Shown in pieces: positions 1-64,000 of a stretch of DNA of 64,000 bases. Both the position numbers and the translations under genes were made by a program. The stretch comes from an uncultured Desulfobacteraceae bacterium (GTDB lineage: Bacteria > Desulfobacterota > Desulfobacteria > Desulfobacterales > UBA5852). The notes under the pieces are model-generated. The model was not told the origin of the DNA. It did not search any database and was given only the letters and a program-made list of their open reading frames with translations. The stretch spans positions 1 to 64,000 of the forward strand of contig CAJXSL010000006.1 of the NCBI GenBank assembly GCA_913060875.1, read 5' to 3'. The first letter of the stretch is position 1; every line of letters starts with the position of its first letter.

Positions 1-240
1 AGCTCTTCGGCCCGGCGGTCTTCCTCCTCCTGCTGGAGGCGCAGGGCTTCGGCCTTTTCCTCTTCCTCGCGCTGGCGTCGTTCCTCCTCGGCGCGGGCCT
101 CTTCTTCCTGTTGGCGTTTGAGCTCTTCGGCCCGGCGGTCTTCCTCCTCCTGCTGGAGGCGCAGGGCTTCGGCCTTTTCCTCTTCCTCGCGCTGGCGGCG
201 TTCTTCTTCGGCGCGGGCTTCTTCCTCCTGCTGGCGTTTG
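1..240. repeat. 120-bp tandem repeat, two adjacent copies
   Basis: Bases 1-120 and 121-240 are two head-to-tail copies that differ at only a few positions, mostly within 80-115 and 200-235. Each copy encodes 40 residues of the coiled coil on the minus strand, so the repeat unit keeps the reading frame. The array may continue beyond the left edge. Confidence 0.9.
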
Positions 241-596
241 AGCTCCTCGGCTTTTTCAAGCTCTTCCTTTTGCCGCTTGAGCATTTCGGCTTTTTTTTCG
301 GCTTCTTTTTGACGTTCCGCCTCCTGGCGGGCTTCTTCCTCCTGCTGGAGGCGCAGGGCTTCGGCCCTTTCCTCTTCCTCGCGCTGGCGGCGTTCTTCTT
401 CGGCGCGGGCCTCTTCCTCCTGCTGGCGTTTTAACGCCTCAGCCTTTTCTTGTTCCTCAATGTGGCGGCGCAGGGCTTCCGCTTTTTCAAGTTCTTCATA
501 GTATTTGGAAAAATTAATACCGCATTGGGAACACTCCTCTGCCAGGAAATTGTTGGCGTGGCTACAGTTGGGGCAGGTGATGGTTTTAACTTTCAT
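1..596 (-). CDS. Zinc-ribbon and coiled-coil protein, partial (runs off left end)
   Basis: I do not recognise a named family. The frame starts at the ATG at 596 (MKVKTIT...) and stays open to base 1, so the C-terminus lies outside the window. Residues 8-25 hold two Cys pairs (CPNC and CSQC), a short zinc ribbon. From about residue 30 the protein is almost only Glu, Ala, Arg, Lys and Gln in the style of EEERRQREEEEKAEALRLQQ, a long charged helix or coiled coil. The underlying DNA repeats in 120-bp (40-residue) units. The antisense strand is also open over much of this stretch, but that is a by-product of the repeated composition. Zinc ribbons joined to long charged helices occur in scaffold and TolA-like proteins; no function can be assigned. 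Confidence 0.8.
   Translation of the reverse strand, partial: MKVKTITCPNCSHANNFLAEECSQCGINFSKYYEELEKAEALRRHIEEQEKAEALKRQQEEEARAEEERRQREEEERAEALRLQQEEEARQEAERQKEAEKKAEMLKRQKEELEKAEELKRQQEEEARAEEERRQREEEEKAEALRLQQEEEDRRAEELKRQQEEEARAEEERRQREEEEKAEALRLQQEEEDRRAEE
331..434. repeat. Third, partial copy of the 120-bp coiled-coil repeat
   Basis: After a diverged spacer (about 241-330), the same DNA module returns with high identity to 41-115 and 161-235. It is in frame with the other copies on the minus strand, which points to past unequal recombination inside the gene. Confidence 0.75.
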
Positions 597-1003
597 TTGT
601 CATTGACCCCTTTCGCTGAGCATCCAAGGCTGATTCAGGTATACGCAATGGACAATTTTGGGCGTCTATCCGGTGTAGCACCGTGATGCGCTCGTTAAGA
701 TTGAGATTGAAGGCGTCCGCGTTCCATATGGGCAGCGGTTATGGCCCTGTTGATATGCGCGGGTGATATGGCCAATGGGCATTCAACAGGCTCACCGACT
801 ATAAATCCTAATAATTTTACAGGAAAATCGGATGGAGTGTCAAATAAAAACCCATTGACAGGGATTCGTTGCGGCTGTATTTCCGCCATCGAAGCATGGG
901 TATCAGAAAATGACAACACCATGTCAATATGACCGTTGTAATTGACACCCCCTGCGGCTATTTTTATAAACACCGTTTAAATTTTTTCTCATGGACAGGT
1001 TGG
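597..1003. other. Divergent intergenic region, no supported gene
   Basis: This 407-bp stretch separates the minus-strand coiled-coil gene from hslO. A 92-codon minus frame (695-973) and a 64-codon plus frame (741-932) are open, but neither shows a recognisable domain or a good ribosome site, and the minus one overlaps the hslO promoter. The only clear signal is that promoter at 942-970. Confidence 0.5.
942..970 (+). promoter_or_regulatory. Sigma-70-type promoter of hslO
   Basis: TTGACA at 942-947, a 17-bp spacer and TATAAA at 965-970 give a near-consensus promoter. Transcription would begin near 977, leaving a leader of about 27 bases before the ATG at 1004. This argues against translation starting at the upstream in-frame ATG at 929. 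Confidence 0.6.
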
Positions 1004-1945
1004 ATGAAAAAGAAGCCCATACCCGGTGAGAACGTAAAGGACCGCCTTAAGGCAACTGAAAAGGACCGCCTGTATCGATTTCTATTGTCGGGAGGTGATG
1101 TTCGTGGCGCCCTGGTTCATGGTACCCGGCTGGTACAGGAAATGCGCGCCAACCACGAACTGGGATTGCTGGAGACCTTGATTCTGGGGCATGCCTATAT
1201 GGGGGGGCTGCTCGTGGCCTCTTCACTAAAGGGGGAAGATCGCGCCGCGCTGAAGATCGAGTGTTCCGGCCCGGTTCGCGGTCTGGTCGTGGAGGCCAAT
1301 GCCCGTGGCGAGGTGCGCGGTTATCTGCAAAAAGTTCCGATACCGGTGGCAAAACCACCTGAAGACTTCAACCTGTCGCCCTTTTTTGGGGCGGGCTTCA
1401 TTAGCGTGACCCGCTATTTGCGTGATGCCAAACACCCCTTTACCGGAAAAGTCCCGTTGCAGCACGGCAACATTGCACAGGATTTGGCGCATTACTACCT
1501 GGCTTCGGAACAGATCCCGACGGCATTCAGCCTGAGTGTCAAATTTACTTCCGATGGCGATGTCGCCGGTGCCGGCGGCCTGTTTTTGCAGGTTATGCCG
1601 GGAGCCGCCGACACCATTGCGGCTGAGTTGGAAAATATTGTCTATCGTCTGCCGTCATTGGGGGATGTCTGTCGCGGAAAAGAGAACATGGAAGACTTTC
1701 TGCAGGCGCATTTTAAGGCGTTGCGTCCGGTGCTGCTCGACAAGCCGCGGGTCGCGTTTTTTTGCTCCTGTCGGCGTGAGGGCGTGATGCGCGTCCTTCG
1801 TACACTGCCGGTTGAGGACCTGAAAGATATGTGTGAAAACGGGCCTTATCCGGTGGAACTGCGTTGTCATCACTGCAACACGGTTTACCATGTCAATCGG
1901 GACGAGATGCAGGTGCTTTATCTCGAACGCCTGCATCAGACCTGA
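1004..1945 (+). CDS. hslO: Hsp33 redox-regulated chaperone
   Basis: Hsp33 is a cytosolic holdase that binds unfolding proteins when oxidative stress releases its zinc. The 313-residue product has the family length and the N-terminal core (DRLYRFLLSGGDVRGALV). The C-terminal redox switch is complete: CSC at residues 254-256 and CHHC at 288-291 supply four zinc-binding cysteines. The frame is open back to an ATG at 929, but the ATG at 1004 is preferred because a strong promoter lies between the two and Hsp33 similarity begins near DRLYRFLL. It appears to be a single-gene unit facing away from the coiled-coil gene. Identification is secure; only the start is a choice. Confidence 0.93.
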   Translation: MKKKPIPGENVKDRLKATEKDRLYRFLLSGGDVRGALVHGTRLVQEMRANHELGLLETLILGHAYMGGLLVASSLKGEDRAALKIECSGPVRGLVVEANARGEVRGYLQKVPIPVAKPPEDFNLSPFFGAGFISVTRYLRDAKHPFTGKVPLQHGNIAQDLAHYYLASEQIPTAFSLSVKFTSDGDVAGAGGLFLQVMPGAADTIAAELENIVYRLPSLGDVCRGKENMEDFLQAHFKALRPVLLDKPRVAFFCSCRREGVMRVLRTLPVEDLKDMCENGPYPVELRCHHCNTVYHVNRDEMQVLYLERLHQT

Positions 1946-2080
1946 ATGCCGAAGGATTGCGGCATCGGCAGATCAGCTTCTTCAGGGGCATCGATGGGGC
2001 CCCTGTCCGCAATGGAGACCGTATCGGGGATTCTTAACAGGGAAAGTGGCCCGGGCAGCCGAAATCCAGCCCCGGGGAAC

Positions 2081-2293
2081 CTAGTTGATCCCCTTACTGA
2101 TCAGAACACCAATGCAGGTTGCCACGTAAACGGCAATAATGACCACCATCCAGTCTTTGAAAGAAAGTTCGTTGGTGAAGGCTTTCAGCTTTAGTTTCAG
2201 GTAAGTACGGAAATTGGCTTTATCGACAGCCTCTTCGGCTTTTTTTAATCCTTCTTCAAGACGGTTCAAACGTTGTTCAAGGTCATGAATCAT
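2081..2293 (-). CDS. Small membrane protein with N-terminal coiled coil
   Basis: A 70-residue protein with AGGAG well placed upstream of its ATG. Residues 1-30 form an amphipathic heptad-like helix (MIHDLEQRLNRLEEGLKKAE), residues 31-46 are basic and polar, and residues 48-66 form one transmembrane helix (WMVVIIAVYVATCIGVLI). Such tail-anchored coiled-coil proteins are common and mostly uncharacterised. It stands alone between hslO and nudC on the opposite strand, so context gives no job. Confidence 0.65.
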   Translation of the reverse strand: MIHDLEQRLNRLEEGLKKAEEAVDKANFRTYLKLKLKAFTNELSFKDWMVVIIAVYVATCIGVLISKGIN

Positions 2294-2665
2294 TGTTTTT
2301 CTCCTGCAGTTGATTCGGAATGAACGCCACCGGTCGTTTCATGATCAGGGGGTGACATGGCGAGGCGGGCTAGCATTCCAGACCCTGAGGTTGTTCGCCA
2401 TCGCTCTGAACCGTCGACCGGGCAGGTATCGGTCCATATTCGGAGACCTGCAAATTGAGCGGATCCACTGGCTGGGACATGGATCGCTCTTAACTATAAT
2501 TGCTCGTAACGATCTATAAATATTATAAATATTAAATTTTTGAAAGGGCCTGTATTGACTCCGTCTATACAGGAGAATACCAGGGGTGTCAAATCCTTTG
2601 CCCTGGTCTGATCGGGCGCCAGGTTGTGACAGCAGGCCATTCAACACCCCCCATCGGGATGGAAT
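2294..2665. other. Intergenic region with AT-rich tract and inverted repeat
   Basis: This 372-bp divergent region holds no convincing gene. It contains an AT-rich stretch at about 2510-2541 and a perfect 7-bp inverted repeat at 2549-2573, both plausible parts of the nudC control region. No promoter close to consensus was found. Confidence 0.4.
2549..2573. promoter_or_regulatory. Inverted repeat upstream of nudC, possible operator
   Basis: CCTGTAT (2549-2555) and ATACAGG (2567-2573) are exact reverse complements separated by 11 bases, about 93 bp before the nudC start. The geometry suits a dimeric regulator, but no matching regulator is encoded nearby. Confidence 0.3.
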
Positions 2666-3487
2666 ATGACACATCATTTTAAACCGGCCCAAGATTTTTG
2701 CGCCCCGGTGACGCCGCCGGATCGGGTGCTGGCATTTTATCAAAATCGCCTTTTGATAAAAAAAACATCGAATGGCGTGGCCATACCGCAATACCGGGAA
2801 CTGGCCTCGATGGATCTGGCGGTCGGAACCCGCCTGTATCTCGGCAAGCGCCACAACGCAGTCTACAGCGGCTGGGCGTTTCAGGAGGAACCCGCGCTAC
2901 CCGACGATCTGGAACTGGCCGGGCTGCGCAGCCTGTTCGGCCGAATGGAAGACACCGAATTCCAAATCGCCGGATACGCTATGCAACTGTTGAACTGGGT
3001 AGCGGAAAACCGGTGCTGCGGTCGCTGCGGAAATGCCATGACCTTCGAAGATGGGGAGCGCGCCCTGACGTGCACAGCATGCCGCCATACCCTTTATCCT
3101 CGCATTTCTCCCGCGGTCATCGTGGCCATTACCAGCGGCAACCGCCTTTTGCTGGCACGCTCCGGCCGTTTTCCCGGACAGCGCATGTTCAGCGTGATTG
3201 CGGGTTACGTTGAACCGGGGGAGACCCTAGAGGCATGTGTGCAGCGGGAGATCCGCGAAGAAGTGGGCCTGTCGGTAGCGAACATTCGCTATTTTGGCAG
3301 TCAGGCCTGGCCATTCAGCGGCTCGCTGATGGTGGGTTTCACAGCCGAGCACGACGGCGGTGAGATCCGGGTGGATGGCAAGGAGATCTTGGAGGCCGAC
3401 TGGTTTGCCCCAGACCGGCTGCCCGAAATTCCCGGGAAAATCAGCATTGCCCGGCAGCTTATCGACTGGTTTGTGGCCCACCATTAG
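2666..3487 (+). CDS. nudC: NudC-type NADH/NAD-cap pyrophosphatase
   Basis: NudC hydrolyses NAD(H) to NMN(H) and AMP and removes NAD caps from RNA. The 273-residue product has the full layout: a diverged N-terminal domain, a zinc ribbon with C118, C121, C136 and C139, and a canonical Nudix box from G180 (GYVEPGE...REIREEVGL). It is followed by SQAWPF at 212-217, matching the SQPWPFPxS signature that separates NudC from other Nudix enzymes. It converges on an SDR gene. The ribosome site (GGGAT) is modest. Assignment is firm for the family; whether RNA or free NADH is the main substrate cannot be told from sequence. Confidence 0.92.
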   Translation: MTHHFKPAQDFCAPVTPPDRVLAFYQNRLLIKKTSNGVAIPQYRELASMDLAVGTRLYLGKRHNAVYSGWAFQEEPALPDDLELAGLRSLFGRMEDTEFQIAGYAMQLLNWVAENRCCGRCGNAMTFEDGERALTCTACRHTLYPRISPAVIVAITSGNRLLLARSGRFPGQRMFSVIAGYVEPGETLEACVQREIREEVGLSVANIRYFGSQAWPFSGSLMVGFTAEHDGGEIRVDGKEILEADWFAPDRLPEIPGKISIARQLIDWFVAHH

Positions 3488-3575
3488 GTGGTTTGGTCCA
3501 CCAGTGAAAGAGGATGAGTGCGGCGATTCCATAAAAGGCATGAACGCCCGAAAAGGAAGGCTGCTGGACAGGCGG

Positions 3576-4349
3576 TTAAACCGTATCCCCCTGGACATTA
3601 CCGATGCGCGGGTCATCGTAGTCCAGGAATTCGCCGGTCAGGTCCGGCGGGGCGGCTATAGCCAGCCAGGCGATTTTGCCGGCGGGAACCATCGGATCAA
3701 GAAGCCGGCCGTCGGCCTTCAATTGGTGAAAATAGGCTGCTTTGGCGGCCGCCATCGCCCCGGCACCCTCTTTGCGTATTTTCGCCTGCATGGCCGTATC
3801 CACCACGCCCGGCCGGAGGGCCACCGTGGTAATGTCGGGTTCCTCCGCAGCCAGCAGGCGGGTGAGGTGGGTCAGACCGGCCTTGGCCACGCAGTAGGCG
3901 CTCCAGCCTTCAATCGCTTTGACAGCCGCCCCCGAGCTGACATTGACGATGCGGCCGCGGGTCGACCGCAAGTGGGGAATCGCCCCTTGGGCGAGGTAAA
4001 AAGGGCCTGTAAGGTTGACGGTCAGATTGTGCTGCCAAGCCTCGGGATCCGCATCCGCCAGGCGGGCCAACGGATCCAGGATGCCGGCGTTGTTGACCAA
4101 TGCATCCAGACGGCCAAAGCGGGAAAGGGTATCCGCCACCATGCGGCGGCAATCGGCGGCATGGGCCACATCCCCGGTCAATTGGAGATAGTTTTTCGCG
4201 GAGGGGCCAATGGCCCTTCGGGTTTGATCGCCACGCCAGTCGCGGGCCGCGACGGATACCCGGCACTCCAGGTCCCGCAGCCGCTTTGCGACGGCAGCCC
4301 CAATTCCCCGGGAAGCACCTGTGACAAGAACAACCGGTTTGGCCGTCAT
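3576..4349 (-). CDS. Short-chain dehydrogenase/reductase (SDR)
   Basis: A 257-residue classical SDR. The N-terminal Rossmann motif TGASRGIG is at residues 10-17, NNAG follows in the middle, and the catalytic Ser and YxxxK (YCVAK) are present, so the enzyme should be an active NAD(P)-dependent oxidoreductase. The start at 4349 follows AAGGAGG; an upstream in-frame ATG at 4370 would bypass this site. It lies 11 bases downstream of a zinc-ribbon Nudix gene on the same strand, so the two are probably cotranscribed. Substrate cannot be deduced; annotations such as 3-oxoacyl-ACP reductase would be guesses. Confidence 0.85.
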   Translation of the reverse strand: MTAKPVVLVTGASRGIGAAVAKRLRDLECRVSVAARDWRGDQTRRAIGPSAKNYLQLTGDVAHAADCRRMVADTLSRFGRLDALVNNAGILDPLARLADADPEAWQHNLTVNLTGPFYLAQGAIPHLRSTRGRIVNVSSGAAVKAIEGWSAYCVAKAGLTHLTRLLAAEEPDITTVALRPGVVDTAMQAKIRKEGAGAMAAAKAAYFHQLKADGRLLDPMVPAGKIAWLAIAAPPDLTGEFLDYDDPRIGNVQGDTV

Positions 4350-4360
4350 GGATAGCCTCC

Positions 4361-4924
4361 TTACTGGCAATGGGGTTGGCGCGGCATACCCGGGGGCGGG
4401 ACGATCGTTCCGGTATGCAGTTTAAATTGCCCGTTGTTGCGGTCACTGAAATAGCACTCCAGGGTTTCCCTCACTACTGCAAAGGCCAGATCGTTCCAGG
4501 GGATATCCGCTTGGGCAAACAAGCGGACTTCCAGGCTTTCCTGGCCGGGGTGATAATCGGTCGACGCCAGGGGGCCGCGAAACATCATGTAGACCTGGCT
4601 GATGAAGGGCAGGTCGAACAGGGCAAAGGGGGCCAGTGTGGTCAACTCGGCCCCGGCTTCTTCCCGGGTTTCCCGGCGGGCGCCGTCCATCATGGTTTCC
4701 CGGTTTTCGAGATAACCGGCCGGCAGGGTCCACATGCCGGATCGCGGCTCGATGGCCCGGCGGCATAGCAGCAGTTGGTCGTCCCACTCGGGAATGGTCC
4801 CGACGACAATTTTCGGGTTCTGGTAGTGGATGGTTTGGCATCGGTCGCAGACGAAGCGCGGTCGATCGTCCCCCGACGGGATACGCTGGTCCAGGCGGGC
4901 GCCGCAGTGGGAGCAAAATTTCAT
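4361..4924 (-). CDS. Nudix hydrolase with N-terminal zinc ribbon
   Basis: A 187-residue Nudix protein. An N-terminal zinc ribbon (C4, C7, C26, C29) precedes a complete Nudix box starting at G70 (GYLENRE...RETREEAGA). Zinc-ribbon Nudix proteins of this size act on nucleoside diphosphate-linked substrates, NADH/ADP-ribose type being common, but this one lacks the SQPWPF signature of NudC. It probably heads a two-gene unit with the SDR. The C-terminal tail is Pro-rich and likely disordered. Confidence 0.85.
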   Translation of the reverse strand: MKFCSHCGARLDQRIPSGDDRPRFVCDRCQTIHYQNPKIVVGTIPEWDDQLLLCRRAIEPRSGMWTLPAGYLENRETMMDGARRETREEAGAELTTLAPFALFDLPFISQVYMMFRGPLASTDYHPGQESLEVRLFAQADIPWNDLAFAVVRETLECYFSDRNNGQFKLHTGTIVPPPGMPRQPHCQ

Positions 4925-5121
4925 CTTGAATCGCTTTCTGATGGTGGTTGCGTTGGGACGAGGAATCCGAGAGGATTAGAATAGGGCATGCCGAACGTGT
5001 TTACAAGGGCGGACGGGCAGGCTATTTTACCCGGGAGACCGCAAAAAGACGGTATTTTCGAGCGAAAACGCAAAATAGGGATTTGGGCACGACAACAAAA
5101 AATCCAGGGAGTTAGGTCCGT

Positions 5122-5889
5122 ATGAAATTTTTGGTTTGTGGTAAAGGCGGCAGTGGCAAGAGCACCATTTCCGTCCTGATGGCGCGTGCTTTCCAGCGCA
5201 TGGGCAAGCGGGTGCTGCTGGTGGACGCCGACGAGTCCAATCTTGGGCTGCATCGCCTGGCCGGCTCGCCGTCGGCGGAGACCCTGCTGGAGACCATGGG
5301 CGGCAAGGCGGGCCTTCAGGCCCGCAAGCAGGCCGTCTTCCCCTCGCCAGCTTGTCCGGCTTTCTATGAAACAGCCTTCACCTGGGAAGATATCCCGGAA
5401 CGCTGCGTGCCCGCGGCGGACGGCATTCGCCTGCTCAAAATCGGAAAGATCAAAACCTTCGGTGAAGGATGCGCCTGTCCCATGGGCGGTGTCCTGCGGC
5501 CCTTCCTGGACCATTTCCAGACGGGCCCCGACGATTGCATGATCGTCGACATGGCGGCCGGGGTGGAGCATTTCGGACGCAGTGTGGATGCCCACGGCGA
5601 TCGCATCATCGGCATTATCGACCCGTCTTTTGAATCTTTCAAACTGGCCCGGATCCTCCGGAAACTGTCCGCCGGCGCCGGCACGCCTATTGCGTTTGTC
5701 CTGAACAAGGCCGACGCGCGCATGCGGGAGGCCATTGGCCGATTCATCGACCCGGCCTTGATCTGGGCCGAGCTCAGGGAACACGACGATCTTTTTCTGG
5801 CCGGGCTGGAAGGCCGCCCCATCGTGTTTGAAGCAGCGGAAATCGACGAACTTTGCCGTCGGTTGGAATCGGCCGATGTGGCCAGCTGA
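5122..5889 (+). CDS. cooC: CooC-type nickel-insertion ATPase
   Basis: CooC is a MinD/SIMIBI-class ATPase that loads nickel into the C-cluster of carbon monoxide dehydrogenase. The 255-residue product has a deviant P-loop, CGKGGSGKST at residues 6-15, VDAD at 34-37, and the CxC metal-binding motif (C117, C119 in GEGCACPMG) that marks CooC rather than MinD, NifH or ArsA. Conserved D-M-A-A-G-V-E-H matches the switch II region. No CODH gene is visible in the window. A ModF-like ATPase follows after 25 bases. The CODH role is inferred from the family. Confidence 0.82.
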   Translation: MKFLVCGKGGSGKSTISVLMARAFQRMGKRVLLVDADESNLGLHRLAGSPSAETLLETMGGKAGLQARKQAVFPSPACPAFYETAFTWEDIPERCVPAADGIRLLKIGKIKTFGEGCACPMGGVLRPFLDHFQTGPDDCMIVDMAAGVEHFGRSVDAHGDRIIGIIDPSFESFKLARILRKLSAGAGTPIAFVLNKADARMREAIGRFIDPALIWAELREHDDLFLAGLEGRPIVFEAAEIDELCRRLESADVAS

Positions 5890-5914
5890 CGCCTCGGTGG
5901 ATCCAGCGGAATCC

Positions 5915-7402
5915 ATGTCCGGCGATGACCTTATCCGTTTGGAAAAGGTGACCCTGCGGGTCGGGGGACGCTGGATTCTGCCGGAGACCTCGTGGACGAT
6001 CCGGCGGGGACAGAACTGGCTGGTGACAGGGGCCAACGGGTCCGGCAAGACGTCCCTGACGGCGGCTTTGACCGGTGAAGTGCCGGTGGTGGCCGGTCGC
6101 CGTCGGGTGAACTTGGATAACCTTTGTGAAAAGCAGATCGCCCGACTTTCCTTTGAAACCCACCTGCAGTCGATTGCCCGTGACGAAGCCCGTGATGAGG
6201 CCCGTGGTTTTGCCGGCATTGCGGACGTGGGTCTGATCGTGCGGTCGTTTCTGGAAGGCGCCGGGTCAGCGTCGGGCGTATGGGACGCCACCATGGCCTG
6301 CATGGAATTGTTTCCCCTGATGGACCAGCCCCTGCGCAGTCTTTCCACGGGCGAGATGCGGCGGATACTGCTGGCCAGAGCCCTGCTGCGCGCCCCCCGC
6401 CTGCTGATTCTGGACGAGCCCTTTGACGGGCTGGACCCATCCGGTCGGCGGCAGCTTGCCGATATGATGACCGCTCTGGCGCGGGATGGTCTTCAAATTG
6501 TCCTGGTTACCCACCGACAGGATGAAATCCTGCCCGTCATGACCCATTGTCTGGCGCTTGGCGAAAACCGTGTCCTGCGTCAGGGAGCGTTGGCCACGTT
6601 ATCGGTTGGCGATTCCGGTCGCAAGCATCCACGGCAGGCTTTGACAGCGGTTTCTTCAAGGCCGCTAAACGGTAACCCTCCAGCACCATCGCAAGATGCC
6701 GCTCCCATGATACGGATGGTAAATGCTTCCGTAACCTACGGAAAACGCCGCGTTCTGGATCGTATCGACTGGTGTGTCAGACCCGGGGAAAACTGGCTTG
6801 TTTCCGGGCCCAACGGGGCCGGTAAGTCCACCCTGCTGCGCCTTATCAGCGCCGATCACCTCCAGGCCTATGCCAACGATATCGATTTGTTCGGCTGCAA
6901 GCGCGGCACGGGGGAGAGTATCTGGGAAATCAAGCAGCGCATCGGACTGGTGTCCTGTGAATTCCAGGTGCGGTACCGCCAGCCCGTTTCCGGCTATGAA
7001 GCGGTATTGTCGGGCTTTTTCGACTCGGTGGGGCTCTTTCGCCTTGCCGGAAAAAAGCAGCGCCAGCGCGCACGTGACTGGATGAAGCGCCTGGAAATCG
7101 AACACCTTGCGGATATCCCCATCAACCATATGTCAAGCGGACAGCGACGCATGGTGCTGATCGCCCGTGCCGTCGTGAAAGATCCCGACGTGCTGATCCT
7201 GGACGAACCCTGCCAGGGACTGGATGCGGACAATCGGAAACGGGTGTTGGCCATGGCGGCTTTTATCGGGGCCGAATCCTCCACCAACCTGATTTTCACC
7301 ACGCATCATGTCGATGAATACCCGGCCTGCATGACCCATGAACTGCGCCTGGAAAAAGAGGGGGCATGGCATACCCGGTGCCTCCATTCGGATGAAACGT
7401 GA
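5915..7402 (+). CDS. ModF-like tandem ABC ATPase
   Basis: A 495-residue cytoplasmic protein with two ABC nucleotide-binding domains and no membrane segment. The first P-loop is GANGSGKT (residues 39-46), the second GPNGAGKS. Each half has signature-like and Walker B motifs (LLILDEPFDGLD and VLILDEPCQGLD). The second half follows E. coli ModF closely (NDIDLFGCKRGTGESIWEIK; AVLSGFFDSVG). ModF lies with molybdate-uptake genes in E. coli but its role is poorly defined. The start at 5915 has AGCGGA just upstream; the frame is open to 5828 inside cooC. Here it sits between cooC and a hydrolase with no modABC in view, so molybdate is not supported by context. Confidence 0.78.
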   Translation: MSGDDLIRLEKVTLRVGGRWILPETSWTIRRGQNWLVTGANGSGKTSLTAALTGEVPVVAGRRRVNLDNLCEKQIARLSFETHLQSIARDEARDEARGFAGIADVGLIVRSFLEGAGSASGVWDATMACMELFPLMDQPLRSLSTGEMRRILLARALLRAPRLLILDEPFDGLDPSGRRQLADMMTALARDGLQIVLVTHRQDEILPVMTHCLALGENRVLRQGALATLSVGDSGRKHPRQALTAVSSRPLNGNPPAPSQDAAPMIRMVNASVTYGKRRVLDRIDWCVRPGENWLVSGPNGAGKSTLLRLISADHLQAYANDIDLFGCKRGTGESIWEIKQRIGLVSCEFQVRYRQPVSGYEAVLSGFFDSVGLFRLAGKKQRQRARDWMKRLEIEHLADIPINHMSSGQRRMVLIARAVVKDPDVLILDEPCQGLDADNRKRVLAMAAFIGAESSTNLIFTTHHVDEYPACMTHELRLEKEGAWHTRCLHSDET

Positions 7403-8372
7403 CGGTTCCGTTCTTATGACAAAACATTGGAAAATACTGGCCGGATTTCTGGGGGTTGCGGTCTTTTTGGCGGCGGCATCGGTCTTGTCGATCTGGGCAC
7501 CCGACAGCCCCGTTGAAGGACTGAAGGCGCGCTGGGCGCCACCGCCATCCGTGTTCATGGACGTGATGGGTCTGGCGGTGCACTTGCGCGACGAGGGACC
7601 CCGCAACGATGCCGCGCCCATCGTTCTTCTGCACGGCACGTCGTCGTCCCTGCACACCTGGGAAGGATGGGCCCGTAAGCTGAAGGAAAAACGCCGTGTC
7701 ATTCGCTTCGACTTGCCGGGGTTCGGGCTTACCGGTCCGACACCCGACAATGTCTACACTGTGACACGCTACACGGAATATATCGCGGCCGTGTTGAAGC
7801 GCATGGGGGTGCAACGATGCGTTTTGGCCGGAAATTCTTTTGGCGGCTACCTGGCATGGATGACCTCGCTGGATTATCCTGATCTCGTCAACCGTCTGAT
7901 ACTCGTGGATGCCTCCGGCTATCGGCTTGAGCCGACGGCCATGCCCATCGGTTTTCGGATTGCCATGACACCGGTGCTGAACCAATTGGCGGTCTATTGT
8001 CTGCCGCGCCGCCTGGTCACTAACGGTGTCAAGAATGTCTACGGGGACCCGACCAAGGTGACGGAAGAACGCATCGATCGCTACTATGACATGGCGGCGC
8101 GCGCGGGCAATCGGCGGGCGCTGGTGGAGCGCTTCCGGCAGGCGCCTCCGGGGGCCATGGCCCATCGCATTCCGGACGTGAAGGTGCCGACGCTCATCCT
8201 GTGGGGCGGACGTGACCGTTTGATCCCGCCTGCGATGGCCGAACGGTTCCATCAGGATATTGCCGGCAGTCAACGGGTCGTCTTCGACGACCTCGGCCAT
8301 GTCCCCCAGGAAGAAGATGCGGATGCTACCGTGGCAGCGGTTCAAGACTTCCTCGGCATGACGGGAAACTAA
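7392..8372 (+). CDS. Membrane-anchored alpha/beta hydrolase
   Basis: A 326-residue alpha/beta hydrolase. An N-terminal hydrophobic segment (about residues 13-34) should anchor it or act as a signal. The oxyanion motif HGTSSS (81-86), nucleophile elbow GNSFGG with S149, the acid in WGGRDRLIPP and His in LGHVPQEED complete the triad. The start at 7392 overlaps the end of the ABC gene by 11 bases; ATG 7416 is an alternative. Relatives include MhpC/BphD-like C-C hydrolases and esterases; substrate unknown. It probably continues the cooC-modF transcript, and a second hydrolase of the same design follows. Confidence 0.8.
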   Translation: MKRDGSVLMTKHWKILAGFLGVAVFLAAASVLSIWAPDSPVEGLKARWAPPPSVFMDVMGLAVHLRDEGPRNDAAPIVLLHGTSSSLHTWEGWARKLKEKRRVIRFDLPGFGLTGPTPDNVYTVTRYTEYIAAVLKRMGVQRCVLAGNSFGGYLAWMTSLDYPDLVNRLILVDASGYRLEPTAMPIGFRIAMTPVLNQLAVYCLPRRLVTNGVKNVYGDPTKVTEERIDRYYDMAARAGNRRALVERFRQAPPGAMAHRIPDVKVPTLILWGGRDRLIPPAMAERFHQDIAGSQRVVFDDLGHVPQEEDADATVAAVQDFLGMTGN

Positions 8373-8464
8373 AGCGCCTCCCGACCCTGTTGAAGGCGGT
8401 CAACTGCCTGGCCCGGAGATGCTCACCCATGCAGTCGCATTTACAGGATGGATAGGAGCAAAAC

Positions 8465-9400
8465 ATGATGCAATGGAAATGGATTTTCATTAGTATTGCG
8501 CTATTGATTCTGGCCGCCATTGGAGCCTATGTCGCTTTTGATCCGGAACAGCAGACGCTGGACGAGCGCGCCCGGACCCGCTTGGGGGGCACTTATCTTG
8601 CGCTTGCGGATGGGGTCACCCATTACCAGTTGGCCGGTCCGGCGGACGGTCCCGCGGTGGTGCTGGTGCATGGGGCGACGGTACCCATGTGGACTTGGGA
8701 CCATCTGACCGCATCCCTGGCGGCCAGCGGGTATCGGGTGCTCCGGTACGATAAATATGGCCGCGGGTATTCGGATCGTCCCGCGACGGACTACAATCGT
8801 GGCCTTTATAAACGTCAGTTGCGCGAACTCGTAGACCGGCTGGGGTTGAAAACCCCTTTCGACCTGATCGGGCTGTCCATGGGCGGGGCCACGGCCGTCA
8901 ATTTTGCGGCGCAATATCCGGAACGCGTTCGCAAACTGGTCCTGATCGCTCCGGTGATCCATGACTTCGAGGTGCCGGCGGCTTTTCGGATACCTGTCGT
9001 GGGCGAATTTGCGGCGCGTCTCGTGGGCATCCGTTTTATCGTCAACCGGTTTGCGGATTTGCTGGCCGCCATTCCCGATTTCGATACCTACCACCGGTTG
9101 TTCATCGAGCAGACTACCTACAGGGGGTTTCAGCAGTCCCTGTTGTCGATGATTCGCGGCGATGCACTGGGCAATTACGATGCCGCCTATCGCACGGTGG
9201 GCCGGCAAAAGCGGGATACGCTCCTGGTCTGGGGAACGCATGACGCCGAAATTACACGCGACATGATCGATGACGTTCGCGAATATATTCCCGGCGTGCG
9301 GTTTAAAAAGGTAGAAAATACCGGGCACGGTATCGTGTTCCAGAAGCCGGAGTTGATCCGGCGCACTATCGTCGACTTTTTACAGCGCCATCAGATTTAA
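8465..9400 (+). CDS. Second membrane-anchored alpha/beta hydrolase
   Basis: A 311-residue protein with a strong N-terminal membrane segment (residues 5-24) followed by an alpha/beta hydrolase domain: oxyanion motif HGATVP from H69, nucleophile S138 in GLSMGG, acid in WGTHDAEI and catalytic His in NTGHGIVF. It begins after GGAGCAAAAC at tandem ATG codons (8465 and 8468). It shares domain plan and orientation with the preceding hydrolase but is clearly diverged, so the pair looks like an old duplication or independent recruitment. mutT follows after 19 bases. Substrate is unknown. Confidence 0.8.
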   Translation: MMQWKWIFISIALLILAAIGAYVAFDPEQQTLDERARTRLGGTYLALADGVTHYQLAGPADGPAVVLVHGATVPMWTWDHLTASLAASGYRVLRYDKYGRGYSDRPATDYNRGLYKRQLRELVDRLGLKTPFDLIGLSMGGATAVNFAAQYPERVRKLVLIAPVIHDFEVPAAFRIPVVGEFAARLVGIRFIVNRFADLLAAIPDFDTYHRLFIEQTTYRGFQQSLLSMIRGDALGNYDAAYRTVGRQKRDTLLVWGTHDAEITRDMIDDVREYIPGVRFKKVENTGHGIVFQKPELIRRTIVDFLQRHQI

Positions 9401-9419
9401 ACACCAATTAAGGAGCAAG

Positions 9420-9797
9420 ATGATACCCGTCGTTGCTGCTGTAATAGAAATGCAAGGCAAATACCTGGTTTGCCAAAGGCCCGGCAATAAACACCATGGC
9501 GGCCTGTGGGAGTTCCCCGGCGGCAAGGTCTGCTCCGGTGAATCCGACATGGATGCGATGCGTCGCGAACTGTCCGAAGAACTCAATGTCATCACCGTCG
9601 AAGTGGGGGAAACCCTTTTTGAGGCGCCGGATCCGGGGACGGATTTTTTGATCATGTTCAAACCGGTGAAGATTATCGGTGAACCCCAGCCCCTGGAACA
9701 CGCCGCGCTTTCCTGGGCCACGCCCCTGGAGTTGGTTGGATACCGGCTGGCCCCCAGCGACGAGGTATTCGTTCACCGCTATCTGATTAAAAATTGA
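9420..9797 (+). CDS. mutT: MutT-like Nudix (8-oxo-dGTP diphosphatase family)
   Basis: A 125-residue single-domain Nudix protein preceded by AAGGAG. The Nudix box starts at G35 (GGKVCSGE...RRELSEELNV); the usual Gly near its end is Asn, as in several MutT proteins. The N-terminal GKYLVCQRPGNKHHGGLWEFPGG matches MutT/CTP pyrophosphohydrolase proteins, which clear oxidised nucleotides. Family placement is firm, exact substrate is not. It ends the cooC-modF-hydrolase-hydrolase-mutT run of plus-strand genes. Confidence 0.85.
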   Translation: MIPVVAAVIEMQGKYLVCQRPGNKHHGGLWEFPGGKVCSGESDMDAMRRELSEELNVITVEVGETLFEAPDPGTDFLIMFKPVKIIGEPQPLEHAALSWATPLELVGYRLAPSDEVFVHRYLIKN

Positions 9798-10100
9798 ACC
9801 CGCCCGGAGGAGAGCACTTTAGCACCCAGGGTCAGCGCCGCCCTGGTGTGAACCCGCCCCTGCACCTGGCGCTGTGATCGGCGGCATCGGGATGCGTTTC
9901 GCAAGGTAGCGCAACGTCCATTCCATCTTGACAAAGTAAACCGGTCTTTTTAAATTTTAAGTATATTCCGTCAATGCGCGACAGAATTGCTTTTTCCCGC
10001 CTCTTTACCGCTCGATTAACATTGCATCCTAACCTGACAGCGCCGTTACGATTCTGTCGGTACTTCCACCTCTCACCTTTTGGAAAAACAAGGTGCGCCG
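9798..10100. other. Intergenic region before the cyclase gene
   Basis: This 303-bp stretch has a short hairpin near 9827-9852 (CACCCAGGG pairing with CCCTGGTG) without a T tract, a direct repeat of TGAACCCGCCC at about 9796 and 9848, and the promoter at 9928-9956. No gene is supported. Confidence 0.5.
9928..9956 (+). promoter_or_regulatory. Sigma-70-type promoter of the cyclase gene
   Basis: TTGACA (9928-9933), a 17-bp spacer and TAAATT (9951-9956) form a good promoter. The leader to the ATG at 10101 would be about 140 bases, long enough for additional control. Confidence 0.5.
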
Positions 10101-13100
10101 ATGCAATGCCCGCAATGCCAGAGCAACAACCCGGATGGGGCCAAGTTTTGCAACACCTGCGGCAGCCGGCTCGGCCTTTTATGCAGCGCCTGCGGAAAAA
10201 TCAATCCCCCTGCCAGCCTGTTCTGCAACCATTGTGGCGCTTCCCTGGACGTATCGGCGGCAGCCACTACGGACACGGTGGCCGTTGCGTCCGGTGGTGA
10301 TACCGCAAAGGGTCCCGAGGCCGAGATGTGCAAATGGGAAACGTCCGGAAGTGAACGCAAGTGTGTAACGGTGCTTTTTTCGGACCTTACGGGGTATACA
10401 GAAATGGCGGAGAAACTGGACCCCGAAGACGTCAAAGATATTACCAGCGCCATTTTCGGCAGATTCGCGGACATCATCCGGAAATACGATGGATTCATTG
10501 AAAAATACATCGGCGATGCGTTTCTGGCGGTGTTCGGCGCGGTGGCGTCGTTCGAGGACAGCGCCCTGCGGGCCATCCGTGCGGCCCGGGAAATCCATGC
10601 CCACGTGGCTTTGGCCAGCCCCCGCTATGAACCCCTGATCGGCAGGGCTCTCAGGATGCACAGCGGCATCAACACCGGCGTCGTCGTCACGGGGGAAATC
10701 GATTTCGAGAAAGGCACTCATGGCCTGGTGGGAGACACCATCAACACGGCCGCACGCCTCATGAGTATCAGCCCGGCCGGTGAGATTCTCGTCGATAAAA
10801 ACTCCTTTTTCCAGACCGAAGGCTATTTTGCCTTCGAACCCCTGGCGCCGGTAACCGTCAAAGGCAAAGGAGAACCGATTGCGGTTTATCGCGTGGTTAA
10901 AGCCCTGTCCGTACCCCGGAAACTGCATCGCCTGCATGGGCTGCGCGCTGAACTGATCGGCCGCTCCATTGAAATGCAGATCCTGGATGATGCGGTCGAG
11001 AAACTGAACCAGGGGCAGTGCGCGGTGGTGGCGGTCTGCGGTACGGCCGGAACCGGTAAAAGTCGCCTGGTCAGCGAATTCAAGGGCCAACTCGACTTGA
11101 AACGGATCCAGTGGCTCGATGCCAATGCCTACCCCTATACCCAAAATACCCCTTATTATCCCCTGATCGATTTACTGACGCGGGCTTTTCAAATTGAGGA
11201 TGGTGACCGCCCGGAGACCATCCAGCGGAAAGTCGAGAGCGGTCTCACGGGCGCACTTGGGCTCGATGAAAAGCTGGTCCCCTACATCGCCAGCCTGTTT
11301 TCCATCGAGACCGAAGAGACCCGGAACGTCAGTCCCGAGTTTTGGAAAGGGCAGCTGTTTCAGGCAGTGGGACAGGTCATGGAAGCGTTTACATCTTCTG
11401 CCCCCGCCATTATCTGTGTGGAAGACATGCATTGGGCCGATCCATCGTTTCTGGAGCTTTTGCGCCACCTGATAACCCATATGCCGGGCGCGGCTATGTT
11501 TGTATGCATTTATCGACCCCTCATATCGCTTTTCACCAATCTGGAAATCCAATCCCTGGATATTTTTATCAAAGAACTGCGGCTGAAAGAGCTCTCGCCG
11601 TCTGAGACCCAGACCATGGTCGGGTCGTTATTGCAGTCTGAAACGGTGCCGCGGGATTTGAAACGGTTTGTTCACGAAAGCGTGGAAGGCAATCCCTTCT
11701 ATGTGGAAGAAGTGATCAATTCGCTGATCGATTCCGGTGTTCTCGCAGAGGTCGACGAAGGGTGGGCAATGACCCGGGCCATTTCCGAAGCCGATATTTC
11801 CACCAATATCCAGGGCGTACTGGCCGGCCGGATCGATCGCCTGGGAAACGACGCCAAACGCATCCTCCAGGAGGCCTCCGTCATCGGGAGGGCCTTTCTC
11901 TACGATATCCTGCAGCGCATATCGGCCATCGGGGCGGATATCGACAAGAATCTCTCCGTGCTGGAGCGCCTGGATCTCATCAGCGCGCGATCCATTCAAC
12001 CGACATTGGAATACATCTTCAAACATGCCCTGACCCAGGAGATTGTCTATAACGGCCTGGTCAAGGCCGAACGGCAGGCCATCCACGAGAAAATCGGGCA
12101 GGTGATCGAGACCCTGTTCAAAGACCGGTTGTCGGAGTTCTATGAATCCCTGGCGTTTCACTACGCGCGCGGGAAGTCATTTCTAAAGGCCGTTGAATAT
12201 CTTGTCAAATCCGGCGAAAAAAGCCTCAAACGCTATTCCCTCGATGAGGCGCATCAGTATTTTCAAACCGCCTTCGACATATTGGATACGCCTGAAGCTG
12301 TCGATCCTGCCGCCGGTGAGAAACTTGTCGACCTGCTGAACAAATGGGCCATGGTGTTCTATTATCGGGGGGCTTTCAATGAATTGAAAGCGCTTCTCGA
12401 TGCACAGGAAACGGTGGCGGAGCGTATTGCCGACAAGGAGACCCAGGGTATTTTTATAACCTGGCAAGGCATGGTCTATTGGCAGCAGAGCGAATACCAA
12501 CGGGCCTGCAACCATCTGGAACGGGCCCTGCGAATCGGTGAAGAAAACGACCTGCCCAGGGTCGTGGTGCACGCCTGCGCATGGCTGTCCTGGGTCTACG
12601 GGGATTTGGGACGTTTCAAGGAAGGCATCGATTGCGGTAATAGAGGCAGCCGAGTCGCAAAGGCCGTACCTGCCGATCATTTCTTTATCTACAAGCCGAT
12701 GGCCGGCACCGTCTATAATTATTTCTTTCAAGGAAAGGCGGCCGCCTGCATTGATATGGGCCGGTCTCTGGTCGAATACGGTCAGCAGTATTCGCAGGTC
12801 CGCTGCCAAACGCTGGGGTTTGTCGCCGTAGGAATGGGCCGCATGGCGGCAGGCGATTTCGATACGGCCATTGCCGCAATGGAATCCGCCGATCAGGTTT
12901 CGGTGGATACCTTTTACAGCCACTATTCCCAAATATTTCTATCTTTTGCCAGTGTTCTAGGCGGGCAAACGGTTGTGGCGGAGAGATTGCTGCCTTCGCT
13001 ATCCGCCTACTTCGCACCCAATGGCAGCCACTTGATCAATGATGTGGCCGAATTGCTGACAGGCATTATTCAAATCGTCAAAGGGGATATGAAACGCGGC

Positions 13101-13538
13101 ATGACGATGATCACCCGTCAGCTTCAGAAACAAAGGGAAAAGGAACACCGGGGATATATTCCTCTGATTCTATACACGATTGGAATGGTTTACCTCGAGA
13201 TGATCAAAGGCGAAAAGCCGATTCGACCGATGATGGTAATGAAAAACATCGGCTTCATCTTTCAGCACGTTCCCCAGGCGGAGAAAAAGGCGCTCGCCCA
13301 TTACCATCAGACGATTAGAGTGGCTGAAGAAACAGGCGCAATGGGCTTTATCGGGCAGGCCCACGCCGATATCGGCAGAATTCATGAGATCAAAAAACGC
13401 TACCCCCTCGCACAAGAACATTTTGAAAAGGCCGCCCGTATTTTCGAAGATGTCGGGGCCTACGCTTTTTTGGCGCAGGCCCGGGCCCATCTCGAAGCCC
13501 TGCCGGCTGCGTACCGGCAGAAGGAAACGGTTTTTTGA
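10101..13538 (+). CDS. Zinc-ribbon/class III nucleotidyl cyclase/AAA ATPase/TPR signalling protein
   Basis: A 1145-residue soluble protein. Residues 1-50 carry two zinc ribbons (CPQC/CNTC and CSAC/CNHC). Residues 86-270 are a class III cyclase domain with the residues for activity: metal-binding D95 and D139, K135 for adenine recognition and N215/R219 for the transition state. Residues 284-640 are a STAND/AAA-type ATPase (Walker A GTAGTGKS at 314-321, VEDMHWAD as Walker B region). The rest is helical TPR-like. The architecture resembles a family of soluble adenylate cyclases fused to a regulatory ATPase. cAMP is the likely product. The ATG at 10101 follows AAGGTG; ATG 10080 is possible. The input signal is unknown. 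Confidence 0.88.
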   Translation: MQCPQCQSNNPDGAKFCNTCGSRLGLLCSACGKINPPASLFCNHCGASLDVSAAATTDTVAVASGGDTAKGPEAEMCKWETSGSERKCVTVLFSDLTGYTEMAEKLDPEDVKDITSAIFGRFADIIRKYDGFIEKYIGDAFLAVFGAVASFEDSALRAIRAAREIHAHVALASPRYEPLIGRALRMHSGINTGVVVTGEIDFEKGTHGLVGDTINTAARLMSISPAGEILVDKNSFFQTEGYFAFEPLAPVTVKGKGEPIAVYRVVKALSVPRKLHRLHGLRAELIGRSIEMQILDDAVEKLNQGQCAVVAVCGTAGTGKSRLVSEFKGQLDLKRIQWLDANAYPYTQNTPYYPLIDLLTRAFQIEDGDRPETIQRKVESGLTGALGLDEKLVPYIASLFSIETEETRNVSPEFWKGQLFQAVGQVMEAFTSSAPAIICVEDMHWADPSFLELLRHLITHMPGAAMFVCIYRPLISLFTNLEIQSLDIFIKELRLKELSPSETQTMVGSLLQSETVPRDLKRFVHESVEGNPFYVEEVINSLIDSGVLAEVDEGWAMTRAISEADISTNIQGVLAGRIDRLGNDAKRILQEASVIGRAFLYDILQRISAIGADIDKNLSVLERLDLISARSIQPTLEYIFKHALTQEIVYNGLVKAERQAIHEKIGQVIETLFKDRLSEFYESLAFHYARGKSFLKAVEYLVKSGEKSLKRYSLDEAHQYFQTAFDILDTPEAVDPAAGEKLVDLLNKWAMVFYYRGAFNELKALLDAQETVAERIADKETQGIFITWQGMVYWQQSEYQRACNHLERALRIGEENDLPRVVVHACAWLSWVYGDLGRFKEGIDCGNRGSRVAKAVPADHFFIYKPMAGTVYNYFFQGKAAACIDMGRSLVEYGQQYSQVRCQTLGFVAVGMGRMAAGDFDTAIAAMESADQVSVDTFYSHYSQIFLSFASVLGGQTVVAERLLPSLSAYFAPNGSHLINDVAELLTGIIQIVKGDMKRGMTMITRQLQKQREKEHRGYIPLILYTIGMVYLEMIKGEKPIRPMMVMKNIGFIFQHVPQAEKKALAHYHQTIRVAEETGAMGFIGQAHADIGRIHEIKKRYPLAQEHFEKAARIFEDVGAYAFLAQARAHLEALPAAYRQKETVF

Positions 13539-13603
13539 TCCCCCGCCGGTATCGACAGGGAAAAGGGGCCGCCTCCGTGCGAATTCAACAAAGGGGTAAA
13601 CCC

Positions 13604-13921
13604 ATGGATCGGTATAGCTTCATTGGCCTACTGGTTTTTCTGTCAATGCTTGCGTTTCCTCAGGTACTGAAGTCCGCGGATTGGAAAACGGGACTCACCA
13701 AAGGGTGGTCTATCGAGAATATGCAATCCTGGGGCGAAGGGAACCTGGCCGTGGATTTTGGGTCTGATGGTCTGTGGAACTTCAAGGGGATGTGGATGCC
13801 ATTATCCCGATTGAATCCGAAGATGATGGCCGCCTGGGGAAGCGATCGCCTGGTCGTCGATTTCCCGGGACAGGGCCTCTGGAGCTACGACGGGTGTTCC
13901 TGGACCAAAATCGCCCGGTAG
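13604..13921 (+). CDS. Small secreted protein with two Trp/Gly repeats
   Basis: A 105-residue protein with a signal peptide (MDRYSFIGLLVFLSMLAFPQ, cleavage probably near VLKSA-DW). The mature part has two related units about 37 residues apart, each of the form W-x4-L-x-V-D-F-x4-G-L-W-x3-G-x-W (SWGEGNLAVDFGSDGLW and AWGSDRLVVDFPGQGLW). Such repeats resemble single blades of tectonin- or propeller-like surface proteins, but no family is recognised. AAGGGG precedes the ATG. It lies 65 bases after the large cyclase on the same strand and may share its transcript. Function unknown. Confidence 0.6.
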   Translation: MDRYSFIGLLVFLSMLAFPQVLKSADWKTGLTKGWSIENMQSWGEGNLAVDFGSDGLWNFKGMWMPLSRLNPKMMAAWGSDRLVVDFPGQGLWSYDGCSWTKIAR

Positions 13922-14026
13922 TCGCGACAGGCATTCGATGTTCCGTTGGTGGATCGTGATGACCGGTGGCATCCTGCCGTGGGTGGTGCCGCCGCATTCT
14001 TCAATGTGCGAAAGGAGGGCCTAAGC

Positions 14027-14320
14027 ATGCCGATTTTTTTGATGTTTGGAAGCTATTCGTCAGAGGCGATCAAGGGCATCAGCTCCGAGAGGACCGAACG
14101 GGCCCGTGAGCTGATCCAGGAGAACGAAGGCAAGATTGTCTCCATGTATGCCGTCATGGGTGAGCATGACCTTGTTTTTACCATCGATTTTCCGGATGCC
14201 GACAAGGCCATGGCGGCTTCGGTGGCCTTGTACAAGCTGACGGGCATTCATTTCTCCACGTCGCCGGTGGTGGATGTCGAACAGTTTGACAAACTCATGG
14301 GCAAGGTGACGGATATGTAG
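14027..14320 (+). CDS. GYD-domain protein
   Basis: A 97-residue protein beginning after AAGGAGG. It matches the GYD family (small dimeric ferredoxin-like fold): residues MPIFLMFGSYSSEAIKGI open the domain, and GEHDLVFTIDFPDADKA is the typical centre. The family is widespread and mostly uncharacterised; some members are annotated as Dabb-like. It lies about 100 bases after the small secreted protein. Family assignment is good, function unknown. Confidence 0.75.
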   Translation: MPIFLMFGSYSSEAIKGISSERTERARELIQENEGKIVSMYAVMGEHDLVFTIDFPDADKAMAASVALYKLTGIHFSTSPVVDVEQFDKLMGKVTDM

Positions 14321-14625
14321 CCTTGCAAACGCCGTTTCTTCTCCAAAGTATGAATGCGTGTGCGGCTCATGGGCCCAATAAGCATCCTGGTGACCAGCCG
14401 GTAATCCGCACTGTTTGTTTATGTGACATACCGCTCGATTCTGAAACACTGCAATTGGAACATCACTTTTTGCTTGATAGGGCAGGCAAAAAGGTATTTA
14501 AGACGAATCCGTCAATATACCTGCGGCCAGAAACCGTCGTTTGAAAGAATAATTCCGGCTATGGCCGGACTCGTCGAAAACTGCGGAGTGAACACCGGTG
14601 GGACCTCATGGTGTTATACTGAGGC
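14321..14625. other. Intergenic region before ktrB
   Basis: This 305-bp stretch contains no supported gene. There is a 5-bp GC hairpin near 14553-14566 (CCGGC TATG GCCGG) without a T tract and only weak promoter-like hexamers near 14470-14500. Confidence 0.45.
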
Positions 14626-15990
14626 ATGAAGCTTTTCCGGATTCTCAAATCGCCTATTGTGCTGCCCATCGCCTTTTTCATGGTTGTAATCGTGCTGGGC
14701 GCGATCCTGCTCCATGGCGCGGAACGGAATACAATCGAAGCGCTTTCCTGGACGGATGCCGTATTTACGGCAACCTCCGCCGCTTGTGTAACGGGACTGG
14801 TCGTTGTGGACACCGGATCCTGTTTTACCGCCTTCGGCCAAATGGTCATTCTAGGTCTGATGCAGATGGGCGGTCTGGGCATCATGACGTTCACGAGTCT
14901 TTCTATCTATATCTGGCGACGGCGGACGACCATCACCGATCGTATTGCGGTCGGACAGATCCTGCTGCACGATGCCACATTCAACCTGGGCCGTTTCCTC
15001 ATTGAAATCGTCTGCTGGACGTTTCTGATCGAGATCATTGGCTCCATCCTATTATACCTCATGGACCCTGTGGCTTTCTCGCCGTTTTCAGCCCTCTTCC
15101 ATTCGGTTTCCGCTTTTTGCAACGCGGGATTTGCGCTGTTCCCAGATAGCATGATGGGGTTCAAGGACAACTGGGGCATCAATGGTGTTCTCATGACCCT
15201 TATCGTGTTGGGCGGGATCGGGTTTTCGGTTTTTCTGGAGGTCAAAGGATACGTGCGGCAGCGCCTTGCCCGGCATCCCATTCCCAAGGGCAAGGGGATC
15301 AGTTGGTATGCCGGGATTGTGCTTCGAACCAGCCTTATGCTGATTGTCGTGGGCGGGATGGCCCTATATTTCGCCGAATTCGTCGGCTACAGTCGCATGG
15401 TGGCTCCGGAAGACGCCCTTTTGACATCCTTGTTTCAGTCTGTTTCCGCCAGGACTGCCGGCTTCAATACCCTCGACATCGGTCAGATGACCAATGTATC
15501 CCTCATCGTGCTGCTTTCCCTCATGTTTGTCGGCGGGGCGCCGGGGTCGTGCGCCGGAGGAATCAAGGTGACGACCCTGCGGGTCCTGGCGGCTGCCATT
15601 TGGTCGCAGATGCAGGGCAAGACCCAATCGACCATCGGAAAATTCGCCATCCGCGAGAATGTCGTCAAAAAAGCCATGGTACTGTTCCTTTTGGCAGCGC
15701 TGATCATTTTCCTGGCGGCGTTTCTGCTCGACTTTACCGAAGGCGGCGACAAGCCCCACCTCATGGTCCGCGGGCAATTCCTGGAGATCCTGTTTGAATC
15801 CGTATCGGCTTTTTGCACGGTGGGATTGAGCACGGGGCTGACGGCGACGTTATCCACAGCGGGCAAATGGATTATCATCACGCTGATGTTCATTGGCCGC
15901 CTGGGACCTTTCGTGTTGATTGCCGCTCTGCAGAGCATGCAGGCGCCCCCTGCCTATCGCCTGCCCGAAGAGACGCTCATGATCGGCTGA
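14626..15990 (+). CDS. ktrB: KtrB/TrkH-type potassium transporter subunit
   Basis: A 454-residue integral membrane protein of the TrkH/KtrB family, which conducts K+ through a pseudo-tetrameric filter. The four filter segments are visible, each with the essential Gly: SAACVTGL, SAFCNAGF, SARTAGFN and SAFCTVGLSTG. The length is typical of KtrB rather than the longer TrkH. ktrA follows after 15 bases, making a complete gated system. KtrB is often Na+-dependent. Identification is firm. Confidence 0.92.
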   Translation: MKLFRILKSPIVLPIAFFMVVIVLGAILLHGAERNTIEALSWTDAVFTATSAACVTGLVVVDTGSCFTAFGQMVILGLMQMGGLGIMTFTSLSIYIWRRRTTITDRIAVGQILLHDATFNLGRFLIEIVCWTFLIEIIGSILLYLMDPVAFSPFSALFHSVSAFCNAGFALFPDSMMGFKDNWGINGVLMTLIVLGGIGFSVFLEVKGYVRQRLARHPIPKGKGISWYAGIVLRTSLMLIVVGGMALYFAEFVGYSRMVAPEDALLTSLFQSVSARTAGFNTLDIGQMTNVSLIVLLSLMFVGGAPGSCAGGIKVTTLRVLAAAIWSQMQGKTQSTIGKFAIRENVVKKAMVLFLLAALIIFLAAFLLDFTEGGDKPHLMVRGQFLEILFESVSAFCTVGLSTGLTATLSTAGKWIIITLMFIGRLGPFVLIAALQSMQAPPAYRLPEETLMIG

Positions 15991-16005
15991 CGAGGAGATG
16001 ACCGC

Positions 16006-16662
16006 ATGGTTTTAAAAGCGCAAATTTGTGTGATCGGACTGGGGAAATTCGGATATAAAGTGGGTGAATTGCTTCTTAAATTGAACCACCAGGTGATCGG
16101 TATCGATGTCAATCCTGCCCATGTACAGCGCGCCCAGAAGCTTTTTCACCAAGTCTACGAGGCGGATATTTCGCATAAACAGGCCCTGGCGCAAATCGGT
16201 TTTCGTGAGATCACCCACGCCCTGATCAGCGTAGGCGACTCGATTTCCACCAGTGCCATGACCACCATGTATCTCAAGGAAATGAAGGTGCCGAACGTAT
16301 GGGTCAAGGCGATCAACAATGATCACGCCACCTTGCTGCGAAAAATCGGGGCCGATGAGGTGATCATCCCGGAGCATATCGCCGCTATACAGCTGGCGGA
16401 CCGAATTCACATTCCCGGCATCATCGAACGCCTGCCTTTCGATCCGGACATGATTATCCGGGAGATGCGTATTGACAAACTGGCCGGTAAGACCCTTCGC
16501 GAAATCGACCTGACCAACCGGCATAATAGCCAGATCATCGCCATTCGCAGGCAGGACGAATCCCGCTATCGCTATATTCCCAAAGCCGACGATCTTTTAA
16601 GGGCAGGGGACAGCATCATCGCCATAGGGAATAGTCGGTCACTCGATAAGATTTTGCCTTGA
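16006..16662 (+). CDS. ktrA: KtrA/TrkA-type regulatory subunit of potassium uptake
   Basis: A 218-residue cytosolic protein with an RCK_N Rossmann domain (GLGKFG at residues 11-16, acidic D at the end of strand 2 in VIGIDVN) and a C-terminal RCK_C domain (from about residue 140). KtrA forms an octameric ring under the KtrB dimer and gates it in response to ATP/ADP and c-di-AMP. It is the second gene of ktrBA. The single RCK unit fits KtrA rather than the double-length TrkA. Confidence 0.92.
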   Translation: MVLKAQICVIGLGKFGYKVGELLLKLNHQVIGIDVNPAHVQRAQKLFHQVYEADISHKQALAQIGFREITHALISVGDSISTSAMTTMYLKEMKVPNVWVKAINNDHATLLRKIGADEVIIPEHIAAIQLADRIHIPGIIERLPFDPDMIIREMRIDKLAGKTLREIDLTNRHNSQIIAIRRQDESRYRYIPKADDLLRAGDSIIAIGNSRSLDKILP

Positions 16663-16864
16663 GGGGGCCGCGCGCTGGGATCGGCCGTTGGTTTCATCCC
16701 GGCATTTCGATAGAGAACGAAAGGATAAACACGCTGGTTTCATCAGCACCAGAAAGGCTATCGGGCAGGAATTCGGATGGCAATGCGGTTTTCGGCCGCC
16801 CCCGGGCCTTGAGCCCCTGCTGTGCTTCAAGTCTTGCCGGGGGCGCCGAAGCTGCTTGACAGGG

Positions 16865-17368
16865 CTAAAACGCCCAGAAATTGTTATCATGCCAGATACG
16901 CTCGGTAATTTCGCGATCGATATCCGACAGGAAGGCCAGGTGAGACTTTTCCCAGCTGCTCAGCCAGCTGTATAGATTCTTTTCCTCGGGGTCGGACGCT
17001 GCCGCAGCGCGATCGGCATACAGGCGGATGGCCTTTTTTTCCATGGCCATGGCCGCTGAAATGGCGGCGGCTTCATAATCGGCGGCGGCAATGGCATCCA
17101 CCAAATCGCGGGTCAATACCTTGTCGGCGACATTCTCGGTGTTCTCAGAGTCTGCTGCAAATGTAAACCGTTGACTTTCCTGGTAGGACTTGAACTGCTC
17201 TGTCAGGATTTTAATATGCTGAATTTCTTCATCGGCCATCAATTCGAAAAAACGCTTTACTTCAGGATGTGAGGCCTGGTTGGCAACCTGACCATAAAAA
17301 GCTTTTCCTTTTTTTTCCAGAAGAATGGCGCTTTTAAGTATTTCCAATGGGGTTGATTCTGGGGCCAT
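16865..17368 (-). CDS. Ferritin-like/rubrerythrin-family protein
   Basis: A 167-residue four-helix protein starting after AGGAGA. It has the ferritin-like di-iron pattern: E in LLEKKGKAFY, EEIQH in MADEEIQHIKIL, E in MEKKAIRLYADR and ExxH in WEKSHLAFL. It lacks the C-terminal rubredoxin domain of classical rubrerythrin. Such proteins in anaerobes are linked with peroxide reduction or iron handling. An upstream ATG at 17428 is in frame but has no ribosome site. Exact activity is unknown. Confidence 0.78.
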   Translation of the reverse strand: MAPESTPLEILKSAILLEKKGKAFYGQVANQASHPEVKRFFELMADEEIQHIKILTEQFKSYQESQRFTFAADSENTENVADKVLTRDLVDAIAAADYEAAAISAAMAMEKKAIRLYADRAAAASDPEEKNLYSWLSSWEKSHLAFLSDIDREITERIWHDNNFWAF

Positions 17369-17670
17369 GTCGTCTCCTGTCGCCTGGGGTTGTTGAGGGC
17401 GTCCTGGGTGCTGTGCCGTCCACTGCACGTTGATGCAACAGGAATAATGTTAAGACACCTGGGCGAGAATCTCAAGAGGTGGGCTAACATCAAACGCTCT
17501 GCGGACAGATATTTAGGTTTTCCCATCCAGGTTGAGCGCTGCCGGGGCATTGTAGGGCTTACAATCCGTTTGACCTTTCAGACGCTTCGCGATATGGCCG
17601 TGGGGCGTCAGCGTGGGGGCGCAAATTTGCATGGCAGAGATGGATTCTGGATTTTAAAGGAAAGGGCCTT
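17369..17670. other. Divergent control region between ferritin-like and bactofilin genes
   Basis: This 302-bp stretch has no gene. On the minus strand it contains a reasonable promoter (17447-17475). On the plus strand TTGACC at 17570-17575 is followed after 17 bases by TATGGC, a weak candidate for the bactofilin pair. Confidence 0.45.
17447..17475 (-). promoter_or_regulatory. Candidate promoter of the ferritin-like gene
   Basis: Read on the minus strand: TTGAGA (17475-17470), a 17-bp spacer, then TAACAT (17452-17447). The leader to the ATG at 17368 would be about 70 bases. Confidence 0.35.
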
Positions 17671-18066
17671 ATGGTTTTCTGGCGCAGCCGCAAAAAAGAT
17701 AAATCGACACCGTCTGCTTCCGAGGGCAGGCTGAATGAGGCCGAGCAAACCCTTTTGGGGGCCGATTGGCAAGTGAAAGGCCGTATTTATGGAAAAGGAC
17801 AAGTCATTTTCCAAAGTGCCTTTGAAGGCGAAATGGATATTCAAGGGCGGGTGACGGTGGATTCATCCGCGGACGTCAAAGGGAATTTTTGTTCGGAAGA
17901 CATTCACATCCGTGGAAAGGTGGAAGGTTGCCTGACGTGTTCGCGCATGGTGACGTTGGAAGAAACCGCTCGGTTTGAGGGGGAAATGACAACACCGCAG
18001 CTTCAGATGGAAGCGGGGGCCCGCCTGAACGGAAAGATTACCATGGACAAAACCAGACAACGATGA
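17671..18066 (+). CDS. Bactofilin (first of tandem pair)
   Basis: Bactofilins are cytoskeletal proteins whose central beta-helix polymerises without nucleotide. This 131-residue protein has a basic N-terminal tail (about residues 1-25) and a bactofilin core with regularly spaced Gly and hydrophobic turns (WQVKGRIYGKGQVIFQSAFEG). Two Cys in the core are unusual but not diagnostic. AAAGGA precedes the ATG. A second bactofilin starts 13 bases after it. Confidence 0.82.
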   Translation: MVFWRSRKKDKSTPSASEGRLNEAEQTLLGADWQVKGRIYGKGQVIFQSAFEGEMDIQGRVTVDSSADVKGNFCSEDIHIRGKVEGCLTCSRMVTLEETARFEGEMTTPQLQMEAGARLNGKITMDKTRQR

Positions 18067-18079
18067 CAACGCAAAGGAT

Positions 18080-18466
18080 GTGAGTGTGGGGAAGGAAACG
18101 GAATCAACGACAAATCGGACGGCGGCTGACGTGATAGCGCCTCAGGGGCTTGTGCCATCTTCTGTCGTCAGTCGTGGCATTTGCATTGAGGGCGAACTCG
18201 AAGGGCAGCAAAACCTGACTGTCGAAGGACGGGTCAAGGGGCGTATCCATAGCAAGGGCGATGTCGTTGTGGCCACGGGCGGCCATGTGGAAGCGACCAT
18301 CGTGGCATGCAACATCACGATTCATGGACGGGTTGACGGCAATATTGAAGCGCAGGAAGCCGTGGAAATAGCGCCACAGGGCATTCTGATCGGCGATTGC
18401 CGCGCGCGGTCCATTCAGATCCACGAGGGGGCCCGATTCGAAGGGCGCTCCGATATCCTGAAATGA
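18080..18466 (+). CDS. Bactofilin (second of tandem pair)
   Basis: A 128-residue bactofilin translated from GTG at 18080, four bases after CAAAGG. The core (residues 33-125) shows the repeating beta-helix pattern (GICIEGELEGQQNLTVEG; GRVKGRIHSKGDVVV). N-terminal and C-terminal tails are short and polar. It is clearly diverged from its neighbour, so the pair may copolymerise or have separate cellular locations. No lysostaphin-type M23 peptidase, a common bactofilin partner, is encoded here. Confidence 0.82.
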   Translation: MSVGKETESTTNRTAADVIAPQGLVPSSVVSRGICIEGELEGQQNLTVEGRVKGRIHSKGDVVVATGGHVEATIVACNITIHGRVDGNIEAQEAVEIAPQGILIGDCRARSIQIHEGARFEGRSDILK

Positions 18467-18476
18467 TCCCCTCCGT

Positions 18477-18683
18477 CTATCCCATGATCCCCATCAGGTG
18501 GTCCACCAGGGCCCGGCCCTGGCCGGTGCGCATGAAATAGGCCAGTCCTCCCAAAATGACCAGCGCCACGACCAGGCCTCCCTTGTTGTCACTGAGGTCG
18601 CCGCGAAAAATCCGGAACAGAACAACGAGCGCCGCAAGCGCCAGAAGGGCCGTGGCCAAATTGACGAATTCATCAGGTTGCAT
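18477..18683 (-). CDS. Small membrane protein
   Basis: A 68-residue protein beginning at MQPDEFVNLATALLALAALV after GGGAGG. It contains two hydrophobic segments (about residues 6-23 and 33-51) split by a polar loop (FRGDLSDNKG). No family is recognised. It faces the bactofilin pair head-to-tail across a 10-base gap. The longer frame up to 18797 has no ribosome site and an untypical basic N-terminus, so it is not used. Confidence 0.6.
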   Translation of the reverse strand: MQPDEFVNLATALLALAALVVLFRIFRGDLSDNKGGLVVALVILGGLAYFMRTGQGRALVDHLMGIMG

Positions 18684-18874
18684 GAAGGCCTCCCGGTACA
18701 GACACGAAGTGGGGTTCAATGTTTCGAACCGCTGGTTCCAATGGCTATGCTTATACGGGATATTGCGACGCAAGTAAATGTAGCGGCGGGGGCGCAAAGC
18801 CGCCGCCGCGATCCCTGCAGAGGCGGCCTGATCCTATCCATCCGCGACCAGACAGCTGTCCTCAAGGCCGGTCC

Positions 18875-19786
18875 ATGAAAAGCATATTCGTTTTCGTCCT
18901 GACGATGATGTTGAGCCTGTATGGTGTCCCCGGGGCCGGTGCCGGCGATGAAACGCTACGCGTTATCGAAACCCCTGCGGTGCGCGTGCTCTACGAGACC
19001 CCGCGCCAGGGTGCGGCCCTGCGCATCAAAGCCGTCAGTCCGGCCATGTTCCAGGAATTGGAGAAGGCCACCGGCCTCGTCTTCGATTTTCAGCCCACCG
19101 TGATTCCGGCGTCCAGCCGACAGCGGTTCAGGGCTATGGGCGGACGCGACGCTTTTCTGGCCTTTGCTCTTTCGGAACGCCAGCAGGTTGTATTGGACCT
19201 GTCGCGTATCGATGCCCGACCGGCTTTATTCCTGCCGGTACTCAAACACGAGTATGCCCATCTCCTGCTGCACCGCCACATCCCTTCGGAGCGGCTGCCG
19301 CGCTGGCTGGATGAAGGCATTGCCCAGCACCTGAGCGACGGGTTGTCCGAATACTTGCCCGGCCGCTCCCAGATGGTCCTGGGGGAAGCCCTCGCGGCAG
19401 ATCGGGTGCTGCCCCTGGGGGCGCTTGAAACCCGTTTCCCTGACGACAGCTTTGGACGGCAATTGGCCTACGAACAAAGCCGGAGCATTGTTGGCTATAT
19501 GGCCCGACGCTATGGGGACCGTTTTTTGACGGCCCTTATCGGCCGCATGAAGGATCGGGAAACGGTTGGCGAAGCTTTCCTGGCGGTCAGTGCTATACCA
19601 CTGGCGGAATTTGAATCCAATTGGCGGCGCAGCCAGGCAACCCCCCTGTCCTGGTTGGCGCGCTTTGCCGGGCATCTCTATGGGATCCTTTTCTTTCTGG
19701 CCGGCGTGGCCACCCTCTTCGGCTATCTGCGCCATCGCCGTCGCCGTCAGGTCTATGATGCCGAAGACGACGACGATGCCTGGTGA
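18875..19786 (+). CDS. Secreted gluzincin-type metallopeptidase with C-terminal membrane anchor
   Basis: A 303-residue protein with a signal peptide (MKSIFVFVLTMMLSLYGVPG). HEYAH at 125-129 is the zinc HExxH motif and E147 in LDEGIAQH the third ligand, a peptidase-MA-like gluzincin pattern. A single membrane helix (GHLYGILFFLAGVATLFGYL) sits near the C-terminus, followed by an RHRRRR stop-transfer segment and an acidic end (EDDDD), so the catalytic domain should be periplasmic and membrane-tethered. The start is chosen by the signal peptide. Substrate unknown; a cell-envelope role is an inference. Confidence 0.78.
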   Translation: MKSIFVFVLTMMLSLYGVPGAGAGDETLRVIETPAVRVLYETPRQGAALRIKAVSPAMFQELEKATGLVFDFQPTVIPASSRQRFRAMGGRDAFLAFALSERQQVVLDLSRIDARPALFLPVLKHEYAHLLLHRHIPSERLPRWLDEGIAQHLSDGLSEYLPGRSQMVLGEALAADRVLPLGALETRFPDDSFGRQLAYEQSRSIVGYMARRYGDRFLTALIGRMKDRETVGEAFLAVSAIPLAEFESNWRRSQATPLSWLARFAGHLYGILFFLAGVATLFGYLRHRRRRQVYDAEDDDDAW

Positions 19787-19789
19787 TCA

Positions 19790-20932
19790 TCATCCTGAAA
19801 TCGCCTGCCGCATTCGCGCCAGGCCGTCTTCCAGAAGGGCCCGCCGACAACCGAAATTAAGCCGCAAATAGCCCTCCGCACCAAAATCCCGGCCGTCGGA
19901 AAGCCCCACGCCTGCGGCTTCGAAGAATGCCGCTGGGTCCGGATGATTCAGTCCGCGGGCATCGATCCAGGCCAGATAGGTTGCCTCCGGGCAATGGGTT
20001 TTCAACGGCGGCATCCGGCTAACAGCCTCAAAGACCAGATCGCGGTTGGCGCGCAGATAGTCCACCAGGGCCCGGTGCCAGTCCCATCCGTAGCGATAGG
20101 CGGCCTCCGCCGCGGTGTAACCCAGCACGTTGACATCGGGAACGATCCCCGCCATGGCCTGGCGGAATCGGCGGCGCAGGTGCGCGTCGGCGACCACCGC
20201 GAAGGAACAGCCCAACCCCGGAATGTTAAAGGTCTTGCTGGGCGCCATGAGGGTGATGCAACGGTTTTGGGCGGCTGGACTGATGCTGGCCGTTGGCACA
20301 TGCCGGCGGGAGGGTTCCAAGACGAGGTCGCCATGAATTTCATCGGAGCAGATCACCAGATCGTGGCGTTCGCAAATGGCGACCAGATCGGCCAGTTCCT
20401 CCGGACGAAAGATCTGTCCCACCGGGTTGTGGGGGCTGCATAGAAGGAGCAGCCGCGTCCGTGGCGACAGACAGCTTTCGAGCCGGTCCAGGTCCCAGTG
20501 CCATCCGGTATCGTCCTGGCAGAGCGGCACGGTTACAAGCTCGCGTCCGGACAGTTGCGGTGCGCTCAAAAACGGCGGGTAGACCGGTGTGGCCGTCACA
20601 ACCCCGTCCCCGGCGTTTCCGACCGCGCGGCAGGCCACATTGATGCCGGTCACCAGCCCCGGCAGCCACACGAGCCATTCCGGCGCGATGCGCCACCCGA
20701 ACTGCTGGTGCAGCATGGCGACCACCGTTTGGGCCAGAGAGGACGGCGGGCGCGTGTAGCCCAGAACACCGTGCTCAATCCGGCGTTGTAAGGCGTCCAG
20801 GACCGGGGCGGGCGCTGCAAAGTCCATATCCGCGACCCACAGGGGAATGATGTCCTGCCCGGCGTATTTTTCCCACTTCAAGCTGGCGGTGTCATGGCGG
20901 TCGATGGGGCGGTCAAAGTCAAACGATGGCAT
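19790..20932 (-). CDS. patB: PatB/MalY-type cystathionine beta-lyase or aminotransferase
   Basis: A 380-residue fold-type I PLP enzyme. The PLP-binding Lys is in SKTFNIPGLG, and the early stretch FDRPIDRHDTASLKWEKY is typical of the MalY/PatB group, which cleaves cystathionine or other C-S bonds and may act as an aminotransferase. AGGAGA lies before the ATG. It ends three bases from the converging peptidase gene and follows aceA's terminator, so it is a separate unit. The C-S lyase role is from family knowledge. Confidence 0.87.
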   Translation of the reverse strand: MPSFDFDRPIDRHDTASLKWEKYAGQDIIPLWVADMDFAAPAPVLDALQRRIEHGVLGYTRPPSSLAQTVVAMLHQQFGWRIAPEWLVWLPGLVTGINVACRAVGNAGDGVVTATPVYPPFLSAPQLSGRELVTVPLCQDDTGWHWDLDRLESCLSPRTRLLLLCSPHNPVGQIFRPEELADLVAICERHDLVICSDEIHGDLVLEPSRRHVPTASISPAAQNRCITLMAPSKTFNIPGLGCSFAVVADAHLRRRFRQAMAGIVPDVNVLGYTAAEAAYRYGWDWHRALVDYLRANRDLVFEAVSRMPPLKTHCPEATYLAWIDARGLNHPDPAAFFEAAGVGLSDGRDFGAEGYLRLNFGCRRALLEDGLARMRQAISG

Positions 20933-21000
20933 GCGGATCTCCTGTCGTCAGAGGGTCATGAATTTCAGAACGCCGCCGGGATAGCAGGTTTTTCACCATA

Positions 21001-21044
21001 TGAAAAGCCCCAAACCGTCCACAGGTCGTGATACGGTTTGGGGC
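21001..21044 (-). terminator. Rho-independent terminator of aceA
   Basis: On the minus strand a perfect 12-bp stem (GCCCCAAACCGT / ACGGTTTGGGGC, 21044-21033 and 21018-21007) with a 14-base loop is followed by TTTT. It begins about 33 bases past the aceA stop and separates the glyoxylate cluster from patB. Confidence 0.8.
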
Positions 21045-21076
21045 GTGTAGCTGGCCTCTGCAACAGGGGAGGATTG

Positions 21077-22417
21077 TTAGAATTGTTCCTCCTCGGTGGA
21101 ACCCGTCAGGGCCGCCACCGACGTCTGGCCGGACGTGATCGTATTCATCAGCCGATCGAAATAGCCGGCACCGACGAAACGCTGGTGGGTGATGGCACTG
21201 TAGCCGCCCTCTTTCTCCTGGGCGAATTCTTCCTGCTGGAAGTTGGAATAGGCCAGCATGCCCTCGTTTTTATAGGACCTGGCCAGGTTGAACATGCCCA
21301 GGTTCAGGGCGTGGAAGCCGGCTAGGGTGACGAACTGGAATTTGTAGCCCATGGCGCCCAGTTCCCGCTGAAACCTTGCGATAGCCGCATCGTCCAGGTG
21401 GGCTTTCCAGTTGAAGGATGGCGAACAGTTGTAGGCCAGCAGCTTGTCGGGAAACTCGGTACGAATGGCTTCGGCAAATTTTTTGGCCTGGTCCATGTCG
21501 GGACGGGACGTTTCGCACCAGACCAGGTCGGCGTAAGGGGCATAGGCCAATCCCCGGGCGATGGCTGCATCCACACCGTTGCGAACCTGGTAAAACCCTT
21601 CGCTGGTGCGGGGTTCGTCCAGGATAAAGGGACGATCGCGTTCATCGATATCGCTGGTCAGAAGGGTGGCCGCGTCCGCATCGGTGCGCGCCACCAGGAC
21701 CGTCGGAACGTTGCAGACATCGGCGGCCAGCCGGGCGGCCACGAGTTTGGTGATGAATTCGGCCGTCGGAACCAGGACCTTGCCCCCCAGATGACCGCAT
21801 TTTTTGGCTGACGCCAACTGGTCTTCAAAATGAACACCGGCGGCCCCGGCATCGATCATCTGTTTCATGAGTTCATAGGCATTGAGGGGGCCACCGAATC
21901 CAGCCTCGGCATCGGCAACGATGGGGGCGAACCAGTAGGGGCCGTCCCCTTTGCAATCCAGGACCTGGATCTGGTCGGCGCGTCGCAGGGCATTGTTGAT
22001 CCGGCGCACGACGGCGGGCACACTGTTCGCCGGGTAAAGGCTTTGATCGGGGTACATTTCGCCGGCCAGGTTGGCATCGGCCGCCACCTGCCATCCACTC
22101 AGGTAGATGGCCTGCAAACCGGCTTCGACCTGCTGGACGGCCTGATTGCCGGTGAGCGCCCCCAGGGCCGCCACATAGTCCTTGGTGTTGATCAGATGCC
22201 ACAGGCGCTTGGCGCCGATGGTGGCGAAAGTGTAGTCGATGGCGAGGGTCCCCCGCAGCTTGAGCATTTCCTCGGCACTGTAGGGGCGCACGATGCCCTT
22301 CCAGCGCGGGTCATCCCGCCAGCCCTGCTCGACCGCGTCGATTTCGTCCGGCAGGACCATGTGGCAGGTGAGTCGTTCTTCGATTTCGATGGCACGCTCG
22401 GTGATGGTTTTGGCCAT
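21077..22417 (-). CDS. aceA: Isocitrate lyase
   Basis: Splits isocitrate into glyoxylate and succinate, the first step of the glyoxylate bypass. The 446-residue product has the length of E. coli-type AceA and the KKCGH signature at 205-209 with catalytic C207. The substrate-binding stretch WCETSRPD and the C-terminal EEQF end are also typical. The ATG at 22417 is preceded by GGGAGGAAA; an in-frame ATG nine codons earlier lacks this. It is last in gph-aceK-aceB-aceA, 47 bases after aceB, and is followed by a strong terminator. Confidence 0.96.
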
Positions 22418-22464
22418 GATCACTTTCCTCCCGGGGCTGTCCAATGGTTGATGGTTGCTGAAAA

Positions 22465-24063
22465 TTAATTCAGTTGCTCGTAGGCTTTCAACGTCAGGAA
22501 ATCGACCAATTGGTCGTCGCGGACAATACGGTCGAAAAGGTCCGCGGCTTCCTGAAAATGCCCTTGGGCAAAAGCGCTTTCACCCAAAGTGGTTTTTAGA
22601 TGCGCGGTTTCCTCCTGCAGGATGGACTGAAACAGGTCCAGGGTGATTTTCCGTCCATCTGCGAGACGGGCTTGGGGATGGTGGACCCACTGCCATACCT
22701 GTGTCCGGGATATTTCGGCCGTGGCGGCATCTTCCATGAGGTGATGGATGGGAACGCATCCGTTGCCCCCCAGCCAGCTGGCCATGTATTGAATACCGAC
22801 ACTGACATTGCTGCGCAGGCCCTCTTCGGTGATGGTTCCCTGGGGACATCGCAGGAGATCCTCGGCGCTGATCCGGACATCTTCCCGCAGGTTTCCGATC
22901 TGGTTGGCCTGGGGCATGTGGCGGTCGAATTCTTCCATGGCAATGGCCACCAGTCCGGGGTGGGCCACCCAAGTGCCGTCATGGCCGTCGGTGGCTTCAC
23001 GAATCTTGTCTTCGCGCACTTTGGCCAGGGCGGCCGCATTGAGATCGGGATCGTCTTTGATGGGGATCTGGGCGGCCATACCGCCCATGGCGTGGGCGCC
23101 GCGGCGATGGCAGGTTTTGATGACCTGCAGGGCGTAGGATCGCATGCAATGCCGGGTCATGGTGACCTGGGCGCGATCGGGAAATAAATACTCCGGGCGA
23201 TGTTTGAATTTTTTAATAAAGCTGAAGATATAGTCCCAGCGGCCGCAATTCAAACCGGCCATGTGATCCCGCAGTTCGTAGATGATTTCCTCGGTTTCAA
23301 AAGCGGCCAGGATGGTCTCGATCAGGACCGTTGCTTTGATGGTGCCGCGCGGGATGGATAGCAGGTCCTGGGCCAGGTTGAAGACGTCATTCCACAAACG
23401 GGCTTCGCGGTGGCTTTCCAGTTTGGGCAGGTAAAAATAGGGGCCGCTGCCTTTGGCGATCAAATTAGACGCATTGTGGAAGAAGAAAAGGGCGAAGTCA
23501 AAAAGGCTTCCTGAGATCGGCCGTCCGTCCACCCGGACATGTTTTTCCAGAAGATGCCAACCCCGGGGCCGGACAATCAGAACGGCGGTGCGCTCGTTCA
23601 AGGTGTAGTGCTTGCCCTCCGGACTGGTGAAGGCGATGGTTCCGTCAACGGCGTCCATCAGATTGATCTGGCCTTCGATGGTCCCTGACCAGGTGGGGCA
23701 GTGGGAGTCTTCGAAATCCGCCATGTAGGTCTTCGCCCCGGAATTGAGCGCGTTGATGACCATCTTGCGGTCCACCGGGCCGGTAATTTCGACGCGGCGG
23801 TCCTGGAGGTCGGCCGGAACGGGCGCGATTTTCCATTCGCCTTCCCGAATCGATTGGGTTTCAGGAAGGAAGTCGGGTCGTTTGCCGTCGTCGATATCCT
23901 GCTGAACGGCCAGGCGCTGGGCCAGCAGCGATTGTCGTCGATCTTCGAATTCGCGGGCCAGTCGGGCGGCAAAACGCAATGCGTCTGGTGTCAGTACACG
24001 CGTAAAGGCCTCGGGTACCGGGGCGTAGACCTCGACACCGTCAACCTTGAGAGTCGCTTCCAT
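22465..24063 (-). CDS. aceB: Malate synthase A
   Basis: Condenses glyoxylate with acetyl-CoA to malate, completing the glyoxylate bypass. The 532-residue length fits the A isoform rather than the 720-residue G form. Family segments are visible: [23 protein letters not shown], the [13 protein letters not shown] motif with catalytic Arg/Asp environment, and the late [29 protein letters not shown] precedes the start. A 160-bp gap to aceK holds its own promoter-like sequence and a palindrome, so aceBA may be transcribed separately from gph-aceK. Confidence 0.96.
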
Positions 24064-24080
24064 AAGGAAAACCTCCTTCT

Positions 24081-24095
24081 ATCCCGGGCCGGGAT
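24081..24095. promoter_or_regulatory. 15-bp palindrome just upstream of aceB
   Basis: ATCCCGG-G-CCGGGAT is an exact palindrome with one central base, 18 bases before the aceB ATG and next to its ribosome site. It may be an operator or an RNA hairpin that affects translation. Confidence 0.35.
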
Positions 24096-24169
24096 GGTTA
24101 GCGGTTGCAGCCTATTGTAAAACCTGGATTTAGCGGACTTCTGTACGAAAGGACTGGTGATTGGCGGTT

Positions 24170-24198
24170 AAGGTAACTACGTGGATGAGGCTTGACAA
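24170..24198 (-). promoter_or_regulatory. Candidate promoter of aceBA
   Basis: On the minus strand: TTGTCA (24198-24193), 17-bp spacer, TACCTT (24175-24170). It lies in the gap between aceK and aceB. The -10 match is poor, so this is tentative. Confidence 0.3.
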
Positions 24199-24223
24199 GG
24201 GTATTTTTTAATGGTCGCTATAT

Positions 24224-25999
24224 TCAGGGCGAAGCACCGCCGTTACGGGTGAACGTTGCCGTGCCGGCCGTTCGACACGCCCCCAGCCGCGTGTAAGGGA
24301 AAACATGGATGGGGTTTCCCCGCAGAATAAGTGTTTGTGTGTGCTGCCAGAAATCCACGTCCAACAAGTCTTGGTGGTGGGCCAGGAAGACGTGTCGCAG
24401 GTCACCGGTCAGCCCCAGGAAACTTTCGAATTCTTCCGGAAAGATGTCGTTCTCGCCGACAAAATACCATGGCTCCGATGCCATTTCATCCTCGTGGCAA
24501 AGGGGCCTCGGCTTGCGGCGGAAACGGCATTGGGTCAGCGGGCAGACTTCGTCGAAATCGTAAAAAATAACCCGGCCCAGGGCGGTGACGCCGAAATTTT
24601 TGAGGAGCATATCGCCGGGAAAGATGTTGCTGTAGGCCAGATCCTTGATGGCCTGGCCGAAATCGATGACGGCCGTGCAGGCGGCTTCGAAAGCGGCTTC
24701 TGCGAGATAGAGATCAAGGGGGCGGACCCGGCGTTCGACATAGGCCAGCCCAAGGGAGACTTTATCGTTGTCGAATGTCACCGAACGGGCGGCGGAGTTT
24801 TCCAGAACCCGGAGCAGATCCGGATGAAAGCAGCCGCGGTCGAACCGGAGGTGTTCGAACAGCTGCGTGTCCGGCAGGCGCCCTGTGCGGTCATGACGGA
24901 AAATATAGGCATACTGGGCCATGACCTGACGGCGGGTGGTTTTTTTGGGCTGGGCAAAGTGATCGCGGATGACCTTGAAGACCATGTCATCCGACGGCAT
25001 GTTGAACACCGCCATGACCATGCCGGGCTTGCCGGGCGAAATCTCGAAGATATCCCGGCACGCATTCTGGTGCCGTGCCAGGTCGCGGTACAGTTCGGTT
25101 TTCCCGTGCCGGTTGAAACCCAGTGAAATATAGAGCTCGGCCAGTCGCCGATGCGGCAGCAGCGGTCGCAGGAAGGCCAGCAGCTCTGTGAGATGGTCGG
25201 TGCTGACATGGAAATAGGAGTGGGTGTAGCTGAACAGAATGCGGAATTCGCGCATAGCGGTGATGATGCCGTCGACGGCGATGGTTCCCTTTTCGTTGAT
25301 AAGGGCGATCGCCAGGGGGTGGCCGGTGCCATCGGCGGTCACCAGGCGCCCGATCAGGTAGGCGCCCATGCCGCGAAAAAACGGTGAGGGAATCATATCG
25401 ATATGACCCAGCGAATGGTTCCATTGGTCCTGTTCCCGACATGTGTCGATATACCGCGCCACGCGCCGGGCATCTTGGTCGAGATTAGCCAGATGCCCCG
25501 AAAAAACCGACGCTTCGAGGATCTCGCGCCACAGCGCCGCCATGGATCGACCGGCGGCTGCAAACCGGCGATAATCGCGCCCGGCCCTGGGGAGGGGCAT
25601 CGGCCGAGGGGCTTCCCGCAGGAATTCCCGCCGGGCATCGGCGCCGAGGATGTTTCCCAGGCGGCGGGCAACCGAGTTGAAAAAGGTTTCGGCCAGGTCG
25701 GGATCCGACAGGCGGTCGATTTCAGGTGCAATGGCGGACTTGGCGGCGATCCAAATGTCGCTGCCGTCAACTTCGGGACCCAGATCCGTGGCGATGGCGG
25801 CCACGGTCTGGTCCAAAATTTTCTGGTAGGCCTCCAGGCGTTCAACAGCGTCGGCCTGCATGGCGTCCCAATGACCCTGGATGAACCGGTCCGGGGCGCG
25901 ATCGGTGATCGACCTGAAATAATCCCGATAAGTTCGATACCCATTGAGAATGGCTGCAACTACCATGGGCACCGGGCCCTGGCCGGACGAATGAATCAT
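24224..25999 (-). CDS. aceK: Isocitrate dehydrogenase kinase/phosphatase
   Basis: AceK phosphorylates and dephosphorylates isocitrate dehydrogenase to divide isocitrate between the TCA cycle and the glyoxylate bypass. The 591-residue protein matches AceK end to end: GFNRHGKTELYRDL, the nucleotide-loop segment SPGKPGMVMAVF, SNIFPGDMLLKNFGV, FYDFDEVC and DEMASEPWY. The ATG at 25999 overlaps the gph stop as ATGA, which decides the start and implies translational coupling. AceK is best known from gamma- and betaproteobacteria with an aceBAK order; here it precedes aceB and aceA. Confidence 0.95.
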   Translation of the reverse strand: MIHSSGQGPVPMVVAAILNGYRTYRDYFRSITDRAPDRFIQGHWDAMQADAVERLEAYQKILDQTVAAIATDLGPEVDGSDIWIAAKSAIAPEIDRLSDPDLAETFFNSVARRLGNILGADARREFLREAPRPMPLPRAGRDYRRFAAAGRSMAALWREILEASVFSGHLANLDQDARRVARYIDTCREQDQWNHSLGHIDMIPSPFFRGMGAYLIGRLVTADGTGHPLAIALINEKGTIAVDGIITAMREFRILFSYTHSYFHVSTDHLTELLAFLRPLLPHRRLAELYISLGFNRHGKTELYRDLARHQNACRDIFEISPGKPGMVMAVFNMPSDDMVFKVIRDHFAQPKKTTRRQVMAQYAYIFRHDRTGRLPDTQLFEHLRFDRGCFHPDLLRVLENSAARSVTFDNDKVSLGLAYVERRVRPLDLYLAEAAFEAACTAVIDFGQAIKDLAYSNIFPGDMLLKNFGVTALGRVIFYDFDEVCPLTQCRFRRKPRPLCHEDEMASEPWYFVGENDIFPEEFESFLGLTGDLRHVFLAHHQDLLDVDFWQHTQTLILRGNPIHVFPYTRLGACRTAGTATFTRNGGASP

Positions 26000-26664
26000 C
26001 GTTCCGTATTCCCGTCGAACCACTTAAGGACGTCCTGCGGTTTCGTAACGATCCGGGACGCTCCGGCCCCGATGAGTTCCGCCACCGACCGAAACCCCCA
26101 GGCCACCCCGACAGGCACCATGCCGGCGGCGATCGCCGTGGTCATGTCGACGTTGCTGTCGCCAATGAAGAGGCATTCCTCGGGGGCAACCCGCAAGTTG
26201 TCCGCCGCCTCAAGCGCCGTTGCCGGATCAGGCTTGCGCGGCAGATGGTCTTTCTGCCCACGGATCATCTGGAACGGTGTGTCCGGAAAAAAGTGGTGGA
26301 TGCATTCCTCCGCAAAGCGGTGGGGTTTGTTGGTGACGACCGCACGGGGAATGTCCCGCCGGGCAAGTTCCGCGAGCAGTTCGCGGATACCGGGATAGGG
26401 TCGGGTGGCGGTTTTCCAGTTGCGGCCGTAGTCATCTTTAAACCGGGTTAAATAATCATCGATATGGGCCGGGGTGCGGTGGCTTTCCGGCAGGGCCCGG
26501 GTGATCAGCATGCGGGAACCATCACCGACAAAATTGCGATAGGCGCTGACGCCATGGGTCGGCAGACCGGCCCGGTCCAGCGTGCGGTTGGCGGCATCCG
26601 CCAGATCGGACAGGGTGTCCAGGAGGGTGCCGTCCAGATCGAAGAGAATCGCTTTCATCGGCAT
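25996..26664 (-). CDS. gph: Phosphoglycolate phosphatase-like HAD hydrolase
   Basis: A 222-residue HAD phosphatase. Motif I DLDGTLLDT at residues 8-16, motif II Thr in AVVTNKPH, motif III Lys in PRKPDP and motif IV GDSNVDM are complete, and a helical cap follows motif I, as in Gph. It would turn 2-phosphoglycolate into glycolate, which is chemically close to the glyoxylate made by AceA. It is the first gene of the gph-aceK-aceB-aceA cluster and shares its stop codon with the aceK start. The exact substrate is inferred. Confidence 0.85.
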   Translation of the reverse strand: MPMKAILFDLDGTLLDTLSDLADAANRTLDRAGLPTHGVSAYRNFVGDGSRMLITRALPESHRTPAHIDDYLTRFKDDYGRNWKTATRPYPGIRELLAELARRDIPRAVVTNKPHRFAEECIHHFFPDTPFQMIRGQKDHLPRKPDPATALEAADNLRVAPEECLFIGDSNVDMTTAIAAGMVPVGVAWGFRSVAELIGAGASRIVTKPQDVLKWFDGNTER

Positions 26665-26724
26665 GGTGTAACCTCACGACAGGGTTATGCGGGGCGTTGC
26701 GCGGCCATGCGCCTTGGCTGCCTA

Positions 26725-26753
26725 CCCATAAGTCCCATCAATTGACAGGTCAA
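26725..26753 (-). promoter_or_regulatory. Weak promoter and palindrome upstream of gph
   Basis: On the minus strand TTGACC (26753-26748), a 17-bp spacer and TATGGG (26730-26725). The -35 lies inside a 12-bp perfect palindrome TTGACAGGTCAA (26742-26753) that could be an operator for the glyoxylate cluster. Confidence 0.28.
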
Positions 26754-26835
26754 GTGAAAATCAACAGGGATGGATAGGCTCTGTCGGCTGCTTTCGGTGT
26801 GGACAAAAGGGACAATCCTTCCTATATCAGGAGAC

Positions 26836-28443
26836 ATGTCATCCATCCCGTCGTCGACCAATTCTCCTGCCCCGCCGCCACGCCTGTGGCGCAAGATTGG
26901 CATTGCTTCCGCCATTATGATGGCCTCCATTTTTTTAAGCCGCGTCATGGGACTGGTGCGCGAAATGGTCATTGCCGGTGTGGCGGGCGCGGACGCGGCC
27001 GTGGACGCCTATCGCGTCGCCTTTGTGGTGCCCGAAATTCTCAATCACATCCTGGCCAGCGGATTCCTGTCCGTCACCTTTATTCCCATTTTTGCCCGCT
27101 ATCTGGCAGACAATCGCCACGCTGAGGGCTGGCGGGTTTTTTCCCTGATCATGACGGTTTTCGGCGCTTTTCTCCTCGTGCTGATCCTCGTGGCCGAGAT
27201 TTATGCACCGGCCCTGGTGGCCTTGCTGGCTCCGGGGCGCAGTGATCCGGTCTTCCTGGCAATGGCCGTGCGCATGACCCGCATCATTCTGCCGGCCCAG
27301 TTCTTCTTTTTTGCCGGCGGCCTTCTTATGGCCGTGCAATTTGCCCGGGAACAGTTTTTCATTCCGGCCCTGGCGCCCTTGATCTACAACCTGGGCATCA
27401 TACTGGGGGGTGTCTTGCTGGCGTCCCGGCTGGGCATGGAAGGGTTTGCCTGGGGCGTACTGGGAGGCGCCCTGGTGGGCAATTTTACGCTTCAGATCCT
27501 GGGGGCCCGGCGGGCCGGCATGGCCTTTGCGCCGGTTTGGGATCTGACGCATGCTGATCTCTGGCGGTATATTCGACTGACCCTGCCCCTGATGTTCGGC
27601 CTGACCATGATGTTTTCCACCGAGGTTTTTACCAAATTTTTCGGCAGCTATCTGCCCGCCGGCAGCATCGCCTGGATCGAGTATGCCATGCGCATCATGA
27701 TGCTGCTGGTGGCGTTTTTCGGTCAGGCGGTCGGGGTGGCCTCCTATCCCTTCATGGCCCGTATGGCGGCCGAGGGCCGGTTGACGGATTTGAACGGGCT
27801 GTTGAACGATACCCTCCGCTATTTATGCATCGTCGTGCCTTTTGCCGTCCTGATGATCGTGCTGCGCGAGGAAATCGTGACCCTGCTCTACATGCGGGGC
27901 AAATTCACACGGCACGATGTGCTGATGACCGCCCCGGTCCTGGGCGTCCTTCTGCTGGGCTCGGTGGCCTTCGTTACCCAGACGGTGGTCAATCGTGGAT
28001 TCTACGCCATGCAGAACACCCTGCTGCCGGCGGCTTTCGGGACCCTTACGGTGATCGTCAGCATCCCCCTTTACTACGCGGGGATGACGTGGTGGGGGCT
28101 GAAAGGGGTCGGGCTTGCGGTTTCGCTGTCCGCCATGGCCCAGGTGGTGGTCCTCTATGCCATCTGGAACCATCGCAGCCAGAATGCCGGCAGTCGCGCT
28201 GTTTATCGGTTTTTCTTCAAAATGCTGCTGTTGTCCATTCCCCTTGGAGCGATTCTCGCGGTGCTTCGCAGGGGGCTTGTGAACCTTTTGGATCCCGGTA
28301 GTGTCTACGGGTGTCTGTTTGCCGTGGCGATCGTGGGCGGTGTGTTTTTCCTGCTCCTTTTGGCACTGGCCTATGGTTTCAAAATTCAGGAACTCACGAT
28401 ACTCTTGCAACGGGTGCGCACGCGGTTTCAGCGTCAAGCTTGA
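26836..28443 (+). CDS. murJ: Lipid II flippase MurJ
   Basis: MurJ flips lipid II across the inner membrane for peptidoglycan synthesis. The 535-residue protein has a polar Ser/Pro-rich start, then about 14 membrane helices. Typical MurJ features are SRVMGLVREMVIAG in helix 1, the NHILASGFLSVTFIPIF segment, and PLMFGLTMMFSTEVFTKFF. The ATG at 26836 follows AGGAGAC; an upstream in-frame ATG at 26770 is less likely. It is transcribed away from gph and converges with the NapH-NapG fusion gene. Confidence 0.94.
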   Translation: MSSIPSSTNSPAPPPRLWRKIGIASAIMMASIFLSRVMGLVREMVIAGVAGADAAVDAYRVAFVVPEILNHILASGFLSVTFIPIFARYLADNRHAEGWRVFSLIMTVFGAFLLVLILVAEIYAPALVALLAPGRSDPVFLAMAVRMTRIILPAQFFFFAGGLLMAVQFAREQFFIPALAPLIYNLGIILGGVLLASRLGMEGFAWGVLGGALVGNFTLQILGARRAGMAFAPVWDLTHADLWRYIRLTLPLMFGLTMMFSTEVFTKFFGSYLPAGSIAWIEYAMRIMMLLVAFFGQAVGVASYPFMARMAAEGRLTDLNGLLNDTLRYLCIVVPFAVLMIVLREEIVTLLYMRGKFTRHDVLMTAPVLGVLLLGSVAFVTQTVVNRGFYAMQNTLLPAAFGTLTVIVSIPLYYAGMTWWGLKGVGLAVSLSAMAQVVVLYAIWNHRSQNAGSRAVYRFFFKMLLLSIPLGAILAVLRRGLVNLLDPGSVYGCLFAVAIVGGVFFLLLLALAYGFKIQELTILLQRVRTRFQRQA

Positions 28444-28456
28444 ATTTCCCATCCCA

Positions 28457-30097
28457 TTATTCGGAAAAACCAGGTGGCAGACCGGATCCGGCATTGTCTT
28501 CAGTCGAGGGAAACGGTGTCGGCTGGGCCTCAGAGCGCCTTATTGGGGGACGCGGTTCCAGGGTCAAACCGAGGGAACGACCTTTTTCCTGATAAGACCC
28601 GGTTGTCAGCCGCAACGCCTCCATGGGTTCCACCACTATCGCGGGCTGCGCTTCGACCGGGCAATGATGCTCGCAGAAGCCGCAGCCGCTGCAGCGGTTT
28701 TCGATAACGAAGGGCACCGGCGCTTTGATCTCCGGCAGTTTTTTCAGGACAATGGCGTCATAGGGGCAGACCTCGTCACAGACCAGGCACTTGCGGTCGA
28801 GTTCCCAGGCCAGACATTTGTTCCGCAGGATAATGGCGGTGCCGACTTTGGCCCAGATGCGCTCGCGCTGGGGGAGGGGGCGGATGGCTTCGGTGGGGCA
28901 GATTTGACCGCAGGCATTGCACTGGGGATCGCATGGGCCCATCTGGGGGGCGATGACAGGCGTCAGTAATCCCGTCAGTCCGGTTTCCATGCCCAGAGGT
29001 TGAAGGGTGTTGGTGGGGCAGGCGGCCAGGCAGGCGCCGCAGCGATAACAGCGCCGCAGGAAGTCGTCCTCCGGCAGCGCCCCCGGCGGCCGGATGAGAT
29101 TGGGGGGAATGATGCGACGGGTGCCGGTATCCCCGAGAAGATGGCGGGCACCGGAAAGGGTCAGCGCGGCGGTTCCCACCCCGCAGACACCGGCTGTCAG
29201 AAGACCGCGTCGATATTGGGAAAACGCCGGCAACCGCGGCGCCTTGTCCATGCGCCGGGTGGAGAAGGCAACCGCCTGGGTCGGGCAAATGCGTCGGCAG
29301 GTTTGGCAGACAATGCACTCGTGGTGCAAGGTGAATCGGGGATCGTCGCCAATGGCCCGGGCGGGGCAGGCGCGGGCACAGAGGCCGCAGTCGACGCAGT
29401 CTTCCGTCACCTGGCGGCGGAGGAACGGACGCCGGGCAAACAGTGCCATCATGGCGCCAGCCGGGCAAAGATAGCGGCACCAGAAGCGTGGTTGCCACAA
29501 ACTACCGGCCAGGATGAGCAGCATCAGAAACAAGGTCAGCCCCTGCCACTCGAATCGCGGCAGGGGCAGTTGCAGGTAAAATAGCCCGGTGAGGTCGAAC
29601 CGGTTGGCCAGGGGTGCGGCGGCCTGGAGCAGCAGATCGGCGATCTGCTGGAAAAGAGGCAAAACGATTATGGCAAAAAAACGCGAAACCAGAGGGATCG
29701 GTGCCACCAGGAAGGCCAGTGAGAGGCCAAGAAGTGCGGCAGTCAGACTGAAGACCAGCAGCCCGTACTTGAAGCGCCGCCAAAGGGGAGGGCATTTTTC
29801 AGGAATGTCGGCCGATCGGTGGAGACAGGCATCGATGCCGTCGATGGTGGTGCCCAGGGGGCAGAGGTAGCCGCAGAAAAAGCGTCCCAGTACAACGGTC
29901 GCCATCAGGACGGCCAGGGCGGCGAAGAAACCGCCTATCCAAATGCGGGCGCTCAGTCCGGTGAGAAGGGCGGCGGCGGGGTCGAGTCGCAGGAAAAGGT
30001 CTTGGGGCAGCCATCCGGCGAAGCGGAAAGCGGCGCCGGCCAGCAGCAGCAAGAAAAGGGCCAGGCCGCCAACCTGAACTGTGCGCTGCAGGGTCAT
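28457..30097 (-). CDS. NapH-NapG-like fused membrane polyferredoxin
   Basis: A 546-residue membrane Fe-S protein that fuses two proteins usually separate. Residues 1-280 are NapH-like: about five membrane helices, CGYLCPLG at 75-82 and CRYLCPAG at 207-214, then two ferredoxin clusters (C234/237/240/244 and C261/264/267/271). Residues 295-320 hold RRGLLTAGVCGVGTAALTLS, a Tat-like or membrane crossing segment. Residues 335-500 are NapG-like with IRPPGALPEDDFLRRCYRCGAC and about four 4Fe-4S sites ending at CSGCGFCEHHCP. NapH/NapG pass electrons from quinol to periplasmic oxidoreductases. The start overlaps the DUF362 stop (TGATG). No catalytic subunit is adjacent, so acceptor and direction are unknown. 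Confidence 0.82.
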   Translation of the reverse strand: MTLQRTVQVGGLALFLLLLAGAAFRFAGWLPQDLFLRLDPAAALLTGLSARIWIGGFFAALAVLMATVVLGRFFCGYLCPLGTTIDGIDACLHRSADIPEKCPPLWRRFKYGLLVFSLTAALLGLSLAFLVAPIPLVSRFFAIIVLPLFQQIADLLLQAAAPLANRFDLTGLFYLQLPLPRFEWQGLTLFLMLLILAGSLWQPRFWCRYLCPAGAMMALFARRPFLRRQVTEDCVDCGLCARACPARAIGDDPRFTLHHECIVCQTCRRICPTQAVAFSTRRMDKAPRLPAFSQYRRGLLTAGVCGVGTAALTLSGARHLLGDTGTRRIIPPNLIRPPGALPEDDFLRRCYRCGACLAACPTNTLQPLGMETGLTGLLTPVIAPQMGPCDPQCNACGQICPTEAIRPLPQRERIWAKVGTAIILRNKCLAWELDRKCLVCDEVCPYDAIVLKKLPEIKAPVPFVIENRCSGCGFCEHHCPVEAQPAIVVEPMEALRLTTGSYQEKGRSLGLTLEPRPPIRRSEAQPTPFPSTEDNAGSGLPPGFSE

Positions 30098-31011
30098 CAG
30101 ACCTGGATTTGCTGCCGGCGGAGGTTTTCCACATCCATGCGGCCCAGACCACGTTCGTGCGCGATACGGATATGCTTGACGTTGCGGGGTTTCAGCTTCC
30201 GGCCGTACCATTCGAACATGGCCACGGCCTGGGCGTCGGCGGCCACCATGTCCCGGGAGGCGATAATCGTGTCGCGTTTGAGCACATGGCCCGGACCGCC
30301 GGGGCCGTTCGTGCTCAGCACGCGCGAACCATCCACAACGATCAAATCCGGCTTGAGCAGCGAGGCCAGATCGACGATGGACTCGTGGAGGTCGAAACGG
30401 CTGTGCATGATGCCGCGATTCCAGATGAGCCCCATCATGCCCTTCATGGACAGGCTGACACCGGCGCTCGAATGGGATTTGGCCACCGGGGCGGCAATCA
30501 GCACGTCCGCCTCCAGGACTTCCCCCATCACTTCGGTTTCCCGCATTTGACGGCCGTCCGGAATGCCCGTGGATTCGAAGAAGCGGCTGCGGGAAACGGC
30601 CTGGACAATGTCGTCGCCATGGACTTCACAGGCTTTTTGAACCCCCTCGATACAGCGCTCCTCGCGGCGCAGGGTGTGGTCCAGAACCCGAATGCGTTGG
30701 GCCCCGGCTTCCTTGCACAGGCCCACGAGTTCGCGCACCACATCGGGATGAGTGTCGGTGGCATCTTCCGGGCCGCCGGCAAAGCTCATATTGGGTTTGA
30801 TGATCACCTTTTGACCGGGTTTGACAAACCGTCCCATGCCTCCCAGGAGATCCACGGCCGCACGGGTGGCGGCGGTGCGATCCCCTGTGGCCAGAGCAAT
30901 ATCCGGCGTCTGGCTGGCGCCGGCCAGCCGGGGCAGCCGGATGCCGAAGCCTATGGCACTCGCCCAGAGGATAATGCGGGCATTGTGTTTGATAAAGCTG
31001 CGACGGTTCAT
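30097..31011 (-). CDS. Tat-exported DUF362 protein
   Basis: A 304-residue DUF362 protein. Residues 2-8 are the twin-arginine motif NRRSFIK followed by a hydrophobic stretch, so it should be exported folded by Tat. The domain carries KPNMSF, DTHPDVVRELV and the late KDLIVVDGSRV-type stretch (LLKPDLIVVDG). DUF362 proteins often occur with 4Fe-4S ferredoxins but have no proven activity. There is no CxxC cluster motif here, unlike some members. It overlaps the NapH-NapG gene by one base, so the two are translationally linked. The start is set by the Tat signal. Confidence 0.83.
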   Translation of the reverse strand: MNRRSFIKHNARIILWASAIGFGIRLPRLAGASQTPDIALATGDRTAATRAAVDLLGGMGRFVKPGQKVIIKPNMSFAGGPEDATDTHPDVVRELVGLCKEAGAQRIRVLDHTLRREERCIEGVQKACEVHGDDIVQAVSRSRFFESTGIPDGRQMRETEVMGEVLEADVLIAAPVAKSHSSAGVSLSMKGMMGLIWNRGIMHSRFDLHESIVDLASLLKPDLIVVDGSRVLSTNGPGGPGHVLKRDTIIASRDMVAADAQAVAMFEWYGRKLKPRNVKHIRIAHERGLGRMDVENLRRQQIQV

Positions 31012-31391
31012 GGGCGTGCCTGGCCATGACGTCGGGTTCAATGCAAAGGGGCGGCCGGGGGAAGATGGCATGGGTCACCTCTCTTTAAGGGGGGGACGTT
31101 CAGGGCACCGTCGTGGGAGGGTGCGAACGTCTAAACTTATTGATAGGAATGATTATCAAAAATGGGAAATCCCTGCAACCGGTAATCCCAAAAGCAGGAA
31201 ATGCCTATTTGTTACCTAATGTCCGTCCATAAATCGTAGATTTTGGTTCTGGCAAGGCCCGAGCGACTTTTAAACCGGAGGAATAGCGCGCTATTGCGAA
31301 AATTGAAAACGAGCGAGAACGCCGCCAGGGGCCGAAAGATGCCATTTAGGGATGGGCACTACCTGATAATCGTCCCCGGACGGCACGCATC
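31012..31391. other. Control region upstream of the DUF362 gene
   Basis: This 380-bp stretch holds no supported gene. It contains the Fur-like palindrome at 31140-31159 and a perfect 14-bp palindrome (AATAGCGCGCTATT) at 31282-31295. Downstream of the minus-strand lipoprotein gene no terminator is evident. Confidence 0.5.
31140..31159. promoter_or_regulatory. Fur-box-like palindrome
   Basis: TTGATA (31140-31145) and TATCAA (31154-31159) form an inverted repeat around GGAATGAT. The right half, ATGATTATC, closely fits the Fur consensus, with about 12 of 19 positions matching overall. Read on the minus strand it includes GATAAT, a good -10, so a bound repressor would block the DUF362 promoter. 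Iron control is inferred. Confidence 0.4.
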
Positions 31392-31778
31392 TCAAAGATT
31401 CTTGGCGCGAATGGCGACCGCGGTGACCGAGCGCACATCGTTCTGCTGATTGACCCCGACACTGTATTGGGGGGTATCCAACTGGGTCGTAAATTTTTCT
31501 TCCAGCACGATGGCGTTGGCCCCATGGGAGGCCGCCTCTTTCTGCATAAGACCCAGCAGTTCCGACCAGGGGGTATTGAAGTCGCCGTCAGCCGAGACCC
31601 AACCGATTTCGGTGTAATCACCTTCGCTGGGATAGGCTTTCAATATTTTGACCGAACCCGCGTGGGGGGGGTATGAATCCCCGGTGGGCGTGAAGCGTAC
31701 CGTGGCGCAACCGGCGATCATCAGGATGGCAATCACCAGCACAATAACGATGCTAAAGCGGCTATGGGGCATGCTCAT
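31392..31778 (-). CDS. Small lipoprotein
   Basis: A 128-residue lipoprotein. The signal MSMPHSRFSIVIVLVIAILM ends in the lipobox IAGC with the lipidated Cys at residue 24. The mature part (residues 24-128) is compact and repeats the phrase of small RcsF/YbjQ-like folds (GANAIVLEEKF; VTAVAIRAK), so an alpha/beta sandwich is plausible. GAAGGAGATCTCC precedes the ATG. No specific family can be named. It is monocistronic between two divergent regions. Confidence 0.68.
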   Translation of the reverse strand: MSMPHSRFSIVIVLVIAILMIAGCATVRFTPTGDSYPPHAGSVKILKAYPSEGDYTEIGWVSADGDFNTPWSELLGLMQKEAASHGANAIVLEEKFTTQLDTPQYSVGVNQQNDVRSVTAVAIRAKNL

Positions 31779-32134
31779 GGAGATCTCCTTCCTCTGGTGA
31801 AAATACGAAAGATGGTTGGGGTGTTCTAAAGACGGTTGTCGTCAACTTGGGTTCAAAAAGGGCCGGCATGTTCTTGTTCAAGGCGGGGGAGCGGCCGGCG
31901 TTCATGATCGGTAAATGCCTTCGGCGTGACCACGGAAAGCACAAGGTGTTGCCGGTGGTTTCACCGGTTGGTTAATCTATATATATTGGCATTCGGAATG
32001 GGTTCGTCAAGTTTGGCACCATGCTGGCGGCGCTTTCTTTTTGACTTCACCATCCAATCATGGCACCGTCGGATCACGCCTAAGTGAACCAGCCGAATAA
32101 CTCCCGTCCACCAATCGAACCGCAGGATGACGCC
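31779..32134. other. Intergenic region before the MFS gene
   Basis: This 356-bp stretch separates the lipoprotein and MFS genes. An AT-rich patch lies at 31974-31988 (ATCTATATATATTGG), a possible -10 zone. Short open frames show no domains or ribosome sites. Confidence 0.4.
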
Positions 32135-33451
32135 ATGGGTGAGGACGTGCATTCAGGAAAAGAAGATGATGCGAAGACATCGCCGCCGTTTTCGCTTCTT
32201 ATGCGCATATTTCTGCCGTTTGCCGGCGGCTATTTTCTTTCCTATCTCTACCGCACGGTCAATGCGGTGCTGGCACCCAACCTGGCGGCTGATCTTGGTC
32301 TTGATCCCTCGGCTCTGGGTCTGCTCACCGCCGCTTATTTTATAGCGTTCGCCTCGGCCCAGTTGCCCTTGGGTGTTTTGCTCGATCGTTTCGGCCCACG
32401 GCGCATCGAGTCTGCTTTACTGGTTTTTGCCGCCACGGGTGCTTTTTTGTTTGCGCGCGGTACGTCGCTGGCCGAACTCGTTGTTGGCCGCGCCCTGATC
32501 GGGTTCGGCGTTTCGGCCTGCCTGATGGCGGCCTTCAAAGCATTTGTGGAGTGGTTTCCCCGCCGTCAACTGCCCATGATAAACGGCATCCAGATGGCCT
32601 CAGGCGGACTTGGCGCCCTATCCGCAACGGCACCCGTGGAATTTTTTCTATCATTGACCGACTGGCGCGGTGTCTTCACAGGATTGGCCCTGGTGACGGT
32701 TATTGTGGCGGTCGCGGTATGGTGGGCTGTGCCGGATAAACCCCCTGCGGGGCGGCCAACGCCTTTGAAAGATCAGGGGCGAGGTGTTTGGCAGGTCTTT
32801 TCAAGCGCTGTATTTTGGCGGGCGGCCCCCTGGGCGATGCTTTCGCAGGCAAGTTTCATGGCACTTCAGAGTTTATGGGCCGGTCCCTGGCTCCGGGATG
32901 TCGGCGGGCTTGACCGCTCTTCCATCGCCACCATTTTATTTTGGACGGCAACGGCGATGGTCGTCGGCTATATCGTTATGGGCATCATTGCCGAAAGGTT
33001 GGGGCGGACCGGTATTCGGCCCATGGCCGTTGCGATCATCGGCATGACGTTGTTCATGTGTTGCCAGGCGGTCATGGTTTTGGAATGGCGCCTGCCACCG
33101 ATGCTTATCTGGGTGGTTTTCGGGTTTGCGGGAACCAGCGGAATTCTAGTTTATGCTGATTTGTCCCAGCGTTTCCCGGCCCCCTTGGCTGGCCGGGTCA
33201 ATACCGGTTTGAACCTGCTGGTGTTCTTGGCCGCCTTCAGTGCCCAGTGGGGTGTAGGTGCGGTCATTGATTGCTGGCCCAATACGCTCAGCGGTTATGC
33301 CCCTGACGGCTACCGGGCCGGTTTCGGTCTCCTCTTGATGCTTCAGTTGCTATCGGTGGTGTGGTATGCCGGCATGTCCTGGAAATTGAAAACTGCAAAG
33401 CGATCCGTACGGGTTGCGTCCAGCGGGCATGCGGTCTCGGATAATGATTGA
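32135..33451 (+). CDS. MFS transporter
   Basis: A 438-residue major facilitator with 12 predicted helices. The loop 2-3 signature appears as GVLLDRFGPRR and the family motif GRALIGFGVSACLMAAFKAFV follows. The closest general group is the anion:cation symporter or nitrate/oxalate-type MFS proteins, but the substrate cannot be told. The ATG at 32135 has AGGATG upstream; a GTG 17 codons earlier is in frame but has no ribosome site. Confidence 0.85.
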   Translation: MGEDVHSGKEDDAKTSPPFSLLMRIFLPFAGGYFLSYLYRTVNAVLAPNLAADLGLDPSALGLLTAAYFIAFASAQLPLGVLLDRFGPRRIESALLVFAATGAFLFARGTSLAELVVGRALIGFGVSACLMAAFKAFVEWFPRRQLPMINGIQMASGGLGALSATAPVEFFLSLTDWRGVFTGLALVTVIVAVAVWWAVPDKPPAGRPTPLKDQGRGVWQVFSSAVFWRAAPWAMLSQASFMALQSLWAGPWLRDVGGLDRSSIATILFWTATAMVVGYIVMGIIAERLGRTGIRPMAVAIIGMTLFMCCQAVMVLEWRLPPMLIWVVFGFAGTSGILVYADLSQRFPAPLAGRVNTGLNLLVFLAAFSAQWGVGAVIDCWPNTLSGYAPDGYRAGFGLLLMLQLLSVVWYAGMSWKLKTAKRSVRVASSGHAVSDND

Positions 33452-33565
33452 AATCATCGTTGCAGTGCCCTGACCAAAAATGTAATAGAATTGAAACCAA
33501 TAGTTTAGGCAGACGCGACTGCGGCCTGCAGCAGGCCGTGCAACGGAGTCATACGAAAGGATGCC

Positions 33566-33796
33566 ATGGTTATTATCAAAAAAGCCGAGGTAAGCGCACT
33601 TGGAGAACGTTACAGTGGTGTCGTCACATTGACGTTGACGGAGGAGCCGGACGGTTGGACTTACAGTGTGGACGGTATGCGGGAGGAGGGCTTTACCCTG
33701 GTCTGGCGCGCTCGTTCACCGGAAGGCGCCTCGCGGAAACTGGAGGATGTCTACGCCCCCCAAGACTGGCAATTGACCATCAAAGAAACCCTATAG
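33566..33796 (+). CDS. Conserved-looking small protein, function unknown
   Basis: A 76-residue acidic protein after AAAGGATGCC. Alternating hydrophobic and polar residues (SGVVTLTLTEEPDGWTYSV) suggest a small beta-rich fold with a final helix. No family is recognised and there is no signal peptide. It lies between the MFS gene and the LonB-like protease gene on the same strand, 117 bases before the latter. Confidence 0.55.
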   Translation: MVIIKKAEVSALGERYSGVVTLTLTEEPDGWTYSVDGMREEGFTLVWRARSPEGASRKLEDVYAPQDWQLTIKETL

Positions 33797-33913
33797 GGCC
33801 AATAACCGATCGGGCAAGCCTTTCGGCCGGACGGAAGGGCGGCCGTGGCACCGCATTCGCTACAGGGCCGTCGGGACTTGGCCGAAAACGGTAAAGTGAG
33901 AGAGGATGGGCAC

Positions 33914-36328
33914 ATGCTGAAACAGTTTGCTGTTGGCACCGAGAATCTCCGTCAGGTCTGCGATCCGGAGCAATTCGATTTTCAAGATACATCCGAACTG
34001 GAGCCGCTGGCATCCGTCATCGGACAGGAGCGTGCCGTTCAGGCCATTGACTTCGGACTCAATATGAAAAGCGCCGGCTACAATATTTTCGTCACCGGAC
34101 CGGTGGGTACCGGAAAATCGACCATCGTGGGCGATATTGTCGGTCGTCATGCGTTGCAGCAATCCCGGCCTGACGATTGGTGTCTGGTGAATAATTTCCA
34201 GGACGAGTATCGTCCGGTGGCCATTGCCGTTCCGGCCGGTCGGGCGTTCGAATTTTCCAAACGCATGAGCAAGCTGGTGTCCGATCTGCGCACTTCGTTG
34301 CCGAAAATTTTTGCCGACAAAGAATTTCTGAATCGGCAATCGAAACTGCAGGAGAAGTATGCGCGGGCTCAGGAAACGCTTTTCGAGGAATTGGAAACCA
34401 AGGCCGCGGAAAATAATCTGCGCATCAACCGAACGAAAATGGGCTACCAGACCCTGGCCCTGAAAAACAATCAGCCCATCACCAAAGAGGATTTTGAAGC
34501 GCTTCCTGCAGAGGAACAGACGAAGATCAAGGAGACCATCCGATCCTTCCAGGCGATCATCGAGGACACGGAGCTGCGTACGAGCGAGGTCGTCCAGCAA
34601 CACCAGTCGGACATGGAGCAGTTGATGCAGGAGGCCGCTCTTTTCGTCATTCGCAGCCGCCTGAATGTCCTCCGCAATGGCTTTGACGGAAGCCAAGCCG
34701 TGCTGGATTACCTAGATCAGGTTCAGGAAGATATGCTTGAAAACATCCATTTCTTCCTGCCCAGCAAAGAGGAGGCGCCTGTCGGGAGTGACAACGGTAA
34801 TCAGATTGGGGGCTCCCCCCTCAAACGTTACGTTGTCAATGTACTGGCGGACCGTAAAACACTGCGGGGGGCACCGGTTGTCCTGGAACCCAATCCGACC
34901 TACCATAATGTTTTCGGCCACATTGAAAAGCGGGCCTACCTTGGCGGCGTCAAAACGGATTTTACCATGGTCCAGGGGGGCGCTTTGCTGCGCGCCAACG
35001 GCGGTTATCTTATCATGGAAGTCGAATCCCTGCTGATGAATCCGTTGGTATGGGAGGCCCTCAAACGCGCTCTGCAGACTAAATTACTCTGTATTGAGGA
35101 TATAGCCTCCGAGATGGGGTACGGGGTCACGTCCCTGCGGCCGGAACCCATTCCCCTGGACGTGAAGGTAATATTACTGGGCAGCTATGCCATTTTTGAA
35201 ACGCTCCAGAACCACGACTCCAAATTCGACAAAATTTTCAAAGTTCGGGGTGATTTCGACTTTGAAACCGATTTAACCCCTGAAACAACGCAGCTCTACG
35301 CCCGTTTTATTTCCCGGGCCTGCCAGGAGGAAAATCTTCTGCCTTTCACGGCCAAGGGCGTGGCTGCCATGGTGGAATATGGCGAACGGTTTGCCGGCGA
35401 CCAGAAAAAATTGTCCCTGCGCTTCGGTCCCATTGTCGGAATCCTCAAGGAGGCGGACTATTGGGCGCGCAACCTGGAGAGCCCTGCGGTTAATGGCGAT
35501 CACGTTCAGCAGGCCATCCAAAAGCGGCGGTTTCGGTACAACCTTTATGAGGAGAAAATGCGGGAGTCCTTCGAGAACGACAATGTCCTTCTTGACGTGA
35601 CAGGCGAGATGATCGGCCAGGTCAATGCCCTGGCGGTTTATCAAATGGGAGATATCGCCTTCGGGAGACCGAGCCGGATCACCGCCGAAACATATATGGG
35701 CAAGCCCGGCATTGTGAATATCGAACGGGAGGCGGACTTAAGCGGCCGCACCCATGACAAGGGCGTCATGATCTTGAGTGGTTATCTGGGGCGAATCTTC
35801 GCCCAACATGCACCACTCGGTATTTCCATCAGTTTGACCTTTGAACAAAGTTATGGACCCATCGACGGCGACAGTGCCTCGTCCACGGAATTGTATGTTA
35901 TCCTTTCGAGCTTGGCCAATTTGCCGATTCAACAGGGGATTGCCGTAACCGGGTCTGTCAACCAGAAGGGGGAGGTCCAGGCCATCGGCGGCGTGAACCA
36001 GAAAATCGAGGGCTATTTTGATGTCTGCCGCCAGAAAGGACTGACCGGCAATCAAGGGGTGATCATTCCTAAAGCCAATATTGCCAACCTCATGCTGAAA
36101 AAAGAAGTCGTGGAAGCGGTTCAGGACGGAAAATTCACGATTTACCAGGTTGGCAGTGTCTCGGAAGGCATTCACATTTTAACCGGCATGCCGGCGGGTG
36201 AGGCCAACGAAGAAGGCCTTTATCCGGCTGATACGGTTTACGGACGCATCCAGAATCAATTGAACGCCTATCGCGAACGGGAGCAGGCGTTAAAAAGGGC
36301 CGGGCGTAAAGAAGCCCTTGATGATTAG
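33914..36328 (+). CDS. LonB-like ATP-dependent protease
   Basis: An 804-residue Lon-family protease of the LonB/AAA_32 type, distinct from the classical Lon at 49197. The P-loop GPVGTGKS is at residues 62-69 and the catalytic dyad is S654 (in DGDSAS) and K697 (in GGVNQKIEG), the 43-residue spacing expected for Lon. There is a long helical insert between the Walker motifs and no Lon N-terminal domain. It has no membrane segment, unlike archaeal LonB. AGAGGATGGGCAC lies before the ATG. A palindromic element begins at its stop codon. Confidence 0.87.
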   Translation: MLKQFAVGTENLRQVCDPEQFDFQDTSELEPLASVIGQERAVQAIDFGLNMKSAGYNIFVTGPVGTGKSTIVGDIVGRHALQQSRPDDWCLVNNFQDEYRPVAIAVPAGRAFEFSKRMSKLVSDLRTSLPKIFADKEFLNRQSKLQEKYARAQETLFEELETKAAENNLRINRTKMGYQTLALKNNQPITKEDFEALPAEEQTKIKETIRSFQAIIEDTELRTSEVVQQHQSDMEQLMQEAALFVIRSRLNVLRNGFDGSQAVLDYLDQVQEDMLENIHFFLPSKEEAPVGSDNGNQIGGSPLKRYVVNVLADRKTLRGAPVVLEPNPTYHNVFGHIEKRAYLGGVKTDFTMVQGGALLRANGGYLIMEVESLLMNPLVWEALKRALQTKLLCIEDIASEMGYGVTSLRPEPIPLDVKVILLGSYAIFETLQNHDSKFDKIFKVRGDFDFETDLTPETTQLYARFISRACQEENLLPFTAKGVAAMVEYGERFAGDQKKLSLRFGPIVGILKEADYWARNLESPAVNGDHVQQAIQKRRFRYNLYEEKMRESFENDNVLLDVTGEMIGQVNALAVYQMGDIAFGRPSRITAETYMGKPGIVNIEREADLSGRTHDKGVMILSGYLGRIFAQHAPLGISISLTFEQSYGPIDGDSASSTELYVILSSLANLPIQQGIAVTGSVNQKGEVQAIGGVNQKIEGYFDVCRQKGLTGNQGVIIPKANIANLMLKKEVVEAVQDGKFTIYQVGSVSEGIHILTGMPAGEANEEGLYPADTVYGRIQNQLNAYREREQALKRAGRKEALDD

Positions 36329-36358
36329 AAGCTATCTCAAAAATTTTGAGATGGCTTC
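36326..36358. repeat. Short palindromic element at the LonB-like stop codon
   Basis: GAAGCTATCTCAAAA (36328-36342) pairs with TTTTGAGATGGCTTC (36344-36358), a 15-bp stem with one G-T pair and a one-base loop. The G of the TAG stop codon is its first base. Its arms match the ends of the larger element at 54003-54148, so this looks like an internally deleted copy. It lacks a T tract but may still end transcription. Confidence 0.7.
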
Positions 36359-36556
36359 CAGAAGCAGGAATCTTCAGGCACGGATATGGAAGGGGGGCGG
36401 CACAAAAAGCTTTATCAAATTGGATATTTCGACTAAAGACGGTGGTACGCCTGCAAAGCGCCCCACCCGGAAATGACGCCAGGCCCCCGGAATGTTACGG
36501 GCCGATCTATTTTGCTAGAAACGTTGGAAATTTCCGACTGGACATACGGAGACCCT

Positions 36557-38032
36557 ATGAATCGTGACAGCTATATTGAATCCCTGCGGTCGGAATTACT
36601 GGATCTGGTCGAAGAGCACCTTTCTCCGGTGGCCCTGCGCTATGGCTATAGTGAAGTGCCGCTGGAGACCAATATCAAGTGGCGTCCCCTGGTTCTGGTC
36701 CTGGGCAATTACTCATCGGGCAAATCAACCCTGATCAACGATTTCCTGGGGATGAAGATCCAGGCTACCGGGCAGGCGCCTACGGATGATTCCTTTACGG
36801 TGATTACCTATGGCGAGTCCGAGGGCGACAGCGGTGCGGATACGGTGCAGGTGGTGGAGTCGCGGGACGGCAAGTTTTTGCTCAACGACCCCGAGTATCC
36901 TTTTGAAACCTTAAAACGCTATGGACAGCGGTTCGCGGCCCATTTCCGGTTGAAAAAGGTCAACTCGCCTTTTCTTGAAAACCTTGCCATCATTGATACA
37001 CCGGGCATGCTTGACAGCATTACCGAACGGGATCGTGGGTATGATTACCAGGAAGTGATTGGCGACCTGGCCCAAATGGCAGACCTTGTGCTGGTGCTGT
37101 TTGATCCCCATAAGGCGGGCACGGTTCGTGAGACCCATACCAGCCTCCGGGATACACTCCCTGCCAAAACGTTTGAAGACCGTGTTCTCTTTGTGCTCAA
37201 CCGTATCGATGAATGTGCTTCTCTGATCGATCTTCTCCAGGTGTACGGCACCCTCTGCTGGAACCTGTCCCAGATGACCGGCCGGAAAGACATACCACCG
37301 ATCCGCCTGACCTACTCCCCCCATGCCATGTCGACCCCTCCGGGTGAACTGGGGCAGGACCTGGACTATCTCCACTATCTGGACAACCAGCGCATGGAAC
37401 TCAAAGAAGCGGTTTTGCAGGCACCGCGGTATCGACTGGACAACCTGGCCACTTTCGTGGAAACCCACGGTGAGCGGCTATCCCACCTTCTGGAAGCCCT
37501 CGTGAGTTATCGGACCCGGGCTAACCAGCATCGCCTCAAACAGATATTCATCGCCATTTTAATTGGTTTGATCGCGGGCGGGGCGACTGTGGCCGGATTG
37601 GTTGGCGGTGGTCTGCTCGCGGCGGAACCCTACCTTCTAGGGGCCATTGGCGGCGGAGTCAGCATTATGGTGCTGGCCTTTTGGATGAGTTCCGTCGGGC
37701 GCTGGCTGCGCAAGCGTTTTCATCGGGAGCAATTGCGTCAGCTTGATCGACTGACACCGCTTCGTAACCAGACACGCCGCGACAGTTGGCAGTCGGTACG
37801 GGACCTTGTCTACATGACGTTGAAGCGGACCGAAGGCCGCATTGTTCTCAAAAAGGCCAGGGCCGAGTATCAGGCCGTCCATCGTATCTATCTGGAGGGG
37901 GCCAAGGATATCCGTGAGGCATTGAATGAACTCGCTGCGCTGGGCCCCAATGAAGCCCCCGATTGGGCTGATGGCATGGGCCGCGCAGCCCGCCGTGAAT
38001 TTCCTTATTCCGAACTGTCCCGCGAAGCATAA
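36557..38032 (+). CDS. Membrane-associated dynamin-like GTPase
   Basis: A 491-residue dynamin-superfamily GTPase. P-loop GNYSSGKST at 50-58, switch Thr in PTDDSFT, G3 DTPGMLD and G4 NRID are visible. Two adjacent hydrophobic segments (about residues 338-360 and 366-390) place it on the membrane, with helical regions on either side, as in EHD- or BDLP-like proteins. Such proteins remodel or repair membranes. GGAGA CCCT precedes the ATG at 36557; the frame is open upstream to 36473. It lies about 230 bases after the LonB-like gene. Function is by analogy only. Confidence 0.83.
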   Translation: MNRDSYIESLRSELLDLVEEHLSPVALRYGYSEVPLETNIKWRPLVLVLGNYSSGKSTLINDFLGMKIQATGQAPTDDSFTVITYGESEGDSGADTVQVVESRDGKFLLNDPEYPFETLKRYGQRFAAHFRLKKVNSPFLENLAIIDTPGMLDSITERDRGYDYQEVIGDLAQMADLVLVLFDPHKAGTVRETHTSLRDTLPAKTFEDRVLFVLNRIDECASLIDLLQVYGTLCWNLSQMTGRKDIPPIRLTYSPHAMSTPPGELGQDLDYLHYLDNQRMELKEAVLQAPRYRLDNLATFVETHGERLSHLLEALVSYRTRANQHRLKQIFIAILIGLIAGGATVAGLVGGGLLAAEPYLLGAIGGGVSIMVLAFWMSSVGRWLRKRFHREQLRQLDRLTPLRNQTRRDSWQSVRDLVYMTLKRTEGRIVLKKARAEYQAVHRIYLEGAKDIREALNELAALGPNEAPDWADGMGRAARREFPYSELSREA

Positions 38033-38108
38033 CCCGCCTTTCTTCGGATGCGTCTGTCATGACGAGGCCCTGTTTCAATGCTCCCTGGGATGAGGGGTCT
38101 CAGAATGG

Positions 38109-38642
38109 TTACGGGGCGGCTTGAGCGGATTGCGCCATCATTAAACCAGAGATGGTTTTGGCGTCTCGGATAACACCCGTCTTTATCATCTCCAGTGTTT
38201 CATTAAAGCTGAATTCATGAATTTCGAGAATTTCATCAGGATCCAGGTGCTGTTGAACCGGTGTGTGATCTTTGGCGCAATAGAGATGGATGACTTCGTC
38301 CGAATAGGCCGGAAGCGGCATGATTTCGCCCAGTTTATGCCATTTCGCAGCGGCAACACCGATTTCTTCGCCCAGTTCCCTTTGGGCGCAAACCAGGGGA
38401 GATTCCCCAGGTTCCACGGTTCCGGCAGGGATTTCCCAAATCGTATCCTTGACGGCATAACGGTATTGGCGAATCAGAAGGACATTGCCCTGGTCCGTTA
38501 TCGGCACAATCGCCGCCGCTCCGGGATGGCGGATGATATCCAGGGACGTCTCGATCCCATTGGGCAGCCGTACCCGGTCACGATAAAGAGCAAAGACACG
38601 TCCGGTGTGGATGATGTTGGATTCCTGACAACGGGATGACAC
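38109..38642 (-). CDS. nudF: NudF-type ADP-ribose pyrophosphatase
   Basis: A 177-residue Nudix hydrolase with the ADP-ribose pyrophosphatase layout: dimerisation strands (HTGRVFALYRDRVRLPNG), IRQYRYAV before the box, then GTVEPGE...RELGEEIGV. Pro16-type residue after the box is present (MPLPAYSDE), which favours ADP-ribose. Translation should begin at GTG 38642, directly behind AAAGGAGGAGTT; the frame is open a further 64 codons to an ATG at 38834, but that extension shows no family similarity and no ribosome site. Confidence 0.85.
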   Translation of the reverse strand: MSSRCQESNIIHTGRVFALYRDRVRLPNGIETSLDIIRHPGAAAIVPITDQGNVLLIRQYRYAVKDTIWEIPAGTVEPGESPLVCAQRELGEEIGVAAAKWHKLGEIMPLPAYSDEVIHLYCAKDHTPVQQHLDPDEILEIHEFSFNETLEMIKTGVIRDAKTISGLMMAQSAQAAP

Positions 38643-38895
38643 AACTCCTCCTTTCCCTTTAATTGCGTTGAACTTGTGGGACAAACCCAGCGTGAAGCGG
38701 TCCAGGAATTTGAGCAGCTGCCCTGACCGCGCTGTTCCAAGCGACGAGGACGCGATTATGAGCGGCATCGATTTGACGACCAGGCGTGCCATCGCCATAT
38801 TTTCTATCGAGTCCACTTCGGTGGCGTGCTTCATTTCGCCAGGGACTGATAGGCCTTTACCACGGTGTGAATCTGAAAAAAAGCGGAGAACTTGA

Positions 38896-39480
38896 ATGGT
38901 GAGTCGAATCCCTGGTCACGGGGCGGAACGCCGTACCTCCGTTAGGTGCGCAGTGCGGTATGGCGCATGTCTGGTCGCCCTGGCGGTTTTGCTGGTTGGC
39001 CAGGGTTGCACGGTCATTTCCCGCCCGATGATGGATGAGGCCCTGACCGAGGTCGGTTTCACGCAGTTGACAAAGGATATCAACCGCTTTCGGGGCCAGA
39101 CCCTCATTTTGGGCGGCCATGTGATCGAGGTTCGCAATGAAGCCCGTCAGACCGTTATCGTGGTCTTGCAGACACCCCTGGGCTTCGGGCAGGAACCCCG
39201 CCCTCCGGATCGCTCCGAAGGTCGCTTTTTTCTGCGGCACGACGGATTTCTTGATCCGGAGGTTTTTGCCCGGGGTCGGACCATCACCGCGGCGGGTCGG
39301 GTGCTGGGCTTGACACGGGAGGCCATTGACAATGAACCCTACGATTACGTGACGCTGGAATCCCGTGAAATTTATCTTTGGGAGCGGGTGGAGGATTTGT
39401 ACCGTTACCACCCCTATTATCGTTCGCCAGCCTACGATCCATGGTATTACCGTCGTCCCTGGCGTCGCTATCCCTATTGA
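38896..39480 (+). CDS. Slp-family outer-membrane lipoprotein
   Basis: A 194-residue protein of the Slp (starvation-inducible lipoprotein) family. A long basic N-terminus leads to the lipobox region LVGQGC with Cys near residue 38. The mature part follows the Slp pattern: FRGQTLILGGHVIEVRN, FFLRHDGFLDPEVFARGRTITAAGRV and YDYVTLESREIYLW. The tail is Tyr/Arg/Pro-rich (YRRPWRRYPY). Function in envelope stress is inferred. It begins after GGAGAACTTGA and faces away from nudF. Confidence 0.82.
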   Translation: MVSRIPGHGAERRTSVRCAVRYGACLVALAVLLVGQGCTVISRPMMDEALTEVGFTQLTKDINRFRGQTLILGGHVIEVRNEARQTVIVVLQTPLGFGQEPRPPDRSEGRFFLRHDGFLDPEVFARGRTITAAGRVLGLTREAIDNEPYDYVTLESREIYLWERVEDLYRYHPYYRSPAYDPWYYRRPWRRYPY

Positions 39481-39504
39481 CAAAAATTGGGCAGGAGGAC
39501 ACCT

Positions 39505-40014
39505 ATGTTGACGCTTGAAAAAGCCATCACCAAAGCCATTGCGTATGAATCCCGCATCCGTGATCTATATCGGGAAGCGGTGGCTAAGACCCAGGACCCG
39601 AAAGGGCAAAAGGTTTTTCAAACCCTGGCAGACGATGAGCAGCGCCATATCGATTATCTGGAGGCCAAACGCACGCAATGGTACGAAGAGGGGCGTATAA
39701 CCGTTGAATCCCTGATGTCGCCCATCCCGGCGCCCGAAGTGCTTGCGGCTGACCTGGAAGGGCTGCAACAGACCCTGGACCGTGAAGACCGACGTGATGA
39801 AAAGCGTATGTTGAGCAAAGCACTGCAGGTGGAAGTGGAAACCAGTGCGTTTTACCGTCGCATGGTGGAGCAGATGGAAGGGGATGCCCGTGCTATGTTT
39901 GCCCGTTTTCTGGAAATTGAAGACGGGCATATTGCCGCCGTTCAGGCGGAGTTGGACTATATCAGCCATACGGGCTTCTGGTTTGATCTTCAGGAATTCG
40001 ATATGGAGCATTGA
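39505..40014 (+). CDS. Ferritin-like/rubrerythrin-family protein
   Basis: A 169-residue four-helix protein. Possible di-iron ligands are E in AYESRIRDLY, E and H in DDEQRHIDYLE, E in VEVETSAFY and E/H in EIEDGHIAAV. It lacks the rubredoxin domain. It is the second such protein in the window and is clearly diverged from the one at 16865. AGGAGG precedes the ATG at 39505 and the gene follows slp after 24 bases. Peroxide or iron handling is plausible. Confidence 0.78.
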   Translation: MLTLEKAITKAIAYESRIRDLYREAVAKTQDPKGQKVFQTLADDEQRHIDYLEAKRTQWYEEGRITVESLMSPIPAPEVLAADLEGLQQTLDREDRRDEKRMLSKALQVEVETSAFYRRMVEQMEGDARAMFARFLEIEDGHIAAVQAELDYISHTGFWFDLQEFDMEH

Positions 40015-40220
40015 AAAGGGTTCCTTGCGATATTTTCCCCAAGCATGGCATGCTCTATTGAGCACGTTGCCGATGGCTGCCGTACGCCATCCAGCACGCG
40101 ATGGCGGTGTCGGCGCGGTCTTAAAAATATATGTATATGGGATTATGCCCATTACGTAGTATGATCAGTGACTTCCACAAAGTCCCTGATTTGTATTGTG
40201 GATTCCTTCCTTATTAGGTC

Positions 40221-40249
40221 TTGACACCAAACCTAATCCCTTATATTAG
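40221..40249 (+). promoter_or_regulatory. Candidate promoter of the rnf operon
   Basis: TTGACA (40221-40226) is perfect. With a 17-bp spacer the -10 would be TATTAG (40244-40249); TATATT (40242-40247) is better in sequence but spaced 15 bp. Either way transcription starts near 40256. Confidence 0.45.
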
Positions 40250-40263
40250 CTCTTTTTTATTTT

Positions 40264-40281
40264 AATGAACGAGCGTTCATT
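40264..40281. promoter_or_regulatory. Perfect 18-bp palindrome, probable operator of the rnf operon
   Basis: AATGAACG-AG-CGTTCATT is an exact inverted repeat placed just after the predicted transcription start. TGAACG..CGTTCA arms are common in operators of TetR-family repressors. No TetR gene is present in this window, so the regulator would be encoded elsewhere. Confidence 0.5.
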
Positions 40282-40345
40282 CTTCTTTTACAGAGGTCAA
40301 GGGCGCCAGGCCTGAGACCGATCCTGGCAGTTGTAAGGAGACTCT

Positions 40346-41710
40346 ATGGCAGCAACCGTCAAAGAGTTCGGAGGCAGCGGAACCTTTAAACACGGTGTCC
40401 ATCCTCCGGAGCGTAAACATTTCTCCGAAGACATTCCCATCGAAGTCATACCCAGCCCGAAGAAGGTGCTGATGCCCATGCTGCAGCATGTGGGGGCACC
40501 CAGTGTTCCGGTGGTCAAAGCAAAGGATGTCGTGGCACTTGGCGATATCGTATGCAAAAGCGGCGGGTTTGTTTCCGTCCCGCACCATGCCCCCATTGCC
40601 GGGAAAATTCTTAAATCGACCGTAACGACACTGCCCAACGGCCGACATGTGCAGGTGATTCCCATCAAGGCGGATGGCGAACAGCTGGAAGGCCAGGCCC
40701 TTAAGGATGAAATCATCGGCGGGGAATGGCCCCTGGACAGCCTGGATCAGTACGACCGGCAGACCATCACAGAGGCCATTGCCAAGGCCGGCATCGTCGG
40801 ACTTGGCGGCGCCGCTTTTCCTGCCCATGTGAAATATACGCCCAACGATGAAAAACCCGTGGACACGGTCCTGATCAACGGCTGTGAATGCGAACCTTAC
40901 CTCACGCCGGATTACCGGGTGATGATGGAGGCGACCCAGGCGGTGGTGGCCGGCGCCATTCTGGCCGGCAAGGCCGCAGGAGCCAAGGATATCATCATCG
41001 GAGTGGAAGACAACAAACCCGAAGCGGTCAAAGCCCTGCGGCAGGCGGCCGCCGACACCGGTGTGAAAGTTGCCTTGCTCCAGACCAAATATCCCCAGGG
41101 CAGTGAAAAACAGCTCATCATGGCGGTGCTGAAACGCGAAGTTCCGCTGGGCGGGCTGCCCCTCGACGTCGGTGTCGCCGTGAGCAATGTGGGCACCGCT
41201 AGCGCCATTGCCCGGGCGGTTATGCGCGGCAAACCCCTGACCCATCGCGTGGTCAGCGTTACCGGCAGCGGGGTTCGCAATCCTAAAAACCTGCTGGTGC
41301 CCATCGGTATCGCCTACCGCGAATTGATCGAATATTGCGGTGGCCTGACCGAGGACGCGGCCCGGATTATCTCCGGCGGTCCCATGATGGGGTTTGCTTT
41401 TGCCAATCTTGATGCGCCCGTGACCAAAGGCACCAGCGCCATGACCGTGTTGACGGCGGAAGACGTCCGCAAGGCCGATGAAACCGCCTGCATTCGATGC
41501 GGGCGCTGCGTGGATGCCTGCCCCATGAACCTCGTGCCCACCAAGATTGCCCTGGCCAGTCGGGCCAAAGACGTGGACTTGGCCCAAGCCTATCACATCA
41601 TGGCTTGTTTTGAATGCGGCTCATGTGCCTTTACCTGTCCGGCCAGCATCCCGCTGGTTCAGCTCATCCGCACCGGCAAGGCCCGGGTCATGGCCAGCCA
41701 GAGAAAATAG
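40346..41710 (+). CDS. rnfC: Rnf complex subunit C (NADH-binding)
   Basis: RnfC carries the NADH/FMN site of the ferredoxin:NAD+ oxidoreductase. The 454-residue protein has the barrel-sandwich N-terminus (HHAPIAGKI), the flavin/NADH core with GLGGAAFPAHVK and INGCECEPYLTPDYR, and two 4Fe-4S clusters at the end (CIRCGRCVDACP and CFECGSCAFTCP). AAGGAGA precedes the ATG. It is the first gene of rnfCDGEAB and follows an operator-like palindrome. Reduced ferredoxin oxidation here is coupled to Na+ or H+ export. Confidence 0.95.
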   Translation: MAATVKEFGGSGTFKHGVHPPERKHFSEDIPIEVIPSPKKVLMPMLQHVGAPSVPVVKAKDVVALGDIVCKSGGFVSVPHHAPIAGKILKSTVTTLPNGRHVQVIPIKADGEQLEGQALKDEIIGGEWPLDSLDQYDRQTITEAIAKAGIVGLGGAAFPAHVKYTPNDEKPVDTVLINGCECEPYLTPDYRVMMEATQAVVAGAILAGKAAGAKDIIIGVEDNKPEAVKALRQAAADTGVKVALLQTKYPQGSEKQLIMAVLKREVPLGGLPLDVGVAVSNVGTASAIARAVMRGKPLTHRVVSVTGSGVRNPKNLLVPIGIAYRELIEYCGGLTEDAARIISGGPMMGFAFANLDAPVTKGTSAMTVLTAEDVRKADETACIRCGRCVDACPMNLVPTKIALASRAKDVDLAQAYHIMACFECGSCAFTCPASIPLVQLIRTGKARVMASQRK

Positions 41711-41768
41711 GAGCATAACGGGGGAAGCACCCGAACGATAAACCTCAACGCCTGTTCAACGGATAATT

Positions 41769-42761
41769 ATGACGGAAAACGCTAATACTATGGCATCAGA
41801 ATCCCAAAACGCGGCGCCTGTGATTCACGTATCACCATCGCCGCATCTATCCAATCAGGCCCTCACGACCCAGCGCATCATGTTTGATGTCGTCATTGGC
41901 CTTGTGCCGGTCGTGCTGATGGCCCTTTACGTATTCCGCCTCTATGCGGTCAAGCAATTGGCGATTTGCGTCATCAGTTGCCTGCTGGCCGAGGCGCTTT
42001 TTACCAAAATGCGTGGGCGTGCCTTGTCTCTGAAGGACGGCTCCGCTTTGGTGACCGGCATTATCCTGGCGCTTTCCCTGCCCGGGACGGCACCATGGTA
42101 TGTTGGTTTGATTGCCTCGGTGGTCGCTATCGGCATCGGCAAAGCGATTTTCGGCGGTGTAGGGATGAACCTTTTTAATCCCGCTATGGTAGGGCGGGCT
42201 TTCGTGATGATTGCATTTGCCAGTGTGCTGGCGGCAGGCGGTTATCAGGATGCCGGCAGCACCGTGGATGCCGTTACCCAGGCAACCCCTCTGGATAGCT
42301 TCAAACAGACCGGGGCGGTAACCCCCCTGTTCGCCTTGTTCTTCGGGTTGACCAACGGATCCCTTGGTGAAACCAGTGCCCTGGCGTGTCTGCTGGGCGG
42401 TATTTACCTGTGCATCCGGCGCACTGCTTCCTGGGAAATCCCGGCCGGCGTCATCCTGTCCGTGGTCGTGCTGGGGGGCATTGCCAATCTGGCCAATCCC
42501 GATACCGGTTGGACCGTGTTGCACCATCTGCTTGGCGGTTCCCTGCTGTTCGGTGCCTTCTTTATCGCGACGGATCCTGTCTCCAGCCCCATGACGCCGA
42601 AAGGGAAGTTTATTTTCGGGATCGGGGTGGGCGCGCTCATCATGTTGCTCAGGATTTTTAGCGGCTACCCGGAAGGCGTCATGTTTGCTGTTCTTCTGAT
42701 GAATGCCCTGACGCCGCTGATCAATCGTTGGACCATCCCGCGGCCACTGGGTGCCCAATAA
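41769..42761 (+). CDS. rnfD: Rnf complex subunit D (membrane flavoprotein)
   Basis: A 330-residue protein with about ten membrane helices. The flavinylation motif D-x2-(S/T)-G-A-T appears as DAVTQAT at 167-173, so T173 should carry FMN even though the usual Gly is Gln. Other RnfD landmarks are HLSNQALTTQRIMFDVVIGLVP and GGVGMNLFNPAMVGRAF. The cytosolic N-terminus is longer than in E. coli RsxD. It follows rnfC after 58 bases. Confidence 0.94.
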   Translation: MTENANTMASESQNAAPVIHVSPSPHLSNQALTTQRIMFDVVIGLVPVVLMALYVFRLYAVKQLAICVISCLLAEALFTKMRGRALSLKDGSALVTGIILALSLPGTAPWYVGLIASVVAIGIGKAIFGGVGMNLFNPAMVGRAFVMIAFASVLAAGGYQDAGSTVDAVTQATPLDSFKQTGAVTPLFALFFGLTNGSLGETSALACLLGGIYLCIRRTASWEIPAGVILSVVVLGGIANLANPDTGWTVLHHLLGGSLLFGAFFIATDPVSSPMTPKGKFIFGIGVGALIMLLRIFSGYPEGVMFAVLLMNALTPLINRWTIPRPLGAQ

Positions 42762-42844
42762 GCCCGAAAACTCGGTCCGGCGACATGCGATGGCCAATGC
42801 CGTCGGATGCAACGAAACATAATTGAGGAGATAATAGGCGCGGC

Positions 42845-43483
42845 ATGACAGAAAATGTGAAAACCAACTTTTTTTCCCAGGCTTGGCTGGTTCTGCTCCT
42901 GGCGATATGTTTCGGGGCGATGCTGGCTGGGATGCAGATTGCGCTCGGACCGACCATTGAAGCCAACAAGGTCAACGAGACGCTGGAACGGGTGCCGGAA
43001 ATGGTGTTCGGTGCCGATCGTGCCAGAGAACTGGCGGATCGGGAACAGGCTGTCGATGTGACTCCTTTGACGGTTGGTGTCGACAAGGCCGGAAAAACCG
43101 TGCGCTACAGTGTCTTCGAGGCCAAGACCGACGGGCAATTGGCCGGTTGGGTCACCAAAACCGCCGGACAGGGGTACGCCGATAAAATTGAGATGCTGAT
43201 TGGTTTCGATCCGCAGGTAGAGAAGATAACCGGTATTTTCGTTCTCGACCAAAAAGAAACGCCTGGTTTGGGCAACAAAATCGTTACGGATGAGTGGCGT
43301 TCCCAGTTTGTCGCCAAATCCACCGGTCAGTCCCTGGCCGCTGTTAAAGGCAAAGCCAAGGCAGGGAATGAAATCGATGCCATCACGGGTGCCACCATTT
43401 CCTCCAAGGCGGTGACTGATATCATCAACACGGCAGTGGTCGACTTGCGTGAACCGTTAATCACCAAGGCAAAAGGAATGTAG
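42845..43483 (+). CDS. rnfG: Rnf complex subunit G (FMN protein)
   Basis: A 212-residue protein with one N-terminal membrane helix (residues 11-33) and a periplasmic FMN-binding domain. The covalent FMN site is T184 in DAITGAT (residues 178-184). GFDPQVEKITGIFVLDQKETPGLG is also typical. GAGGAG lies upstream of the start. RnfG is flavinylated by ApbE, which is not in this window. Confidence 0.94.
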   Translation: MTENVKTNFFSQAWLVLLLAICFGAMLAGMQIALGPTIEANKVNETLERVPEMVFGADRARELADREQAVDVTPLTVGVDKAGKTVRYSVFEAKTDGQLAGWVTKTAGQGYADKIEMLIGFDPQVEKITGIFVLDQKETPGLGNKIVTDEWRSQFVAKSTGQSLAAVKGKAKAGNEIDAITGATISSKAVTDIINTAVVDLREPLITKAKGM

Positions 43484-43485
43484 TT

Positions 43486-44115
43486 ATGGCTGACCAACCC
43501 ACATCCCTGGAGCGCTTTGTTCAGGGTATTCTTCCGGAAAACCCGGTATTCCGTCAGTTGCTGGGACTATGTCCAACGTTGGCGGTGACCAATAATATGA
43601 AGTCGGCGATCACCATGACCGGGGCGGTGTTGTTCGTTCTCTTCTGCGCCAATGTCATCACCAGTCTCATTCGCAATTTGTTGAAACCTCATTTGCGGAT
43701 CGTGATCTTCACACTGACGATTGCCACCTTTGTGACCATCGCAGACCGCTTTCTGGCCGCCTATCTATACCAGATGAGCAAGACCCTGGGGCCTTACATC
43801 CCGTTGATCATCGTGAACTGCATTATCATCTGCCGATGCGAGGTATGCGCATCCAAGCAGGGAGTCATCACGGCCGGGGCGGATGCCATTGGCCAGTCTA
43901 TCGGCTTCGGTATCGCCCTGTCCGCCATCGCGGCCGTAAGGGAAATACTGGGCACAGGCATGTTCTTCGAAATCCGTGTGCTTCCGGCGGCCTGGCCGGA
44001 TTGGGTGGTGATGGTTCTGCCTCCCGGAGCGTTTCTCACATTTGGTCTCCTGATTGGACTGGTGAACTGGTATGAGGGCTTTCGCGCCCAAAAAGCCGGA
44101 AAGATTGAAGGATAA
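43486..44115 (+). CDS. rnfE: Rnf complex subunit E
   Basis: A 209-residue protein with six membrane helices and the RnfE landmarks [31 protein letters not shown] and [13 protein letters not shown]. Conserved Cys residues in half-helices (GLCP; IICR) match those that hold an Fe-S cluster together with RnfA in the membrane. It starts two bases after rnfG with AAAGGA overlapping the end of that gene. Confidence 0.95.
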
Positions 44116-44120
44116 CTGAC

Positions 44121-44903
44121 ATGTTGAATTATCTGGTTGACATTTTTCTGATTGCTGTCAGCGCCGCCCTGATTAACAATTTCGTCCTGCACTATTTTGT
44201 GGGGATCTGTCCTTTCGTGGGCGTTTCCCGGCGGATCGAGATGGCCTTCGGCATGGGCTGTGCGGTCACATTCGTCATCAGCATCGCCGCCTTTATCAGT
44301 TGGGCGATAACGACATTCATTCTGGTGCCCGGAGCCCCTCTGTCCCAGTGGATCGCCGGTTTTTTCGTGCCGGCCGAAACGGCGGCCAAGGTGGATCTCA
44401 CCATTTTGAGTTATATCGTCTACATTTTGGCGATTTCATCTTCGGTTCAGTTTGTCGAGATGTACGTGCGCAAATTCTACCCGCCGCTCTATAAGTCCTT
44501 TGGCGTTTATCTGCCGCTGATCACCACCAACTGCGCCATCCTGTTTGCCTGCTTGACGATTATGGCCAATATCGTCGGTGTGGACGATCCGGCCGATGCC
44601 TGGGATCTCGGGCGTTCGCTGGTGCTGGCTATTTTTGGCGGGGTGGGCTTCACCATTGCCATTGTCATTATGGCCGGTATCCGTGAAGAACTCGATCTTT
44701 GTGATGTGCCCAAGCCCTTCCAGGGAGCGGCCATTACGTTGATTGTGGCGGGCATTCTGGCCTTGGGATTCATGGGATTTACCGGTGTCGATTCGGGACT
44801 TCGCAAAGCCCTTACGCCGACAGTCGAAAAACAGGCCGCCGTCGAGAACCTTCCTGTCGGGAAAATGGTAAAGACGGCATCGGGTTATCGCCTGATCGGA
44901 TAA
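44121..44903 (+). CDS. rnfA: Rnf complex subunit A, extended form
   Basis: The partner of RnfE in the membrane. Core features are [52 protein letters not shown] and [14 protein letters not shown]. At 260 residues it is longer than the usual 190-200: there is a loop insertion near residues 62-80 and a tail of about 40 residues after the normal end (LALGFMGF), rich in charged residues. It begins five bases after rnfE. Identification is firm despite the extension. Confidence 0.93.
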
Positions 44904-44957
44904 ACCCGGAACGAAGATCGGCAGCAGCAGTTTATTTCGGGATAGGGAGATGAATTA

Positions 44958-45869
44958 ATGAATGCAGTAACATTGGGCCTTTCCGCGGGAACTCTTTTCG
45001 CGATGGCGGTTGTACTTGCTTATATTCTCGGCTGGGCCAGCCGTAAATTCCACGTCGAAGTCGACCCGCGGGTGACGGCCATCATGGAAGCGCTTCCGGG
45101 GGCCAATTGCGGCGGATGCGGATTCGTAGGCTGCAGCGACTATGCCGAAGCCATCGTCGCAGATGGTGCCCCGGTCAACAAATGTCCTGTGGGCGGTGCC
45201 AGCGTTGCCGAAGAGGTGGCCGGCATCATGGGGGTGGAACTGACCGACACGCTGCCGTTTCGGCCTATTGTGCACTGTGGAGCCCACACCCAGGATAAAC
45301 TTTTGCGCCATGACTACCTCGGCGAAAAGACCTGTGAAGCCGCCAACCTGGTTTCCGGCGTACAGGGATGTACATACGGGTGTCTTGGCTATGGGGATTG
45401 TACACGGGCGTGCAACTATGACGCCATACACGTGGTAGACGGTTTGGCAACGGTCGATTATGACAAGTGCGTCGGATGCGGGGCTTGCGCCAATGTATGC
45501 CCGCGCAATATCATTACCATGACGCCGTTCAAATACCAGCGGGTTATGGCCATTGCCTGTTCGAACAAGGATTTCGGCAAATCGGTGAAAGAGGTCTGCA
45601 CGGTGGGCTGCATCGGGTGCAAGGCCTGTGCAAAAGCTTGCAGCCTTTTTCATGTGGAAGACAATTTGTCATCCATCAACTACGAACTATACTGCCAGGA
45701 CTATACGGACGAGCTTAAGAAGGCGATCGAGAAATGCCCCCAGAAAAGAATCATTTTGGTGGGCAAGCCGACCGAAAAACACCTGGCCGAAACCAAAGAC
45801 ATGGATGTTCCCGAGTTGGTGGAGGCTGAGTTCCGGACGACGGTGGACGACACGGAATGGTGGGGCTAA
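44958..45869 (+). CDS. rnfB: Rnf complex subunit B (ferredoxin-like)
   Basis: RnfB accepts electrons from soluble ferredoxin. The 303-residue protein has an N-terminal membrane anchor (residues 5-25), the 4Fe-4S motif CGGCGFVGCSDYAEAI, a Cys-rich middle (CTYGCLGYGDCTRACNYDAI), CVGCGACANVCPRNII and CIGCKACAKACSLF. The additional clusters make it the long RnfB type seen in many anaerobes. It closes the operon and is followed by a strong terminator. No rnfH follows. Confidence 0.94.
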   Translation: MNAVTLGLSAGTLFAMAVVLAYILGWASRKFHVEVDPRVTAIMEALPGANCGGCGFVGCSDYAEAIVADGAPVNKCPVGGASVAEEVAGIMGVELTDTLPFRPIVHCGAHTQDKLLRHDYLGEKTCEAANLVSGVQGCTYGCLGYGDCTRACNYDAIHVVDGLATVDYDKCVGCGACANVCPRNIITMTPFKYQRVMAIACSNKDFGKSVKEVCTVGCIGCKACAKACSLFHVEDNLSSINYELYCQDYTDELKKAIEKCPQKRIILVGKPTEKHLAETKDMDVPELVEAEFRTTVDDTEWWG

Positions 45870-45915
45870 CGGCCGATCCATAAATCAACACGTCCAATTC
45901 AATTTGTTTTTGCTT

Positions 45916-45944
45916 AAGGCAGGGGATTCTCCCCTGCCTTTTTT
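45916..45944 (+). terminator. Rho-independent terminator of the rnf operon
   Basis: AAGGCAGGGG (45916-45925) and CCCCTGCCTT (45931-45940) form a 10-bp stem with loop ATTCT, followed by a six-T tract. It lies about 45 bases after rnfB and before the converging kinase gene. Confidence 0.92.
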
Positions 45945-45996
45945 ATTGGTGTGGTGTGGCTTATTGAGGGTGCTTTGGCGCGGGTATCGAAAGCGT

Positions 45997-47352
45997 TTAA
46001 AGATGGCGTACCGCCTTGACGTGGTTAGCGAAGGTCTTGTCCTGCCAGGCCACAAACCCGAGTTCCAAACTGACGTACCAGGCGCTGGTATAGGTGCGGC
46101 GATCACTGCTCCAGAGCCGTTTTTGGGCGGTTGCGAACGTGCCTGGAAGGCAATAATCGGTATCCGCAGGGGGGGGGCGTAAAATTGTCAATAATTCTTC
46201 TACTGTTGGCAGTCGCCAGTCGCTGTAGCCTGCCCACTGGCGGGCATTGAGGTCGTCAATATACGCAAAGACGTCAAACCAGTTCATCGGAAAATGGCTG
46301 CCGCCCTGGAGCCATTGCAGGCTGGTGGCCGGATCAAGAACGGTGGCGTTGTTACGGTCAGCTTCCAGGGGGGTGACACTGTACTGCCTGGGCTGCCAAA
46401 GAGAATTCAAGCCGAAGACATCCTGCGCATTGCGGACACCTGTCCGAAGAGGTTTTGACCTTGGTGTGCGGGGGGCTTGCGCTAAGCCCGAAGGTGGGCT
46501 GGTCTTAGTCGGTGCATACAAATGGCAGGTTGCCTCCACTTGGCGTTCCCAGCGCCGAAATAGGGACGTCAACTCATTCGACATGGAAAGGGCATCTTGG
46601 AAACGTTTGCCGGGTTGAGGAGAAAGGGCACGGGCAAGGAACGCGTCCCATTCCGGGTTGAGATTGGCATTGTAGCGGCTGGCTGGCTTGAGCGGGTGCT
46701 GGGGAAGCGTTCCCGTAAGCATCCGGTAGGCCATGACCCCCACCGAATAGATATCGGCTCTGTGGTCTACCTGATCCGGAGCCTTTTCCTGCTCGGGGGC
46801 GGCATAGTAGGGGGAGCCGACTTTCAAGGACGGCGGCACGGCCATTCGTTCGCCCCGCAGTTTGGACAGACCGAAATCGCAGATTTTGACGTTGTCATCT
46901 TCCGTAAGCAGGATATTGAAGGGCTTAATGTCCCGGTGAATAAGGCCGGCCGCATGCAGACGGCGCAGTCCTTCGAGAATCTGTTGGGTGTAGTGGACGA
47001 ACTTTTCGATGCGTAAGATACGGGAGGGCGCCTCCGTGATGTAGATCTCGCCTATGACCGCCCCCAGGGTGTTGCCGTAATAATCCATGACATAGTAGGG
47101 CCAGCCCTGGAATGAACCAAAGTCGACGACATCGATAATGTTGGGGTGGCGAATGGCGGCCATGGATTTGGCTTCCTGGGTAAAAAGGCGCACCAGCTGA
47201 TCCCTGCCGACCATCGCGAGCAAAAGATCCACGGGCGCCAGCAATTTGAGGGCCAGGATGCGACGGATAACCGGCACTTCGACCTGCAGCACCTTGCCCA
47301 TGCCGCCACGGCCCAGAAGGCCGCGAATTCTGTAATGATCAATGAACTTCAT
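45997..47352 (-). CDS. Ser/Thr protein kinase with C-terminal DUF1566 domain
   Basis: A 451-residue Hanks-type kinase. The Gly-rich loop LGRGGMGKV (13-21), K36, E60, HRDIKPFN with catalytic D141, DFG at 159-161 and the APE motif (AAPEQ at 184-188) are all present, so it should be active. After a Pro-rich linker (about 285-315), residues 335-451 match DUF1566/Lcl C-terminal proteins (DWRLPTVEELLTIL). No membrane helix separates the parts, unlike PASTA-type sensor kinases. It sits 22 bases after a metallophosphoesterase gene. The role of DUF1566 is unknown; ligand sensing is a guess. Confidence 0.86.
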   Translation of the reverse strand: MKFIDHYRIRGLLGRGGMGKVLQVEVPVIRRILALKLLAPVDLLLAMVGRDQLVRLFTQEAKSMAAIRHPNIIDVVDFGSFQGWPYYVMDYYGNTLGAVIGEIYITEAPSRILRIEKFVHYTQQILEGLRRLHAAGLIHRDIKPFNILLTEDDNVKICDFGLSKLRGERMAVPPSLKVGSPYYAAPEQEKAPDQVDHRADIYSVGVMAYRMLTGTLPQHPLKPASRYNANLNPEWDAFLARALSPQPGKRFQDALSMSNELTSLFRRWERQVEATCHLYAPTKTSPPSGLAQAPRTPRSKPLRTGVRNAQDVFGLNSLWQPRQYSVTPLEADRNNATVLDPATSLQWLQGGSHFPMNWFDVFAYIDDLNARQWAGYSDWRLPTVEELLTILRPPPADTDYCLPGTFATAQKRLWSSDRRTYTSAWYVSLELGFVAWQDKTFANHVKAVRHL

Positions 47353-47374
47353 GGCTTAGAACGGTGACAGATGG

Positions 47375-48103
47375 TTAACGTAGCCGGGTGGCGTGGGATT
47401 CGGGTAAGCCCGCCGCCAGGATTTTTTGAACGACCGCTTCAACGTCGTAGGGAATATACCGCAATTCTATGCTGAAAGTCTCCGGATCGAACACGGCATA
47501 TTTGGCATTGTTGTTGCCATCACGGGGCTGGCCGACACTGCCGACGTTGATGATATAGCGACCTTCGGGATTCAGTTGCCGCTTTCCGGCCGGGAATTCA
47601 TACCGTTCGATGCGGCCGTCGAGGTACTCGATGATTTCCGGGTAATGGGTGTGACCTGTAAAAAAAATCCGCTCGGACAGGGTTTGGAAGGTTTCTTCAA
47701 GTTCTTGGGCCGATATCTGGAACTGGTAGATGACAGGCGAGTCCGGCGGAAAGCCGTGAACAAAACGGTAGGTGTCATGAACGCGGCAATAAGGGAACTG
47801 ATGGATTTTTTCGATGGAATCCTCGGACAACATATCAACTGTTTTACGCAGGGATTCACGGGCCACCGGGTTAAACCAGTCCAACTCGGAGGGGTCGGTG
47901 ACGGCAAGTTCATGGTTTCCTAATACCGACGGAATGCCGAGGGTGGCCAGGCGTTGGATAACGGCTTCGGGTTCCGGACCATAACCAATATTATCGCCCA
48001 GGCTGAAAATTTGGGTGATTGCCAGGGATTCAATATCACGCAGAACCTCCTCGAAAGCGTCCAGGTTGCCGTGAATATCGGATAGAATCGACAACTTTTT
48101 CAT
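47375..48103 (-). CDS. Calcineurin-like metallophosphoesterase
   Basis: A 242-residue phosphoesterase with the metal-binding series SDIHGN (D at 8, H at 10), GDNIGYGP, GNHE and the late GHTHYP. The type resembles YfcE-like and serine/threonine or cyclic-nucleotide phosphatases. Its position between pilD and a Ser/Thr kinase gene is suggestive of a partner phosphatase, but sequence alone does not say protein or nucleotide substrate. The start at 48103 is chosen because family similarity begins at MKKLSILSDIHGN. Confidence 0.85.
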   Translation of the reverse strand: MKKLSILSDIHGNLDAFEEVLRDIESLAITQIFSLGDNIGYGPEPEAVIQRLATLGIPSVLGNHELAVTDPSELDWFNPVARESLRKTVDMLSEDSIEKIHQFPYCRVHDTYRFVHGFPPDSPVIYQFQISAQELEETFQTLSERIFFTGHTHYPEIIEYLDGRIERYEFPAGKRQLNPEGRYIINVGSVGQPRDGNNNAKYAVFDPETFSIELRYIPYDVEAVVQKILAAGLPESHATRLR

Positions 48104-48119
48104 ATTGCAGCAAATCCTT

Positions 48120-48905
48120 TCAGAAGGGAGCGCGCGCAAATCCTAAATACCATCGGATGACCTCCGTTCCGAAAAACAGGTAGGCTATTGCCCCGGCAGC
48201 CAGAAACGGTCCGAAAGGTAACCGGCTTTTCATCGAACGGCCGGCCGGAAGGGTTAAAAGCACACCGACCAGGGTGCCGGAAAGCGATGAAAAGAAAATG
48301 GTAAACAGTATCCCCTGCCAGCCGACCAGGGCGCCGATCATGGCCAGCAATTTGATGTCACCGCCCCCCATCCCGTCCCGTCCGGTCAGAAGCTGGTAGA
48401 CGAGTGCGACGGCATATAAGCTGCCGCCACCTGCCAGAATGCCGATCAGCGCGTCTTTCCAGGTAACAAAGGGGACCATGAATCCCAGCAGAAAAAAAAG
48501 GGGTATCCCTGGAAGCGAGAGAATATCGGGGATAATCTGGTGGTCGATGTCGATAAAAGTGATCACCAACAATACGGCAATAAACAAGAAATAAACCGCA
48601 GAGGCCATCGTGGGGCCGTACTTAATGAATACCGCCAGTGAAGCGAGCCCCGTGATCATCTCCACCATGGGGTAGCGGAAGGGGATATGGACCTGACAGC
48701 GGCGACAGCGGCCACGCAGGATAATATAGCTGAGAATCGGAATATTGTCGTAGAAGGGGATGCGGTAGCCGCAACGGGGACAGGCGGAGGGAGGGCTGAC
48801 AATCGATTTGCCTTCCGGAATGCGATAGATGCAGACATTGAGAAAACTGCCGATGCAGGCGCCGAAAACGAAAGAAAAGATGCTCAGTAAGTGGAATGGA
48901 TGCAT
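48120..48905 (-). CDS. pilD: Prepilin peptidase/methyltransferase
   Basis: PilD cleaves and N-methylates type IV prepilins and type II secretion pseudopilins. The 261-residue protein has the methyltransferase zinc site C42, C45, C67, C70 (CPRC and CRRC), then the catalytic Asp pair in FIDIDHQIIPD and GGGDIKLL, in an eight-helix membrane protein. It heads a minus-strand unit pilD-phosphoesterase-kinase. No pilin gene is in the window. The start at 48905 is chosen over 48977 because the upstream part is not membrane-like. Confidence 0.93.
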   Translation of the reverse strand: MHPFHLLSIFSFVFGACIGSFLNVCIYRIPEGKSIVSPPSACPRCGYRIPFYDNIPILSYIILRGRCRRCQVHIPFRYPMVEMITGLASLAVFIKYGPTMASAVYFLFIAVLLVITFIDIDHQIIPDILSLPGIPLFFLLGFMVPFVTWKDALIGILAGGGSLYAVALVYQLLTGRDGMGGGDIKLLAMIGALVGWQGILFTIFFSSLSGTLVGVLLTLPAGRSMKSRLPFGPFLAAGAIAYLFFGTEVIRWYLGFARAPF

Positions 48906-49072
48906 GTGCGTCAGGTTTCCCTCTGGCCTGCAAAGCAATCGATCATGTTGCCACCTGTTTGGTTGATGCCGACCCACCCGGAGGTGTTTTGATGATGGTG
49001 CCCGCCGTGATGGGACAGCACTTGCGCTGAGGATATATTTAGGCGTGAGAGGCTAAAAAAGCAAGCAGCATG

Positions 49073-49100
49073 TTGTTTTCAAAAAGGAATGTCTTATATT
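49073..49100 (+). promoter_or_regulatory. Candidate promoter of lon
   Basis: TTGTTT (49073-49078), 16-bp spacer and TATATT (49095-49100). The leader to the ATG at 49197 is about 90 bases. No heat-shock (sigma-32) consensus was seen. Confidence 0.35.
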
Positions 49101-49196
49101 AATATGTTTTACCCCAAAAGAAACAGCGTGGCCCCCGATGGACGCCGGTTTGACGGCACGGCGGTATCGTTCGACCACCGGATGCAAGGAGAAACC

Positions 49197-51665
49197 ATGG
49201 CAGAAACTGACAAAGACGACCTGGTCACCATCATTGACGAAGAGGACCGCCAGGATATCATACCGGATGCCCTGCCACTGATGCCGGTGCGGGATGTGGT
49301 CATTTTTACCGATATGCTGCTGCCGCTTTTCGTGGGGCGCAAGAAATCGATCCGGGCCGTGGAAGAGGCTTTGTCCAAAGATGGTTACATCCTGCTGGCC
49401 ACCCAGAAAGATCCCAATGTCGAGGATCCCGAGTCGGACGATATTTTTTCGATTGGTACGGTGGGGCGCATTTTACGCATGCTGAAACTGCCGGATGGGC
49501 GTGCCAAAACACTGGTACAGGGCGTTGCCAAAGCCCAGATCAAAAAATACGTCCGTAAACGTGGGTTTTACCGCGTGAAAATCAACGTGATGGAAGAGCC
49601 GGACATGGAAGCCCCTGACATTGAAGTCGAGGCGCTCATGCGGAATGTTCGGGAGTATTCGGAGAAGATCCTGGCCCTGCGGGGGGAGTTGACCAATGAT
49701 GTCAGTGCCATTCTGGAGAGCATCGACAACCCCGGAAAGCTGGCGGACCTGGTCGCATCGAACCTGAAGCTGAAGATCGAAGAGGCACAGGAAATCCTGG
49801 AAACAATTGATCCGGTTAAACGGCTCGAAACCGTCAATACCCTTTTGTCACGGGAAATGAACCTCTCCGCCATCCAGGCCAAAATACAATCCGACGTCAA
49901 GGACGAAATTTCGAAAAACCAGCGGGATTATTTCCTGCGCGAGCAGATGCGGGCCATCAACCGTGAGTTGGGGGAGGGTGATGACCGTGCGCAGGAAGTC
50001 GAAGATTACAAGGACAAAATCCGCAAAGCGAAGATGCCCAAAGACGCGAAAGAGGAGGCGCACAAGCAGTTGCGCCGACTGGAGCAGATGCATTCGGATT
50101 CGGCCGAAGCGACCATAATTCGCACGTACCTGGACTGGATGGTCGAAGTGCCCTGGGCGAAATCCACCAAGGACATGCTGGATATCGATTATGCCCGCAA
50201 AGTGCTGGACCGTGAGCATTACGGGCTGGCCAAGATAAAAGACCGCATTCTGGAATATCTCAGTGTACGCAAGCTCAATCCCAAGATGAAAGGTCCGATC
50301 CTGTGCCTGGTGGGGCCGCCGGGGGTCGGCAAGACGTCGCTGGGCCAGGCCATTGCCAAGGCCATGAAACGCAAATTTGTGCGCCTTTCTCTGGGCGGGA
50401 TCCACGACGAGGCGGAAATAAGGGGGCATCGCCGGACGTATATCGGAGCTCTGCCCGGTCGCATCATCCAGGGGCTCAAACAATGCAAGGTCAACAACCC
50501 TGTTTTCATGATGGACGAGATCGATAAATTGGGGTCCGATTTTAGAGGGGATCCCTCTTCAGCCCTCCTGGAGGCCCTGGACCCGGAGCAGAACGACGCC
50601 TTCAGCGACCATTACCTGAACCAGTCTTTTGATTTATCGAATGTTATGTTCATCCTTACGGCCAACCTGACCGATACGATTCCATCGCCTTTGCTGGACC
50701 GTATGGAGGTGATCCATCTGTCGGGTTATACGGAGGAAGAAAAACAGAAAATCGCTGTTGACTACCTGATCCCGCGGCAAGTCAAAAACAACGGTTTAAC
50801 AGCGCGTAAAATTCGGTTCAGTGCCGGTGCCGTGCAGCAGATGATATCCGAATATACCCTGGAGGCCGGTCTGCGCAATCTGGAGCGTGAGATCGGCACC
50901 GTCTGTCGCAAAGTGGCCCGCCGGATTGCCGAGGGGCGCAAAGGACTCTTCGCCGTTACCCAGAAGAATCTCAGCCGCTACCTGGGGCCGCCTAGCTACC
51001 AACCGGAGTTGGACAAGGACGAAAGCCAGGTGGGGCTGGTCACAGGATTGGCCTGGACCCAGACCGGCGGTGAAGTATTATATGTGGAGACTTCCCTGAT
51101 GCCCGGAAAAGGGGAGTTGATCATGACCGGTCAGTTGGGGGAAGTCATGCAGGAATCCGGCCGGGCGGCGTTAAGTTATGCCCGGGCCAATCTGGAGCTT
51201 CTGGGCGTTGAGCGGGATATTTTTGAGAATTACGATATCCATATTCATGTTCCGGCCGGGGCGATTCCCAAAGACGGGCCATCGGCCGGGATCGCCATGG
51301 CCACGGGACTTATTTCCGTCCTGACCGGCCGGGCGGTGAACAAGGATGTCGCCATGACCGGTGAAATTTCCCTGCGGGGAAGGGTGCTGCCCATCGGCGG
51401 ATTGAAGGAAAAAGCGATGGGGGCCCTGCGGGGCAAAGTGTTTACAGTGGTTATCCCGGAAAAAAATCGCAAGGATCTTATCGACATCCCGGCCAACGTC
51501 AAGCGGAAGCTTAAATTTGTGATCGTGCACCACATGGATCAGGTGCTGGACATTGCCCTTGAGCCGGCCGCCAAATCGGGTCGCAAAGCCCCTGTGGCGC
51601 GCAAGAAAAAGACCAAGAAAGGTTCGGCGGACGTCAAGCGTAAATCATCCCGAAAGTTGTCATGA
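49197..51665 (+). CDS. lon: Lon protease
   Basis: Classical ATP-dependent Lon of 822 residues: N-terminal substrate domain (LPLMPVRDVVIFTDMLLPL), AAA module with GPPGVGKTSLG and protease domain with S696 in KDGPSAG and K739 in GGLKEK. After the normal end it carries a tail of about 32 residues, very rich in Lys and Arg (RKAPVARKKKTKKG). AAGGAGAAACC precedes the ATG at 49197; the frame is open to 49089. Its stop overlaps the tsaB start (ATGA). Lon degrades misfolded and regulatory proteins. Confidence 0.96.
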   Translation: MAETDKDDLVTIIDEEDRQDIIPDALPLMPVRDVVIFTDMLLPLFVGRKKSIRAVEEALSKDGYILLATQKDPNVEDPESDDIFSIGTVGRILRMLKLPDGRAKTLVQGVAKAQIKKYVRKRGFYRVKINVMEEPDMEAPDIEVEALMRNVREYSEKILALRGELTNDVSAILESIDNPGKLADLVASNLKLKIEEAQEILETIDPVKRLETVNTLLSREMNLSAIQAKIQSDVKDEISKNQRDYFLREQMRAINRELGEGDDRAQEVEDYKDKIRKAKMPKDAKEEAHKQLRRLEQMHSDSAEATIIRTYLDWMVEVPWAKSTKDMLDIDYARKVLDREHYGLAKIKDRILEYLSVRKLNPKMKGPILCLVGPPGVGKTSLGQAIAKAMKRKFVRLSLGGIHDEAEIRGHRRTYIGALPGRIIQGLKQCKVNNPVFMMDEIDKLGSDFRGDPSSALLEALDPEQNDAFSDHYLNQSFDLSNVMFILTANLTDTIPSPLLDRMEVIHLSGYTEEEKQKIAVDYLIPRQVKNNGLTARKIRFSAGAVQQMISEYTLEAGLRNLEREIGTVCRKVARRIAEGRKGLFAVTQKNLSRYLGPPSYQPELDKDESQVGLVTGLAWTQTGGEVLYVETSLMPGKGELIMTGQLGEVMQESGRAALSYARANLELLGVERDIFENYDIHIHVPAGAIPKDGPSAGIAMATGLISVLTGRAVNKDVAMTGEISLRGRVLPIGGLKEKAMGALRGKVFTVVIPEKNRKDLIDIPANVKRKLKFVIVHHMDQVLDIALEPAAKSGRKAPVARKKKTKKGSADVKRKSSRKLS

Positions 51666-52348
51666 TAACCCTTGCCATCGATAGCGCCAGCCGAAGCTGC
51701 AGTGTTGCCGTGCTGGACGGTGAGCAGGTGCTGGCCGAGATCAATGATGTCAGCGGCCAGACACACTCCCGTCATCTCATGACCATGGTGGATCGCGTGA
51801 TCGCCATGTCCGTGGGTCGTTTTAAAAACATCGACGGGTTTGCGGTGACCAAAGGTCCCGGCAGTTTCACCGGGCTGCGCATCGGTATCAGCGCCGCCAA
51901 AGGGCTTGCCGAGGCGGCCGGCAAACCCCTGGTGGGCGTGTCGAGTTTGCAGGTCCTGGCATGGCAGGTTTCCCCGAGCGAGGCCCTTATCATTCCCATG
52001 CTTGACGCCCGCCGCAAGGAAGTTTACGCGGCACGTTTCATACGTGACGGCGATACCCTGAAAGGCATCGGATCCGAACAGGCCCTTTCCCCTGAACTTG
52101 CGGTGCGAGGTGTGGAGACACCGTGTCTGCTTGTCGGCGACGGGGCCGTAGTCTACGCCGAGCGCCTGGGGAAAATTTTGGGTGATCGGATGCGGATGGC
52201 CCTGCCATTTCAGCAGATCATTCGGGCTTCGACCGTGGCCTTTCTGGCCGCCGAAAAGTTGGCCGGCGGCCTGGATGAGCGTATGGGGATCACGCCGCAC
52301 TATATTCGTAAATCCTATGTCGAAGAAGGGCGTCACACGGCCGCTTGA
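51662..52348 (+). CDS. tsaB: tRNA threonylcarbamoyladenosine protein TsaB
   Basis: TsaB is the noncatalytic partner of TsaD in making t6A at tRNA position 37. The 228-residue protein opens with LAIDSASRSCSVAVLDG, contains GPGSFTGLRIGISAAKGLA, and has the ASKHA fold pattern. The start ATG overlaps the lon stop (ATGA), so translation is coupled. tsaD and tsaE are not present in the window. Confidence 0.92.
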   Translation: MITLAIDSASRSCSVAVLDGEQVLAEINDVSGQTHSRHLMTMVDRVIAMSVGRFKNIDGFAVTKGPGSFTGLRIGISAAKGLAEAAGKPLVGVSSLQVLAWQVSPSEALIIPMLDARRKEVYAARFIRDGDTLKGIGSEQALSPELAVRGVETPCLLVGDGAVVYAERLGKILGDRMRMALPFQQIIRASTVAFLAAEKLAGGLDERMGITPHYIRKSYVEEGRHTAA

Positions 52349-52402
52349 TAAACGGCTCGTTGCGACACCGGACGCAAAAGCGACGAAATGCCGTTTTGGC
52401 AG

Positions 52403-52431
52403 TTGACAAGCCTTTATGCGATTGATAAATA
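52403..52431 (+). promoter_or_regulatory. Candidate promoter of psd
   Basis: TTGACA (52403-52408) is perfect; with a 17-bp spacer the -10 is TAAATA (52426-52431), a poor match. It lies in the 150-bp gap after tsaB. Confidence 0.3.
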
Positions 52432-52497
52432 TACCAATTTTAATAGCGTTGGAAAAAGAACGGACTGATATTTGGTGCCGGATGCAGGGACCTCTCC

Positions 52498-53169
52498 ATG
52501 AGTCGATACGTTTGGGCTGACCCCCCCAGTCAAACAGCATTTCCGATCGCCCGGCCGGGCCTTCCCTTGATTGCCGCCGCCAGTTTTGTAACGGCGGTTT
52601 TCGCCTTGCTGGGCTTGCAGTGGCCGGCGCTTTTAGGGTTGGTGGCGACCCTTTGCATATGCGCCTTCTTCCGGGATCCCGACCGCGTGATTCCGTCTGA
52701 TGAAGGGGCTGTGGTGTCGCCGGCCGATGGCAAAGTCGTCATTTGTGAAAAAATTGCCCAGTCGGACTATTACGAGGGCGAATGCCTGAAAATCAGTGTA
52801 TTTATGACGGTTTTCAATGTCCATGTGAACCGTATGGTTTACGACGGGACCATAACGGATACCCATTACCATCCCGGCAAGTTTTTTTCGGCCAATCTCG
52901 ACAAGGCCTCCCGTGAAAACGAACACAATGCCCTTACGCTGGAGGGACCTGGTGGTCATCGCATGGTTGTCGTTCAGATTGCCGGTTTAATTGCGCGGCG
53001 CATTGTTTGCGGTGTCCAGACGGGGAGCACCCTCGTTCGCGGCGAGCGGTTTGGCATGATTTGTTTCGGCTCGCGGCTGGATGTCTATCTGCCGCCGGAA
53101 GCAGTGCCGCATGTAAAAATCGGTGACAAAGTGAAAGCCGGCACTTCCATTCTCGGTTATCTGAAATAA
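52498..53169 (+). CDS. psd: Phosphatidylserine decarboxylase (short type)
   Basis: Makes phosphatidylethanolamine from phosphatidylserine. The 223-residue proenzyme is of the short PSD-A type. Two N-terminal membrane segments (about 22-38 and 42-58) lead into FFRDPDRVIPSDEGAVVSPADGKVV, and the self-cleavage motif is FGS in RFGMICFGSRLD near the end, where Ser becomes the pyruvoyl group. HVNRMVYDGTI is also typical. No pssA gene follows. Confidence 0.92.
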   Translation: MSRYVWADPPSQTAFPIARPGLPLIAAASFVTAVFALLGLQWPALLGLVATLCICAFFRDPDRVIPSDEGAVVSPADGKVVICEKIAQSDYYEGECLKISVFMTVFNVHVNRMVYDGTITDTHYHPGKFFSANLDKASRENEHNALTLEGPGGHRMVVVQIAGLIARRIVCGVQTGSTLVRGERFGMICFGSRLDVYLPPEAVPHVKIGDKVKAGTSILGYLK

Positions 53170-53290
53170 CATTCTTAATAGCGTTAAGGACGGTAGCGAC
53201 GGAGATTTTCAAAACGTCTTCGTGATTGATTATTATTGAAATTTTTGCCGACCGTATGGCACGCGTCGGCTTGCTTTTTAAGGAGAAAAG

Positions 53291-53758
53291 GTGGAACGGA
53301 TACCCATTACACGCAAAGGATTCGAGGCACTGAAAGCGGAACTTGAGCGCATCAAGAAAGTCGATCGCCCTGAGAACATCCAGGCCATCGAAGAAGCGCG
53401 TGCCCATGGCGATCTTTCCGAAAACGCCGAATACACGGCGGCCAAAGACCGCCAGCAGTTTCTCAGTGCGCGTATCAGTGAGTTGGAGTATAAAATCGGT
53501 AATGCCGATGTCATTGATCCCAATAACCTGCCCCGCGACCGGGTCGTGTTCGGTTCCCGGGTTCTTCTCGAGAACACCGACACCGGTGAAGACGTGGAAT
53601 ATCAGCTTGTCGGGCCGGATGAATCCAATATCGATGAAGGCCGTATTTCCGTATCGTCCCCGTTGGGAAAGGCCATTATCGGCAAACGCCCGGATGAAGA
53701 AATTACGGTGCAGGCCCCTGGCGGCCGGCGTACCTATGAACTGGTTGAAATCCTCTGA
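53291..53758 (+). CDS. greA: Transcription elongation factor GreA
   Basis: GreA rescues backtracked RNA polymerase. The 155-residue protein has the N-terminal coiled coil with acidic tip (ARAHGDLSENAEYTAAKDRQ) and the FKBP-like C-terminal domain (VFGSRVLLENTDTGEDVEYQLVG; SPLGKAIIGK). It begins at GTG 53291 behind AAGGAGAAAAG. rpoZ follows 43 bases later, so two RNA polymerase accessory genes are adjacent. Confidence 0.96.
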   Translation: MERIPITRKGFEALKAELERIKKVDRPENIQAIEEARAHGDLSENAEYTAAKDRQQFLSARISELEYKIGNADVIDPNNLPRDRVVFGSRVLLENTDTGEDVEYQLVGPDESNIDEGRISVSSPLGKAIIGKRPDEEITVQAPGGRRTYELVEIL

Positions 53759-53801
53759 TGGCATTCCATTAGAAGCAAGCCCCATTTCAGGAGGTTGACA
53801 C

Positions 53802-54005
53802 GTGGCAAGAATAACGATTGAAGATTGTCTCCGGCGCATCCCGAACCGTTTTATGCTGGTCAATTTGGTGGCTCGGCGTGTTCGTCAGATCCGTGAGGGT
53901 TCGGAATACCTGGTGAGTTCCCCCAAGAACGAAGATATCGTCATTTCTTTGCGGGAAGTCGCGGCCGGAAGAGTTGCCTTCGTGCCGAATACCGAAGAGG
54001 ATTAG
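53802..54005 (+). CDS. rpoZ: RNA polymerase omega subunit
   Basis: A 67-residue omega subunit. MARITIEDCLRRIPNRFMLV and the conserved LVARRVRQIREG segment are diagnostic; the C-terminus includes NEDIVISLREVAAGRV. Translation starts at GTG 53802 after AGGAGG. Its TAG stop coincides with the first bases of a palindromic element, so the native C-terminus may once have been longer. Confidence 0.94.
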   Translation: MARITIEDCLRRIPNRFMLVNLVARRVRQIREGSEYLVSSPKNEDIVISLREVAAGRVAFVPNTEED

Positions 54006-54148
54006 AAGCCATCTCAAAATTAGGTTTTTCGTTCGAGATCAAGGCGTGCCCGAGAATCATCCCGCAGGCATACTCAAGTATGTCGAGGACTTGAGACGAG
54101 GGCACAACGCCGATATCGGGCGAAAAAACTTTTTTGAGATAGCTTTTA
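54003..54148. repeat. MITE-like 146-bp palindromic element
   Basis: Both halves form an imperfect inverted repeat over the full length: TAGAAGCCATCTCAAAA at 54003-54019 matches the complement of the sequence ending at 54148, and the tip is CATACT-CA-AGTATG at 54069-54082. It encodes nothing. Its left end supplies the rpoZ stop codon, and the same end sequence forms the small element at 36326-36358. It could be mobilised by a transposase elsewhere; RNA copies would fold into one long hairpin. Confidence 0.8.
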
Positions 54149-54170
54149 GTCTCCGGCACGGGGTTGAACG

Positions 54171-54902
54171 GTGCCCAAGTTCAGGGGAACATATCGGGTC
54201 TTGAACCGGGAGGTCGGCCGTGCGCTTGCAAAGTATGGCATGATCGACCCGCACGACCGCATTCTGGTAGGCGTCTCCGGCGGCAAGGACAGCATGGCAA
54301 TGCTATGGTCGCTGGCCGAACGCCAGCAACGCTCCCCGATACCTTACCAATTGTTCCCCGTGTATATCGATCCTGGCTTTGAGGGTGGTTTTGCGGACGG
54401 CCTGCGCGATCAGTGCCTTGCCATGGGGCTGGACCTGCGGGTGGAACACACCGATTACGGTTTGGTGGCTCATAGTGACGTGAATCGGGAAAATCCCTGC
54501 TTCCTATGCGCGCGTCTGCGCCGTAAACGGTTGTTTGAGATCGCCCGCGACCTCGGCTGCCGCAAGGTGGCGCTCGGGCATAACAAAGACGATATCATCG
54601 AAACTTTTTTCATGAATATCTGCTATGCCGGCGAAGTCAGCACCATGATTCCTGCCCAGCCTTTCTTCGAAGGGCTGTTTACCGTTATTCGCCCCTTGGC
54701 GTTCGTCGAGGAGGATCTCATCCGCCGCTTTATCCATCAACAGGGATTGGCGGTTTTCCACAACCCTTGTCCCAGTGCCGACCGCACCAGGCGTCAGGAA
54801 ATCAAGGATCTCCTGCACCGGCTTTATCGCGGCAACCCCAAAGTCAAAGGCAATGTGTTTCGTGCCATGCACCATGTGAAACTGGACTACCTGCCGAAAT
54901 AA
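54171..54902 (+). CDS. ttcA: TtcA-family tRNA 2-thiocytidine synthetase
   Basis: TtcA thiolates cytidine 32 in tRNA. The 243-residue protein has the PP-loop SGGKDS motif at residues 35-40, the CxxC motif in CFLCARLRRKRLF and a further Cys in HNPCPSADRTRR, which together bind the 4Fe-4S cluster. GHNKDDIIET matches the family. It begins at GTG 54171; the ribosome site is weak. It sits just after the palindromic element. TtcA and related TtuA-like enzymes are hard to separate fully by eye. Confidence 0.87.
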   Translation: MPKFRGTYRVLNREVGRALAKYGMIDPHDRILVGVSGGKDSMAMLWSLAERQQRSPIPYQLFPVYIDPGFEGGFADGLRDQCLAMGLDLRVEHTDYGLVAHSDVNRENPCFLCARLRRKRLFEIARDLGCRKVALGHNKDDIIETFFMNICYAGEVSTMIPAQPFFEGLFTVIRPLAFVEEDLIRRFIHQQGLAVFHNPCPSADRTRRQEIKDLLHRLYRGNPKVKGNVFRAMHHVKLDYLPK

Positions 54903-55099
54903 AAGGGGGCTCAACGGGGCATCCTTTTTTCCTCACGGCCTCTCCCATGACAATCGTAGCAAGTCGCAATAAAGAGGTTGAATCGCTGGCCTGAATCGGG
55001 TATGAGCAGGGCTGCCAGGGGATAGCCTACCTGCGAGATAAGCGTAGTGAAATTCCCGGCACAGCTGTTTCCGTTACCCACCAAATGTACGGGAGATGC

Positions 55100-55903
55100 A
55101 TGCGAGACGTCCAGAATGAACCCGATTATCGAAATATTCCCATCGATAAAGTCGGAATAAAGAACCTGCGCTACCCCATCAAGGTGCTCGATCGCAGCAA
55201 CGGGTATCAACATACCGTGGCGACGATCAACATGTACGTGGACCTTCCCCATCGCAATAAGGGCACGCACATGAGCCGCTTTGTCGAAATCCTGAACCAG
55301 TACCGGCTGGAGCTTTCTCTGAAAAAAATCTCCGATATTCTAGCCGAAATGAAAACTCATCTCAATGCGGCTTCCGCCCACATTGAAATTGCGTTTCCTT
55401 ATTTCATTGAAAAAGCGGCACCGGTAAGTCTGGCGGCCGGCCTTATGGACTATGCCTGCACGATCAGAGGATCCAGCGGACCGGATGGAAAAATCGATCT
55501 GATTTCCGAAGTGGCGGTTCCCATTTCTTCGGTTTGTCCCTGTTCTAAAGAAATCAGCGACTGTGGCGCTCATAACCAACGGGGTGAAGTGTCTCTGAAA
55601 GTTCGCTTCAAGAAGTTTATTTGGATCGAGGACATGATCGGTGTCGTTGAAGCGTCCGCCTCATCCGAGGTATACAGCGTACTCAAGCGCGTGGATGAGA
55701 AATCGGTGACCGAAACCGCCTACCTGAACCCCAAATTCGTCGAAGACATTGTCCGGGATATTGCGACCGCCTTGAAGGAGGACGACAATATCACCTGGTT
55801 CTCGGTGGGGGCGGAAAATTTCGAATCCATCCATAATCACAGTGCGTACGCCCATATCACCAGTAATCAGATGGTCACGGAAACGGTGCAAACTTCCTCC
55901 TGA
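55100..55903 (+). CDS. folE2: GTP cyclohydrolase IB
   Basis: FolE2 converts GTP to dihydroneopterin triphosphate at the start of folate or queuosine synthesis, and needs no zinc. The 267-residue protein starts MRDVQNEPDYRNIPIDKVGI, and contains the diagnostic CPCSKEISDCGAHNQRG with catalytic Cys, ending with HNHSAYAHI. GGGAG precedes the ATG at 55100; a codon-6 alternative at 55085 is less typical. It lies about 200 bases after ttcA. Confidence 0.94.
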   Translation: MRDVQNEPDYRNIPIDKVGIKNLRYPIKVLDRSNGYQHTVATINMYVDLPHRNKGTHMSRFVEILNQYRLELSLKKISDILAEMKTHLNAASAHIEIAFPYFIEKAAPVSLAAGLMDYACTIRGSSGPDGKIDLISEVAVPISSVCPCSKEISDCGAHNQRGEVSLKVRFKKFIWIEDMIGVVEASASSEVYSVLKRVDEKSVTETAYLNPKFVEDIVRDIATALKEDDNITWFSVGAENFESIHNHSAYAHITSNQMVTETVQTSS

Positions 55904-55973
55904 GGTACCGCCTTCAAGACGCTTACATACCGTTTACGGGCGGTAAATGGCGGCATGCCGCCGAAAAAAGCTG

Positions 55974-57197
55974 TTATTCCGGATTATCTTTCAGAAAACG
56001 ATGGAGTTGCTGCATCACGGGGCCGGTGGCCTTACCGGCATGGTTGCGAAACAGAACGAAGCGATAATGCCCGCCCGCCCCTGTCTCAATGTAACCGACC
56101 CGCGTTCGAATCCCTTTCAACGTACCGGTTTTGTAGTATTCGCGGCCTTTGTGCGACATCAGGTGGGCATGGGGGGCAAATTGAGCCAGGACGGCATCCA
56201 TGTCCATAGCGGAAAGCCGATTGCGCCGTGATATCCCGGATCCTTCCACGAAAACCCCTTTGGGGATGCCGACCACCGCTTCCGCGTAGGCCTTCAAGGC
56301 CCGTACACCCTTGTCAAGGGTAGCCGGTGGTCCATAGCATTTGGCCCCCATGGCGAACAATAATTGATTGGCCGTGAAATTGTTGGAGAACTCCAGCAGG
56401 CGCTGGATGACTTGCGGCAGATCGTAAGGGGAAGCATGACGAAAAATGAGGCGGCCGTCCGCTTTCCCATGGGGCGCCATGCGGACCGCACGGACCTTGA
56501 GCCCTTCCTTAACCAAAAAAAAACGGAAAAGATGGCCGGCGTAAAGAGGCGCCTCATGATGGTTGGAAAGAACGATGCGTCCCTGCCTCAACCCGGAGGC
56601 CTGGATGGCAGGCATTATCATGGGCAGGAGAGGGGTCTGGTCTTCGGCGCTTTGCGGCCTTCCGTTGACATGCGTAAAAAAAACGGTGTTGAAGTTGGCG
56701 CACAGGGCCCCCACGGGTGCGTCATAGGGATTGGTGCTGGCACTGACCCCCGGAATTGACAGGGGGCCGTCGAAATAACTGTCATCCAGCCGAATGGTTG
56801 AAATTTCCGTAGGGAGTCTTCCGGATAATTGGCGTGCGATGTCCGCGATAACTTCGGAAACCATCAGGGGATCGCCAAAACCCCGAATGCCAAGATTGCC
56901 CCGGTCATCCAAGAGGAAATCGGTGGGAAAGCGGTAGCCTGCTCCAAGATAGTGGAGGGCGGCCAGGGATGTCAGCACCTTCAATGTCGATGCGGGCACC
57001 ATGGGGTTGTCCGGATTGTGGGCGATAATCGTTCGGCCGCCGGGGGCCACCACCAGGAGGGCATCCTGGGAACCGAGGCCCTTGATGGCAGGCCGGGCTG
57101 CTTGAGCTTCGGCCACAGGGCCCCATACCGGCACCGCAAACAGCACGCCGGCCAGGAGCGTTAAGAAGACGGCTGCGATTTGCCGAGGTTGTTTCAT
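55974..57197 (-). CDS. dacB: D-alanyl-D-alanine carboxypeptidase/endopeptidase (PBP4 type)
   Basis: A peptidase S13 enzyme that trims peptidoglycan. The 407-residue protein has a signal peptide (residues 1-34) and all three active-site motifs: S70-x-x-K73 in PASTLK, SNN in EFSNNFTANQLL and KTG in YYKTGTLKG. It follows dtd after 14 bases and converges with folE2. The family fold includes extra domains between SxxK and SxN, visible here as the usual 200-residue gap. Periplasmic. Confidence 0.92.
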   Translation of the reverse strand: MKQPRQIAAVFLTLLAGVLFAVPVWGPVAEAQAARPAIKGLGSQDALLVVAPGGRTIIAHNPDNPMVPASTLKVLTSLAALHYLGAGYRFPTDFLLDDRGNLGIRGFGDPLMVSEVIADIARQLSGRLPTEISTIRLDDSYFDGPLSIPGVSASTNPYDAPVGALCANFNTVFFTHVNGRPQSAEDQTPLLPMIMPAIQASGLRQGRIVLSNHHEAPLYAGHLFRFFLVKEGLKVRAVRMAPHGKADGRLIFRHASPYDLPQVIQRLLEFSNNFTANQLLFAMGAKCYGPPATLDKGVRALKAYAEAVVGIPKGVFVEGSGISRRNRLSAMDMDAVLAQFAPHAHLMSHKGREYYKTGTLKGIRTRVGYIETGAGGHYRFVLFRNHAGKATGPVMQQLHRFLKDNPE

Positions 57198-57211
57198 TCC
57201 GTGAGGTCCGC

Positions 57212-57658
57212 TCAGGTTCTGGGGCTGTCGATGATCAGTGTGACCGGTCCGTGGTTCACCAGGGCAACCTCCATCCGTTGGCCAAAGCGGCCTGTGGCCA
57301 CCTCGAGACCCAAGGCACGGATCTGCTCGACAAACCGACGATAGAGGGCGTCACCCTTTTCCGGTCCCGCCGCTTTGACAAACGACGGCCTTCGTCCTTT
57401 ACGGCAGTCGCCGTAAAGTGTGAACTGGGAAACCGCCAATATCGCCCCGCCGCAGTCGTTAACCGAACGGTTCAGCTTGCCGGCCTCGTCCTCGAAAATA
57501 CGCAGATGGGCGATCTTGGCCGCCATCCAGTCGGCATCCTCGGGATTATCATCAGGGGCCACGCCCAGCAAAACCAAGAGACCATGACCGATTTGACCGA
57601 CCGTATCCCCATCAACGGTGACGGCGCTTTGGGTGACGCGTTGAACGACGGCGCGCAT
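57212..57658 (-). CDS. dtd: D-aminoacyl-tRNA deacylase
   Basis: Dtd removes D-amino acids from mischarged tRNA. The 148-residue protein has the expected length and both signature motifs: [17 protein letters not shown] with catalytic Thr in QFTLY, and the Gly-cisPro segment VNHGPVT near the end. It begins after the tex gene (34-base gap) and precedes dacB, forming a tex-dtd-dacB run. Confidence 0.95.
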
Positions 57659-57692
57659 ATCCGTCTCTCCCCATCAAATTGGAATCCGCCGG

Positions 57693-59951
57693 CTATCTCC
57701 CCAAAAGATCGGCAAACGGATTGTTAAAAGGACGTTGACGCGTTTTCGCAGAAACCGTTTTGCTGCGCCCCTGCTGCTGTGGCTTGGGACGCTTTGAGGG
57801 TTTCTCTGACGAACGTGCGGCCTTTTGTTTCATGGACAACGCGATGCGGCTGCGGTCCTGATCCACCTCCAGGACCGTAACCGTGACCTTTTGATTCACT
57901 TTGACCACGTTGGCGGGATCTTTGACGAACCGGTCCGCCAGTTGGCTGATGTGCACGAGGCCGTCCTGATGAACCCCGATATCCACAAACGCGCCGAAGC
58001 GGGTGACGTTGGTGACGATGCCGGGAAGCTGCATGCCGGCCCGCAGGTCCTTGATGCTCTCGACGCCCTCGGCAAAAGCGAAGGTTTCAAACGGGTCGCG
58101 GGGGTCCCGGCCGGGCTTGGACAATTCCGTCATGATATCCGTCAGGGTCGGCAGACCGACGCTATCCGTGACGTAGTGCGATAGATCGACACGGCGGCGC
58201 AGGGCGGCATCTTTCATCAGGTCTTCCACCGTGCAATCCAGATCGGCGGCCATGGCATCTACCACGGGATAGCTTTCCGGATGGACGGCACTGGCATCCA
58301 GCGGCTGAGGTCCGTCATTGATGCGCAGGAAGCCGGCGCATTGCTCAAACGCCTTGGGTCCCAGGCGGGGCACATCGTGCAGTTGATCCCGCGTCCGGAA
58401 AGGACCGTTGGCATTGCGGTGGGCGATAATGTTCTGGGCCAGGGCCGGCCCCAGACCGGACACGTAGGTCAACAGTTGGCGGCTGGCCCGATTGAGGTCC
58501 ACCCCGACGCCATTCACACAACTGATGACCGTGTCGTCAAGGGATTTTTTCAAGGCCGTCTGGTCGACATCATGCTGATACTGGCCGACTCCGATGGATT
58601 TGGGATCGATTTTGACCAGCTCCGAGAGGGGATCCATCAGGCGGCGGCCGATGGATACCGCACCGCGCACCGTAAGGTCATAATCCGGGAATTCCTCCCG
58701 GGCCGCCTCGGACGCCGAGTAGATCGAAGCGCCGCTCTCATTGACCATCACGACCGGGATGTCCGCCGGCAGACCGATGGTTTTCAGGAAACTCTCCGTT
58801 TCCCGGCTGGCGGTGCCGTTCCCCACGGCGATGGCCTCGATGCGGAAGCGTTTGACCGCATCGTGGATGGTGGTTGTCGCCTGGGTGACCCGGGCCTGGG
58901 ATCCGATCATAAAAACCGTGTCATGGTGCAGAAGTTGACCCTGCCGGTCCAGGCAGACCATTTTCCCACCGGTACGATAGCCCGGGTCGATGGCCAGAAT
59001 ACGTTTGGCCCCCAAGGGGGAGGCCATCAGCAGTTCCCTCAAATTGCCGGCAAAAACGCGAATGGCCTCCGCATCGGCGCGGTCTTTCATTGCCAGCCGT
59101 GTTTCCGTTTCCATGGCCCGGGACAGCAGGCGTTTGTAGCTGTCGTGAACGGCCAGCTGCACCTGTTCGGCGTCCTCTCCGCTGCCGTTGACAAACAGGG
59201 CCTCCAGTTTTTCCAAGGCCTCCTCTTCGGGCGGGGTCACGGTGAGGTTGAGGATATCATCGCGTTCTCCCCGGCGCATGGCCAGGATGCGGTGGGATGG
59301 GGCTTGCGGGGCGGATTCCTCCCATTCAAAATAGTCCCGATACTTGGCGCCTTCTGTTTCCTTGCCGTTTGCGAGGCAACTTCGGATCGTGCTGCGGTTA
59401 GCGAACAGGGCCCGCATCTGTTCCCGGGCCCGGGCGTCTTCGGCGACCCATTCGGCAATGATGTCGCGGGCGCCGGCCAGGGCCTCTTCATGGGTGTTGA
59501 CCTGTTTGTCAGGATCGATATAGGGCGCGGCGGCGGCATCCAGCAGCGTCCCTTTCTGGGCGATAATCAGTTCGGCCAGGGGTTCCAGCCCTTTTTCACG
59601 GGCCATTGTGGCGCGGGTGCGGCGTTTGGGCCGGTAAGGGAGGTAAATATCTTCCAACTGGCCCAGGGTATCGGCTTGTGCCACAGCGTCCTGCAACGCA
59701 TCGGTCAGGTGGCCGTTTTCCTCCAGAGACTTGAGAATGGCCTCGCGTCGTTTCTGGAGCTCGGCCAATTGTTCCAATCGGTCCCTGATCTGGGTGACGC
59801 TGACTTCGTCAAGGCTGCCGGTGGCCTCCTTGCGATAACGGGCGATGAAGGGAATGGTGGCGCCTTCGGTGAGCAATTCGGCAACCGCATTGACCTGTGA
59901 AGGGGCGAGATTCAGCTCTTCGGTGACAGTGGTGATATGGCTTGGGTTCAT
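57693..59951 (-). CDS. tex: Tex-family S1 RNA-binding protein
   Basis: A 752-residue Tex protein, a cytosolic nucleic-acid binding factor related to eukaryotic Spt6. Domains in order: helical Tex N-terminus (PFIARYRKEATGSLDEV), YqgF-like domain (LAIDPGYRTGGKMVCLD), helix-hairpin-helix part (VSGLGPALAQNIIAHRN), and S1 domain (GIVTNVTRFGAFVDIGVHQDGLVHIS). The C-terminal tail is basic and disordered. AAAGGACATT precedes the ATG. It is first in tex-dtd-dacB. Confidence 0.95.
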   Translation of the reverse strand: MNPSHITTVTEELNLAPSQVNAVAELLTEGATIPFIARYRKEATGSLDEVSVTQIRDRLEQLAELQKRREAILKSLEENGHLTDALQDAVAQADTLGQLEDIYLPYRPKRRTRATMAREKGLEPLAELIIAQKGTLLDAAAAPYIDPDKQVNTHEEALAGARDIIAEWVAEDARAREQMRALFANRSTIRSCLANGKETEGAKYRDYFEWEESAPQAPSHRILAMRRGERDDILNLTVTPPEEEALEKLEALFVNGSGEDAEQVQLAVHDSYKRLLSRAMETETRLAMKDRADAEAIRVFAGNLRELLMASPLGAKRILAIDPGYRTGGKMVCLDRQGQLLHHDTVFMIGSQARVTQATTTIHDAVKRFRIEAIAVGNGTASRETESFLKTIGLPADIPVVMVNESGASIYSASEAAREEFPDYDLTVRGAVSIGRRLMDPLSELVKIDPKSIGVGQYQHDVDQTALKKSLDDTVISCVNGVGVDLNRASRQLLTYVSGLGPALAQNIIAHRNANGPFRTRDQLHDVPRLGPKAFEQCAGFLRINDGPQPLDASAVHPESYPVVDAMAADLDCTVEDLMKDAALRRRVDLSHYVTDSVGLPTLTDIMTELSKPGRDPRDPFETFAFAEGVESIKDLRAGMQLPGIVTNVTRFGAFVDIGVHQDGLVHISQLADRFVKDPANVVKVNQKVTVTVLEVDQDRSRIALSMKQKAARSSEKPSKRPKPQQQGRSKTVSAKTRQRPFNNPFADLLGR

Positions 59952-60100
59952 AATGTCCTTTCGGGGTATCGACCAGCGCTGGCCTCAGGCAGGGAAAAAT
60001 CCAGCCAACCATACACTCATGATATGAGACCACGTCCTATAGGCGGAGATGGAATCTCCTGTCAAGTGGGAAGCGGGACCTTTTCTCCGGAGCGCCCATG

Positions 60101-60954
60101 TCAGGGACAGCGCCGGGTACGATCCGTCATAATGGTCTGTATTGCGTGGATAAGCTCAGGCAGAAAACGGCCGCTGGGCTGCTGGATAAACTGCCCTTCG
60201 GGAGAACGGCGGGCCAGTTCGGAAAAGGGATTCGGGGTCGGGTTGATATCGATGATGGTGCCGCCGTTTTGAAAGACGGCCCACGCCACTTGATTGGGCA
60301 GATTCGTGGCACCGGAAGTGCCGACGATGACGAGAAGATCGGTTTCGGCGGCGGCTTCAAGGCTGCTGTGAAAGCGAAAATGGCGTTCATCATAGGTTTC
60401 GTCGAACCATAACACGTGGGGGCGCAGGCGATCCCCGCAGTTGGGGCAGGTGAGTAATGACCGCTCCACGGCGGTCAAGGGGGCTGTTTGGGGGCGCCCG
60501 ATCAGGGCCTCGGGCAGGGGGCGGAGATCGTCGGTGCAGCTGGCGGCGCATCGCACCTGGAAAACATTGCCGTGGATCTGGTAGGTCCGCCGGGCCGAAT
60601 TGCCGCCCGCAGGTGGAGCCCGTCCACATTTTGAGTAATCAGGGTGAAGCGGTCGCCGAACAGGGTCTCCAGGGCGACGATGGCGATGTGGCCGGTGTTG
60701 GGTTCGGCCTGGTGACAGACCGTGGCTCGGTGAAGGTACCACTGCCAGACGTCGTCGGGTCGGCGGCGGAACATGGCGAACGTGGCCATCTCCTGGGGAT
60801 GATAGGATCGGCTGCCCACGGTCCAGTACCCCTCGGGGCCCCGAAAGGTGGGGATGCCGCTTTCCGCGGAAATGCCGGCGCCGGTCATGACCGTGAGGCG
60901 TGATTTGGGGGGTACGTGCTGGCGGATGGTGGCGATCCAGTCAGACGGCGGCAT
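60101..60954 (-). pseudogene. cobB: Sirtuin (Sir2/CobB) with a one-base frameshift
   Basis: NAD-dependent protein deacylase split by a frameshift. The frame from ATG 60954 gives GAGISAESGIPTFRG and TQNVDGLH, then runs out of family near 60605. The -1 shifted frame continues with IHGNVF, the zinc cysteines (RCAAS...CTDD, CPNCG), GTSGATNLPNQ and INPTPNP down to the stop at 60101. Restoring one G in the GCGGGCGGC run (60602-60610) rejoins them as LRAGNSARR. Every functional motif is otherwise intact, so this may be a recent mutation or a sequencing error. Confidence 0.85.
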
Positions 60955-61098
60955 GGCGGCAGGAACTCCTTTGCCCGGGCGGAGGATTGCCCGAATACGG
61001 TTTTGGTGCTAAAGGGGATGATTTTGGAGCATCGTGCCGAATTCATAGAATATTTAGTCGCGGGGCGCAAGCCTCCGGAACGAGAGGCAAGGAGATCC

Positions 61099-62529
61099 AT
61101 GAGCCAGGACGATAATCACCATAGAATACCCTCCGGGATCCGGCGTGTCCACCTGATCGCCGCCTGTGGAACGGCCATGGGCGCTCTGGCGGCCATGCTG
61201 CAGGAATTAGGCCTGAGTGTTACCGGTTCGGACCGCAATGTCTATCCCCCCATGAGCACCTTCCTTCAAGATCGGGGCATCCATGTTCAGGAGGGTTTTA
61301 CTGCCGAGCACCTCGCGTACCGGCCGGATCTCGTTGTCGTGGGCAACGCGGTGTCGCGGGACAACCCGGAAGTGGTGGCGGTGGCGCAAATGGGTCTGAA
61401 CTACTGTTCCATGCCCGAGGCCTTGAACCATTTTGCCGCGGCTGGCAAGGAAACCCTTCTGGTGGCCGGCACCCACGGCAAAACCACCACGTCATCCCTG
61501 CTGGCCTGGCTGCTTTATGCCGCCAAGACCGACCCCACCTACATGATCGGCGGCATCCTGAACAATTTCAATGGCAACTATCGTATGGGCCGGGGGGCTT
61601 ATTTTGTGGTGGAGGGGGACGAGTACGATACCGCCTATTTTGACAAGGGCCCTAAATTTCTGCACTACCGCCCCAAGGCGGCCGTGCTGACCAGCGTCGA
61701 ATTCGACCATGCCGACATCTTCGACGATTTGGCCCATGTGAAATCGGCCTTCGGGCGTTTTCTGGAGCGGCTGGCCCCGGAAAGTGTCCTCCTGGCCTAT
61801 GATGACGATGCCAATATTGAAGCCCTGCTGCCCCGGGCCACCTGCCGTGTCGAACGCTACGGCCGATCGGAAAAGGCGGCCTGGCGCCTGGGCCGGGTTC
61901 AGCTCAACCCGCCGGAAACCCGTTTCGAGGTTTGGCGCAATGGCCGGTTATTCGGTGAATTTGCCACCCGCATGATCGGCGAGCACAACCTGATGAATAC
62001 CCTGGCGGCCCTGGGCGTGGCCCACCATATTGGGATCGAGGCCCGCGTATTGGCCGATGGCCTGGCCGGTTTTCGCGGCATCAAGCGCCGCCAGGAAGTG
62101 CGGGGCGTGCGCCGGGGGATCGTGGTGATCGACGATTTTGCCCATCATCCCAGTGCCGTGCGGGAAACCGTGCGGGCGGTCAAAGCTTTCTACGGCCAAC
62201 GACGCCTGGTGGCTGTCTTCGAACCGCGCACCAACACCAGCATGCGGGACGTCTTTCAGGATACGTACAGCACCTGCTTCGACCCGGCCGACCTGGTCTG
62301 CATCCGGCATCCGCCGCTTTTGAGCAAAATTCCTTCGGGAGAGCGGTTTTCATCTGAAAAGCTGGTGGAGGATCTGCGGGAGAGGGGGAAAGACGCATTC
62401 TTTTTCCCGGATACGGCGGCCATCATCGATCATCTGACGGCGTCATCCCGGGAGGGGGACGTGATCCTGATCATGTCCAATGGCGGGTTCGACAACATCC
62501 ACGTGCGCCTGCTGGAGGCGCTGGCCTGA
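61099..62529 (+). CDS. mpl: UDP-N-acetylmuramate:L-Ala-gamma-D-Glu-meso-DAP ligase
   Basis: Mpl reattaches recycled murein tripeptide to UDP-MurNAc. The 476-residue protein has the Mur ligase pattern: Rossmann start HLIAACGTAMGALAAML, SDRNVYPPMSTFL typical of Mpl, P-loop GTHGKTTTS, the carbamylated-Lys area in GDEYDTAYFDKGPKF and the terminal VFEPRTNTSM. AAGGAGATCC precedes ATG 61099; the frame is open to 60916 inside the sirtuin region. It faces away from the sirtuin gene. Confidence 0.94.
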   Translation: MSQDDNHHRIPSGIRRVHLIAACGTAMGALAAMLQELGLSVTGSDRNVYPPMSTFLQDRGIHVQEGFTAEHLAYRPDLVVVGNAVSRDNPEVVAVAQMGLNYCSMPEALNHFAAAGKETLLVAGTHGKTTTSSLLAWLLYAAKTDPTYMIGGILNNFNGNYRMGRGAYFVVEGDEYDTAYFDKGPKFLHYRPKAAVLTSVEFDHADIFDDLAHVKSAFGRFLERLAPESVLLAYDDDANIEALLPRATCRVERYGRSEKAAWRLGRVQLNPPETRFEVWRNGRLFGEFATRMIGEHNLMNTLAALGVAHHIGIEARVLADGLAGFRGIKRRQEVRGVRRGIVVIDDFAHHPSAVRETVRAVKAFYGQRRLVAVFEPRTNTSMRDVFQDTYSTCFDPADLVCIRHPPLLSKIPSGERFSSEKLVEDLRERGKDAFFFPDTAAIIDHLTASSREGDVILIMSNGGFDNIHVRLLEALA

Positions 62530-62547
62530 GCCATACCGTCAAGCCGT

Positions 62548-63741
62548 TCAGGCCACTCCGGAAAACCCGGTGTATTCGTCGAAATCCGGGTTCATCTTGT
62601 TGCCGTAAACGTCTTCGCCGTTGAATTTAAAGACGATGTGGGCCGGGTCGATGGTGCCGTCCGCCGTTTCGTTTTGTTGGATGCTAAAGGTTATTTTGGC
62701 GGTCAGATTCCGGTCGTCATAGTAGACAAAGTCGGGGTAGGCCTTGGGGGTGACTTCGGTGTCGGGTATGGAAAAGCCGAAATTGTATTTTTCCGTCAGA
62801 TTGTCGCCGTTGGCACGGGTAATGGACCAGTTGTAAATGTTTTCCACGGATTCCCGGTCCATTTTTTTGCTGAACTGGAACTCCATGGTGAAGGTCTGGA
62901 CCGCGTTGGCGTTGACCAGGTAGCTGTCCAGGGCGGTCAACGGAGTCCGCATGGGCAGGGTTTTGAGAAAGCTGCAGTTGGCGGACGCGAACATGATCTG
63001 GGGAGGATCGACCTTGTACATGTAACGGCTCAAGGTATCGGCCAGATCGGCATCGTTTTCTTCCAGAAAGTCCACCATTTCCTGGGCTTTGTCCATCAGC
63101 CCCATATCGGCATAATTGTACCCCAGTTCCGCATAGGCCGTATAGAATTCTTCGTCTTTCTCCAGCGCCATCTTAAACTGCAATACAGCGTCATCGTAAC
63201 GCTCCATCTTGTTGTACGTCTGCCCCAGACCGAAATAACCGTTGGTGGCCTCCGGCTCCATGCGCTGCACACGGCTGAAGGCGCTTTCGGCCTGGCTATA
63301 GTCACCCATGGCCAAATGGGTTTGACCCAGCGAGTAGTAGTTGGCGGCGGAGGGATTGAGACGTACCGCTTTTTCATATTGCATCAAGGCGTCCTGGTGG
63401 CGCCCTTCGGCAAAATAAAGATTGGCCAGTTTGAGGACGGGGGCATCGCTGGTGGGATCCAACTGCATGCTGGTTTTATAGGCTTCGGCCGCCTTGTCGA
63501 TGCGGCCGAGCTTGATATAGCTGCTGGCCATGTAGTCGGCCGACGTCTGGGCATATTGCGAGGTCGGGGACAGGGCGACACTGCGCCGGAAAGCCTCCGC
63601 CGCTTCGGTGTATTTGCCGTCCTGGTAAAGATCCATACCCTGGGACAGGGCCGTGTTGGCCAGCTGTTCCATCTGCTGACTTTGCTCAGTCGCTGAAATG
63701 AACATGCTTTGGGGATCGATGCCGCCGCTCAATAGATCCAT
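62548..63741 (-). CDS. TPR-repeat protein with C-terminal beta domain
   Basis: A 397-residue protein without signal peptide. Residues 25-230 hold about six TPR units (for example YQDGKYTEAAEAFRRSVALS and LGQTHLAMGDYSQAESAFSR). Residues 245-397 are not TPR; beta-rich phrases (FTMEFQFSKKMD, KITFSIQQNE, IVFKFNGEDVYG) resemble Ig-like or carbohydrate-binding folds, but I cannot place them. AAAGGCGACCTA precedes the ATG. It ends 18 bases from the converging mpl gene. Confidence 0.78.
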   Translation of the reverse strand: MDLLSGGIDPQSMFISATEQSQQMEQLANTALSQGMDLYQDGKYTEAAEAFRRSVALSPTSQYAQTSADYMASSYIKLGRIDKAAEAYKTSMQLDPTSDAPVLKLANLYFAEGRHQDALMQYEKAVRLNPSAANYYSLGQTHLAMGDYSQAESAFSRVQRMEPEATNGYFGLGQTYNKMERYDDAVLQFKMALEKDEEFYTAYAELGYNYADMGLMDKAQEMVDFLEENDADLADTLSRYMYKVDPPQIMFASANCSFLKTLPMRTPLTALDSYLVNANAVQTFTMEFQFSKKMDRESVENIYNWSITRANGDNLTEKYNFGFSIPDTEVTPKAYPDFVYYDDRNLTAKITFSIQQNETADGTIDPAHIVFKFNGEDVYGNKMNPDFDEYTGFSGVA

Positions 63742-63936
63742 TAGGTCGCCTTTGTTTTGAAAAATATGGTTCGACTGTAAACCTTTATCGGTCGGCGAGC
63801 GTCTAAACTTTAGCGGTCTGTTGAAGCATAGCGGTAGGGCAGCTGAATAGCCGCAACGATGGCCAGGGTTGACTTTCGCACCCGCCTTGCCTAATTAAGC
63901 CGTTTAGGTCACAACCACTCAGGAGGAAATCGCAAG

Positions 63937-64000
63937 ATGAAAAGACATATGCAAATCGTTTTGATCGGAATGATGATTCTGACCCTCATGGCCTGTGCCA
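63937..64000 (+). CDS. Lipoprotein signal peptide, gene runs off right end
   Basis: AGGAGGAAATCGCAAG is followed by an ATG encoding MKRHMQIVLIGMMILTLMAC, a lipoprotein signal with lipobox ending at C20. Only 21 codons are in the window. The frame is open to the last base. The product beyond the signal is unknown. Confidence 0.8.
   Translation, partial: MKRHMQIVLIGMMILTLMACA

Follow-up and report, generated by a model that had tools for sequence, protein, structure and literature searches.

A polytopic polyferredoxin (PFD) from a deltaproteobacterium was described by Tooke et al. in 2017 (PMC5449189), who named it a NapH-NapG fusion. This protein (Q1NSB0, from delta proteobacterium MLMS-1), which has homologues in Chloroflexi, contains five helices, the last of them preceded by a twin arginine, and carries seven 4Fe-4S clusters, three on the cytoplasmic side and four on the outer side; it is inserted by Sec and Tat together, and reporters showed that its translocation depends on Tat. 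DUF362 does not appear in that paper, and a literature search largely limited to papers outside subscription found none that describes a DUF362-PFD module. The DUF362 domain has been placed with the LarA domain (Lar_N) in one Pfam clan, CL0471 (PMC11770544). For LarA1, the literature gives His174 as a catalytic base, Lys184 as the anchor of the cofactor and His200 as the nickel ligand. LarC is required for the nickel-pincer cofactor.

The window analysed here, a stretch of 64,000 nucleotides from an uncultured Desulfobacteraceae bacterium, encodes a fusion of the same type directly behind a gene for a DUF362 protein.

Organisation of the gene pair

Both genes lie on the minus strand, DUF362 first and then the PFD. 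The sequence agrees with the earlier note, which had placed them here with DUF362 upstream and an overlap of one base; the overlap reads TGATG. The features of the locus are as follows.

28457..30097, minus strand: gene for the NapH-NapG fusion polyferredoxin (PFD), 546 aa, with its ATG at 30097; assigned from 28 conserved cysteines, five hydrophobic helices and NapH and NapG matches below cut-off
29147..29212, minus strand: twin-arginine motif inside the PFD together with the fifth helix, which is of low hydrophobicity (residues 296-317); assigned from the conservation of the arginines and a layout as in PMC5449189
30097..31011, minus strand: DUF362 gene with a Tat signal; assigned from PF04015 (E 8e-43), a conserved N-terminal RR and a structure model (pLDDT 94.7) with the LarA N-domain fold
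30099-30097, minus strand: stop codon of the DUF362 gene, on the last base of which the PFD start begins; read from the sequence
31140..31159, no strand assigned: palindrome TTGATA-N8-TATCAA, containing AATCATTCCT; only its AAYCATTCCT part is kept within the genus

The start of the PFD follows its homologues: the ORF tool gave 584 aa from 30211, and the start common to the homologues is Met39 (MTLQRTVQV), which leaves 546 aa. The DUF362 gene starts at the ATG at 31011 (MNRRSFIK) or at an in-frame ATG upstream, at 31071. A small lipoprotein gene (31392-31778) lies upstream of the pair on the same strand; in two relatives (L142 and L146) the end of this gene comes close before DUF362, and the genes may be co-transcribed there.

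The fusion is a polyferredoxin of a described family

Alignment of the PFD with 50 relatives gave 28 conserved cysteines, equal to seven 4Fe-4S sites. Two CxxxCP sites (C75/C79 and C207/C211) and a double ferredoxin (C234-C271) are followed by four further cluster sites (C350-C479), and the hydropathy profile shows five helices, the fifth of which (hydrophobic at 299-317) stands directly behind RR296-297 and is less hydrophobic than the first three. The second Arg of this motif was present in all 50 relatives and the first in 48 of them. The sequence does contain an RR-bearing hydrophobic segment between the NapH and NapG parts, as had been claimed. Pfam matches consisted of repeated Fer4 domains and Fer4_5, and the NCBIfam models for NapH (ORF residues 228-322, E 7e-20) and NapG (ORF residues 333-544, E 4e-25) both matched, although at 71 and 88 bits they fall below the curated cut-offs of 234 and 269. 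Together with the order of the cluster motifs, these matches, including that to NapG in the C-terminal part, confirm the earlier proposal of a NapH-NapG fusion, the anatomy of which had been described correctly. The structure model of the PFD is confident (pLDDT 90); searched against known structures it returned only short ferredoxin-type matches, none with E < 0.001.

Because it has the same defining features, the window fusion is a member of the PFD family of Tooke et al., and the architecture is not new, having been published in 2017 (PMC5449189). By analogy with the MLMS-1 homologue, for which it was demonstrated, Tat-dependent translocation is predicted for the C-terminal part of the window protein.

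Association of the polyferredoxin with DUF362

In a survey of 297 genomes of the phylum, the PFD was found in 130 (E < 1e-50) and DUF362 in at least 162 (E < 1e-30). A DUF362 gene stood just upstream on the same strand at no fewer than 111 of the 139 PFD places, with a gap of 150 bp or less in at least 92; these pairing counts are lower bounds, obtained from the best few candidates per genome and with DUF362 sought among the matches listed. Among the best 50 PFD places, 45 had DUF362 upstream on the same strand. Co-occurrence of the two genes is thus far beyond chance, and the neighbourhoods bear out DUF362 as the partner of the fusion, rare co-occurrence being the opposite of what was found. 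Some genomes have two full DUF362-PFD pairs, and in a few (G241, G262, G133 and G104) the two genes lie apart. Where relatives in the genome collection matched over their length and had enough sequence upstream, those in SAR324 and Chloroflexi included, DUF362 came directly before the fusion. The pair is common to many sulfate reducers and their relatives.

Clustering of the genes in 56 neighbourhoods gave no recurring third gene. The larger of the further neighbour clusters, as far as inspected, were antisense frames of both genes or signal-transduction genes, and no NapA-type catalytic subunit adjoins the pair in the window, in agreement with the description of the pair as self-contained, with no NapA or other catalytic subunit adjacent. 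One SAR324 genome encodes a small FMN_bind protein after the pair (L012:7704-8081), a possible flavin partner of the electron wire proposed below.

Sequence and modelled fold of the DUF362 protein

PF04015 matched the window DUF362 protein with 147 bits against a gathering cut-off of 24, over profile positions 1-199 of 200. When 53 DUF362 proteins were aligned, the N-terminal RR was present in all 48 rows that reach it, and K73, N75, D112, K179, H181, K191, H204, D255 and D260 were invariant (residues are numbered as in the model, in which the Met is residue 2); H181, K191 and H204 make up an invariant His-x9-Lys-x12-His motif. The exported protein has few cysteines, none of them invariant, and is without a cluster-binding cysteine set of its own.

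The AlphaFold model, of 305 residues, is confident (pLDDT 94.7) and matched the LarA N-domain with a Z score of 18.9 over 207 residues (rmsd 2.6). LarA and related racemases scored Z 15-19, against 5.5 or less for unrelated folds, and Foldseek gave an E of 2e-7 for LarA. By sequence the resemblance was weak (probability 22%, pairwise E 0.001) in a profile alignment for which the LarA profile was made with LarA homologues from the window's genome and related genomes. This weak alignment pairs H181 and K191 with the histidine and the lysine of PHxxAGFSGGxK, a LarA motif, but H204, although conserved in DUF362, is not placed on the Ni-binding His of LarA. Most of the LarA structure matches stop at residue 270-274 of the 305 in the model, so a LarA-type C-domain is probably absent from the DUF362 protein. 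A search of PDB sequences with DUF362 produced no convincing chain match.

Four further DUF362 genes are present in the window's genome (L002, L003, L004 and L005), two of them fused to a 2x4Fe-4S ferredoxin and cytosolic; these fusions support the idea that DUF362 domains exchange electrons with such clusters. The Chloroflexi DUF362 proteins (L018, L019, L020 and L021) have a linker rich in Thr and Pro as well as a hydrophobic segment at the C-terminus, features that suggest a tethered protein at the outer face.

A proposed electron wire for DUF362

We propose, with a probability of roughly 0.6, that the PFD serves as a wire conducting electrons across the membrane for a LarA-fold, Tat-exported DUF362 enzyme outside the cytoplasm. 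Helices one to four of the PFD would be inserted by Sec and the fifth by Tat, which would put three 4Fe-4S clusters on the cytoplasmic side and four on the other, a wire spanning the membrane like that of NapH and NapG combined. DUF362 would leave the cytoplasm folded, via Tat, would probably bind a small cofactor or metal at its His-Lys-His site, and would trade electrons with the outer PFD clusters in a two-electron reaction, while the other end of the wire would be the quinone pool or the cytoplasm. The proposal builds on the gene anatomy, conservation, co-localisation, export signals and cluster count observed here and on a modelled fold. Physical contact between the two proteins, electron flow and its direction, use of the quinone pool, and catalysis by DUF362 with a cofactor and a substrate are inferred. 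The twin arginines conserved in both proteins count in favour of such a membrane wire. Against it count the lack of a cluster-binding cysteine set in the exported protein, the weak sequence match to LarA with H204 left unplaced, and the few genomes in which the two genes lie apart. The earlier note had electrons crossing the membrane to the DUF362 protein, which is a fair proposal, made stronger by the DUF362-ferredoxin fusions encoded in the same genome; quinol, the donor suggested there, would be a candidate. A bolder version is that the exported DUF362 protein is an oxidoreductase of a new, extracytoplasmic kind, found in roughly two of every five genomes sampled from the phylum: a LarA-fold enzyme that would bear a covalent cofactor at K191/H204 and be driven by a seven-cluster membrane wire in place of an internal hydride shuttle. 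We put this forward only tentatively, with the odds against it.

Alternative explanations

DUF362 might instead be an assembly or maturation factor that guards or inserts the outer clusters of the PFD and is not an enzyme, the PFD serving other periplasmic partners. Such a dedicated chaperone would fit the occurrence of a single DUF362 gene for each PFD and the lack of a third gene, and the cytosolic fusions also put DUF362 domains together with ferredoxins; however, the invariant His, Lys and Asp on a catalytic fold resemble an active site and, to our knowledge, NapG-type proteins elsewhere mature without DUF362, which counts against this explanation, and we consider it unlikely. We think it quite improbable that DUF362, like LarA, contains the nickel-pincer nucleotide (NPN) and either forms or oxidises 2-hydroxy acids outside the cytoplasm while the PFD carries the electrons. 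Its attraction lies in the LarA fold, in the conserved His and Lys at LarA positions and in the LarC and LarA homologue encoded in the window's genome, but the Asp and Arg with which LarA contacts its cofactor are apparently replaced in DUF362 by an invariant Lys-x-Asn, and LarC was not found in seven PFD genomes that are at least 95% complete. LarC was present in 109 of 130 PFD-positive and 143 of 167 PFD-negative genomes (Fisher P 0.74), in a comparison of low power given that 252 of the 297 genomes have it. A nickel-pincer cofactor in DUF362 is not supported, because genomes with the fusion encode LarC about as often as those that lack it.

A further explanation is a module that responds to iron through Fur control and acts as a ferric reductase or helps Fe(II) uptake, in a role like that of the FtrD polyferredoxin. 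It stems from the palindrome TTGATA...TATCAA upstream of the pair, which the earlier note had taken as a sign of iron control; the palindrome is indeed present at 31140-31159, but its reading as a Fur operator is not supported by comparison with related operons. The element matches the Fur box modestly, at 11 of 14 positions, as well as was seen in 4 of 300 shuffles, and palindromes with 6-bp arms are expected by chance in an upstream stretch of this size at a mean of 0.8 per shuffle. In alignments of the upstream regions, the AAYCATTCCT block was the only clearly conserved segment in four genus members (L141, L143, L144 and L145); the palindrome arms were not kept among these four, and the block was missing in the close relatives L142 and L146 and in six more distant ones. 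In the four genus members the block (within 31130-31165 in the window) lies approximately 105-140 bp before DUF362, and it may be the binding site of some regulator. No second copy of the palindrome element was found in a pattern scan of the whole genome, the element is unlike the Fur/PerR-like boxes at other places in the genome, and no neighbour recurs around the pair in the 56 neighbourhoods. Despite the partial conservation in the genus, Fur control of the pair was rejected, and this explanation is very improbable. Elsewhere in the genome, a Fur/PerR-like regulator gene (L053:1010-1495) directly follows a CAATAATTATTATCA box and has a gene of ferritin type downstream, both genes being named from their sequences.

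Relation to known systems

A polyferredoxin family whose insertion has been known since 2017 without a role now has a constant genetic partner. This partner is the likely acceptor or donor of its electrons, and the function of both proteins becomes testable. DUF362, an orphan domain with the fold of lactate racemase, would be drawn into electron transfer at the membrane, in sulfate reducers as well as other anaerobes.

The closest described system is the PFD of Tooke et al. (Q1NSB0), which shares with the window protein the fusion itself, the five helices, the seven cluster sites (three ahead of the Tat helix, four behind it) and the RR directly before the fifth helix; that study was concerned with insertion only, and with neither DUF362 nor function. 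The NapGH quinol dehydrogenase has the same order of cluster motifs, the two CxxxCP sites and a Tat-dependent NapG part, whereas the window protein is a single chain, has no nitrate reductase subunit beside it and scores far below the curated NapG and NapH cut-offs. To the LarA superfamily the DUF362 protein is linked by the N-domain fold (Z 18.9) and by a His and a Lys that align with the cofactor site, but it is probably without the C-domain, is Tat-exported and paired with a polyferredoxin, and has no link to LarC. The cytosolic DUF362-ferredoxin fusions likewise join a DUF362 domain to 4Fe-4S clusters; in them, however, the clusters are in the same chain and there is no Tat signal.
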